A stretch of 37,662 nucleotides of DNA from assembly GCA_018816345.1 (NCBI GenBank), contig JAHIWG010000075.1, forward strand, positions 1 to 37,662, read 5' to 3'. The notes beneath the pieces are model-generated. The model had not been told where the DNA came from, did not search any database, and worked only from the letters and a program-made list of their open reading frames with translations. The stretch is from Spirochaetota bacterium. Its GTDB lineage: Bacteria; Spirochaetota; Spirochaetia; Treponematales; UBA12059. Below are positions 1 through 37,662 of the stretch, one piece after another. Positions within the stretch are counted from its first letter, which is position 1. Each line of letters starts with the position of its first letter. Made by a program: the position numbers and the translations under genes.

Positions 1-923
1 ACGCCGAGCTCGCCGTCGGCGGCCCACGCCGGGATACCGGCGTCGCGGTGGCGAATCGGCAGCATGCCCGAGCGCTCTTCCTCGGAGCGGGCCTCGTTCC
101 AGAACCGGAAGCGGTATCCGGAGCGCTCGGCCCAGGCCTTAGTCAGCAATCCTGAGAACCCGCTCGCCGCGGGGACGGCGATGCCGTCGTCGTCGTCGTC
201 CCTGTTCTGCCCGTGCAGGGCGGCTGAGTACCAGTCCGAGCAGTCGAGGAGGCTTACGAAAGGTAGGCCGAGAGCGACGAACCCGAAGGCGTATCGAGGG
301 TCGGCGCAGGCCACGGCCGCTCCGCCTTCGTAGAGCGACTCGAGGTCGCTCGCCTCCAGCTCCCAATAGCCGGGAAGCCTCGGCGCGCTCCCTTCCGAGA
401 GCGTCCTCGGCCAAGGCGTCACGCTGGGGCCGAGGGCGATATCAACGGGCACGCCGACGCCCAGCGAATCGCGGAACGTTCGCGCGCAGGCCTCGGCCAG
501 CGAAGTCCTATCGCAGTCGGCGACCAGGATCAGGCGACTAGCCCCGGCGAGGTAGCCGGCCAACCCGTCCGAGCCGAGAGGGTCGATCCACGCGGCCGAC
601 GGGTCGCGCTTAGGCGCTAGGCACGACCAGTCAATCTCCGTCGGCTCGAAGAGGGACGACTTAAGACGCCGCAGCTCGCGGAGCGTCGCGAAGGGGCCCG
701 TCGCGTCCCATTCGCCGTCGGGGGCCGAGAACGCCGCCCGTATCCCCTCGCGGTAGTCAGCGAGCCTGGGATCCGTCCTGGGGACGGAATCGAGGCTGCG
801 GTCCCGGATCGACTCCCGGGCGGAGCCGGAATCGAGCATGACCGCGTACTCAGCGGTCACGAGTCGCTTATACCACTTGGTACCCCTGTAGGCCCGCATG
901 GGGCACGGAAGGACGAGGCTCAT
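1..923 (-). CDS. Unrecognised protein, truncated by the window edge, co-translated with sugar ABC permease
   Basis: An open frame of 307 codons runs leftward without a stop to the window edge, so the C-terminus is missing. It starts with ATG at 923, and this ATG overlaps the TGA of the upstream permease gene (ATGA), which indicates translational coupling and membership of the sugar ABC operon. Codon use matches the neighbours. The protein starts MSLVLPCPMRAYRG and looks soluble, with no signal peptide or membrane segment. Two stretches look like alternating strand/helix (ASRLILVADCDRTSLAEAC and VACADPRYAFGFVALGLPFV), and there is a run of five Asp residues near residue 245. I do not recognise the family. 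From its position, a sugar-processing enzyme such as a hydrolase, phosphorylase or glycosyltransferase is plausible, but nothing in the visible sequence proves it. Confidence 0.75.
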   Translation of the reverse strand, partial: MSLVLPCPMRAYRGTKWYKRLVTAEYAVMLDSGSARESIRDRSLDSVPRTDPRLADYREGIRAAFSAPDGEWDATGPFATLRELRRLKSSLFEPTEIDWSCLAPKRDPSAAWIDPLGSDGLAGYLAGASRLILVADCDRTSLAEACARTFRDSLGVGVPVDIALGPSVTPWPRTLSEGSAPRLPGYWELEASDLESLYEGGAAVACADPRYAFGFVALGLPFVSLLDCSDWYSAALHGQNRDDDDDGIAVPAASGFSGLLTKAWAERSGYRFRFWNEARSEEERSGMLPIRHRDAGIPAWAADGELG

Positions 924-1741
924 TCCTTGAGCCCCCCCGAGGTAAGGCCCGAGATGATCCGCTTCTGGAGCGCGAGCACCATGGCTATCAGCGGCACGAC
1001 GATCACGGTAGAGGCGGCCATGATCGTGCCCCAGGGGATGTAGTTATCGGACTCGTACATCTTGAGGCCGACCGTCACGAGCTTGACCCTGACCGGGTTC
1101 ATCACGAGGGCGAACAGGTACTCGTTCCAGACCTGTATGAAGGCCAGGATGCCTACCGTGAAGACGCCCGGGGCGACGAGCGGCATTATTATCCTGGAAT
1201 AGCATATCCAGGGCCCGGCCCCGTCGATCTCGGCCGCCTCCTCGAGCTCCGCCGGGATGGAATGCATGTAAGGCACGAGGAACCAGATCGTGAGCGTCAG
1301 GGTGAAGAGCGTATTGACTATCACGAGGCCGGTCCGGGTATTAAGGAGGCCCATGCCCCGTATCAGCGCGTAGATAGGATTCACTATGACGACGGGCGGG
1401 AGGAGCGACACGGAGAGGACCACGATGAGTATGAGGCCCGTGCCCCGTATACGGGTCCTGGCCAGCGCGTACGCGGCCATGCTCCCCAGAGCCATCGACG
1501 CCAGGGTCGCGAAGACCGACACCGCGATGCTGTTGCCCATGTACTCCATCAGGGGCCTCGACTGGAAGGCCTTGCGATAGTTGGCTAGCGTATACGCGTC
1601 GGGGAACCAGGTAAGGGAGAAGATATCCTTCTCGAGCTTGAAGGAGTTGAGGACCTGCCAGAAGAACGGAAAGCCTATGGTCGCTACGAAGAACGCTGCG
1701 AACGCGTAGAAGAGCGCCTTATCCCAGGTCTTGCGGCTCAT
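920..1741 (-). CDS. Carbohydrate ABC transporter permease, MalG/UgpE (CUT1) type
   Basis: This 273-residue inner-membrane permease is one of the two channel subunits for a sugar or oligosaccharide importer. It begins MSRKTWDKALFY and has about six membrane segments, the first at roughly residues 9-31. The cytoplasmic EAA loop that contacts the ATPase reads EEAAEIDGAGPWICYSRIIM followed by PL. The length is normal for the MalG class. A longer frame upstream in the same phase lies inside the neighbouring permease gene, so I start at the ATG at 1741, which overlaps the stop of that gene (ATGA). No ATPase gene is near. CUT1 systems often share one encoded elsewhere (MsmX/UgpC type). The substrate cannot be read from the sequence. 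Confidence 0.93.
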   Translation of the reverse strand: MSRKTWDKALFYAFAAFFVATIGFPFFWQVLNSFKLEKDIFSLTWFPDAYTLANYRKAFQSRPLMEYMGNSIAVSVFATLASMALGSMAAYALARTRIRGTGLILIVVLSVSLLPPVVIVNPIYALIRGMGLLNTRTGLVIVNTLFTLTLTIWFLVPYMHSIPAELEEAAEIDGAGPWICYSRIIMPLVAPGVFTVGILAFIQVWNEYLFALVMNPVRVKLVTVGLKMYESDNYIPWGTIMAASTVIVVPLIAMVLALQKRIISGLTSGGLKE

Positions 1742-2631
1742 CTGGCGCGCCCTTTCCTGCCCGCCTCGACCTTGTCGCGGATGACGTCGAGGAAGCACAC
1801 GGCGATTCCGCACGTGACTATCATGGTGAAGCTCGCGAGGGCCGAGCCGTAGCCGTAGTTGCCGGCGTCGAAATAGGTACGCAGGGTATAGAGCGTCAGC
1901 GACTCGGTAGCGTTGCCCGGCCCGCCGTTCGTCAGCGCGACGATGACGGTATATACCTTGAACGACTGTATGAGCCTGAAGAGCACCGCGGTTGCCAGGA
2001 CCGGCTTGAGTAGCGGCAGCGTTATCCGGAAGTACCGGACGATAGGACCGGCCCCGTCTATGTCGGCGGCCTCCAGGAGGCTCCGCGGGATGCCCTGCAG
2101 GCCGGCCAGGACCATGAGCGAGACGTACGGCGCGGTCTTCCAAATATCAGCGAGGATGAGTATCGCCTTGGCCCCGATATCCCTGCTTAGCCACGGCACG
2201 TAATCTCGAATCAAGCCGACGGATCGCAGCATCTGGTTGATGACGCCGTACTGGTCGTGGACCATGAACTTCCACATGAAGCCCGAGACTATGGTCGGGA
2301 TGGCCCAGGGGATGAGGACGACGACGCGCAGGAGGCCCCTGCCGGGATAGTCCTTGTTCATGGCCTGCGCGAACGCGAGGCCGAGCAGGACCTCGAAGCC
2401 GACGGTGAGCGCCGTGAAGGCCATGGTAAAACCGAAGGCGTTCCAGAAGCGCTCGTTCGTGAGCATGTTGACGTAATGCTTAAGGCCCACGAACGTCATG
2501 GTCTCGCCGAACTGCAGCCTATACTCGAAGAAGCTCAGGTATAGGGTGCGGACGACCGGGTAGACCGCGAATAGTCCGAACATGATTATCGTCGGGCTTA
2601 TCAATAGATACCCGAATTGGCGCTTCGTCAT
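1738..2631 (-). CDS. Carbohydrate ABC transporter permease, MalF/UgpA (CUT1) type
   Basis: This 297-residue permease pairs with the MalG-type subunit encoded next to it. It starts MTKRQFGYLLISPTII, with a first membrane segment at about residues 7-29. The EAA loop reads EAADIDGAGPIVRYFRITLP, the consensus for the ATPase-docking loop of CUT1 permeases. An AAGGAG sequence lies about 13 bases before the ATG, a slightly long spacing. The gene follows the binding-protein gene after a 95-base gap that holds a strong stem-loop, and overlaps the next permease by four bases. The family assignment is firm; the transported sugar is unknown. Confidence 0.93.
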   Translation of the reverse strand: MTKRQFGYLLISPTIIMFGLFAVYPVVRTLYLSFFEYRLQFGETMTFVGLKHYVNMLTNERFWNAFGFTMAFTALTVGFEVLLGLAFAQAMNKDYPGRGLLRVVVLIPWAIPTIVSGFMWKFMVHDQYGVINQMLRSVGLIRDYVPWLSRDIGAKAILILADIWKTAPYVSLMVLAGLQGIPRSLLEAADIDGAGPIVRYFRITLPLLKPVLATAVLFRLIQSFKVYTVIVALTNGGPGNATESLTLYTLRTYFDAGNYGYGSALASFTMIVTCGIAVCFLDVIRDKVEAGRKGRAR

Positions 2632-2660
2632 AGTCTGTTGCCGGCTCCTTAAGGCGAAGA

Positions 2661-2692
2661 GGAAGGCCGCGGCGTCTCCGCCGCGGCCTTCC
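2661..2692 (-). promoter_or_regulatory. Perfect 14-bp intercistronic stem-loop between binding-protein and permease genes
   Basis: The arms 2661-2674 and 2679-2692 are perfectly complementary over 14 bp with a four-base loop. In the leftward transcript the loop reads GAGA, a GNRA tetraloop. No T-run follows it, so it is not a classic intrinsic terminator. It sits after the binding-protein gene and before the permease genes, where a hairpin typically protects the upstream message and lowers downstream expression, as known for malE-malF. Confidence 0.7.
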
Positions 2693-2726
2693 CGTAGGAT
2701 ACTCTGGAACGGTAGCGGGAACGAGC

Positions 2727-3998
2727 CTAGCGGCCTACTTTCTCCATCGCGGCCTGGGCGTCCGCCAGGGCGCGGGCCGCGGTCTTGCTACCCTTCATGG
2801 CGTTCTGGACCTCGGTGGATAGTATGCCGGATATCTCGGCGTAGAACGGCGACTGGGGCCTCGGGGCGGCGGTCTTGAAGACGTCGAGGAACATGCCGTA
2901 GAACGGGTAGGCGGACAGGATGTCCTTGTCGGAGTAGAGGCTCTTCCTCGCCGGGAGGAAGGTGTCCTTGAGGGCGTGTAGTTTCTGCGCGTACTCGCCC
3001 GCGTAGAACTCCATGAATTTCGCGGCGGCGGCCTTGTTCCTCGAATTCTTGTTCAGGAACAGCTGCCAGCCTCCGAGCACGCTTATCCCCTGGCGTCCCT
3101 GCGGCCCCCTGGGCAGGGGAGCGACGCCGAGCTTGCCAACCACGGTCGAATTCTTGGGATCCTGGGACATGGCGTACGCCTTGGGCCAGGCGCGCATGAA
3201 TACCTGCTTGCCCTGGAACATGGAGGCCCTCGCGTCGCCGCTACCGTACGAGAGCACGCCTTCGGGCATGAGCTTCTTCTGGTAGGCCGATACCATCGCC
3301 TCGAGGATCTGCGCGTTCTGGGCGGAGTCGATCACTATCGCGCCGTTCGGGGCTATGACCGCGCCGCCGTTCGAGTAGAACCACTCGACCGCGTTGCACG
3401 TGAGCCCCTCGCCGTTGGCCAGCGAGCCGACGAGGGCGTACATGCCGCCGCCTTCCTTGGCGTTAATCTCCTCGGCGGTCTTGAAAAGCTCGTCGTACGT
3501 CGAGGGCACGGCCTTGCCGTACTTCTTGAGGAGGTCGCTCCTATAATAGAGGACGCCCGCGTCGGTCCGGAACGGGATGCCCCATATCTTCCCGCCGTAG
3601 CTGGCCGCCTCGATAGTCCCCGGAAGGAAATCGGCGCGCTTCGAGACGGGGAAATACTCGTCCAAGGGCTCGATAAGCCCGGAGGAAGCGAAGGTCGCCG
3701 TCCAGGTGACGTCGGCGTTGAAGAAGTCGATGGAGCTATCGCCGCTACGGAGCGCTATCAGGAGCGCCTGAAGCTTGTCGCTCGTCGCCTCGGGGAGCTC
3801 GACGACGTTGACCCTAATATCCGGGTAGGATCTGTTGAACTCGGCTACGATCTCGGACTGGGTGTTGCTGAGCGTAGCCGCGTGCGCGTACCAGTTCAGC
3901 GTTACCGGGCCCTCGGGCGCCTTATCCTTGCCGCCCATCGCGTTAACGGAGAACACCATGCTAATTAGGATCATGGCTAAACAAAGCTTGAACTTCAT
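2727..3998 (-). CDS. Extracellular sugar-binding protein, family 1 (CUT1 ABC importer)
   Basis: This 423-residue periplasmic binding protein delivers a sugar to the MalF/MalG-type permeases downstream. An N-terminal signal peptide (MKFKLCLAMILISMVFSVNA) is followed by Met-Gly-Gly-Lys; there is no lipobox cysteine, so cleavage by signal peptidase I after NA is likely. The mature part has family-1 features such as LNWYAHAATLSNTQSEIVAEF near the start and a GGWQLFLNKNSRNKAAAAKF stretch towards the C-terminus. I start at the ATG at 3998 because AAGGAG lies seven bases before it; an upstream in-frame ATG would place 23 charged residues before the signal peptide. Its promoter overlaps that of the divergent XRE-SorC regulator, which probably controls it. 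Confidence 0.93.
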   Translation of the reverse strand: MKFKLCLAMILISMVFSVNAMGGKDKAPEGPVTLNWYAHAATLSNTQSEIVAEFNRSYPDIRVNVVELPEATSDKLQALLIALRSGDSSIDFFNADVTWTATFASSGLIEPLDEYFPVSKRADFLPGTIEAASYGGKIWGIPFRTDAGVLYYRSDLLKKYGKAVPSTYDELFKTAEEINAKEGGGMYALVGSLANGEGLTCNAVEWFYSNGGAVIAPNGAIVIDSAQNAQILEAMVSAYQKKLMPEGVLSYGSGDARASMFQGKQVFMRAWPKAYAMSQDPKNSTVVGKLGVAPLPRGPQGRQGISVLGGWQLFLNKNSRNKAAAAKFMEFYAGEYAQKLHALKDTFLPARKSLYSDKDILSAYPFYGMFLDVFKTAAPRPQSPFYAEISGILSTEVQNAMKGSKTAARALADAQAAMEKVGR

Positions 3999-4021
3999 GT
4001 CGCTACTCCTTTTATGAAACT

Positions 4022-4057
4022 TCAAGCATATACGCAATATATTGCGTTTCTGCTTGA
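4022..4057. promoter_or_regulatory. 36-bp nested dyad operator for the XRE-SorC regulator
   Basis: A perfect 16-bp palindrome, ACGCAATATATTGCGT (4032-4047), is flanked by TCAAGCA (4022-4028) and TGCTTGA (4051-4057). Both dyads share the same centre (4039.5), so 30 of 36 positions are symmetric. The right arm overlaps the -35 box of the regulator promoter, and the whole element lies just downstream of the -10 box of the transporter promoter. Isolated copies of half sites (CAAGCA at 4094-4099, TTGCGT at 4105-4110) lie further right. Binding here could repress both genes. Which protein binds is inferred from position. Confidence 0.75.
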
Positions 4058-4082
4058 CTATAAGCACATTTTATTGTATATA
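4054..4082 (+). promoter_or_regulatory. Promoter of the XRE-SorC regulator gene
   Basis: TTGACT (4054-4059) and TATATA (4077-4082) are separated by exactly 17 bases, close to the sigma-70 consensus. The -35 box overlaps the right arm of the 36-bp dyad, which suggests autoregulation. Confidence 0.6.
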
Positions 4083-4096
4083 CTCATATATTGCAA
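4068..4096 (-). promoter_or_regulatory. Promoter of the sugar-binding protein gene
   Basis: On the minus strand, TTGCAA (4096-4091) and TAAAAT (4073-4068) are spaced by 17 bases. This promoter interleaves with the divergent regulator promoter, so the two polymerases would compete. The dyad at 4022-4057 would lie in the first transcribed bases. Confidence 0.5.
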
Positions 4097-4146
4097 GCAT
4101 TCATTTGCGTATTCATAGATATTTAATACTAGTAAGAGGGGGCTCC

Positions 4147-5331
4147 ATGGAGGAAGCGCAAAGATCGATAGCCGAGTTCATAAAATCGATACGAGTAGAG
4201 CGCGGATACTCTCAGTCGTATATAGCCGATTCGTTAGGAATACCGCTCCGTACGTATCAGAGCTGGGAGAAATCGTATCTATCGAGCGCGCCCAACCTGT
4301 TCGCCCTCGCCGCCTTCTACTCGATTCCCGCGGAGCGCTTCTTCGTCGGCCTAGACAGGGCCATGCAGGGTCTCGAGCCGACGCCGCTCAGAGAGCCTAG
4401 CCTGGACCTCGCCAGGATGGCGGCTAACGGCGCTAGCGCCGAAGAGCTGGCGACTCGGTTCCCGGAGCTCGTCGCGGCCGACGATCCCCTCGAGGATATC
4501 AATACCGCCATACTCGACGCTTATTTCAGCCAAGGATCGCGGCTCGTCGAGGCCGAGAGGAAACCCGCTCTCGAGGAAGCCCTGAGCCGTTCCCTGGGAC
4601 TCAGCCGCGCCCGCGTCGTCGTCGTCGACACCGGGAAGCTCAGCTTCCAGACGCTCAAGGAGATAGCGCTCGCCGATTACGGGGCCAGGCTGATCCAGGG
4701 TTGGGGCTCCGGGAAGCCTCTCTTCAGGCTAGGGATCAGCAACGGCTACGCTATCGCGCGGATACTCGATAGCCTTCCGAGGAAGAAGGCCGAGAACCTG
4801 AGCCTCTTCCCGCTCAATTTCACCCAGACCCCGGCCGACTTCCCCGTCTCCACGACATCGCTCATCTCGTCGTTCCAGTATCGCCACGAGGGCCGATGCG
4901 CGGAGTATCGCCACATGAACGAGGACGAGGTCTATGGCGCCATGATGCTAGCGGACGCCGCCATACTCGGAATAGGCACGTTCAAGCGGCGGGGCCTGTA
5001 TTCGCGGATGATAAGCGCCGCCCTCGGAGGAGCCTACCTGGAGAAGGTCGTGTCGGCCGGGGCGGTTGGGGACTTCAACTATTACCCCATCGGCGAGGAA
5101 GGCCGGCTCCTGGATTTCCCCGAGCTCGTGGCTCCCCTCGGATCCGCCGGGAGCGCCGCCCTGGTCAAGTCGATAGGCCTCGAGCTCCTGGCGAAGAAGG
5201 CCGACAGGGATTGCCCCGTAGCGGTAGCGGCGGCCGGCCAGCATAAGGCGGAGCTGGTCCGCATCGTATCGCGCAAGGGCTACGTCAACACGGTGCTCGT
5301 CGATTCCTCGCTCGCGGAGGCGCTGGCCTAG
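4147..5331 (+). CDS. Transcriptional regulator with XRE helix-turn-helix and SorC/DeoR-type sugar-binding domain
   Basis: This 394-residue protein has a Cro/C1-type helix-turn-helix at about residues 7-65 (EFIKSIRVERGYSQSYIADS, then GIPLRTYQSWEK). A linker of about 70 residues leads to a domain from about residue 135 to the end that looks like the SorC sugar-binding region. It has a GSGKPLFRLGISNGYAIARI stretch, AAILGIGTF, GAVGDFNYYPIGEEGR and a final AVAAAGQHKAE...VNTVLVDSSLAEALA. SorC proteins normally carry a different winged helix, so this domain pairing is unusual. I start at the ATG at 4147 after a G-rich ribosome site; the frame is open further upstream but crosses the promoter. The adjacent divergent sugar importer is the likely target. 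The gene ends inside a 15-bp tandem repeat. Confidence 0.88.
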   Translation: MEEAQRSIAEFIKSIRVERGYSQSYIADSLGIPLRTYQSWEKSYLSSAPNLFALAAFYSIPAERFFVGLDRAMQGLEPTPLREPSLDLARMAANGASAEELATRFPELVAADDPLEDINTAILDAYFSQGSRLVEAERKPALEEALSRSLGLSRARVVVVDTGKLSFQTLKEIALADYGARLIQGWGSGKPLFRLGISNGYAIARILDSLPRKKAENLSLFPLNFTQTPADFPVSTTSLISSFQYRHEGRCAEYRHMNEDEVYGAMMLADAAILGIGTFKRRGLYSRMISAALGGAYLEKVVSAGAVGDFNYYPIGEEGRLLDFPELVAPLGSAGSAALVKSIGLELLAKKADRDCPVAVAAAGQHKAELVRIVSRKGYVNTVLVDSSLAEALA

Positions 5332-5391
5332 GAGGCGCTGGCCTAGGAGGCGCTGGCCTAGGAGGCGCTGGCCTAGGAGGCGCTCGGCTAG
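5317..5391. repeat. 15-bp tandem repeat spanning the stop codon (four perfect units plus one degenerate)
   Basis: The unit GAGGCGCTGGCCTAG is repeated at 5317, 5332, 5347 and 5362. A fifth unit at 5377 differs at two bases. The first unit encodes the last residues Glu-Ala-Leu-Ala and the TAG stop of the regulator gene. Each later unit keeps the frame and repeats the TAG. A further diverged copy (GAGGCTCTCGCCCAG) lies shortly downstream, at about 5407-5421. The array looks like replication slippage of the gene end. Because every unit has a stop, changes in copy number do not alter the protein. Confidence 0.95.
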
Positions 5392-5437
5392 CAAACGCCC
5401 GGTCGCGGAGGCTCTCGCCCAGGCGGCCGCGCGGCGG

Positions 5438-6616
5438 CTATTGCCTATGCATGCCCTGGTCGACGTCGGAGCGTTCCGCCTCGATCCTCGCGCGCACGCG
5501 CCCGTAGCGCGATTCCACGGAGACCGAGAACTCCACGAGTCCGATGGCGGCCCGAGCCTCCGACTCCTCCCCCTCAGGCCAGGAGAACGATACGGTTCGG
5601 CTCTCGCCGTCCAGCCAGGCGGTAAGAGCGGCCCGCCCCGCCCCGCCCGGTTCGGCAGGCGCGAAGAGCTCCAGGGCGATCCGGCCTTCCCTAGGAGTCC
5701 CGGCCCTATCCTCGAACGAGATCGGGTATTCGGCGAAGAACCTCCCGGCGGCGTCGAAGGCGACCTTCGGGTCCTCTGATACGAGGCGCTTGAGCCTATA
5801 GAGGACGTCGTTGAAGTGGGTGCTAGGGTCTACCACCGTCTCCCGCTTGCCGGAACGCACGAGCACGTAGGCCTTCCAGGGGCTGAAGCTCACTTCCGGA
5901 AGCTTGACGACGCCGAAATCGCGGCCGAGGTCGGTCGAGACCTCGTGCGTCCCCGGCTCCAGCCCCTCGAGGAGGAGCGGCACGCGCCTGTCGCCCTTGG
6001 TATAGCCTATGAAGGCGCCGTCCAGGAACACCTGCGCGTCGACGAGAGGCGAGAACAGGGCGATCGAGCCGGGCGTCTCGTCCCGGAGCGACAGGATGGA
6101 GCGGCTGCGGCCTTCCTCGACCAGAACGGGGCGCTTCCCGCTTAGCCGCTCCACGACGCCCTCGGCGAGCGCGTGGACGAGGTTCTCGGTGGACCCCGAG
6201 TCGGAGAACGTGACGACGCGGGAGCTGGCGACGTCTATGAGCTTGAGCGTAAGGCGCAGCTCGCTCCCGAGCAGCAGGTACTCCCCGGCCAGGACGTAGT
6301 CGGCGCTCGAGATGCCCTCGAAGCCGCCGGCCGGAGAAGCGGCGATGGCGGACAGCGATAGTTCCCGCTCCTTTAGGAGGGCGTCTATGGCCCCCCTATC
6401 CAGGAGCTCGACCGCCCCGCTCGAGGAGAGGTCGTAGAGGAGCAGGCCCTGGGCTATGCCCCCGACGTAGTCGTACCGGGGGTCGCCGGAACGGTTCTCC
6501 AGCGCTAGCACGGCGACGCGGGGGGCGGCCGCGGCGAGGAGCGGGCACAGCGCGCCTAATAGGAACGCGAGAACAGCCGCCCCGGCGGCCGCGGGCCTTC
6601 GGACGATACGAACCAT
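5438..6616 (-). CDS. Exported CsgG-like protein with PEGA domain
   Basis: This 392-residue exported protein has a hydrophobic signal at about residues 8-32 (AAAGAAVLAFLLGALCPLLA), possibly ending in AAA. It is followed by PRVAVLALENRSGDPRYDYV and a region typical of CsgG/FlgT-like envelope proteins: ELLDRGAIDALLKERELSLS, then ADYVLAGEYLLLGSELRLTLKLID. A PEGA-type beta domain follows at about residues 180-240 (GSIALFSPLVDAQVFLDGAFIG). The C-terminal 120 residues are unassigned. I start at the ATG at 6616, with GGAGG five bases upstream; an ATG four codons earlier lacks a ribosome site. It lies 29 bases after mglC and may be co-transcribed. It probably acts at the envelope; a sugar role is not shown. 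Confidence 0.8.
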   Translation of the reverse strand: MVRIVRRPAAAGAAVLAFLLGALCPLLAAAAPRVAVLALENRSGDPRYDYVGGIAQGLLLYDLSSSGAVELLDRGAIDALLKERELSLSAIAASPAGGFEGISSADYVLAGEYLLLGSELRLTLKLIDVASSRVVTFSDSGSTENLVHALAEGVVERLSGKRPVLVEEGRSRSILSLRDETPGSIALFSPLVDAQVFLDGAFIGYTKGDRRVPLLLEGLEPGTHEVSTDLGRDFGVVKLPEVSFSPWKAYVLVRSGKRETVVDPSTHFNDVLYRLKRLVSEDPKVAFDAAGRFFAEYPISFEDRAGTPREGRIALELFAPAEPGGAGRAALTAWLDGESRTVSFSWPEGEESEARAAIGLVEFSVSVESRYGRVRARIEAERSDVDQGMHRQ

Positions 6617-6645
6617 GGGAGCCTCCATACCGTCCGCGCCGCTTC

Positions 6646-7674
6646 TCAGGTCTTCTTGATGTACTTCTTGGCGTCCAGGGCGACGGCGGCTACGATTATC
6701 ACGCCTTTTATGATGTATTGGAAGTACTGGTCCATGCCTATGAACGTCATCCCGTAGCTGATCACCGTGAACATGAGGACGCCGGCCACGGCGCCGGACA
6801 CCTTTCCTATGCCCCCCGAGAACGAAATGCCGCCCACCACGCAGGCGGCTATCGCGTCCAGCTCGTAGCCGTAGCCGGTACCGTTGTTGGCGCTCCCTAT
6901 CCGGGCCGCCTCGAGGTAGCCGCCTATGCCGTAGAGGATCCCGGCCATGACGTAGACGAGGATGATAGTCTTGCTTACGTTCACTCCGGAGACCTTCGCG
7001 GCCTCGGGATTGCCGCCAACGGCGTACAGGTTCTTACCGAAGGTCGTCTTATTCCAAAGCACCCATACGATGACGCTTATAATGGCCGCGTAGATGACGA
7101 GGTTGGGGATGCCGAGCGTCGAGCCTATGACGAAATCGGTATATCGCGTGTCGAACCCGCCGATCGGCTGGGGGCCCGGCGCGCCCGAGGCGAAGTAGAT
7201 GGAGAGCACGCCGTAGAGGGTTATCATCATTCCGAGCGTCGCCAAGAACGGGTGTATCTTGAATTTCGCCACGACCCAGCCGTTGATCGCGCTGAAGAAC
7301 GCGCTCACCGCACAGGCTATGAGCAGCGGCACGACGAGCGGCAGGGCCGGCATGTCGGGATAGAACCGCGACGCGTAATCGGCGCGCTGAAGGAGCGACC
7401 CCGTTATGACGGCGGCGAAGCCCACCGAGCGCCCGAGCGACAGGTCCGTCCCCTGCAGTATGATGATGCCGCCGACCCCGAAGGCCAGGATAAGCCGGAC
7501 GGCGCTCTGCGTCAGGATGTTCCGGAACACGTTGGCCGACAGGAAGGACGGCTCGCTGATGATGATGAACATGATTATCATGAAGATGACGATATAGATG
7601 GCGTTCTTGACGAGCAGTTCCTTCCACTGCTCCTTCGTCATCGATGACAGTCTACGAGTAGCCGTGCCGCTCAT
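6646..7674 (-). CDS. mglC: Galactose/methyl-galactoside ABC permease
   Basis: This 342-residue inner-membrane permease of the BPD_transp_2 family has eight to ten hydrophobic segments and the family signatures [31 protein letters not shown] and the C-terminal [20 protein letters not shown]. These match the ribose/galactose CUT2 permeases, most closely MglC in my judgement. The start ATG overlaps the mglA stop (ATGA); a second Met at residue 12 (MTKEQWKEL) is an alternative. A CsgG/PEGA gene follows after 29 bases. The substrate (galactose or a related hexose) is inferred from the mglB and mglA neighbours. Confidence 0.93.
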
Positions 7675-9191
7675 ACTTCGGCCTCCCTTGAGTTGTTGAG
7701 GTATTTCGTCGCCAGGTTGAAAATGTCCGTCTGGGTAGCGGTATCGGTATCGACGATGCCCGCCATGTAGCCGTTGCTCATGACGAGTATGCGGTTGGTG
7801 ATGCCTATGAGCTCGGGCATCTCCGACGAGACGACTATGACCGACTTGCCGCTGTTCGCCAGGTTGATTATAAGCTGGTAGATCTCGTACTTCGCGCCGA
7901 CGTCGATGCCGCGCGTCGGCTCGTCGAGCAGGAGGACGTCGGGGTTCGTCAGGAGCCAGCGGCCTATGATCACCTTCTGCTGGTTGCCCCCCGACAGAGA
8001 GCGGATAGGCTCGCGCTTGCTGGGGGTCTTGATGCGCATCGCCTTGACCTGCGTATCGGTGTCCTTCTCCATCTTTGAGTTGACGAGGAAGCCCGCCCTG
8101 TTCCGGTACGCCTCGATATTGGCTATGGTCGAGTTGAAGGTAATATCGGCCAGGGGGTAGATGCCCGTCTCGCGTCGCTCCTCGGTAAGGTAGGCGAAGC
8201 TGTTCCGGATAGACCTATTGGGGCTGGCGTTGGCTATCGGCTTCCCGTCTATCAGTATCTCGCCCGAAACCTTGGTCCGCACGCCGAACAGGGCCTCCAT
8301 GAGCTCGGTGCGCCCGGCGCCGACGAGGCCCGCCACTCCGAGTATCTCGCCGCGCCTCAGGTCGAAGCTGACGTCGTGCACGACGGGCGGGTACTTGGTC
8401 GTAAGGCCCCTGACTGACATGTGCACGTCGCCGGGGACGTTGGTCTTGGGCGGGAACCGGTCCTCCAGGTCCCTGCCTACCATCATGTTTACGACCTTAT
8501 CCATGGTCAGGCCCTCGACGTGCTCGGTACCGACGTAGTTCCCGTCGCGGAGCACGGTGACGTAATCGGAGATACGGAATATCTCGTCCATCTTGTGGGA
8601 AATGTATATGACTCCGACGCCCTGCTTCTTAAGGACGCCGATGATGTCGAACAGGGTATTAACTTCGTTATCGGTCAGGGACGAGGTAGGCTCGTCGAGC
8701 ACGATGATCTTCACGTCGTAAGAGATGGCCTTGGCTATCTCGACCATCTGGCGCTGGGATACCGAGAGCCTGCTGAGCGGGGTATCCGGGTCTAGGTGTA
8801 TATTGATGCGATGGAACAGCGCGAGGGTATCGGCCCTCATCTTGCGCTCGTCTATGAACGGGCCCTTGGTCGGATAGCGGCCGAGCCAGATATTGTCGCT
8901 GATCGTGCGCTGCACGACCTGGTTGAGCTCCTGGTGCACCATCGACACGCCGTTCTCGAGGGCGTGCTTCGGGTCGGTGAAGTTGAAAGGCTTCCCCGCT
9001 AGGTAGAATTCCCCGGCGTCCTGCCGGTAGATGCCGAACAGGCACTTCATCAGCGTCGACTTGCCCGCGCCGTTCTCGCCCATGAGGCTGTGCACGGTAC
9101 CGGCGCGGACGTCGAGGTGCACGTCGTTCAGGACCCGGACCCCGGAGAACGATTTGCTTACGCCGCGGATGCTTAAGAGATACTCTTGCAC
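7671..9191 (-). CDS. mglA: Galactose/methyl-galactoside ABC importer ATP-binding protein
   Basis: This 506-residue double ATPase powers the mgl importer. The first half has Walker A GENGAGKS at about residue 38, signature LSVSQRQ and Walker [12 protein letters not shown]. The second half has the degenerate Walker [10 protein letters not shown], signature LSGGNQQ and Walker [13 protein letters not shown]. The degenerate second P-loop and the normal length are usual for MglA/RbsA ATPases. The gene follows mglB after an 85-base gap that contains a perfect 13-bp stem-loop, and is coupled to mglC by a four-base overlap. Confidence 0.95.
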
Positions 9192-9214
9192 GGGCTTCCC
9201 CCTGGTAAACGATC

Positions 9215-9244
9215 GCGCGGGCGGAGAAGGCTCTCCGCCCGCGC
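9215..9244 (-). promoter_or_regulatory. Perfect 13-bp intercistronic stem-loop between mglB and mglA
   Basis: Arm 9215-9227 (GCGCGGGCGGAGA) pairs fully with 9232-9244, leaving a four-base loop. On the leftward transcript it is followed by GATCGTTTACC, not a T-run, so read-through into mglA is expected. Its position after the binding-protein gene mirrors the stem-loop at 2661-2692. Confidence 0.7.
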
Positions 9245-9276
9245 ACTGTAGCTAGAATACACCCTTATCCGGGATT

Positions 9277-10302
9277 CTACTTCCTGAATTCCTTGTAGTT
9301 CTTCGGGGTCACGGGCAGGTAGGGAATGCGTACGGCCTTGGTACCGTCGGTATCGAGCTTCCAGGCGGTGCCTTCGGTGACGGGCTTGCCCATGGCGGCG
9401 TTGATAGCCAGGTCCACTGTCGCGCGGCTCTGGTTGACGCCGTCGTTGAGCACGGTGCCGTTCATCTCGCCGTCGGCGATGTGGGTCAGGGCCTGGTCGA
9501 GGGCGTCCACGCCGTAGAGCGGGAGCTTGACGCCGGCCGCCTTGAGGGCGTTGATGGCGCCGAAGGCCATGCCGTCGTTATTGCAGATGACGAGCTCGAT
9601 GCTCTTGCCGAAGCTGGAGGTCAGCCAGGCGGCCATCTTGTCGTTGCCGTGCTGGGTGGACCAGTTGGGATCGGCCTCGAGGGCTAGCTGCTGGACCTTG
9701 ATGCCGGCGTCGACGAAGGCCTTGACCGACTCGCGCGTGCGGGCCTCGGCGTCGGGATGGCCGGGCTCGCCCTTGAGCAGCACGTACTGGACGACGCCGT
9801 CCTTGTTCTTGTCCCAGGCGGGGTTGGCCTTCCAGTCGGCGACCATCATCTGGCCCTGGATGATGCCGGACTCGGCGGAGTTGGTGCCTACGTACCAGAC
9901 CTTGTCGTAGCTGGCCATGGCGCCGGCCTCGGTGGGCTCCTTGTTGAAGAGGATGAGGGGGATGCCGGCCTTCTTGGCCTTGGCGATGATGGCCTTGGCG
10001 GAGGCGGGGTCGACGAGGTTGATGGCCAGGACGCTTACCTTCTTGGTGATGAAGACGTCTACCTGGTCGTTGAGCTTGGCCTGCTGGCCCTCGGAATCCA
10101 CGATCTCGATGCGGACGCCCTTGCCGGCGGCGTAGCGCTCCAGCTCGGGCTTCATGACGCCGTTCATGAAGTTATCGGCGAAGCTATAGATATTAGCGCC
10201 GATTACTAGCTCGCCGCCTTCTTTCCCGCCCATGGCGGAAACGCCGGCGACTGAGATCGCCATGAGAATGGCCAAGGCCAGGAAACCGATCCTTCGATTC
10301 AT
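9277..10302 (-). CDS. mglB: Galactose/glucose-binding periplasmic protein
   Basis: This 341-residue binding protein delivers galactose or glucose to MglAC. The signal peptide MNRRIGFLALAILMAISVAG ends near VSA and is followed by MGGKEGG. The body has the MglB features: a calcium loop (DKNKDGVVQ) followed by VLLKGEPGHPDAEARTRE, the ligand stretch ICNNDGMAFGAINALKAAG, and YGVDALDQALTHIADG. I start at the ATG at 10302, with AAGGAG upstream; the open frame extends 28 codons further across the promoter. The gene leads the mgl operon from its own promoter. A second MglB-like lipoprotein is encoded just upstream. Confidence 0.95.
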   Translation of the reverse strand: MNRRIGFLALAILMAISVAGVSAMGGKEGGELVIGANIYSFADNFMNGVMKPELERYAAGKGVRIEIVDSEGQQAKLNDQVDVFITKKVSVLAINLVDPASAKAIIAKAKKAGIPLILFNKEPTEAGAMASYDKVWYVGTNSAESGIIQGQMMVADWKANPAWDKNKDGVVQYVLLKGEPGHPDAEARTRESVKAFVDAGIKVQQLALEADPNWSTQHGNDKMAAWLTSSFGKSIELVICNNDGMAFGAINALKAAGVKLPLYGVDALDQALTHIADGEMNGTVLNDGVNQSRATVDLAINAAMGKPVTEGTAWKLDTDGTKAVRIPYLPVTPKNYKEFRK

Positions 10303-10359
10303 GTATCTCTCCTTATCGGGGGTTGGAACCGCGCTACGGGGCTCCTCTATACATCCCAC

Positions 10360-10373
10360 GATACGGCCGTATC
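10360..10373. promoter_or_regulatory. 14-bp perfect palindrome in the mglB leader
   Basis: GATACGGCCGTATC lies between the proposed mglB promoter and its ribosome site. It could be an operator for the mgl operon. The half word GATACGG is fairly common in this genome, so chance is not excluded. Confidence 0.35.
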
Positions 10374-10384
10374 CGCGAGCCCAC

Positions 10385-10414
10385 AATGTAAAATTCTACT
10401 GAGATTTTGTTCAA
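10385..10414 (-). promoter_or_regulatory. Candidate mglB promoter
   Basis: On the minus strand, TTGAAC (10414-10409) and TACATT (10390-10385) are 18 bases apart, in the only AT-rich stretch of the 134-base gap before mglB. The likely activator is the YesN-type regulator encoded upstream. Confidence 0.4.
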
Positions 10415-10436
10415 TAGAGCACTTCGCCGATCCGGC

Positions 10437-11507
10437 TCACCGGATGAACGGCTGGTAGTCTATCCAGATATACTTCTCGTCCTGTAGCCGGTAATGGAGC
10501 TCGCCGGAGTCCGGCCCGCCTATGGCTCGCCGCGCCAGCTCGACCATGGCCTTGGCCATGCTCAGGGAGTCGTTCTTGACCGTGCCGTAGAGGTAGCCCT
10601 CCCGTATCGACTCCTCCGCCTCGACGAGGCCGTCGATGCCGACGACGGGCCTCCAGCTGTCGTCGAAGCGATCGACCTTGCCGCTCTGGTCGTCGTCCTT
10701 GAAGAAGCCCTGCTGCCTCATGCGCATGATGGCGCCGAGGGCCATGGCGTCGTTGTTGGAGGCGACGAGCTCGAGCCTATCCTGATGCGATCGCAGGAGA
10801 GCCCCCATCTTCTCGTAGGCCTCGTCGCGCTTCCAGTTGGCTACCTCTATGGCCAGGATCTCTATAGAGAAGCCCCGCGCCTCGAAGCTGCGGAGCAGCT
10901 CCCTGGTGCGGAGCTCGGCGTCCTGGTGCCCCTGCTCGCCCTTGAGGATGATGACCTGGATGACGCCGTCGCCGCTGCGGTCGTACTCGTTCAGGCCGGA
11001 CGGATCGTTGCCGAAGAGGCTCATCGCCAGCTCCGCCTGCATCTGGCCCGACTGCTCGGCCCTGGCCCCGACGTAGTAGCAGCGGTCCCATATCGCCATG
11101 TCCTCGGCCAGGGGCTCGCGGTTGAAGAATATTATGGGGATATCCTCGGCCTTGAGCCTGCGTATGAGGGCGTGCGAGGCGAGCCTGTCCACGGGGTTGA
11201 TCATCATGAGGGCGGGCCGCTTGGCTATCATCGCCTCTATCTGCTCGTTCTGGATGAGCTGGGAATTCCCGGCGTCGAACTGGACGGCCAGGAAGGCGGA
11301 ATTCGACTCGTCCCTTATCTGCCTCGCGAAGACCTCGATGTACGGATCGGCTTGGTTATAGAGGAATAACCCTACTCGAGCCTCTTTTGACGCGCAGCCT
11401 AGCAGGGCGCAGGCGGCGAGCGAGGCCGCCAGGGCCGCGAGCGATGCGCGGACGGCTGCCGCCGCGCCGAGCCGGCCCGCTCGGCGCGGCCGCGTAGTCG
11501 GTATCAT
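10437..11507 (-). CDS. MglB-like sugar-binding lipoprotein, probable sensor partner of the YesM-type kinase
   Basis: This 356-residue lipoprotein has a hydrophobic signal ending in LLGC, with the lipidated Cys at residue 38. It shares the MglB fold: VGLFLYNQADPYIEVFARQI, a calcium-type loop (DRSGDGVIQ) followed by VIILKGEQGHQDAELRTREL, and VASNNDAMALGAI. A second acidic loop, DDDQSGKVDRFDD, lies near residue 270. It begins four bases after the kinase gene, with its ribosome site in the kinase gene end. The true transport protein is the mglB gene downstream. This copy, linked to kinase and regulator genes, most likely binds sugar outside the membrane and informs the kinase, as known for XylFII with LytS. 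That role is inferred from gene order. Confidence 0.88.
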   Translation of the reverse strand: MIPTTRPRRAGRLGAAAAVRASLAALAASLAACALLGCASKEARVGLFLYNQADPYIEVFARQIRDESNSAFLAVQFDAGNSQLIQNEQIEAMIAKRPALMMINPVDRLASHALIRRLKAEDIPIIFFNREPLAEDMAIWDRCYYVGARAEQSGQMQAELAMSLFGNDPSGLNEYDRSGDGVIQVIILKGEQGHQDAELRTRELLRSFEARGFSIEILAIEVANWKRDEAYEKMGALLRSHQDRLELVASNNDAMALGAIMRMRQQGFFKDDDQSGKVDRFDDSWRPVVGIDGLVEAEESIREGYLYGTVKNDSLSMAKAMVELARRAIGGPDSGELHYRLQDEKYIWIDYQPFIR

Positions 11508-11511
11508 ACGG

Positions 11512-13242
11512 TTAGCCCTCCTGGCCCGGCTGCGCGGGCATGAAGACGGTGACGGTGGTGCTCTCGTCGGGGACGCTGTCTATGCGGATGTCCGCCGCGT
11601 CGCCGTAGAACAACTTGAGGCGCTGGTAGACGTTCCGTATGCCCACGCCTCCCCGCTCCCCTCCTCCTCGCATTATGTCGTACATCTCGCGGATCTTCTC
11701 TTCCCCTATGCCGTACCCCGTGTTGGAGACGGCGAAGGCCATGCGGCCGTCCTCGAGGCGTCCCGTTATGGCTATGCGCCCGTCGGCGTCCCCTACGCCG
11801 TGGTAGATAGCGTTCTCGACGATAGGCTGTAGTATTAGCTTCATCATCCTCATGCCGAGCATCTCCGGAGGGACCGCTATGTCGTAGGCGAAGCGGTCGA
11901 CGTAGCGGATGCTCTGGATGGTCAGGTAGTTCTCTATATGGGCTATCTCGTCCTCGACCGGGATGAAGGTCTGCCCCTTGGAGATGCTGATCCTGAAGAA
12001 GCGGGCCAGGGCCACGACGGTCGTGATGACGTCCTTGTTCCTCTTGTGCTCGGCGAGCCATACTATCGAGTCGAGCGTGTTATAGAGGAAATGCGGGTTG
12101 ATCTGGTTCTGAAGGGCCCGGAGCTCGGTCTTCCGCTTCTCCTTCTGCTCGTCCACGAGGCTCGCCATGAGCTCCCGTATCCTCGCCACCATGCTCGTGA
12201 AGGAATGGGACAGCTGGGATATCTCCCGCTGCCCGGAGACCTCGATAGGAGCGTCCAGGTCCCCTCCCTCTATCCTGAGCATCGTCTCCTTGAGCCGCCC
12301 TATCGGCCTGGAGATCCGGACGGAGACATAGCCCGCGGCCGCCGCGCTGAGAGCTATCGAGATGGCCAGGATCAGCACCGATATGCCCAGGAGCCTGGCC
12401 CTCGCGTCGTTGATCTCGTTGACGTTGCTCACGGTGACGATGCGCCACCTGGTGTGCACGAGGGTATTGACGTTAAGCGCCATCTCCTGCCCGCCTATGA
12501 CCGCCCTCTCGGCGCCCAGGTACATGCCCGCGGCCAGGCGATGGCTCCTCTCGCTCATCGCGCGGGGCTCGGGCTCGGAGCTGTACAGGAGCGCCCCCGC
12601 CTCGTCCAGGATGAGCAGGTGGCCGCCCTGGCCGAGGTTCGACTTGCGCGCGAGGTCGCTGATAGCCTGGCGGTCCAGCTCGATGAGGAGCACGCCCTCC
12701 TCCGTCGCGCCGCCGTCCAGGAATTCCACGGCCTTGGTCACGGCGATGACGCCCTCGTCGCGGTTCTCCGCGATGCTCGTCTGCGGCTCGGCGTTGAAGT
12801 GGAACACCTGCTCGAGGGCGAGCGCCGACCGGAACCAGGGCCGGGCCGCGATGTCGTTACCCGTGCCGAAGTCGAGCTGCGGCCCGATGAGCCGCCTGCC
12901 CGAGCCGTCGAACAGGTATACCGAGACCACGTCCGACTTGATGTCGGCGTTAGAGCGGTAGATGGCCTCGAGTGCGGCGGCGTCGCGGCCGAGGTCGAGG
13001 TTGAACGACGCGAACTGGATATAATTGGCCGTCTCAATGACGCTGTTGATGTACCCCTCGTAGTTCATGACGATCTGCTTGTTTATCTCGCTTGACCTGC
13101 TCTCCGCGAACTCGTCCAGGGTACCGACGAAAATGGCGAGCGACACGAGCAGGCTCATGACGACCATCACGGCCGCCACGGCCACGATAGCGACGAATAT
13201 ATCGAAGCCTATGGAAGCGGACCGGCTAGGCTCTGTCTTCAC
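11512..13242 (-). CDS. Sensor histidine kinase, YesM/LytS type
   Basis: This 576-residue membrane kinase has a first membrane segment at about residues 12-40, an extracellular Cache-like sensor region at about 41-283, a second segment at about 284-306, HAMP at about 307-360 and the His_kinase motif LRALQNQINPHFLYNTLDSI, with phospho-acceptor His384. It is followed by an HATPase_c domain (PIVENAIYHG, then GGVGIRNVYQRLKL). It starts with GTG at 13242, overlapping the end of the response regulator gene by 17 bases; the ribosome site is weak. It should phosphorylate that regulator. The adjacent MglB-like lipoprotein is its likely sugar-sensing partner. Confidence 0.93.
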   Translation of the reverse strand: MKTEPSRSASIGFDIFVAIVAVAAVMVVMSLLVSLAIFVGTLDEFAESRSSEINKQIVMNYEGYINSVIETANYIQFASFNLDLGRDAAALEAIYRSNADIKSDVVSVYLFDGSGRRLIGPQLDFGTGNDIAARPWFRSALALEQVFHFNAEPQTSIAENRDEGVIAVTKAVEFLDGGATEEGVLLIELDRQAISDLARKSNLGQGGHLLILDEAGALLYSSEPEPRAMSERSHRLAAGMYLGAERAVIGGQEMALNVNTLVHTRWRIVTVSNVNEINDARARLLGISVLILAISIALSAAAAGYVSVRISRPIGRLKETMLRIEGGDLDAPIEVSGQREISQLSHSFTSMVARIRELMASLVDEQKEKRKTELRALQNQINPHFLYNTLDSIVWLAEHKRNKDVITTVVALARFFRISISKGQTFIPVEDEIAHIENYLTIQSIRYVDRFAYDIAVPPEMLGMRMMKLILQPIVENAIYHGVGDADGRIAITGRLEDGRMAFAVSNTGYGIGEEKIREMYDIMRGGGERGGVGIRNVYQRLKLFYGDAADIRIDSVPDESTTVTVFMPAQPGQEG

Positions 13243-14827
13243 GGTATTTCTTCGGCGAGGCGCCGGTCCACTTCTTGAAGCTGTGGCTGAAGTAATACAC
13301 GTCCTTGTACCCGCACTGCAGCGCTATGTCTACTATGCGGTCCCCGGTCGTGGACAGCAGCTCGATCGCCCGTTCCATGCGGATACCCGTAAGGAACTTC
13401 ACGAAGCTGCTTTCCTTGTACTTGCGGAAAAGCTGGCTCAGGTAGGACGGGCTGATGGCGAGCTCCTCGCAGAGGGAGTCCAGGGTCAGGCCCGGATCGT
13501 CGAAGCGCCTATGCATAACGGCTACGGCCCGCTCGAGCATGCGCTGGGAGCTGCCCGCCTTAGCCGCGGCGCCCTGCTGGCGTATGAGGCTCGAGACCGA
13601 CTTGAACCAGGCGAACAGCTGATCGAGGCCGCGCATCCTAGCCAGGCTATCGATGAGGTCGCCGCCGGCGAGCTCGTCGATATCGAGGCCGAGCGACGCC
13701 GCGTAGTTGGCTATGAGACCCGCCAGGCTGACCGCGTACGGGTTGAGGCTCCCCGCCTTCCGAGACTCCTCCGTCGCGACGGCTTTGAGCTCCTCGATGC
13801 ACGCGGCGAGCGCCTCGTCGCTACCGTAGCGGAGCTGGTGCTCCAGGTTCTTCGCGTCGCCCTCGAGGAGGCGCACGAAGCCGGCCTCTCGCTCGCCCGC
13901 CTGGCCGAAACGGCTCACCGGCCCGAGCGCGCCGAAGCGGCCCGAGGAGAGGGCGCTCGCGGCCTCCTCGTAGGCCTTGGCCAGCTGCCTGAAATCCTTG
14001 TGCGAGGCGCTGACCCCGATGCTGACCCTCACCTCCATGAACTGCTCGGCCCCGCGGGCGGTCCTCGTCAGGATCGAGTCGATGGCGCGGGAGAATTCGC
14101 TCCCCTTCTCCTTTATGATGAAGACGACGCCCCCGTGGAACATGAAACCGTAATGCTCGAGGCCCTCCTGGTTAAGGAGGGAATCGAGCCTAGCCCGCAC
14201 CGACAGCTTGAGCTTCTCGAATTCTATTATGCCCCAGGTCTCCGGATTCCGCTCGACGACGGCGTAGGCCGCTACGTACGGCGACTCGTCGAGGGAGACG
14301 CCGTATCCGCGCAGCTGCTCTATGTCACCCTTGTCCCCGGAGGCCCCGGACGCCAGGAGCGAGACGAGGCAGTTCTCTATGACGAGGGGGATGCTCTGCT
14401 CGTATTGCTTCTGGATCTGCTCCCGGTTGTAGTTGTCGCGTATCTCGTCGTCGAGCTCCAGCTTGAGCTTGCGCAGGAACGATGCGATATCCTCCTGCGT
14501 CAACGGCTTGGTCAGGTAGCTGCGCACGCCCAGCTCTATGGCCTCCCTGGCGTAATCGAACTCGTCGAAGCCGGTGATGAAGCCTATGCGCACGGTTGGG
14601 TAATCCCTGCGTATGATGCCCGCGAGCTCGAGGCCGTCGATGTACGGCATCTTGATATCGGTAAGGACCACCTGAGGCGAGTGCTTCTCTATGAGCTCGA
14701 GCGCGTCGTACCCGTTCCCGGCGGTGCCGGCTACGACGAACCCGCTCTCGGCGGATACCTTCGACGATATCCTGCCGCGCACCTCGTCCTCGTCGTCCAC
14801 GAGGATTATCTTATACGGCTCTGCCAC
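13226..14827 (-). CDS. Response regulator with AraC-type DNA-binding domain, YesN type
   Basis: This 533-residue regulator has an N-terminal receiver domain (acidic pocket Asp11-Asp12, phospho-acceptor Asp57 in VVLTDIKMP, Lys107 in YLTKPL), a central region of about 270 residues and a C-terminal AraC helix-turn-helix pair (LTLDSLCEELAISPSYLSQL and IVDIALQCGYKDVYYFSHSF). This is the standard YesN layout. It starts with GTG at 14827, with GGAGG five bases upstream. It is the first gene of the sensing block, probably sharing a transcript with the kinase and lipoprotein genes, and likely activates the mgl operon. Confidence 0.93.
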   Translation of the reverse strand: MAEPYKIILVDDEDEVRGRISSKVSAESGFVVAGTAGNGYDALELIEKHSPQVVLTDIKMPYIDGLELAGIIRRDYPTVRIGFITGFDEFDYAREAIELGVRSYLTKPLTQEDIASFLRKLKLELDDEIRDNYNREQIQKQYEQSIPLVIENCLVSLLASGASGDKGDIEQLRGYGVSLDESPYVAAYAVVERNPETWGIIEFEKLKLSVRARLDSLLNQEGLEHYGFMFHGGVVFIIKEKGSEFSRAIDSILTRTARGAEQFMEVRVSIGVSASHKDFRQLAKAYEEAASALSSGRFGALGPVSRFGQAGEREAGFVRLLEGDAKNLEHQLRYGSDEALAACIEELKAVATEESRKAGSLNPYAVSLAGLIANYAASLGLDIDELAGGDLIDSLARMRGLDQLFAWFKSVSSLIRQQGAAAKAGSSQRMLERAVAVMHRRFDDPGLTLDSLCEELAISPSYLSQLFRKYKESSFVKFLTGIRMERAIELLSTTGDRIVDIALQCGYKDVYYFSHSFKKWTGASPKKYREDRA

Positions 14828-15076
14828 GGGACCTCCGCCTGCGATCCCTCCGCGGGCCGGGATCGGCCGTAAGCATATTATCAGGCGTCCTCCCGATGCA
14901 AGCCTCGCGCGGTACGGCGAGAGGCGCGTCGATACGGGCGACGTTCATAACGCCTATCCCAAGCTCGGCGGACAAGGTGGGCATGAGATCTTTCCCTCGC
15001 CCGAAAAAAAAAGATGCGGACATGGAACAAAGCGTGTATACTCAGTTTATCAACCTATGGGACAGGTGTAGCATAT
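14828..15076. other. Divergent intergenic region between yesN-type and iclR-type genes
   Basis: These 249 bases separate the leftward sensing block and the rightward IclR block, so promoters for both are expected. On the plus strand a TATACT at about 15036-15041 could be the -10 box of the iclR gene, but the -35 region is poor. I found no strong dyad, riboswitch or small gene. Confidence 0.4.
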
Positions 15077-15832
15077 ATGGACAACGAGCATAGTTCTGTA
15101 AAAAAAACGATAGCCATACTCATGCGCCTCTCGGAGAAGCCGTATGAATTCAGCGCCCTCGAATTGAGCGCGCGCCTCGGCATCACCCGGAGTACGGTGC
15201 ACCGCAACCTCAACGAGCTCATGTCCGTGCTGATAGTCACCCAGAACCCGAGTACCAAGAAATACCGCCTCGGCCCGACGGCGTACACGATAGGCGCGAC
15301 CTACCTCACCACGTTCGATTACCTGGCTCAGATTCGCCTAATACTTGCGCGCGCCACCGAGGATATCGGCCAGACCATAGGGCTCGCCAAGCTCGTCGGC
15401 GAGAAGGTGCTCGACCTCATCGAGATAGAGACGTACCAGCCTATACGGATCGGGCGCAAGGAAGGCTCATACTACCCCATCCACTGCGGGACCTACGGGA
15501 AGTGCACCATGGCGTATTTCCAGCCCCGCGAGCGCCTCGAGGAGATAGTCAGATCGACTCCCCTGCCGAAGCTAGCCAAGAACACGATCACCGATCCCGA
15601 CGCCCTCCTCGAGAACTACGCGCTGATCCGCGAGCGGGGGTACGCGATAAGCGACGAGGAGCTGTCGGACGGGCTTATCGGCATCGGGGCGCCGGTCTTC
15701 GACTCGTCGGGGAGGATATTCGGCTGCGTCGCCACGGCCCTGATCAAGGTCGCCTCCGGCGACGACGCGGTAGAACGGCTCATCCCTAAGATCATGCAGA
15801 GCGCGGCCGAGGTGAGCCGCTATATCATCTAG
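15077..15832 (+). CDS. IclR-family transcriptional regulator
   Basis: This 251-residue regulator has an N-terminal winged helix (residues 5-70: SSVKKTIAILMRLSE, then LGITRSTVHRNLNELMSV) and a C-terminal effector domain of the IclR type, including GRKEGSYYPIHCGTYGKCTM and GYAISDEELSDGLIGIGAPV, close to the family signature. The start is the ATG at 15077, following the pattern MDNEHSSVKKT; an in-frame ATG 21 codons upstream lies across the likely -10 box. It precedes the carrier, deacylase, amidohydrolase and CoA-transferase genes on the same strand, and probably controls them in response to a small acid or acylated amino acid. Confidence 0.92.
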   Translation: MDNEHSSVKKTIAILMRLSEKPYEFSALELSARLGITRSTVHRNLNELMSVLIVTQNPSTKKYRLGPTAYTIGATYLTTFDYLAQIRLILARATEDIGQTIGLAKLVGEKVLDLIEIETYQPIRIGRKEGSYYPIHCGTYGKCTMAYFQPRERLEEIVRSTPLPKLAKNTITDPDALLENYALIRERGYAISDEELSDGLIGIGAPVFDSSGRIFGCVATALIKVASGDDAVERLIPKIMQSAAEVSRYII

Positions 15833-15919
15833 CGCCAAACGAGGCGACGCGAGGAGGGACAGTCATTGGTACTACCCGCCAGAGGGCGGCAGAACGCACA
15901 ATAAAACGGAGGAACTAGC

Positions 15920-17329
15920 ATGAGCGACTTGGCAGCCCCGAAGAGATTCAAGGTACCGCATACCTATGTCATTCTCATCGGCGTCATCGTATTGATGGCG
16001 GCATTGACGTACATACTGCCCGCGGGCGTATACGACAAGATAAAGAGCCCGAGCACGGGCAAGATGGTGGTCGATCCCGCCTCGTACCACGTCGTCGAAT
16101 CGACGCCGATCAAGCCTTTCGACCTCTTACTCGTCATGGAGAAGGGCCTCAAGGCCGCCTCGAGCATCGTCTTCTTCATCTTCATAGTAGGCGGCGCGTT
16201 CCAGATCGTAACCGCGACGGGAGCCGTCGAGGCGGGCGTAGGAAGGGTCGCGAGCAAGCTCCAAGGCAAGGAGAAGCTCCTGATACCCGTCCTCCTCGTG
16301 CTCTTCTCCATACTGGGCGGCACGATAGGCATGGCCGAGGAGGCTATCGTCTTCGTTCCCATCGGCATCGCGCTGGCGCGCGCGCTCGGGTTCGACGCCA
16401 TTACCGGCACGGCGATGATAACGCTAGGCGCGGCCTGCGGCTTCAGTTCCGGCTTCATGAATCCCTTTACCGTAGGCGTCGCGCAGGGCATAGCGGAGCT
16501 GCCTATATTCTCGGGCATCGCGTTCCGCCTCGTGATCCTGGCGGCCATGCTGGCCGTCACCACCTGGTACCTCCTCCGCTACGGCGAGATGGTGCGCAGG
16601 GACCCGCTCAAGAGCCACGTCGCCGAGCTCGAGAACGAGGAGAAGGACAAGAGGGTCGACCTCTCTGCCCTGCCCGAGTTCAGGCTCCGCCACATGTTCG
16701 TGCTCCTCAGCGTAGTCGGGGGCCTGACCGCCATCGTGATTGGCGTCTTCAAATTCGGCTGGTACTTCTCGGAGATAGGCGCGGTCTTCCTAGGCGTCGG
16801 CATACTAGGCGGCGCGTTCGGCGGCCTCGGCCCGAGCAGGCAGGCCCAGGAATTCGTCAAGGGAGCCAAGGGCCTGGTCTTCGGAGCGCTGGTCGTGGGC
16901 GTCGCCCGCGGCATACTCGTGGTCATGCAGGACGGCCAGATAATCGATACCATCGTCTACGGCCTGGCGTCCGCTATCAAGACCCTTCCCAAGTCGATAT
17001 CGGTGATCGGCATGTACATCGTACAGGTGGTCATCAACTTCTTCATCCCGTCCGGCTCGGGGCAGGCGGCGGCGACGATGCCCATCATGACCCCCCTGGC
17101 CGACGTCGTCGGCATCAACAGGCAGGTCGCCGTACTAGCCTTCCAGTTCGGCGACGGCTTTACCAATTCCATCATCCCGACCTCCGCGGCCCTCATGGGC
17201 GTGCTCTCGGTAGCCAATATCCCCTACGAGAAGTGGGTGAAGTTCATCTGGCCGCTCATGCTGATATGGATCGGCATCGGGGCCGCGTTCCTCATCATCG
17301 CCAACATCATCAACTACGGGCCCTTCTAG
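15920..17329 (+). CDS. YfcC/DcuC-family carrier (C4-dicarboxylate or amino-acid type)
   Basis: This 469-residue inner-membrane carrier has about 11-12 hydrophobic segments. Features that match the YfcC group of the DcuC family are the N-terminal PHTYVILIGVIVLMAALTYI, then LPAGVY, GGTIGMAEEAIVFVPIGIAL and the C-terminal FFIPSGSGQAAATMPIM. Family members are linked to uptake of dicarboxylates, amino acids or peptide-like compounds; no substrate is certain. GGAGG lies before the ATG. The gene follows iclR after 87 bases and precedes two amide-hydrolysing enzymes, so its substrate is probably an N-acylated amino acid or a related amide. Confidence 0.9.
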   Translation: MSDLAAPKRFKVPHTYVILIGVIVLMAALTYILPAGVYDKIKSPSTGKMVVDPASYHVVESTPIKPFDLLLVMEKGLKAASSIVFFIFIVGGAFQIVTATGAVEAGVGRVASKLQGKEKLLIPVLLVLFSILGGTIGMAEEAIVFVPIGIALARALGFDAITGTAMITLGAACGFSSGFMNPFTVGVAQGIAELPIFSGIAFRLVILAAMLAVTTWYLLRYGEMVRRDPLKSHVAELENEEKDKRVDLSALPEFRLRHMFVLLSVVGGLTAIVIGVFKFGWYFSEIGAVFLGVGILGGAFGGLGPSRQAQEFVKGAKGLVFGALVVGVARGILVVMQDGQIIDTIVYGLASAIKTLPKSISVIGMYIVQVVINFFIPSGSGQAAATMPIMTPLADVVGINRQVAVLAFQFGDGFTNSIIPTSAALMGVLSVANIPYEKWVKFIWPLMLIWIGIGAAFLIIANIINYGPF

Positions 17330-17410
17330 GCCCCCTCGCGCCGCCCGGGCGATAGCGACGCGCCCGGGCATCCTTCCCGCGAGGCGAACGCATTACCCGG
17401 GAGAATTACG

Positions 17411-18808
17411 ATGCTTGACCTGAAGATTCGCAACGGCTCGGTGCCGGATTTCGAGGCCGGAGCGATGCTCGCGGCCGACATAGGCGTCAAGGACGGGATG
17501 ATAGTCTCCGTCGGCCGCGTCGAGGAGGCCGCGAAGGCGGAGATCGACGCCGAGGGGCTCGTCGTATCGCCCGGCTTCATAGATATACATATGCACGAGG
17601 AGACGCTCGTTCCCGGCGCGCCGGAGCCTTACGACATCGCCCGCTACATGCTGGCGATGGGCGTGACGACGGCGGCGGCGGGCAACTGCGGCAATACGAG
17701 GCAGGCGGTACGCGACTTCCTCGACTTCATCGACGCGAACGGCTCTCCGATCAACTACCTGACGTTCGCCGGCCATAACTCGATCAGGGCCAGGGCGGGC
17801 GTAGCGTCGCCCTACGAGGCGGCTACCCCCGCCCAGATAGAGGCGATGGCCGGCCTCGTCGCGGAGGATATCGAAGCCGGGGCGATAGGCCTCTCCTTCG
17901 GGCTCGAGTATAGCCCCGCCGTGAGCTTCGCGGAGATGATCGGCGCCGCCGGCGGCGCGGCCGGACGGGAGATACTGCTATCGGCCCACTACAGGAGCGA
18001 CGGGCCGGACGGGCTCTCTTCGGTCCGGGAGCTCATCGCCCTCTCCGAGGAGACGGGCCAGGCGATGCAGGTCTCGCACCTCGTGAGCTGTACCGGCTTC
18101 GGCGACATGCGCGAGTCGCTCGAGTCCCTGGCGGCTGCCAAGGCCCGAGGGGTAGACGTGCTCGCGGACAGCTACCCCTACGACGCCTTCTGCACGAGGA
18201 TAGGATCCGCCGTATTCGACGACGGCTGCTTCGAGCGATGGGGCAAGGGCTTCGGCGCGATACGCTTCCTGCAGGAGCCCCTCAGGGGAACGACCTGCGA
18301 CGAGGCTTCGTTCCGCCTCGCCCGGGAGGAGTATCCCGATTCCCTCGTCGCGGCCTTCGTGATGAACGACGACGAGGCCGTGATGGCCATAGCCCACCCT
18401 CTGGTCATCGTAGCGAGCGACGGCATCTATAATCGCGGATTCGGCCATCCGCGCGGCGCGGGAGCCTTTCCCCGCGTGCTCGGCAGGTACTCGCGGGAGC
18501 GCGGCGCCCTGTCCCTCGTTGAGGCGCTGAGGAAGATGACGCTCTTACCCGCGTCCAGGCTCCGCCTCGGGCGCAAGGGCCGCATAGCGGTCGGGTGCGA
18601 CGCGGACCTGGTCGTCTTCGACCCCGGGCGCATCGTCGATACGGCGGACTACGATTCCCCGACGCTACCGCCGCTCGGTATCGAGGCGGTACTCATAGGA
18701 GGGAGGCTCGCCCTCTCGCCGAGGGGCGGGCCGCTGCCCCGTCTCGGGCGCTCTATCCGGCGAGAGGCGATAGCCGGCTGGTCCGGCGGAAGGAAGGCAA
18801 ACGCATGA
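17411..18808 (+). CDS. D-aminoacylase-like amidohydrolase (N-acyl-D-amino-acid deacylase family)
   Basis: This 465-residue cytoplasmic enzyme of the amidohydrolase superfamily probably removes the acyl group from an N-acyl-amino acid. Candidate metal and catalytic residues are His60 and His62 (GFIDIHMH), Cys93 (GNCG), His193 (SAHYRSDG), His223 (QVSHLVS) and Asp337 (VASDG). Their order and spacing closely follow those I recall for Alcaligenes D-aminoacylase (His67, His69, Cys96, His220, His250, Asp366). The C-terminal part has GHPRGAGAFPRVLGRYSRER, typical of this family. It overlaps the next gene by four bases (ATGA). A dihydropyrimidinase-like activity is less likely. The exact substrate is unknown. 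Confidence 0.87.
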   Translation: MLDLKIRNGSVPDFEAGAMLAADIGVKDGMIVSVGRVEEAAKAEIDAEGLVVSPGFIDIHMHEETLVPGAPEPYDIARYMLAMGVTTAAAGNCGNTRQAVRDFLDFIDANGSPINYLTFAGHNSIRARAGVASPYEAATPAQIEAMAGLVAEDIEAGAIGLSFGLEYSPAVSFAEMIGAAGGAAGREILLSAHYRSDGPDGLSSVRELIALSEETGQAMQVSHLVSCTGFGDMRESLESLAAAKARGVDVLADSYPYDAFCTRIGSAVFDDGCFERWGKGFGAIRFLQEPLRGTTCDEASFRLAREEYPDSLVAAFVMNDDEAVMAIAHPLVIVASDGIYNRGFGHPRGAGAFPRVLGRYSRERGALSLVEALRKMTLLPASRLRLGRKGRIAVGCDADLVVFDPGRIVDTADYDSPTLPPLGIEAVLIGGRLALSPRGGPLPRLGRSIRREAIAGWSGGRKANA

Positions 18809-20040
18809 ACATCGAAGGATACCTGGAGGCGGTCGACCGTATCATGCCATCGCTCGCCTCGTTGAACGAGGCGGTCTTCGCGACGCCGGAACTAGGCTTC
18901 GAGGAGGTCGAGTCGTCGCGCGCGCACGTCGACGCGCTACGAGCCGCGGGGTTCGAGGTAGAATACCCGTATATGGGCATGCCGACGGCCTTCAGGGCGG
19001 AATACCGCGGCTCAGCTCCCGGACCTTCGGTGACCGGACCTTCGGTGACCGGACCTTCGGTGGCCGGACCTTCGGTGGCATTCCTGGCGGAATACGACGC
19101 CCTCCCAGGCATAGGGCACGGGTGCGCCCACAACCTCCTGGGAACGGCGAGCACGGGCGCGGGCATCGCGCTCAGCAGCCGGATCGACGCGATAGGCGGG
19201 TCGGTCGTCGTATTCGGAACCCCGGCCGAGGAGACGAGCGGCGCCAAGGTCGCCATGGCGGAAGGCGGGGCCTTCGACGGGCTGGACGCGGCCGTCGTCG
19301 CCCATCCCGCCGAGGAACACTACCGGAGCGGCAGCTCGCTCGCGCTATCCGCCATGCAGTTCGAGTTCATCGGGAAGGCGTCGCACGCCGGCTCGAGCCC
19401 GGAACTCGGCGTCAACGCGCTCAACGGCGTCATCGGGCTGTTCAACGCGGTGAACGCGATGCGCGGCCATATACGCTCTGACTCGAGGATACACGGCATC
19501 ATAAGCGAGGGCGGCGTGGCGGCAAATATAGTGCCGGAGCGCGCGGTCGCCCGCTTCTACGTACGCTCCCCCGCCAAGGCCTATATCGCGACCCTGGAGA
19601 CGATGATGCGGGCCTGCGCGACCTCGGCCGCCGAGGCCGTCGGGGCCGAGGTCAGGATAACCAACTACGAGGCCTCGTACGACGATCTCCTGACCAACGG
19701 CGCGCTCTCGGGCGCCTACGAGGGGAACCTCCTCTCGGCCGGGGTCCCGCGGGTCATGGCGCCGAGGAGCAGCTTCGGCTCCCTCGACGTCGGGAACGTC
19801 AGCTACCGCTGCCCCGCGATACATCCGTACTTCAAGATAAGCGAGACGCCTATAGTCGCGCATACCAGGGAGTTCGCGGCGGCCTCCGTGACGCCGTACG
19901 CGCTATCGAGCCTGCGCCTCGTCGTGGCGGCGATGGCCAAGACGGGCGCCGACGTCATCGAGGATAGCGGACTCCGCGCCTCGATACGGAACGAGTTCGA
20001 GGAAGCGACGAAGGGCCTCGTGAAGGCGGCCCATGCATAA
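18805..20040 (+). CDS. M20-family amidohydrolase/peptidase (AbgB/amino-acid amidohydrolase type)
   Basis: This 411-residue metallo-hydrolase resembles AbgB and IAA-amino-acid hydrolases. Visible motifs are VAFLAEYDALPGIGHGCAHN (the usual GHACGHN reads GHGCAHN, keeping Cys and His), PAEETSGAK with the catalytic Glu pair, AHPAEEH, SHAGSSPELGVNALNG in the dimerisation domain and HTREFAAAS at the C-terminal metal site. A four-copy GPSV(T/A) repeat at residues 73-92 is inserted just before the active-site strand. The ATG at 18805 overlaps the stop of the deacylase gene. I reject a longer in-phase frame that lies within that gene. It probably hydrolyses the amide or peptide bond of the imported compound. 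Confidence 0.9.
   Translation: MNIEGYLEAVDRIMPSLASLNEAVFATPELGFEEVESSRAHVDALRAAGFEVEYPYMGMPTAFRAEYRGSAPGPSVTGPSVTGPSVAGPSVAFLAEYDALPGIGHGCAHNLLGTASTGAGIALSSRIDAIGGSVVVFGTPAEETSGAKVAMAEGGAFDGLDAAVVAHPAEEHYRSGSSLALSAMQFEFIGKASHAGSSPELGVNALNGVIGLFNAVNAMRGHIRSDSRIHGIISEGGVAANIVPERAVARFYVRSPAKAYIATLETMMRACATSAAEAVGAEVRITNYEASYDDLLTNGALSGAYEGNLLSAGVPRVMAPRSSFGSLDVGNVSYRCPAIHPYFKISETPIVAHTREFAAASVTPYALSSLRLVVAAMAKTGADVIEDSGLRASIRNEFEEATKGLVKAAHA
19021..19080 (+). repeat. 15-bp in-frame tandem repeat (4 units) within the M20 amidohydrolase gene
   Basis: The unit GGACCTTCGGTGACC occurs at 19021 and 19036, with single-base to three-base variants at 19051 and 19066. Each unit encodes Gly-Pro-Ser-Val plus Thr or Ala. 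The last unit runs into the conserved strand VAFLAEYDALPG, so the array looks like slippage that duplicated the start of that strand. Confidence 0.95.
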
Positions 20041-21532
20041 GGCTCGATTGCCGGGCGACGGCCTGGGCTCGCTCATCATGGGGGCGGACGAGGCGGCCGC
20101 GATGATAGAGGACGGCATGACCGTCGGCACGAGCGGCTTCACGCCGTCGGGTTATCCCAAGGCCGTGCCGAAGGCCCTGGCGGCCCGAGGCCTCGACGCC
20201 TCGGGCGGGCCTCGCATAACGCTCGTCGCTGGGGCCTCCGTCGGGGACGAGCTCGACGGGGAGCTAGCGCGCGCGGGCATGATAAAGCGCCGCTTCCCGT
20301 ACCAGACCAACGGGGCGTGCAGGGACGGCATAAACTCGGGGGAGATAGCCTTCGACGATATGCACATCAGCCACCTGCCCCAATACATTGACTACGGCTT
20401 CCTCGGCCCCGTCGACGTCGCGATCATCGAGGCGGCAGATATAGACGGCTCGGGCAGGCTCGTACCGACCACGTCCGTCGGTATCAGCCCGACCATAGCC
20501 GCTCACGCAGGGCGCGTCATCGTGGAGCTCAACGCAGCGGTACCCCGGTCCATCGGGGGGATCCACGATATTTACCGCCCCGAGAGACCGCCCTCGCGGC
20601 TTCCCATACCCCTCCTCTCGCCTTCGGACCGCATCGGCGCGCCCTACATCCAGGTGGACCCGTCCAAGATAGCGGCGATCGTGCTGACGGACCTCGCCGA
20701 CGACGTCAGGCCGCTGGCGGCGGTCAACGCCAACCAGGAGGCGATGGCCCGCAACCTGCTCGCGTTCCTGGAGCGGGAGATCGAGAAGGGGCGCATGCCC
20801 CCGGGGCTGCTCCCGCTCCAGTCCGGGGTCGGATCGGTAGCCAACGCCGTGCTCAAGGGCTTCCTGGAATCGAGGTTCAGGAACCTCCAGGTCTATACGG
20901 AGGTGATCCAGGACTCCCTGTTGGATCTCCTGGACGCAGGCGTCGCGAGCCACGTCTCGGGCTGCTCCATCACCCCGTCCAAGGAAGGGCTCGGCCGGTT
21001 CCTATCCGGCCTCGAGGCCTACAAGCGGAGCATAACCCTGCGGCCCCAGGAGATAAGCAACAACCCGGAGCTTATCCGAAGGCTGGGCGTCGTGGCGATG
21101 AATACCGCGATCGAGGTCGACCTGTACGGCAACGTCAACTCGACCACGGTGCTAGGACGGCGCATGATGAACGGGATAGGAGGCTCCGGGGATTTTACGA
21201 GGAACGCCTACCTATCGATATTCTTCACCGAGTCGACCGCCAAGGGCGGCGCTCTCTCGAGCGTCGTGCCGTACGCATCCCATATCGACCATACGTCGCA
21301 CGACGTGGACGTTATCGTGTCGGAATGCGGAGTCGCGGATCTACGCTGCCTCTCCCCCTCGGAACGGGCCCGGGCGATCATAGGCAACGTAGCGCATCCT
21401 GATTATAGGGAAGCCCTATCGTCCTACCTGGACGCGGCGCACGAGCTCGGTCCCTGCCACAACCCGCTCGACCTGGAGAACGCGTTCGGCTTCCACCTGC
21501 GTTACATGAGGACGGGAAGCATGCGGGCCTAG
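20033..21532 (+). CDS. Acetyl-CoA hydrolase/CoA-transferase family protein
   Basis: This 499-residue cytoplasmic enzyme of the Ach1/Cat1 family would move CoA between acids (for example succinate or acetate CoA transfer) or hydrolyse acetyl-CoA. Conserved stretches are GMTVGTSGFTPSGYPKAVPK near the N-terminus, the catalytic loop YTEVIQDSLLDLL with Glu290, and NGIGGSGDFTRNAYLSIFFT. The start overlaps the M20 gene end by eight bases, which suggests coupling. In this cluster it could activate the carboxylic acid released by the two hydrolases. Family members cannot be told apart as transferase or hydrolase by sequence alone. Confidence 0.9.
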   Translation: MHKARLPGDGLGSLIMGADEAAAMIEDGMTVGTSGFTPSGYPKAVPKALAARGLDASGGPRITLVAGASVGDELDGELARAGMIKRRFPYQTNGACRDGINSGEIAFDDMHISHLPQYIDYGFLGPVDVAIIEAADIDGSGRLVPTTSVGISPTIAAHAGRVIVELNAAVPRSIGGIHDIYRPERPPSRLPIPLLSPSDRIGAPYIQVDPSKIAAIVLTDLADDVRPLAAVNANQEAMARNLLAFLEREIEKGRMPPGLLPLQSGVGSVANAVLKGFLESRFRNLQVYTEVIQDSLLDLLDAGVASHVSGCSITPSKEGLGRFLSGLEAYKRSITLRPQEISNNPELIRRLGVVAMNTAIEVDLYGNVNSTTVLGRRMMNGIGGSGDFTRNAYLSIFFTESTAKGGALSSVVPYASHIDHTSHDVDVIVSECGVADLRCLSPSERARAIIGNVAHPDYREALSSYLDAAHELGPCHNPLDLENAFGFHLRYMRTGSMRA

Positions 21533-21572
21533 CGAACCGGTGCTATACTTGGCGATAGGAGGAGGCGACGCC

Positions 21573-21920
21573 ATGGCTCTCCAGATTTTCGGGACGAGGA
21601 AATGCGCTATAACGCGGAAGGCGGAACGGTTCTTCAAGGAACGCGACGTCGGCTACCAGTTCGTGGACCTCGGCGAGAAGGGCATGAGCCCCGGCGAGCT
21701 CGCCTCCGTCGTAAGGGCCGTCGGGACGGCGGCCCTCGTGGACGAGGGCTCGAAGCGCTATAAGGACAGGGGCCTCGCCTACATGGACTACGACCCTACG
21801 GACGAGCTGCTCGCCTATCCGCTGCTCGCGCGGACGCCGATAGTGCGCGACGGGCCGCGGGCGGCGGTGGGCGACGAGCCGGCGGCCTGGGCCGCTTTCG
21901 CCGCGGCGGCGAGGTCCTAG
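21573..21920 (+). CDS. ArsC/Spx-family thioredoxin-fold protein (YffB-like)
   Basis: This 115-residue protein has the ArsC-type layout: LQIFGTRKCAITRKAERFFKE with a single Cys11 at the CxxT position, and LLARTPIVRDGPRAAVG near the C-terminus (family pattern: a Pro-Ile followed by Arg and Gly). It lacks a second active-site Cys. It is likely a redox or Spx-like protein rather than a true arsenate reductase, as no ars genes are near. I start at the ATG at 21573 after GGAGGAGG. A TATACT at 21543-21548 could give a separate promoter. Its TAG stop overlaps the stop of the convergent kinase gene (shared CTAG at 21917-21920). Confidence 0.85.
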   Translation: MALQIFGTRKCAITRKAERFFKERDVGYQFVDLGEKGMSPGELASVVRAVGTAALVDEGSKRYKDRGLAYMDYDPTDELLAYPLLARTPIVRDGPRAAVGDEPAAWAAFAAAARS

Positions 21921-23635
21921 GCCCCGGGGAGCGCGGCGGTAAAGCGGCACCCGCCGCCCGGACCGTTCTCGATGGAGCACGCGCCGCCGTATCCCGAGAC
22001 AACGGCCTTGACTATGGCCAGGCCGAGGCCCGAGTGCGAGTCCCGGTCGCCCTCGGGCCTGTCCGAATAGAACCTGTCGAAGGCCTTGAGCCGCGACGAC
22101 TCGAGCAGGCCCGGCCCCTCGTCGTCGACCGTTATGGCATAGCCACCGGGAGCCTCGGCGAGGCGCACCGTGACGGCGGAACCGGGCGGCGAGAACGAGA
22201 CGGCGTTGTCCACCGGGTTGGCCACGATCTGGACCAGCCTATCGGGATTGACGCGGACGAGGGCCGGGCGGCCTACCGCGTCCTCGAACGAGACGCGCAC
22301 GTCGGGATACCCCGGATGGGGATAGCGCGACAGGGCGACGGGCACGAGCCTCGCGAGGTCGACGGTCTCGAGGGCCTCGCCGTCCATCCTATTATCTATG
22401 CCCCCGAGCTCCCGCAGGCCGGCCAGCAGCCGCTCCATACGGAGCTCCTCGTCGCGTATGCCGGCGAGCAGGGTCCGCTCGGCACCGGGGGCGCCGACCC
22501 CGGAGCCGTTCTCGCCGGCTCCCGCGTCCGCTCCCTCGCCCGCGGACGGAGGAGGCGCGAGCGCCAGCTCCGCCGCCCCCCTGATAGCCGCGAGCGGGTT
22601 CTTCAGCTCGTGCAGGAGGTCGGCGGTGAACCCGTCTATATACGCGGTCCGCTTCTCGAGGCGGCTCGACAGCTCCGAGAGCGAGCGCGACAGGTCCCCT
22701 ATCTCGTCCTTGCGCCTCGAGCCGGAGAATCGGCCCGTGAAACGGCCGGATCTGTCGAGGACCGTCTCGGCCTCGGTCCTCAGCCGGCGTATCGGCGCCG
22801 TAATGGTCATGGACAGGGCGAGCGACAGTACCATGGCGGCGAGCAGCGAGAACATGAATATGCGTATGATATCGAGCCTGAACTCGTAGAGCCGGACGAG
22901 AATGCTATAGGTGGACCTGGAGACGAGGACCGCCCCGACGACGTCGCCGGTTTCCTCCCCGGGTATAGGGATAGCCGAATACAGGTTGACCGATACCTGC
23001 CCCCCCGTCGAGAGCCTCGTCGTGGATCCGTAGCGCCCTCCGAGGGCGGCCAGCACCTCGGGCCCGAGCAGGACCGATTTACCCGAATAGTAATCGCCTG
23101 AGCCGTACGACTCGCTGGGCGGGAAGAACAGCTTGCGGAAGGCGTTCAGCGGATAGACGACCGCGCGGTATAGGAAGTGCTCGTTAGCGGCCTTGGCGGA
23201 GCCCGCGGCTTCGGACCCGCCTGCGCCGCCCGCGCCGCCCGAGCCGCCGCGATTGCCTTCGCCAGCGCCTTCGACAGCGCCTTCGCCGGCGGCGGACGAG
23301 GCTACGGACGAGCCGTAAGGCGAGCGCCCGGAGGTCGGCCCAGGGGAGTCCGAATGGCCGACGGCGGCAGAATCGGCCAGGAGGCGGCCTTCCCGATCGA
23401 CGACCCTGAGCCTCGAGTCCACCCTCCAGCCAAGCCGCCCCAGGACGCGCGCCGACTCGGAGGCCAGGTCGGCCCCGGACAGAGCCGAGGCGAGGATTCG
23501 GCCCTGCTGTATCATGGAGGATTCCTGCGTCTCCAAAAGCTGCTTCTCGTAGGTATCCAGGTAGAGGAGGCTCGCCAAGGGCAGGAAGAGCAGCATCAGG
23601 TTGAACGCCAACAGGCGATGAGACAGGCGCCTCAC
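21917..23635 (-). CDS. Sensor histidine kinase, CreC/ChvG-like
   Basis: This 572-residue membrane kinase has a first membrane segment at about residues 7-25, a periplasmic region up to about 255, a second segment at about 256-280, HAMP, an H-box DLLHELKNPLAAIRGAAE with His342, an N-box IVANPVDNAVSFSP and a C-terminal GLGLAIVKAVVSGYGG. Two low-complexity stretches rich in Gly, Ala, Ser and Glu stand out, one in the sensor region (about 97-148) and one between the H-box helix and the second DHp helix (about 361-385). The start is GTG at 23635, overlapping the stop of the response regulator gene (GTGA). The adjacent creD gene supports a CreC assignment. Confidence 0.87.
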   Translation of the reverse strand: MRRLSHRLLAFNLMLLFLPLASLLYLDTYEKQLLETQESSMIQQGRILASALSGADLASESARVLGRLGWRVDSRLRVVDREGRLLADSAAVGHSDSPGPTSGRSPYGSSVASSAAGEGAVEGAGEGNRGGSGGAGGAGGSEAAGSAKAANEHFLYRAVVYPLNAFRKLFFPPSESYGSGDYYSGKSVLLGPEVLAALGGRYGSTTRLSTGGQVSVNLYSAIPIPGEETGDVVGAVLVSRSTYSILVRLYEFRLDIIRIFMFSLLAAMVLSLALSMTITAPIRRLRTEAETVLDRSGRFTGRFSGSRRKDEIGDLSRSLSELSSRLEKRTAYIDGFTADLLHELKNPLAAIRGAAELALAPPPSAGEGADAGAGENGSGVGAPGAERTLLAGIRDEELRMERLLAGLRELGGIDNRMDGEALETVDLARLVPVALSRYPHPGYPDVRVSFEDAVGRPALVRVNPDRLVQIVANPVDNAVSFSPPGSAVTVRLAEAPGGYAITVDDEGPGLLESSRLKAFDRFYSDRPEGDRDSHSGLGLAIVKAVVSGYGGACSIENGPGGGCRFTAALPGA

Positions 23636-24330
23636 GGCTCGGCGCCCAGCCTATACCCGAGCCCGTAGACCGTATCGATGCCTCCGAAGGCGGCCCCGGC
23701 CGCGGATAGCTTGGCTCTGATCCGCTTGATGTGACTATCGGCGGCCCTGTCGTTAGGGTACGCGTCGTCGGGGAACGCCGCCCGCATCAATTGCTCGCGG
23801 GTCTTCACGGCTCCCGGATTCTCGGCGAGGCTTCGCAACATGCGGTACTCGGTGACTGTAAGCGGCACGCGCCTCCCGTCGAGGCTCGCCAGGAAGCGCT
23901 CGTCGTCGAGCGATAACGGCCCCGCCACTATCCCGGGAGCGCGCGGCGAGCCGTCGTCGGAGGCGGGAGAGCCGCGCCTCAGGGCGGCGCGGACGCGGGC
24001 GAGCAGCTCCCGCATGCCGAACGGCTTGCAGACGTAATCGTCGCCCCCCGACTCAAGGCCCAGCACCCGGTCTATCTCGTCGTCCCTGGACGAGAGGAAA
24101 ACTATAGGCACCCGCTCGCCCAGGGCGCGAACGCGCCTGCAAAGCTCTATGCCGTCCATGCGAGGCATCATCACGTCGAGGACGACGAGGTCGGGGAAGC
24201 CGCCGCGGAAGGACGCCCAGGCCTCGTCCCCGTTGGAGTATTCCTCTACCCGGTAGCCTTCCCGCTCGAGGGCTATCCGTACGGCCGCCCTGATATTCCT
24301 CTCGTCGTCTACCACAGCGATAGTGTTCAT
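23632..24330 (-). CDS. OmpR-type response regulator, CreB-like
   Basis: This 232-residue regulator has a receiver domain (Asp8-Asp9, phospho-acceptor Asp52 in LVVLDVMMP, Lys102 in YVCKPF) and a C-terminal OmpR/PhoB winged helix (LTVTEYRMLRSLAENPGAVK, then DSHIKRIRAKL and VYGLGYRLG). I start at the ATG at 24330 because the receiver fold begins there (MNTIAVVDDE); the open frame goes much further back, but that part is antisense to creD and has no ribosome site. It overlaps the kinase gene by four bases and is divergent from creD. I see no close match to the E. coli cre tag (TTCAC repeats) in the gap. Confidence 0.9.
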   Translation of the reverse strand: MNTIAVVDDERNIRAAVRIALEREGYRVEEYSNGDEAWASFRGGFPDLVVLDVMMPRMDGIELCRRVRALGERVPIVFLSSRDDEIDRVLGLESGGDDYVCKPFGMRELLARVRAALRRGSPASDDGSPRAPGIVAGPLSLDDERFLASLDGRRVPLTVTEYRMLRSLAENPGAVKTREQLMRAAFPDDAYPNDRAADSHIKRIRAKLSAAGAAFGGIDTVYGLGYRLGAEP

Positions 24331-24493
24331 CTGGGCAGAGGATACCACGGCGGCGCGCCGTCGGAAATACCCGCGTCGGCCCCGGGGCGCCCGGCGCGCG
24401 CAAAAGCCGCGATTCCGCCATGATCCCGCCGCGATACGGCCCGGCGCCGGGGATAGGCTCTCCGTATCCTCGATTCGAGAAGGAGAATAATCG

Positions 24494-25837
24494 ATGCGCG
24501 TCATAGGTAAGATAGTGAACGGCGTCGGCTTCAAGGCCGCGCTCATAGCGGCGCTCGCGCTCGTCATGCTCATACCCGCGGCCATGGTCAGGCAGCTCGT
24601 GAACGAACGCTCGGACAGGGCCGAGGAAGTCGAGGCCGAGATACTAGGATCGTGGGGTGGCGGGCTCGAGTTCGCGGGCCCCGTCCTGCGCGTGCCGTGC
24701 GTGCGTATAGAGGAATCGACCTTTCGCGACGACCGCGGCAAGGAGACCAAATCGCTCCGAGAGGCGCCGTTCGACCTTTGGATCAGCCCCGCGACGGTCG
24801 TCATCGACGCGGGTCTCTCGACTTTACGCAAGGAGCGGGGAATCTTCTCCGTCCCGGTATTCTCAGGTGAACTGGCCATGGAGGGACGTTTCGACGCCTC
24901 GGAAGCCTTGGCCAGCCTCGGGCGCAACGAGACCGCCAGGCTCGAGCAGGCCGAGATGGTCATCCCCATCGAGAACCAGAAGGGACTCCGCGGGATCGGG
25001 CCCTCGCTCTGGGCCGGACGGCCCCTGGCCTTCAAGCCGGGCGACGCGGGATTCGGCCTGCTCGCCGGCGGCGTCAGGGCCCCGGTCGCCGTCGAGGCGG
25101 GAACACCGGCCGAGTTCAGGGTAGCCGTAACGGTCCAGGGCGGAGGGCGGATACGCGTCCTGCCGCTCGGGGAATCGGCGCGAGTCTCCATCCGGGCCGA
25201 TTGGCCGTCGCCGTCGTACCGGGGCGACTACCTGCCCGGGAACCAGAGCCTGGACGAGCGCGGCTTCGAGGCGGCATGGGACGTCAGCTACCTGAGCCGA
25301 GGGGTACCCCTCTATTGGACCGACTCCGCCCAATCGCGCGAGCGCCTTTCCCGCGCCTTCCTCGGGGTCGACTTCCTGGAGGTCCTCGACCGTTACGCCC
25401 TCAGCGAGAGGGCCGTGAAGTACGCGCTCCTGTTCATAGTCGTGCCGTTCATCACGCTCTTCATGCTGGAGCTGTTTACCAGGCGCGAGGTCCATCCCGT
25501 CCAGTACCTCCTGGCGGGAATCGCCAACCTCGTCTTCTACCTGCTCCTTCTATCGCTCTCGGAGCACGTACCGTTCGGGGCGGCCTACGTATCGGCCGCG
25601 GCGGCCGTGACCCTGATGATTTTCCTGTACAGCCGCTCGCTGTTCGGGCCGAGCGGGAAGGCCTGGTCCATGGGCCTGGTCATGGCCGTCTCCTACCTCT
25701 ATCTCTACGTGACGCTCAGGTCGGAGGACTGGGCCTTGCTCATCGGCGCCGTCGGGGCGTTCGCCGCGGTGGGGCTCGTGATGCTCGTTACGCGGAACGT
25801 GGACTGGTTCGGGCGCGGCCAGAGGCCGCCCGCCTGA
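24494..25837 (+). CDS. creD: CreD-family inner-membrane protein
   Basis: This 447-residue membrane protein has one N-terminal membrane segment (about residues 13-35), a large periplasmic domain to about residue 310, then four to five C-terminal segments (for example YALLFIVVPFITLFMLELFT and PVQYLLAGIANLVFYLLLLS). The stretches GPVLRVPC, YRGDYLPGNQSLDERGFEA and VDFLEVLDRYALSERAVKYA are typical of CreD. GAAGGAGA lies before the ATG. The gene is divergent from the CreBC-like genes and ends at a bidirectional stem-loop. CreD is linked to envelope stress in other bacteria; its biochemical role is not known. Confidence 0.92.
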   Translation: MRVIGKIVNGVGFKAALIAALALVMLIPAAMVRQLVNERSDRAEEVEAEILGSWGGGLEFAGPVLRVPCVRIEESTFRDDRGKETKSLREAPFDLWISPATVVIDAGLSTLRKERGIFSVPVFSGELAMEGRFDASEALASLGRNETARLEQAEMVIPIENQKGLRGIGPSLWAGRPLAFKPGDAGFGLLAGGVRAPVAVEAGTPAEFRVAVTVQGGGRIRVLPLGESARVSIRADWPSPSYRGDYLPGNQSLDERGFEAAWDVSYLSRGVPLYWTDSAQSRERLSRAFLGVDFLEVLDRYALSERAVKYALLFIVVPFITLFMLELFTRREVHPVQYLLAGIANLVFYLLLLSLSEHVPFGAAYVSAAAAVTLMIFLYSRSLFGPSGKAWSMGLVMAVSYLYLYVTLRSEDWALLIGAVGAFAAVGLVMLVTRNVDWFGRGQRPPA

Positions 25838-25879
25838 GCGAGAAAGGCTGATTAGGCGAATCGGGCGGGATAGGGAAGA

Positions 25880-25906
25880 AGGGCGAGGCCTGATCGGCCT
25901 CGCCCT
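25880..25906. terminator. Bidirectional stem-loop between creD and the M3 peptidase gene
   Basis: Arms 25880-25890 (AGGGCGAGGCC) and 25896-25906 pair over 11 bp with a five-base loop between two convergent genes. On the plus strand it is followed by CGTTTATTA. On the minus strand it is followed by TCTTCCC. Confidence 0.75.
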
Positions 25907-25912
25907 CGTTTA

Positions 25913-27955
25913 TTACACGAGCCCCCTGCCGCGCAGCAAGGCCTTCACGTCGGGATCCCGGCCCCTGAAGGCCCTATAGGCCTCCGCGGGGTCCAGGGTA
26001 TTGCCCGCCGACAATACGTAGCGCTTGAACTTAGCCGCCAGCTCCGGGTTGAACGCGTCGCCCGAGGCCTCGAAGGCCTCGAAGCCGTCCGCGTCCAGCA
26101 CCTCCGCCCACATGTACACGTAGTAGCCGGCGGCGTAGCCGTTGTCGCTGAACAGGTGCCTGAACTGGGGCAGCCTATGGCGCATTCCCACCGCCTCGGG
26201 CACGCCCAGGCGCGCGCACTCGGCGGCCTCGAAGGCCGCCAGATCCAGCTTCTCGGGATCCTTGAGCCCGTGTATCGACATATCGACGAGGGCGCAGGAA
26301 GTATAGGCCACGGTCAGGAAGCCCTGGTTGAAGTGCTCGCTCTTCTTGATGAGCGCTATTAGGTCGTCGCCTATCGGCTTCCCGGTAACGGCGTGGACGG
26401 CGTGCTTCTTGAGCATCTCCGGAGTCAGCGCCCAGTGCTCGTTGATCTGGCTCGGCAGCTCCACGAAATCGCGGAGGACGTTGGTGCCCGAGAGGCGATT
26501 ATAGGTCACGTTGGACAAGAGGCCGTGGAGGCCGTGGCCGAACTCGTGGAAGAGGGTCCGCAGGTCGTCGAGCGACAGGAGCGTGGGCTTCCCGGCCGAG
26601 GCCTTGGCGAAGTTGTTGTTGTTTATGACCAGGGGATAGAGGAGCCCGCCCGGGCGGTTCCTCGACTGCGACCTGAAGTCGCTCATCCAGGCTCCCCCGC
26701 GCTTCGTGGGGCGCGCGAAGCTGTCGGCTATGAAGACGCCGACCAGGCCTCCGGCGGGATCCAGCACCTCGTACAGGCGAGCGTCCGGATGATAGAGCGG
26801 CACGCCCCTCACTTCCTTGAAGCCGACCCCGTAGAGCCTGCCAGCGGCGTCGAACATGGCGTCGGTCATGCGGTCCAGCTGGAAGTACGGCTTCAGCTCG
26901 GCCTCGTCCAGGCTGTATCGCTCCTGCCTGAGCTTCTCGGCGTAGAAGTGCCAGTCCCAGCCGGCCAGGGGTCCCGAGAACCCCTCCCTCGCGGCTATCG
27001 CCTCGAGGTCCTTCTGCTCCTCCAGGGCTCGCGCCTTGGCGGGCTCCCATACCCGCATGAGGAGCTCGTCCACGGCCGAGGGCTTCTTGGCCATGCGGTC
27101 GACGAGCGCGTAGTCAGCGAACGTCTCGTAGCCCATGAGGCGGGCCAGCTCGGCCCTCAACCTGATTATCCTCTCCGCCACGGGCCGGGTGTCGCGCTCC
27201 GGGCAGCTCTCGCCGCGGGCCTTGAACGCTCGCCAGACTTTCTCCCGCAGGTCTCGCCTGGTCGAATAGGTCAGGAACGGGTCGACGAGCGACGGCGACA
27301 GGTTGATGACGTAGCCGTCCAGGCCCTTCTCCGAGGCCACCGACTTGGCGGCGTCGAGGACGAAATCGGGCAGGCCCGCCCTGTCGGCCTCGGTAGCGAG
27401 CTCCAGGCGGAACGCCGCCTCGTCGCCGAGCACCGACTGGCTGAAGGTCGTGAACAGGCCGGCCAGCTCCTCGGCTATGGCCGCGTAGCGAGCGCGCGCG
27501 GCGCCCTCTAGGAGCGCTCCCTCCATGACGTAATCCAGGCGCACCCGCTCCAGCAGGCGGAGCTCCTCGGCCCCGAGGCCCAGCTCGGCGCGCTTGCCGT
27601 ACAAGGCGTCAACCCGACGGAACACGCCCTCGTGCAGGCTCAGCCAGCTCATGTGGGCCGCTATCCTGGGCATCAGCTCGCGCTCGGCCGCCTGGAGGGC
27701 GTCGCTCGTCTCGCTGGCCGTCAGGTTATAGAACACGCCGGCGACGCGGCCGAAGGCCTGGCCCGCGCGGTCGAGGGCGGCGACGGTATTCTGGAAGGTC
27801 GGCGGCTCGGGATTCGCCGCGATGGCGTCCACCTCGGCCCGGTGCTCGGCCATGGCCGCCTCGAAGGCGGGGGCGTAGTGCTCCGGCCTGATCTTGTCGA
27901 AGGGGGGCAAGCCGTACGGCGTGTCCCAAACGGATAAAAGGGGGTTGGTATTCAT
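25913..27955 (-). CDS. dcp: M3-family zinc oligopeptidase, peptidyl-dipeptidase Dcp type
   Basis: This 680-residue cytoplasmic metallopeptidase cuts dipeptides from the C-terminus of oligopeptides. The zinc motif HEFGHGLH begins at His470, with a third ligand Glu499 in FVELPSQ. The conserved substrate-binding stretch GYAAGYYVYMWAEV is near residue 609. The length fits Dcp and is close to that of OpdA. No signal peptide is visible. The ATG at 27955 has no clear ribosome site, although the start MNTNPLLSVWDTPYGLPPFD fits the family. It is separated from creD by a terminator and stands alone, so it is probably transcribed by itself. Confidence 0.92.
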   Translation of the reverse strand: MNTNPLLSVWDTPYGLPPFDKIRPEHYAPAFEAAMAEHRAEVDAIAANPEPPTFQNTVAALDRAGQAFGRVAGVFYNLTASETSDALQAAERELMPRIAAHMSWLSLHEGVFRRVDALYGKRAELGLGAEELRLLERVRLDYVMEGALLEGAARARYAAIAEELAGLFTTFSQSVLGDEAAFRLELATEADRAGLPDFVLDAAKSVASEKGLDGYVINLSPSLVDPFLTYSTRRDLREKVWRAFKARGESCPERDTRPVAERIIRLRAELARLMGYETFADYALVDRMAKKPSAVDELLMRVWEPAKARALEEQKDLEAIAAREGFSGPLAGWDWHFYAEKLRQERYSLDEAELKPYFQLDRMTDAMFDAAGRLYGVGFKEVRGVPLYHPDARLYEVLDPAGGLVGVFIADSFARPTKRGGAWMSDFRSQSRNRPGGLLYPLVINNNNFAKASAGKPTLLSLDDLRTLFHEFGHGLHGLLSNVTYNRLSGTNVLRDFVELPSQINEHWALTPEMLKKHAVHAVTGKPIGDDLIALIKKSEHFNQGFLTVAYTSCALVDMSIHGLKDPEKLDLAAFEAAECARLGVPEAVGMRHRLPQFRHLFSDNGYAAGYYVYMWAEVLDADGFEAFEASGDAFNPELAAKFKRYVLSAGNTLDPAEAYRAFRGRDPDVKALLRGRGLV

Positions 27956-28004
27956 GGCGAAGATTATCGGGGGTATTCCCGGGAACCGTCAATACGTAGA
28001 AGGG

Positions 28005-28040
28005 AAGCCGGGCCGAGGGCTACGGGCCGCGGCCCGGCTT
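28005..28040 (-). terminator. Stem-loop after cheW
   Basis: AAGCCGGGCC (28005-28014) pairs perfectly with GGCCCGGCTT (28031-28040) about 11 bases after the cheW stop. The loop is 16 bases. On the leftward transcript it is followed by CCCTTCTAC, so termination would be weak or factor-assisted. Confidence 0.55.
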
Positions 28041-28051
28041 CGGGTAGGCGC

Positions 28052-28564
28052 TTACGGAACCGCAAGCGCGGCCGGATCGGCCGGAGCGGCCGTCGCCGCC
28101 CCCTCGAGGCGATGGGCCTCGTCGTCGCTGAACGCCCTGTCCATGTCCAATATTATTATGAACTGGTCGTCGCGCTTACCCACGCACTTGATGAAATGGG
28201 AATCGATCTTGATGCCGAAGCGAGGAGGCGGCTCCAGGTGCTCGGGCTCTATCTCTATGACCTCGTACACCTCGTCGGCTATGGAGCCTATGAGGACCTG
28301 CCCGTCTGCGCCCTCTATCTCTATCACCAGGATCGCGGTATCGAGGGTAGCTTCCTTCTCCGGCAGGCCGAATTTGAGCCTCAGGTCCACTACAGGGATA
28401 CCTACGTCGCGTATGTTTATTAGGCCTTTTAGGAAGTCCGCGGTCTTGGGCAGCTTGGTCGGCTTCATGTACTCCAGCACCTCCCGTACCTTGGACACCG
28501 GGATGCCGAATATCTCCCCGTCTATGCCGAAGGTCAGGTACTGGCTCTCTATCGTTTCGGCCAT
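28052..28564 (-). CDS. cheW: Chemotaxis adaptor protein CheW
   Basis: This 170-residue adaptor couples chemoreceptors to the kinase CheA. It has the CheW beta-barrel pattern: YLTFGIDGEIFGIPVSKVRE, then LPKTADFLKGLINIRDVGIP and VVDLR, with a conserved Arg-Asp pair. A 20-residue Ala/Pro-rich tail extends beyond the domain. It starts two bases after the stop of the chemoreceptor gene, with its ribosome site (GAGGAATTC) in the end of that gene, so the two are co-translated. No cheA is in the window; this is probably a dedicated adaptor for this receptor. Confidence 0.95.
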   Translation of the reverse strand: MAETIESQYLTFGIDGEIFGIPVSKVREVLEYMKPTKLPKTADFLKGLINIRDVGIPVVDLRLKFGLPEKEATLDTAILVIEIEGADGQVLIGSIADEVYEVIEIEPEHLEPPPRFGIKIDSHFIKCVGKRDDQFIIILDMDRAFSDDEAHRLEGAATAAPADPAALAVP

Positions 28565-28566
28565 GG

Positions 28567-30315
28567 CTAGAATTCCTCGAAGTCGTCGTCGCTCGCCCCG
28601 CCCGCCGAGCCCTTGGCAACTGTGATACCGGTCGAGGCTCCATCCGGCCTGGCCCTATCCTTGCGAGCCTGCGGCGCGACGGCCACCTGGGCGGCCGCGC
28701 TCTTCGCGTGGGCCACGGCGACGCGATGCACCGTCGCGGTCGGCTTCTTGACCGCCACGCCCGTCGTCGCGCTCGCGCGGCTCGCCGACGCCTGCGCGAA
28801 TTCGTCCTTGTGCGCGCTCTGGACCTTGAAGAAGGATATCGTCTGCGCCAGCTGCTCGGCCTGGCTCGACAGCTCCTCGGCCATGCTGGCCATCTCCTCG
28901 CTTGCGCTGGCGTTCTGCTGTATCACCGTGTCCAGCTGGGTGACGGCCTTGGCTATCTGATCGACCCCGCTGGACTGCTCCCTCGAGGCGCTGGATATCT
29001 CCTGCACGAGGTCCGCGGTCTTCTTGATGTCCGGCACCAGCTTCTGGATTATCTCTCCGGCCTTGGTCGCGCTCTCGACCGTGTGCCGCGAAAGGTCCCC
29101 GATCTCCCCGGAGGCCTTCTGGCTGCGCTCAGCCAGCTTGCGCACCTCGCTGGCCACCACCGCGAAGCCCTTGCCCGCCTCCCCGGCCCTGGCGGCCTCT
29201 ATGGCGGCGTTGAGCGCGAGCAGGTTCGTCTGCCTGGCTATCTCGTCGATGATCGAGATCTTCGTGGCTATCTCGTTCATGGCGGCCACCGAGTCCATGA
29301 CCGAGCGCCCGCCCAGGTCCGCGTCGCCGGAGGACTTCGTCGCGATGCTCTCGGTGGCCATCGAGTTGTCGGTGTTCTGCTTGACGGTCGCCGCCATCTC
29401 CTCCACCGAGGCCGAGACCTCCTCCGCGCTGGCGGCCTGCTCGGCGGCGCCCTGAGACAGCTGCTGGGCCGTGGACGACATCTGCTCCGAGCCGGAGCTG
29501 ACCTGGTCGGAGGCCGAGAGTATCGACTCCACGATGCGCCTGAGGTCCTTGGACAGGTTGTCCAGGGCCTTGGCAAGGTCGCCCACCTCGTCGGGGCGCT
29601 TGAGGTAGACATCCGGGATATCGTTGCGCAGGTCCCCCGCGGCCATCTCCCCGAGGTGCGCGACGGCGACGCCTAGCGGCCTGGAAATAGATATAGACAG
29701 CGCGACGCCGATAATCACCGAGACTATGGTTATTATAGCTATCACTATGATCATGATGAGGGTCGTGGAATTGGCGAGGGCCGTATTGGCTTCCGCCTGG
29801 GCCCTGGCCAGGTCGACCTTCTGCTTCATCATCGAGTCGATGACAACGTTCATCTCGTTGACCGTCGCGGTGAAGAGTCCCTTGGCCCCCTTCTCGGCTT
29901 CGGCTGCGTCTCCGGCCCTCGCGAGCGCGATGATTCTCGCGGCCTCGCCTACGTAGACCTTCTCGAGATCCTCGAGCTTGGCGAAGGTCTTACGGCCCTC
30001 CTCGGTCAGGATCGTCTCGCGGTACTCGGCCATCGCCTCCTCCAGCACCGCCTTGCGCGCGTCGACTTTCTTGGCCTCGGAATCGATGAAGGCCGGATCG
30101 CCGATATTAAGCACGATCGTCAGCACGTTGGAGCGCAGCCGGTTGGCCGAGCCGACGAACTCGGCGACCGAGGCGAGGGGCACGGTCATGTTCTTGTAGA
30201 GGACGGTATCGGCCGCGTCTATGCGACGCATGCTGATGATGCCGAATACCCCGACGGCCGCGCCGAGCAACGCGACGGCCACGAAACCCGTTACCAGTTT
30301 TCCGCTGATCTTCAT
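28567..30315 (-). CDS. Methyl-accepting chemotaxis protein with 4HB-type sensor
   Basis: This 582-residue chemoreceptor has membrane segments at about residues 8-30 and 184-206, a periplasmic four-helix-bundle type sensor between them, a HAMP domain after [12 protein letters not shown], and a signalling domain with the hairpin tip [20 protein letters not shown] followed by [21 protein letters not shown] Lys/Ala/Val-rich linker of about 80 residues leads to the C-terminal DDDFEEF, which resembles the pentapeptide tether for CheR or CheB. AAGGAG lies before the ATG. It is co-expressed with cheW. The ligand is unknown. Confidence 0.94.
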
Positions 30316-30348
30316 GATTCTCTCCTTGCCATTTTTTAAGGCTAAAGA

Positions 30349-30379
30349 CCGGTGCGCGAGCCATGTAACAACGCACCGG
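30349..30379. promoter_or_regulatory. Inverted repeat flanking a candidate -10 box upstream of the chemoreceptor gene
   Basis: CCGGTGCG (30349-30356) and CGCACCGG (30372-30379) form an 8-bp dyad. It brackets TGTTAC (30370-30365, minus strand). With TTGCAT (30393-30388) 17 bases upstream, this is a weak promoter candidate. The dyad may be an operator. The match to known boxes is poor. Confidence 0.3.
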
Positions 30380-30623
30380 AAACTCTAATGCAAGGGGACT
30401 GGCCGCGCAAATTTTATAGATCACTATTTCTTGTCTCTACCTAGAGGCCTCGCCTTCGCGCGCGGCGATTCCAATAGGGCGGCAGCAGGCGGGCCGCTAC
30501 TGATTGGGTTAGGGTCATGCCTTGATACTACGCTCTACACGTACGACGCGCCGAGGCGGCTGACGATAGGCTCGGCAATCGTCCGCCGCCGCGGGGGCGA
30601 TACCGATTGCCGACCGTATCCCC
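30380..30623. other. Intergenic region between SDR gene and chemoreceptor promoter, with a long imperfect hairpin
   Basis: No gene is supported here. Next to the SDR stop, arms 30565-30581 and 30604-30620 pair at 14 or more of 17 positions, including the perfect 10-bp core TCGGCAATCG, with a 22-base loop. This may end the nine-gene operon transcript. No T-run follows it. The rest has an AT-rich stretch near 30410-30435 and otherwise nothing I can name. Confidence 0.4.
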
Positions 30624-31403
30624 CTACCTAGCGCATAGCATGCCGCCGTCTATGAACAGCGTCTCTCCGTGGACGTAGCTCGCCGCGTCGGAGCATAGGA
30701 AGAGGACCCCCGCCGCTATATCGTCGGGGACGCCGATGCGGCGCTTGGGTATCTTCTCCTCGAACTCCGCGGCGGACGCGGCGTCCCCGAGGAGGTTCCG
30801 CGTCAGGCCGGTGTGGACCATGCCCGGCCCGACGGCGTTGACGTTGATATTATATCCCGACAGGTCCACGGCCATGCCTTGGGTCATCATCTTGGCCGCG
30901 CCCTTGGAGGTGTTATAGACGCTCTGTCCCTGCCCCGCTATCACCGACATTATAGACGTGATATTGACGATGCGGCCGTAGTCGCGGTCCATCATCGAAG
31001 GCAATACGGCTCGCGAGAAGTTGAAGATCGAGCGCACGTTTATGTCCATGACGCGGTCGTACTCGTCGTCCTCCATCATCGCGAACGGCTGGAACTGCCC
31101 TGTTCCCGCGTTGTTGACGAGGATGTCGATCGGCCCCAGGGCCGCGGCCGCGGCCTCGACGAAGGCGAAGGCCTCGGCCTTCTTCGAGACGTCCACCCTG
31201 CCTAAGTGGCATCGGCGGCCCAGCGCCGTTATCTCGGCGGAGAGCGCGCGGAGCCCGCCTTCGTTTATATCGCATATCGCCAGGTCCGCGCCCTCCACGG
31301 CGAAGCCGAGCGCCGTCGCCCGCCCAATGCCCGACGCGGCGCCGGTGACCATGGCGACTCGACCCTTGAACCTGTACGCCCTCTTCTCCTCGGCCTCGGT
31401 CAT
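30624..31403 (-). CDS. Short-chain dehydrogenase/reductase (FabG/hydroxysteroid dehydrogenase type)
   Basis: This 259-residue NAD(P)-dependent oxidoreductase has the cofactor motif TGAASGIG at about residue 20, an acidic residue in ICDINE (which favours NAD), NNAG at about residue 95, and the catalytic set Ser in ITSIMS, Tyr in VYNTSK and Lys in the same motif. The C-terminal ETLFIDGGM is classical. I start at the ATG at 31403 with AAAGGAGG upstream; the longer frame lies in the neighbouring gene. It overlaps that gene by four bases and is the last gene of the operon. It probably reduces or oxidises a hydroxyl or keto group of an acyl-CoA or lipid intermediate. Confidence 0.93.
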   Translation of the reverse strand: MTEAEEKRAYRFKGRVAMVTGAASGIGRATALGFAVEGADLAICDINEGGLRALSAEITALGRRCHLGRVDVSKKAEAFAFVEAAAAALGPIDILVNNAGTGQFQPFAMMEDDEYDRVMDINVRSIFNFSRAVLPSMMDRDYGRIVNITSIMSVIAGQGQSVYNTSKGAAKMMTQGMAVDLSGYNINVNAVGPGMVHTGLTRNLLGDAASAAEFEEKIPKRRIGVPDDIAAGVLFLCSDAASYVHGETLFIDGGMLCAR

Positions 31404-32176
31404 GCGACCCTCCTTTCCTTTCCTACGCCCTCGACAGCGCCTTTCCTGACGCGGTCCCAGACTATGATCGCGGCTCCCAGGAAGGCCGCCTGGGCAGTCA
31501 TGTTGACTGCCTGGTCGATCCAGTTCATGAGGATGCGGTTCTCGAAGCGCGCCTGCGTCGAAGGCGAGGCCAGCATGCCCATGAGCAGCATGGCGGCGAT
31601 GGAGGCGATCGATAGGACGCCGGCCGCGGTCGCGCGCTCCCTGAAGGAGAACCAGGCCAGGATGCCCATGGTCGAGAGCTGCAGGAGCACCATGGCGAGC
31701 ATCGAGTATCGCTTGAGCTCGAGGAAGTGCGCCTTGAGCCCGGGAGCCGGGCCGTTGACGGCCATGACCAGCGCGAACGCCAGGCCCAGGAAGACCCCGG
31801 CCGCGAAGGGCGAGACCCACGAGGCCGTCTCCGCGAAGCGGGTGCGTTCGCCGCGCCGGTCGCGGCCGCTGAACCGCCTGGCCCCGAGGACGACGGCGGC
31901 GGCCGTGGCGAGGAAGCCCACGGCCATCATCGGGAACATCTGGTCGTAGAGGAAGCCCGCCTCGGTGACCGGCCGCCTAGCCAGCGCGTCGCCTATCTTG
32001 GCCGACACCTTGAACGCGCCCGACAGGAACGCCAGGAGAGAGCCGGCCATGAACATGCCGGACAGCTCGCGCTCGCCCATGAGGCGCATGAAGCGGACGG
32101 TAAAGAACGAGGCGGCCAGGTACAGAAGGGGCGGCGCCGCGTCGCTGATCGCCATACCCAGGGTCACGGTTTCCAT
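31400..32176 (-). CDS. Unrecognised multi-pass membrane protein
   Basis: This 258-residue protein has about seven hydrophobic segments (for example PPLLYLAASFFTV, MFMAGSLLAFLSGAF, MFPMMAVGFLATAAAVVLGA, WVSPFAAGVFLGLAFALVMA, MLAMVLLQLSTMGILAWF) and no signal peptide. I start at the ATG at 32176 because GGAGG lies six bases before it; a TTG two codons upstream would sit directly on that site. It is coupled to the SDR gene by ATGA and follows the DUF35 gene after 19 bases. I do not recognise the family. In this operon it may anchor the enzymes or move a hydrophobic substrate, which is inference only. Confidence 0.82.
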   Translation of the reverse strand: METVTLGMAISDAAPPLLYLAASFFTVRFMRLMGERELSGMFMAGSLLAFLSGAFKVSAKIGDALARRPVTEAGFLYDQMFPMMAVGFLATAAAVVLGARRFSGRDRRGERTRFAETASWVSPFAAGVFLGLAFALVMAVNGPAPGLKAHFLELKRYSMLAMVLLQLSTMGILAWFSFRERATAAGVLSIASIAAMLLMGMLASPSTQARFENRILMNWIDQAVNMTAQAAFLGAAIIVWDRVRKGAVEGVGKERRVA

Positions 32177-32195
32177 CGGCAACCTCCTTCCGGGC

Positions 32196-32648
32196 TCAAT
32201 CCTCCCGATCCAGCACGAACCTGAATCCGTAGACCCAGGCTCCCGTATCCTCCCTGCGATGCTTCCGGAGCACGGCCCTTACCCTGAGCCCGGCTCCTAC
32301 CACCTCGCCCGGGCCGATGTCGACGACGTCTCCCAGGACGTGTATCCCGTCGTCGAGCTTGACGACCACCATGCGCCTCGGGAGGTCGTCGCCGTAGCCC
32401 CAGGCCGGGAAGCCGAGGTCGTCCAGGACGCAGGCCACGACCGCGCCCGAGTCGGCGCACCGGTAGGGCTCCATCGCGCGCTCCAGGCAGGCCGGGCAGA
32501 GGAGCCCCGCGCGGGGCGGGAAGTACCGCTCGCCGCAGGCCCCGCAGCGGGAGCCCTCGATAAGGTAGCGCCCGCGCTTGCCGCGGTACCATACCGCGCT
32601 CGAGAAGGTATCGACGCGGACTATAGGCTCGGGGAATTCTCGGCTCAT
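32196..32648 (-). CDS. DUF35 zinc-ribbon/OB-fold protein, partner of thiolase
   Basis: This 150-residue protein has an N-terminal rubredoxin-like zinc ribbon (Cys35, Cys38, Cys51, Cys54: CGAC...CPAC) and a C-terminal OB fold (VVACVLDDLGFPAWGYGDDL, then VLGDVVDIGPGEVV). DUF35 proteins bind CoA esters and sit next to thiolase-like enzymes, as in the archaeal thiolase/HMG-CoA-synthase complex, ChsH2 and BbsA. Its ATG is one base after the thiolase stop, which indicates tight coupling. It likely bridges the thiolase and the HMG-CoA-synthase-like protein. Confidence 0.92.
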   Translation of the reverse strand: MSREFPEPIVRVDTFSSAVWYRGKRGRYLIEGSRCGACGERYFPPRAGLLCPACLERAMEPYRCADSGAVVACVLDDLGFPAWGYGDDLPRRMVVVKLDDGIHVLGDVVDIGPGEVVGAGLRVRAVLRKHRREDTGAWVYGFRFVLDRED

Positions 32649-32649
32649 G

Positions 32650-33843
32650 TCACCACCTCCTCTGCACGACGCCGGCCACGTCGAGCGAGTGGTGCGTGCC
32701 GTAGGACGAGTTGACGCCGACGCGCGCGCCGTCCACCTGACGCTCCCCGCACTCGCCGCGGAGCTGGTAGAAATTCTCGATGACGCCGGCCTGGAAGTCG
32801 CAGCCCACGGAGCCGTGCCCGAAGGCGGGGCCGCCGCCGTAGGTATTAACCGGGCAGCGCGAGCCCAGGGCCATGCCGCCCGAGCGAACGTACTCCGCGC
32901 CGCCGCCTAGCGGAGCGAGGCCGAGGGCCTCGACGGCCATCAGCCCCTCGAAGGCGGTCAGGTCGTGGACCTGGCAGACCTGGGCGTCGGCCGGCGATAT
33001 ACCCGCCATGGCGTAGGCCTCCTTGGCGGCGACCATCAGCCCGGAGAACTCGGCCATGCCGTAGCCCCGCAGGCCGTCTACGGGCCAGTCGTTGAAATTG
33101 CCCATGTACGGCGGCCTATAGGCGTAAGCCACGTCGAACTGGGCGGGCCTGTCCGTGTAACGAGCCGCCACGTCCTCGCCGCACAGCACGAACGCGCTCG
33201 AGACGCCGCCGCGGTTGGTCGCCTGGCGGGAACGGTCGGCCTCGGGCGTATCGGCGGACAGCTCCTCGAGGCTGGGCATGGGCTTTCCGTACTCGGCGGC
33301 CAGGGGGTTCCGCCGGGCGTACCAGTGGCACTGGTGCACCCAGGCCGCGGCGTCCTCGATCGTCGCGCCGTACTTGCGCCGGTAGTAGTCGTCCCTGAGG
33401 CCGCCGTAGTTTATGTGCGTCAGTCCCATCAGGTAATCGTAGTCGCAGTAGTTGCCCTCGCTATTCATGGCCTCCATCGCGTCGAAGTTATCGGAACGGG
33501 CGAAGCCCAGCGACACGACGAGGTCGTACCTGCCGCTCGCGATGGCGTTCCACGCCGCCCAGCTTGCGACGCCGTTCCCGGCGCAGGCGCTGGAGCAGAC
33601 GAGCACCGGCTTAGGCGCCAGCGCCAGCGCGTCCGCTACCTGAGGCCCCACCGACGAGTCGATGATGGTCCTATCGTTATACGCCACGCAGGCGAGGTCC
33701 ACGTCCTTCGGCCTTACCCCGGCCGCCTCCAGGGCCAGGCAATACGCCTCGGTAGCGAGCCGCCTCCACGTCCAGTCCATCGGGACGCTCGGGGGCGTGA
33801 CCGCGCCGCCGAGCATCATCACCCTTCGTTTGATGGCGCCCAT
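32650..33843 (-). CDS. Thiolase, SCP-x/acetyl-CoA acetyltransferase-like type
   Basis: This 397-residue thiolase-fold enzyme keeps the key residues: nucleophile Cys87 (SSACAGNG), VHDLTAFEG with His293, NTYGG at 333-337 and His343 in FGHGSVG. It is the SCP-x class that works with a DUF35 subunit, not the classic FadA/PhaA class. I start at the ATG at 33843, with AAGGAG six bases before it; a longer frame in phase is antisense-like sequence in the upstream gene. It lies 14 bases after the HMG-CoA-synthase-like gene and one base before DUF35. It should cleave or condense a beta-keto acyl-CoA. The direction and chain cannot be read from sequence. Confidence 0.92.
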   Translation of the reverse strand: MGAIKRRVMMLGGAVTPPSVPMDWTWRRLATEAYCLALEAAGVRPKDVDLACVAYNDRTIIDSSVGPQVADALALAPKPVLVCSSACAGNGVASWAAWNAIASGRYDLVVSLGFARSDNFDAMEAMNSEGNYCDYDYLMGLTHINYGGLRDDYYRRKYGATIEDAAAWVHQCHWYARRNPLAAEYGKPMPSLEELSADTPEADRSRQATNRGGVSSAFVLCGEDVAARYTDRPAQFDVAYAYRPPYMGNFNDWPVDGLRGYGMAEFSGLMVAAKEAYAMAGISPADAQVCQVHDLTAFEGLMAVEALGLAPLGGGAEYVRSGGMALGSRCPVNTYGGGPAFGHGSVGCDFQAGVIENFYQLRGECGERQVDGARVGVNSSYGTHHSLDVAGVVQRRW

Positions 33844-33857
33844 CGCATTCTCCTTTT

Positions 33858-34934
33858 TTAGTAGAAGTTGGAGAGCTGGCCCGACGGCCGGATTAGCTTC
33901 TGCTCCAGCTTGAGCATGGTCGCGTAGTCGACCATCACCTTGTCGTCTATCTGGGACAGGACCGTGTCCCGCCCCGTCCTGGCACCGGCGAGCGCCTCGG
34001 TGGTCCGGAGCGACCAGACGTCGCAGCCGGCGCCCGAACCGTAGTCCACGACGCCGACCAGCTCGCCTGGATCGGCCCAGTCCAGGATATGGGCCAGCGC
34101 TATAGGCGACTGGGCGGCGCCGGCGTCGCCTATCATCTGGGTGAGCACGTAGGGGAGCACCTGCATCATATCGAGCCCGCACTTGCCCAGCGTCATCAGG
34201 GCGCGGAGGCCGGTCTTCTGCGGGACGACAATCTTGGAGTAATCCGCCGGCGCCGTGCCCGTATCCTCGAAGTAGCCGGCCACCGCGGGCACGACGTGGT
34301 CCAGGAGGCCCCAGCTGGCGACCCAGCCGTAGAAGCCGGCGCCCGACTGGACGAAGCGCTCGCCCTCGACACGGAAATAGTCGTTCTGGTCCCAGGAGTG
34401 CGTCCTCCACGGGCCCAGCTCCGCGAGGCCCGCCTCCTTTCCGACGAGGAAGGCCGCGGCCCCCGCGCTCGCGACGTACTCGACGACCTGGCCGGGCGCC
34501 GTGTGCCGGTTGGGCGTATCGGCCGCGACGACCAGCGCCCGCTCGACCGCGCCCGACTCCACGAGGCCGCGCGCTAGGGCGAGCGCCGCCGAGCCCGAGC
34601 GCTCCGCGCACTGCACGTCGCAGGCCAGGGCCGAGGCCGGCAGGTCCAGCGCGTCCTTGAGCACGTCGGCGGCGGCCTTGGTCGCGTACGGCGACGTGCC
34701 CGTGCCCAGGAGCACCGCGCCGATTCCCGAGCCGCCGCCCGCCCGCTCGAGGCATAGCCTAGCGGCGGCGACGGCGAGGGTGAGGGTGTCCTCGTCGGGC
34801 CCGAGCACGCAGCGTTCCCCGATCGACAGCGTATCGAGGAACGATTCCGCCAGGTTGCCCCAGACGGCCCGTATGGCCGTGCCGGCTATGCGCCTCCTGG
34901 GGATGGCCGTCCCGTAGGCTAGTATGCCGCCCAC
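33858..34934 (-). CDS. Archaeal-type HMG-CoA-synthase homologue lacking catalytic residues
   Basis: This 358-residue protein has a thiolase-like condensing-enzyme fold. Stretches EYVASAGAAAFLVGKE (152-167) and VVDYGSGAGCDVWSL (295-309) match archaeal-type HMG-CoA synthases well. Against the consensus I recall, catalytic Glu falls on Gly79, the nucleophile Cys on Glu111 (CAERSG; the nearest Cys is 109), the His of FHQPN on Pro238 (VPQKTG) and the Asn of GNTYSG on Asp270 (GDAGAA). The start is GTG at 34934, seven bases after the SCP2 stop. It precedes thiolase and DUF35 in the archaeal gene order. It is probably a scaffold or a divergent condensing enzyme, not a mevalonate-pathway enzyme. Confidence 0.85.
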   Translation of the reverse strand: MGGILAYGTAIPRRRIAGTAIRAVWGNLAESFLDTLSIGERCVLGPDEDTLTLAVAAARLCLERAGGGSGIGAVLLGTGTSPYATKAAADVLKDALDLPASALACDVQCAERSGSAALALARGLVESGAVERALVVAADTPNRHTAPGQVVEYVASAGAAAFLVGKEAGLAELGPWRTHSWDQNDYFRVEGERFVQSGAGFYGWVASWGLLDHVVPAVAGYFEDTGTAPADYSKIVVPQKTGLRALMTLGKCGLDMMQVLPYVLTQMIGDAGAAQSPIALAHILDWADPGELVGVVDYGSGAGCDVWSLRTTEALAGARTGRDTVLSQIDDKVMVDYATMLKLEQKLIRPSGQLSNFY

Positions 34935-34941
34935 GGTCTGC

Positions 34942-35274
34942 CTAGGCCTTCTTGGGGATGTTCCAGAGCCCCGAGAACGCTATGGCGTCCATCATCGGCC
35001 CCTTCATCCGCAGCAGCTTGGCGTTGACGAGCTTCATAGGCGGGGTCTCGCCGGTGAACATCTGGCAGATATACTCGGAGTTGCCGGATATCGTGAGCTT
35101 CGGCTCGGAGGCCTGGCCCTCGGAGACCGCGCATGCTCCGTCGTTAATGGTAAGCGTCCACTTGCTCGGTTCCTCGCCCTGCAGGTCCAAGAGAATGACG
35201 CGGTTCCAGCCCTTGGCCTTCTCCGGCTTGAATAGCGCGGGCAGTGATTTGACGACTTCCTCGATCCTTGCCAT
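34942..35274 (-). CDS. SCP2 sterol-binding domain protein
   Basis: This 110-residue protein is a stand-alone SCP2 domain: WTLTINDGACAVSEGQASEP, KLTISGNSEYICQMFTGETP and a C-terminal LLRMKGPMMDAIAFSGLW. The fold forms a hydrophobic tunnel that binds sterols, fatty acids or acyl-CoA. AAGGAG lies before the ATG at 35274. It sits directly before the condensing-enzyme homologue and thiolase, which hints that the pathway substrate is hydrophobic. No membrane segment or signal peptide is seen, so it should be cytoplasmic. Confidence 0.92.
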   Translation of the reverse strand: MARIEEVVKSLPALFKPEKAKGWNRVILLDLQGEEPSKWTLTINDGACAVSEGQASEPKLTISGNSEYICQMFTGETPPMKLVNAKLLRMKGPMMDAIAFSGLWNIPKKA

Positions 35275-35302
35275 GTCTCGCTCCTTATGCGAATCCGCTC
35301 TA

Positions 35303-35321
35303 CGCGGGCTAACGGCCCGCG
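35303..35321 (-). promoter_or_regulatory. 7-bp intercistronic hairpin within the operon
   Basis: CGCGGGC (35303-35309) and GCCCGCG (35315-35321) form a perfect stem with a five-base loop in the 65-base gap before the SCP2 gene. It has no T-run and may separate expression of the first three genes from the last six. Confidence 0.45.
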
Positions 35322-35339
35322 GCTCCTCGAAGGCCGCCG

Positions 35340-36395
35340 CTAGTCCGCGGCGCCGAAGACCCTCTCCTGCACCGCCAGGATGCGCGGCATATCGTCGGCC
35401 GGGCTCGTCCGCAGCTCGAAGCGGCACGGCTCCCCGTGGAGGCCCAGCGAGCGCAGGAGGCGGTAGCCGGGCGAGACCATGGGCGGCATGGTTATCATCA
35501 TCGTCGCCAGGCCGTGGGCCTCGCAGTACCGGCAGAACGCGTAGCCCAGCGATCTCGGCGGCAGCCCTTCCCACGCCTCGACCGCGGCGTATACGCCCGC
35601 GAGCTCGCAATTCTCCAGCACGCTCGTACGCAGCGTCGCCTCCCCGTCCTGGACCTCGGGCTCCGAGTGGAAGTACTGGTCGGCGTACATGCCGCGCAGG
35701 CCGAGCTCCATCAGGTCGCCTATGTCCTCGAAGCCGGCCTTAGGCAGGGCCGTCGCGAAGAAGGCGCGGGAGACGTCCCACATGAAGTCCTCGCTCGTCG
35801 CGTCGACGGCGGCCCTGAGTGCGACGGGGCCGTCACGCTTGAGGACGGCGGCGGCGGCCGTCGCGCCGGCGACGAGGTAGCGGTTATAGTCGGCCACGCT
35901 CCGTAGGCATATCGCCAGCCACTCGTCGAGCAGGCCGCGGGGGAAGTCGCCGGCCGCGACGGCCGCCTCCCCACGGCGCTGGAGCCCGGACATTGTCGAG
36001 GCCCAGTCGTCCGGCATCCCTATCGACGCGGCCGACAGCCGGGCGACCAGTGGCCCGACGCCCTCGCCCATGCGCCCGGCCAGCTCGGCCATGTCCGCCA
36101 GGAAGCGACCGAAATACTCCGTCGCCTTCCTGGCGACCTCCGGGTCGCCGGAGAGCGACTGCCCATCCAGCCAGTCGGGATGCCCCGCGCCGCGGAGGAA
36201 GGTGGAGAGGCGGAGCGGCATCTCGTGCTCCACGCTGGCCCAGTACGCGCCCATCACCCTGAGGCCCGGGAAGTAGTCCCGCTCGGCGACCTGATCTCCG
36301 CGATAGAGCTTCTCGTACTCGCCCCGCTTCCAGTACCCGAGCGCGAGCTCGACGTTCCTGGCCCATTTATGGTCGTGGAACTCGCTGTAGTTCAT
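35340..36395 (-). CDS. Cysteine-containing protein, possibly ATC-hydrolase-like
   Basis: This 351-residue soluble protein has no signal peptide. The C-terminal 120 residues hold a pattern of cysteines: VLENCELAG, AFCRYCEAHG, then SPGYRLLRSLGLHGEPCRFEL. The spacing and the final Gly-x-x-Cys-x-Phe recall the L-2-amino-thiazoline-4-carboxylic-acid hydrolase family, in which similar C-termini occur. That match is from memory and weak. The N-terminal 200 residues are mainly helical and unassigned. The ATG at 36395 follows a GGGGGAG site and overlaps the stop of the small membrane protein gene (ATGA). It is probably an enzyme of the operon, but no reaction can be given. Confidence 0.8.
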   Translation of the reverse strand: MNYSEFHDHKWARNVELALGYWKRGEYEKLYRGDQVAERDYFPGLRVMGAYWASVEHEMPLRLSTFLRGAGHPDWLDGQSLSGDPEVARKATEYFGRFLADMAELAGRMGEGVGPLVARLSAASIGMPDDWASTMSGLQRRGEAAVAAGDFPRGLLDEWLAICLRSVADYNRYLVAGATAAAAVLKRDGPVALRAAVDATSEDFMWDVSRAFFATALPKAGFEDIGDLMELGLRGMYADQYFHSEPEVQDGEATLRTSVLENCELAGVYAAVEAWEGLPPRSLGYAFCRYCEAHGLATMMITMPPMVSPGYRLLRSLGLHGEPCRFELRTSPADDMPRILAVQERVFGAAD

Positions 36396-36673
36396 GGCTC
36401 CCCCGTCGCCGGTCCCGAGGCCGGAGCCGAGGCCTGAGCCGCGGTTCCACCGGGAGCGGCGATGCCCGACACGGCGGCCTTCTTCCTCTTCGAGAGCGTC
36501 ATCCTGAGCGTATTGAGCCCTACGAGCGCGACGAAGGCGAGCGCGCGGCCCCAGGCGGGCAGCGGCAGGGCCAGCGGTATCACGACCAGGGCCACGCCGA
36601 CTATCGAGTGGGACAGGAGGTTCCTCCAGTCCTTCAGGTAGGCCCATACGGCCGAGGCTATCTTCTTGATCAT
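36392..36673 (-). CDS. Small two-segment membrane protein, unknown function
   Basis: This 93-residue protein has an amphipathic start (MIKKIASAVWAYLKDWRNLL) and two hydrophobic segments at about residues 22-37 and 40-55, followed by a Lys/Arg cluster (LSKRKKA) and a disordered Ala/Pro/Gly-rich tail. A near-perfect ribosome site (GGAGGTGA) lies before the ATG. It overlaps the next gene by four bases. I do not recognise the family. It may anchor the soluble enzymes of the operon. Confidence 0.78.
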   Translation of the reverse strand: MIKKIASAVWAYLKDWRNLLSHSIVGVALVVIPLALPLPAWGRALAFVALVGLNTLRMTLSKRKKAAVSGIAAPGGTAAQASAPASGPATGEP

Positions 36674-36724
36674 CTAATCACCTCCATTGCTCTACGGAAT
36701 CTCCATGCGGACGATCGGCAAGGC

Positions 36725-37267
36725 TCACCGCGTTACCTCGGGAATCTCGAACAAGTCCACCCACGGCGCGTCTAGCGAGAAGCGCACGTAGCTGAAGCAG
36801 GCCAGGGCCGCCAGCGCGAAGGCGTACGCCTTCAGGCGGGCCGACATGGGGCGGGAACCTATATGGTCCTCGATATCGAGCGTGAACAGCGAGGCCGCGA
36901 ATATCACGACGTTAGCCCAGACGATCTCGGCCAGGTCGGTCGGCATGGGCCCCGCAACCGCGGCCGCCAGGTACCAGATGCCGGCGAACAAAGGCGGTAT
37001 GAAGGCCGCCCCGAGGAGCCTGCTCGCGGCGAAGTCGAGCGCCGGCCCGGGCCTCAGAGCTACCCATTCCAGCGCCGAGACGACGAGCCATGAGAAGTAC
37101 CCGACCTTCATGTGCTGGAAGACAGACTCGTCGATGCCGCTGAACACGGCGGTGAACCCGCCGGGCCACCAGTCGTAGGCGAAGTGCAGCACCAGGAAAA
37201 CGGCTTGAAAGGCGAGAGCCCTCCCGACGAGGAGCAGTAGCCCGCGGCGCGCGTCGACGGAAACCAT
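36725..37267 (-). CDS. Multi-pass membrane protein, possibly DUF6512-like
   Basis: This 180-residue membrane protein is the first gene of the operon. It has about five hydrophobic segments (for example GLLLLVGRALAFQAVFLVLH, LLGAAFIPPLFAGIWYLAAA, AEIVWANVVIFAASLFTL). The stretch GIDESVFQHMKVGYFSWLVV recalls the ESVWEH(L/M)K pattern of a family I remember as DUF6512; this is tentative. I start at the ATG at 37267, after GGAGG; the frame is open upstream, but that part crosses the operator. Function unknown. Confidence 0.82.
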   Translation of the reverse strand: MVSVDARRGLLLLVGRALAFQAVFLVLHFAYDWWPGGFTAVFSGIDESVFQHMKVGYFSWLVVSALEWVALRPGPALDFAASRLLGAAFIPPLFAGIWYLAAAVAGPMPTDLAEIVWANVVIFAASLFTLDIEDHIGSRPMSARLKAYAFALAALACFSYVRFSLDAPWVDLFEIPEVTR

Positions 37268-37295
37268 ATCCTGCCTCCATACCGATCTTGCTTTT

Positions 37296-37313
37296 ATGCA
37301 CTCTTGAGTGCAT
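37296..37313. promoter_or_regulatory. 18-bp palindromic operator, probable TetR site
   Basis: ATGCACTC (37296-37303), two bases, then GAGTGCAT (37306-37313) form a perfect 18-bp dyad in the 82-base gap between the nine-gene operon and the divergent TetR gene. TATAAA at 37325-37330 may be the -10 box of the regulator. The site is placed to repress both directions. Confidence 0.75.
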
Positions 37314-37349
37314 TTTATTTGAGGTATAAAAAAAACGCAAGGAGAAAAA

Positions 37350-37662
37350 ATGCCGACTGCACATCGCGTATCGCGAGGCCGCCCGAGGACAGACGCGCGG
37401 GACCGGATCATCGACGCCGCGGCCGGCCTCATAGCGGAGCGCGGCCCCGGCGCCTCCACCGAGGACATAGCCGACGCCGCGGGCGTAGCCAGGCGTACCG
37501 TCTTCAACTATTTCCCGGGAAGGGACGATCTCGTGCGGGCCTGCCTCGCGCCTATGCTCGAGGACGGCATAGCGATAGCCGCGGGCCTCGTCGAACGCGG
37601 GGCCCGCGGCCCGGCCGCCATCGGCGAGCTCTGCGGCGAGCTGCTACGGCGCCACGGCAACC
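37350..37662 (+). CDS. TetR-family transcriptional regulator, truncated at window end
   Basis: The frame is open from the ATG at 37350 to the window edge (104 codons), so the C-terminal ligand domain is incomplete. The N-terminal helix-turn-helix is typical of TetR: RDRIIDAAAGLIAERGPGAS, TEDIADAAGVARRTVFNYFP and GRDDLVRACL. AAGGAG lies five bases before the ATG. It is divergent from the operon encoding the thiolase, DUF35 and SCP2 proteins, and the 18-bp palindrome lies between them. It probably represses that operon until an acyl-CoA or lipid ligand is bound. Confidence 0.93.
   Translation, partial: MPTAHRVSRGRPRTDARDRIIDAAAGLIAERGPGASTEDIADAAGVARRTVFNYFPGRDDLVRACLAPMLEDGIAIAAGLVERGARGPAAIGELCGELLRRHGN

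Follow-up and report, generated by a model that had tools for sequence, protein, structure and literature searches.

A PhlACB/MucABC-like gene trio with a putatively non-catalytic HMG-CoA-synthase-like subunit in Spirochaetota and Anaerolineae

Introduction

C-acylating enzymes that work independently of activated donors are rare and are sought as biocatalysts. The Friedel–Crafts acyltransferase of 2,4-diacetylphloroglucinol (DAPG) biosynthesis in Pseudomonas and Chromobacterium (PpATase/CsATase, PhlACB; PDB 5M3K, 5MG5 and 9SKH) consists of an HMG-CoA-synthase-like protein, a thiolase and a zinc-ribbon protein, encoded in the order phlA-phlC-phlB. The complex type is defined by an (A2C2)2B4 assembly that acylates carbon independently of CoA. 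PhlA lacks the Cys and Glu of HMG-CoA synthase, carrying Gly115 and Cys83 instead, and PpATase is reported to be without the residues that bind CoA in the fused site. The substrate is contacted only by PhlC residues, and PhlC alone is catalytic; activity requires co-expression of all three subunits, and the N-terminal tail of PhlB is buried against PhlA and PhlC. Mutant analysis has shown that PhlC His56 is essential, while Asn87 and Tyr298 are needed for normal activity (PMC6392133).

A similar HMG-CoA-synthase-like/thiolase/zinc-ribbon trio is MucABC of Streptococcus macacae (9VBO/9VBT), which belongs to the biosynthesis of a 3-acetylated tetramate in an NRPS/PKS context; tetramate acetylation is ascribed to mucA-C (PMC10161427). 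An NRPS cluster on a Priestia megaterium plasmid (CP109765.1) is counted with the MucABC type; its trio (locus L055, 7992-10770) adjoins NRPS genes, and it probably belongs to the muc-like type IV clusters of PMC10161427. A homologue of PhlACB from Thermofilum, with a PhlC identity of only 30%, gave no resorcinol formylation when tested (PMC12955522), so similarity leaves the substrate of such complexes unfixed.

Two further systems share these components. The archaeal thiolase/HMG-CoA synthase/DUF35 complex serves the mevalonate pathway; its HMG-CoA synthase retains all four catalytic residues, and its DUF35 protein has no N-terminal tail. In Pseudomonadota and other Spirochaetota, an HMG-CoA-synthase-like domain and a DUF35 domain are fused into a single polypeptide with a thiolase partner, in a beta-oxidation-like context where annotated. 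Here we compare these systems with a locus from a Spirochaetota genome.

Layout of the cassette

The window, that is, the whole analysed stretch of 37,662 nucleotides of contig JAHIWG010000075.1, contains six to eight tightly packed minus-strand genes between about 37.3 and 30.6 kb:

36725-37270, minus strand: small membrane protein, start uncertain, 40% identity to the DUF6512 protein of a Chloroflexi cassette
35340-36395, minus strand: ORF351, a constant cassette gene without a Pfam family
34942-35274, minus strand: 110-aa protein with an SCP2-type lipid/sterol carrier domain, a constant cassette gene
33858-34934, minus strand: HMG-CoA-synthase-like, PhlA-type A subunit, 358 aa, GTG start; codons of Gly79 at 34698-34700, Glu111 at 34602-34604, Pro238 at 34221-34223 and Asp270 at 34125-34127
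32650-33843, minus strand: PhlC-type thiolase (C subunit), 397 aa, with Cys87, His143, His293, His343, Ser345 and Asp349
32196-32648, minus strand: DUF35/PhlB-type zinc-ribbon OB-fold protein (B subunit), 150 aa, with Cys35, Cys38, Cys51 and Cys54
31400-32182, minus strand: membrane protein by prediction, 260 aa, found in the majority of sampled cassettes
30624-31403, minus strand: FabG/BudC-like SDR oxidoreductase, a constant cassette gene whose ATG, by inspection, overlaps the stop codon of the preceding gene

The cassette comprises ORF351, the SCP2 protein, the A, C and B subunits, usually the membrane protein, and the SDR. No type III PKS or NRPS gene is found in it, unlike in the phl or muc clusters, and compared with PhlACB it adds SCP2, SDR, ORF351 and membrane proteins. 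The A, C and B genes follow one another on one strand. The original prediction had equated this set and order with the archaeal complex; the match is correct, but it applies equally to phlA-phlC-phlB, to which the window proteins are nearer by sequence. In searches of PDB sequences, the nearest solved relatives of the three proteins are PhlA, PhlC and PhlB (E values of about 1e-60, 6e-53 and 9e-31), and the archaeal complex comes second for each of them (3e-52, 4e-22 and 1e-8).

Searches of ORF351 against Pfam, NCBIfam and PDB sequences gave nothing useful. Its AlphaFold2 (AF2) model (pLDDT 69) bears a weak, non-significant resemblance to V4R/H-NOX/Bet3 (TRAPP-like) ligand-binding folds, and naming the protein after such a fold was dropped because the matches are too weak. 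A C-terminal CxYCxxH...C.F pattern is common to six of its homologues.

The HMG-CoA-synthase-like subunit

The A subunit is homologous to archaeal-type HMG-CoA synthase over its full length, as had been proposed from the sequence (phmmer against 6esq_I, E 3e-52, residues 3-346); the identity is about 31–32% in structural alignment. In a MAFFT alignment of 32 sequences, the catalytic Glu, Cys, His and Asn of 6ESQ correspond to Gly79, Glu111, Pro238 and Asp270, exactly the substitutions read beforehand. The best matches to the AF2 model (mean pLDDT 62, moderate) are PhlA (Z 29.1) and 6ESQ (Z 28.2), the two being tied. In a maximum-likelihood tree, the PhlA/MucA-type proteins fall together with the window clade and a clade of paralogues (support 93/89), 9vbo_A forming a long branch; this combined group lies beside the true HMG-CoA synthases but separate from them, and the fused proteins form a clade of their own.

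The search for homologues with the same substitutions beside a thiolase and a DUF35 protein, suggested together with the original prediction, recovered a clade in Spirochaetota and Anaerolineae. Its eight aligned members (three from Spirochaetota, five from Chloroflexi) all have Pro at position 238 and Asp at 270, position 111 is Glu or Asp in every one, and position 79 is Gly, Ala or Cys. The reading frame is intact, and a dN/dS of about 0.12 indicates purifying selection. In close comparisons with loci L024 and L025, the values are 0.12–0.14 for the A subunit versus 0.10–0.11 for the thiolase, and those of all genes are well below 1. Selection on the A subunit is thus about as strong as on its thiolase neighbour, and the loss of the catalytic residues is real, old and tolerated. 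A decaying pseudogene is ruled out by the open frame, the conserved synteny and the dN/dS. The HMG-CoA-synthase-like proteins of L024 (3475-4620) and L025 (1214-2380) carry Ala/Gly-rich insertions of about 24–31 residues after residue 66, which are absent from the window and Chloroflexi copies.

One alternative is that the subunit now has a catalytic function of a new kind: Glu/Asp111 at the nucleophile position, perhaps together with Cys109, would act on the substrate. The acidic residue and Cys109 are both present in all eight sampled clade members from two phyla, and Glu is also found at 111 in the MucA-type chain of 9VBO. We nevertheless consider such a role very unlikely: position 79 drifts, Pro occupies the place of the catalytic His, and PhlA, the best-studied homologue, is non-catalytic (PMC6392133). 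Moreover, beside the same partners, position 111 is Gly or Ala and position 109 is Phe in the paralogues and in PhlA. Cys109 lies two residues upstream of the nucleophile position in an ungapped stretch, where 6ESQ has Phe, and outside the window's own clade it is not conserved; for these reasons it was rejected as a replacement nucleophile in the main reading. The new condensing chemistry once suggested for the A subunit likewise finds no positive evidence. In a broader version, the acidic residue 111 and Cys109 would be catalytic or steer the substrate; the complex would then perform a C-acylation or C–C cleavage new relative to PhlACB, and the SCP2 protein and ORF351 would supply it with a lipid-like or aromatic substrate. 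This version appears improbable as well.

The thiolase and DUF35 partners

The thiolase was originally credited with an intact active site. This holds for Cys87, His293 (in an HDxxxxE motif) and His343 (in a GH motif), but the second Cys of the thiolase HDCF motif is gone (the motif reads HDLT) and several positions are PhlC-like. Cys87, His143 and His343 correspond to PhlC Cys88, His144 and His347 in the MAFFT alignment. Ser345 and Asp349 correspond to PhlC Ser349 and Asp352 in the phmmer alignment, MAFFT having placed Ser349 one column off. The essential PhlC His56 is replaced by Asn56 in the phmmer alignment, or faces a gap, and this segment has no His at all; Asn87 is replaced by Ala86, and Tyr298 by His293, the residue that ordinary thiolases use. 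Judged by these residues, the active site is a hybrid of the PhlC and ordinary-thiolase types. Because of Asn56, Ala86 and His293, the trio is classed as a variant within the complex type and not as a DAPG-type acyltransferase. It also differs from MucABC, whose thiolase has Tyr in place of His293 and whose A subunit is only about 25% identical, although in 9VBO, the structure titled MucABC acyltransferase complex, Glu likewise stands where the Cys used to be.

The DUF35 protein combines a Cys4 zinc ribbon with an extended N-terminal tail of the PhlB type. It also contains the PhlB GYG(D/E)xxPR loop, whereas archaeal-type DUF35 proteins have neither the loop nor the tail.

Distribution and host pathways

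The cassette occurs in the window's genome, in two other Spirochaetota MAGs and in Chloroflexi (Anaerolineae) MAGs, and the A-C-B order is retained in related loci. It is rare: a sample of 296 Spirochaetota genomes yielded it in the window's own alone, a second (G056) having been met in another search, and it is found in four of 298 genomes sampled from the Chloroflexi class. Window-type proteins share 62–72% identity between the phyla. The patchy occurrence and this identity suggest horizontal transfer of the cassette between phyla. The window's genome also holds a second, diverged set on contig C96, in the order ORF351-SDR-SCP2-A-C-B.

Anaerolineae cassettes and L025 include a conserved protein, about 450 aa long, that resembles ferrochelatase (Pfam PF00762, E 2e-8) and in which the motif HGHPFKKETQD is invariant:

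L026, 5506-6849: ferrochelatase-like gene
L027, 8993-10357: ferrochelatase-like gene
L028, 3552-4913: ferrochelatase-like gene
L066, 10944-12305: ferrochelatase-like gene
L025, 4950-6197: ferrochelatase-like gene

The window's genome has no match to this gene, which is therefore kept out of the proposed mechanism.

The host pathways bear on whether the trio could be a mevalonate-pathway complex of HMG-CoA synthase and thiolase whose active site is rearranged but working. The full-length homology is consistent with this, as is the match to the NCBIfam equivalog NF003274, 'hydroxymethylglutaryl-CoA synthase' (271.5 bits; cut-off 244), although the score for TIGR00748 falls below its cut-off. The gene order also equals that of true HMG-CoA-synthase/thiolase/DUF35 loci in Anaerolineae. 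Against this, all four catalytic residues are missing. The window's genome, 96% complete, contains IspG of the MEP pathway above the cut-off and only below-cut-off matches to mevalonate kinase, so the mevalonate setting of the archaeal complex is not found in this host and the trio is unlikely to serve that pathway. Anaerolineae with the window-type cassette also own a separate HMG-CoA synthase with Glu, Cys, His and Asn intact (L063-L065). The explanation is thus extremely improbable, a working mevalonate complex being effectively ruled out because the residues are absent and a MEP gene is present. In an Anaerolineae MAG, the reverse of the window case is seen: a thiolase with Gly for the nucleophile Cys and without the GH histidine (L064, 4702-5805; G333, contig C23) adjoins an HMG-CoA synthase whose four catalytic residues are all present. 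A further close thiolase, sharing 58% identity with the query, is encoded on contig C28 of the same MAG.

Fused relatives and a catabolic alternative

Fused HMG-CoA-synthase-like/DUF35 genes were found at the following loci:

L056, 8001-9473: fused HMG-CoA-synthase-like/DUF35 gene
L057, 5980-7440: fused HMG-CoA-synthase-like/DUF35 gene
L060, 5989-7428: fused HMG-CoA-synthase-like/DUF35 gene
L061, 5986-7437: fused HMG-CoA-synthase-like/DUF35 gene
L062, 5968-7434: fused HMG-CoA-synthase-like/DUF35 gene

These proteins, and those of the Spirochaetota loci L069-L072, lack the Glu, Cys and His; L056 retains the Asn. The genes adjoin SCP2-type thiolases and, in annotated plasmid clusters, have beta-oxidation-like neighbours.

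A catabolic explanation can be modelled on the proteobacterial clusters of this kind. The SDR would oxidise a beta-hydroxyacyl-CoA and the thiolase/DUF35 core would cleave the product with CoA, the A subunit being only structural; this proposal thus departs from the favoured direction and chemistry but leaves the A subunit its structural role. The thiolase-type His293 in place of PhlC Tyr298 and the adjacent SDR and SCP2 genes fit this proposal, and the fused relatives, which have also lost all or nearly all of the four catalytic residues, adjoin acyl-CoA dehydrogenase, MaoC, CoA transferase and SDR genes. The conserved cassette, however, contains no acyl-CoA dehydrogenase, hydratase or CoA ligase, the fused proteins belong to a different clade, and the window thiolase has no HDCF cysteine while retaining the PhlC-type His143, Ser345 and Asp349. 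Catabolic cleavage is therefore regarded as possible but rather unlikely.

Proposed function

The trio is probably a PhlACB/MucABC-like complex with a non-catalytic HMG-CoA-synthase-like subunit, whichever direction it works in. The homology, the gene order, the loss of four residues, the kept thiolase Cys and His, the PhlB-type tail, the synteny and the purifying selection are observed; complex formation, the division of labour and the acyl-enzyme chemistry are inferred by analogy with PhlACB.

Such a complex would perform a multi-subunit acyl transfer that forms or breaks a C–C bond. The thiolase would be the sole catalytic subunit: Cys87 would be acylated after activation by His343, with assistance from His143 and His293, and the acyl group would pass from Cys87 to (or from) a carbon nucleophile, as in PhlACB. 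With its zinc ribbon and N-terminal tail, the DUF35 protein would link the subunits. The role of the HMG-CoA-synthase-like protein would be structural: it would complete the complex and, with DUF35, wall the substrate cavity. C-acylation or Claisen-type condensation is the favoured direction, with the SDR acting on the ketone, while the SCP2 protein, and possibly ORF351, would hold a hydrophobic substrate. The SCP2 domain and the SDR suggest a hydrophobic ketone or hydroxyacyl compound.

Several observations count against this assignment of complex type: the cassette without PKS or NRPS, the pLDDT of only 62 for the A subunit, and the Thermofilum precedent. Since His56 has no counterpart and Tyr298 is replaced by His293, the chemistry may also be closer to that of an ordinary CoA-dependent thiolase. 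The channelling of a thiolase product, part of the original prediction, is not upheld: the archaeal channel feeds an active HMG-CoA synthase, and no second active site exists here. The idea of a pseudoenzyme scaffold beside a thiolase and a DUF35 protein is well supported, but it is not new, given PpATase (PhlACB), CsATase and MucABC.

Significance

A dead HMG-CoA-synthase-like subunit combined with a thiolase and a zinc ribbon is already known, and the main novelty claim thus has a published precedent. What is new is the cassette common to Spirochaetota and Anaerolineae, the paralogous copy in one genome and the hybrid thiolase active site; the literature searched does not report this lineage from Spirochaetota or Chloroflexi. 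Because NF003274 scores above its cut-off, automatic annotation would call the A subunit an HMG-CoA synthase. Pipelines can name such subunits 'hydroxymethylglutaryl-CoA synthase' despite the lost residues, which may lead to false mevalonate-pathway calls. In Spirochaetota and Chloroflexi, the trio would represent an uncharacterised lineage of PhlACB-type complexes that differs both in its active site and in its conserved gene neighbourhood.
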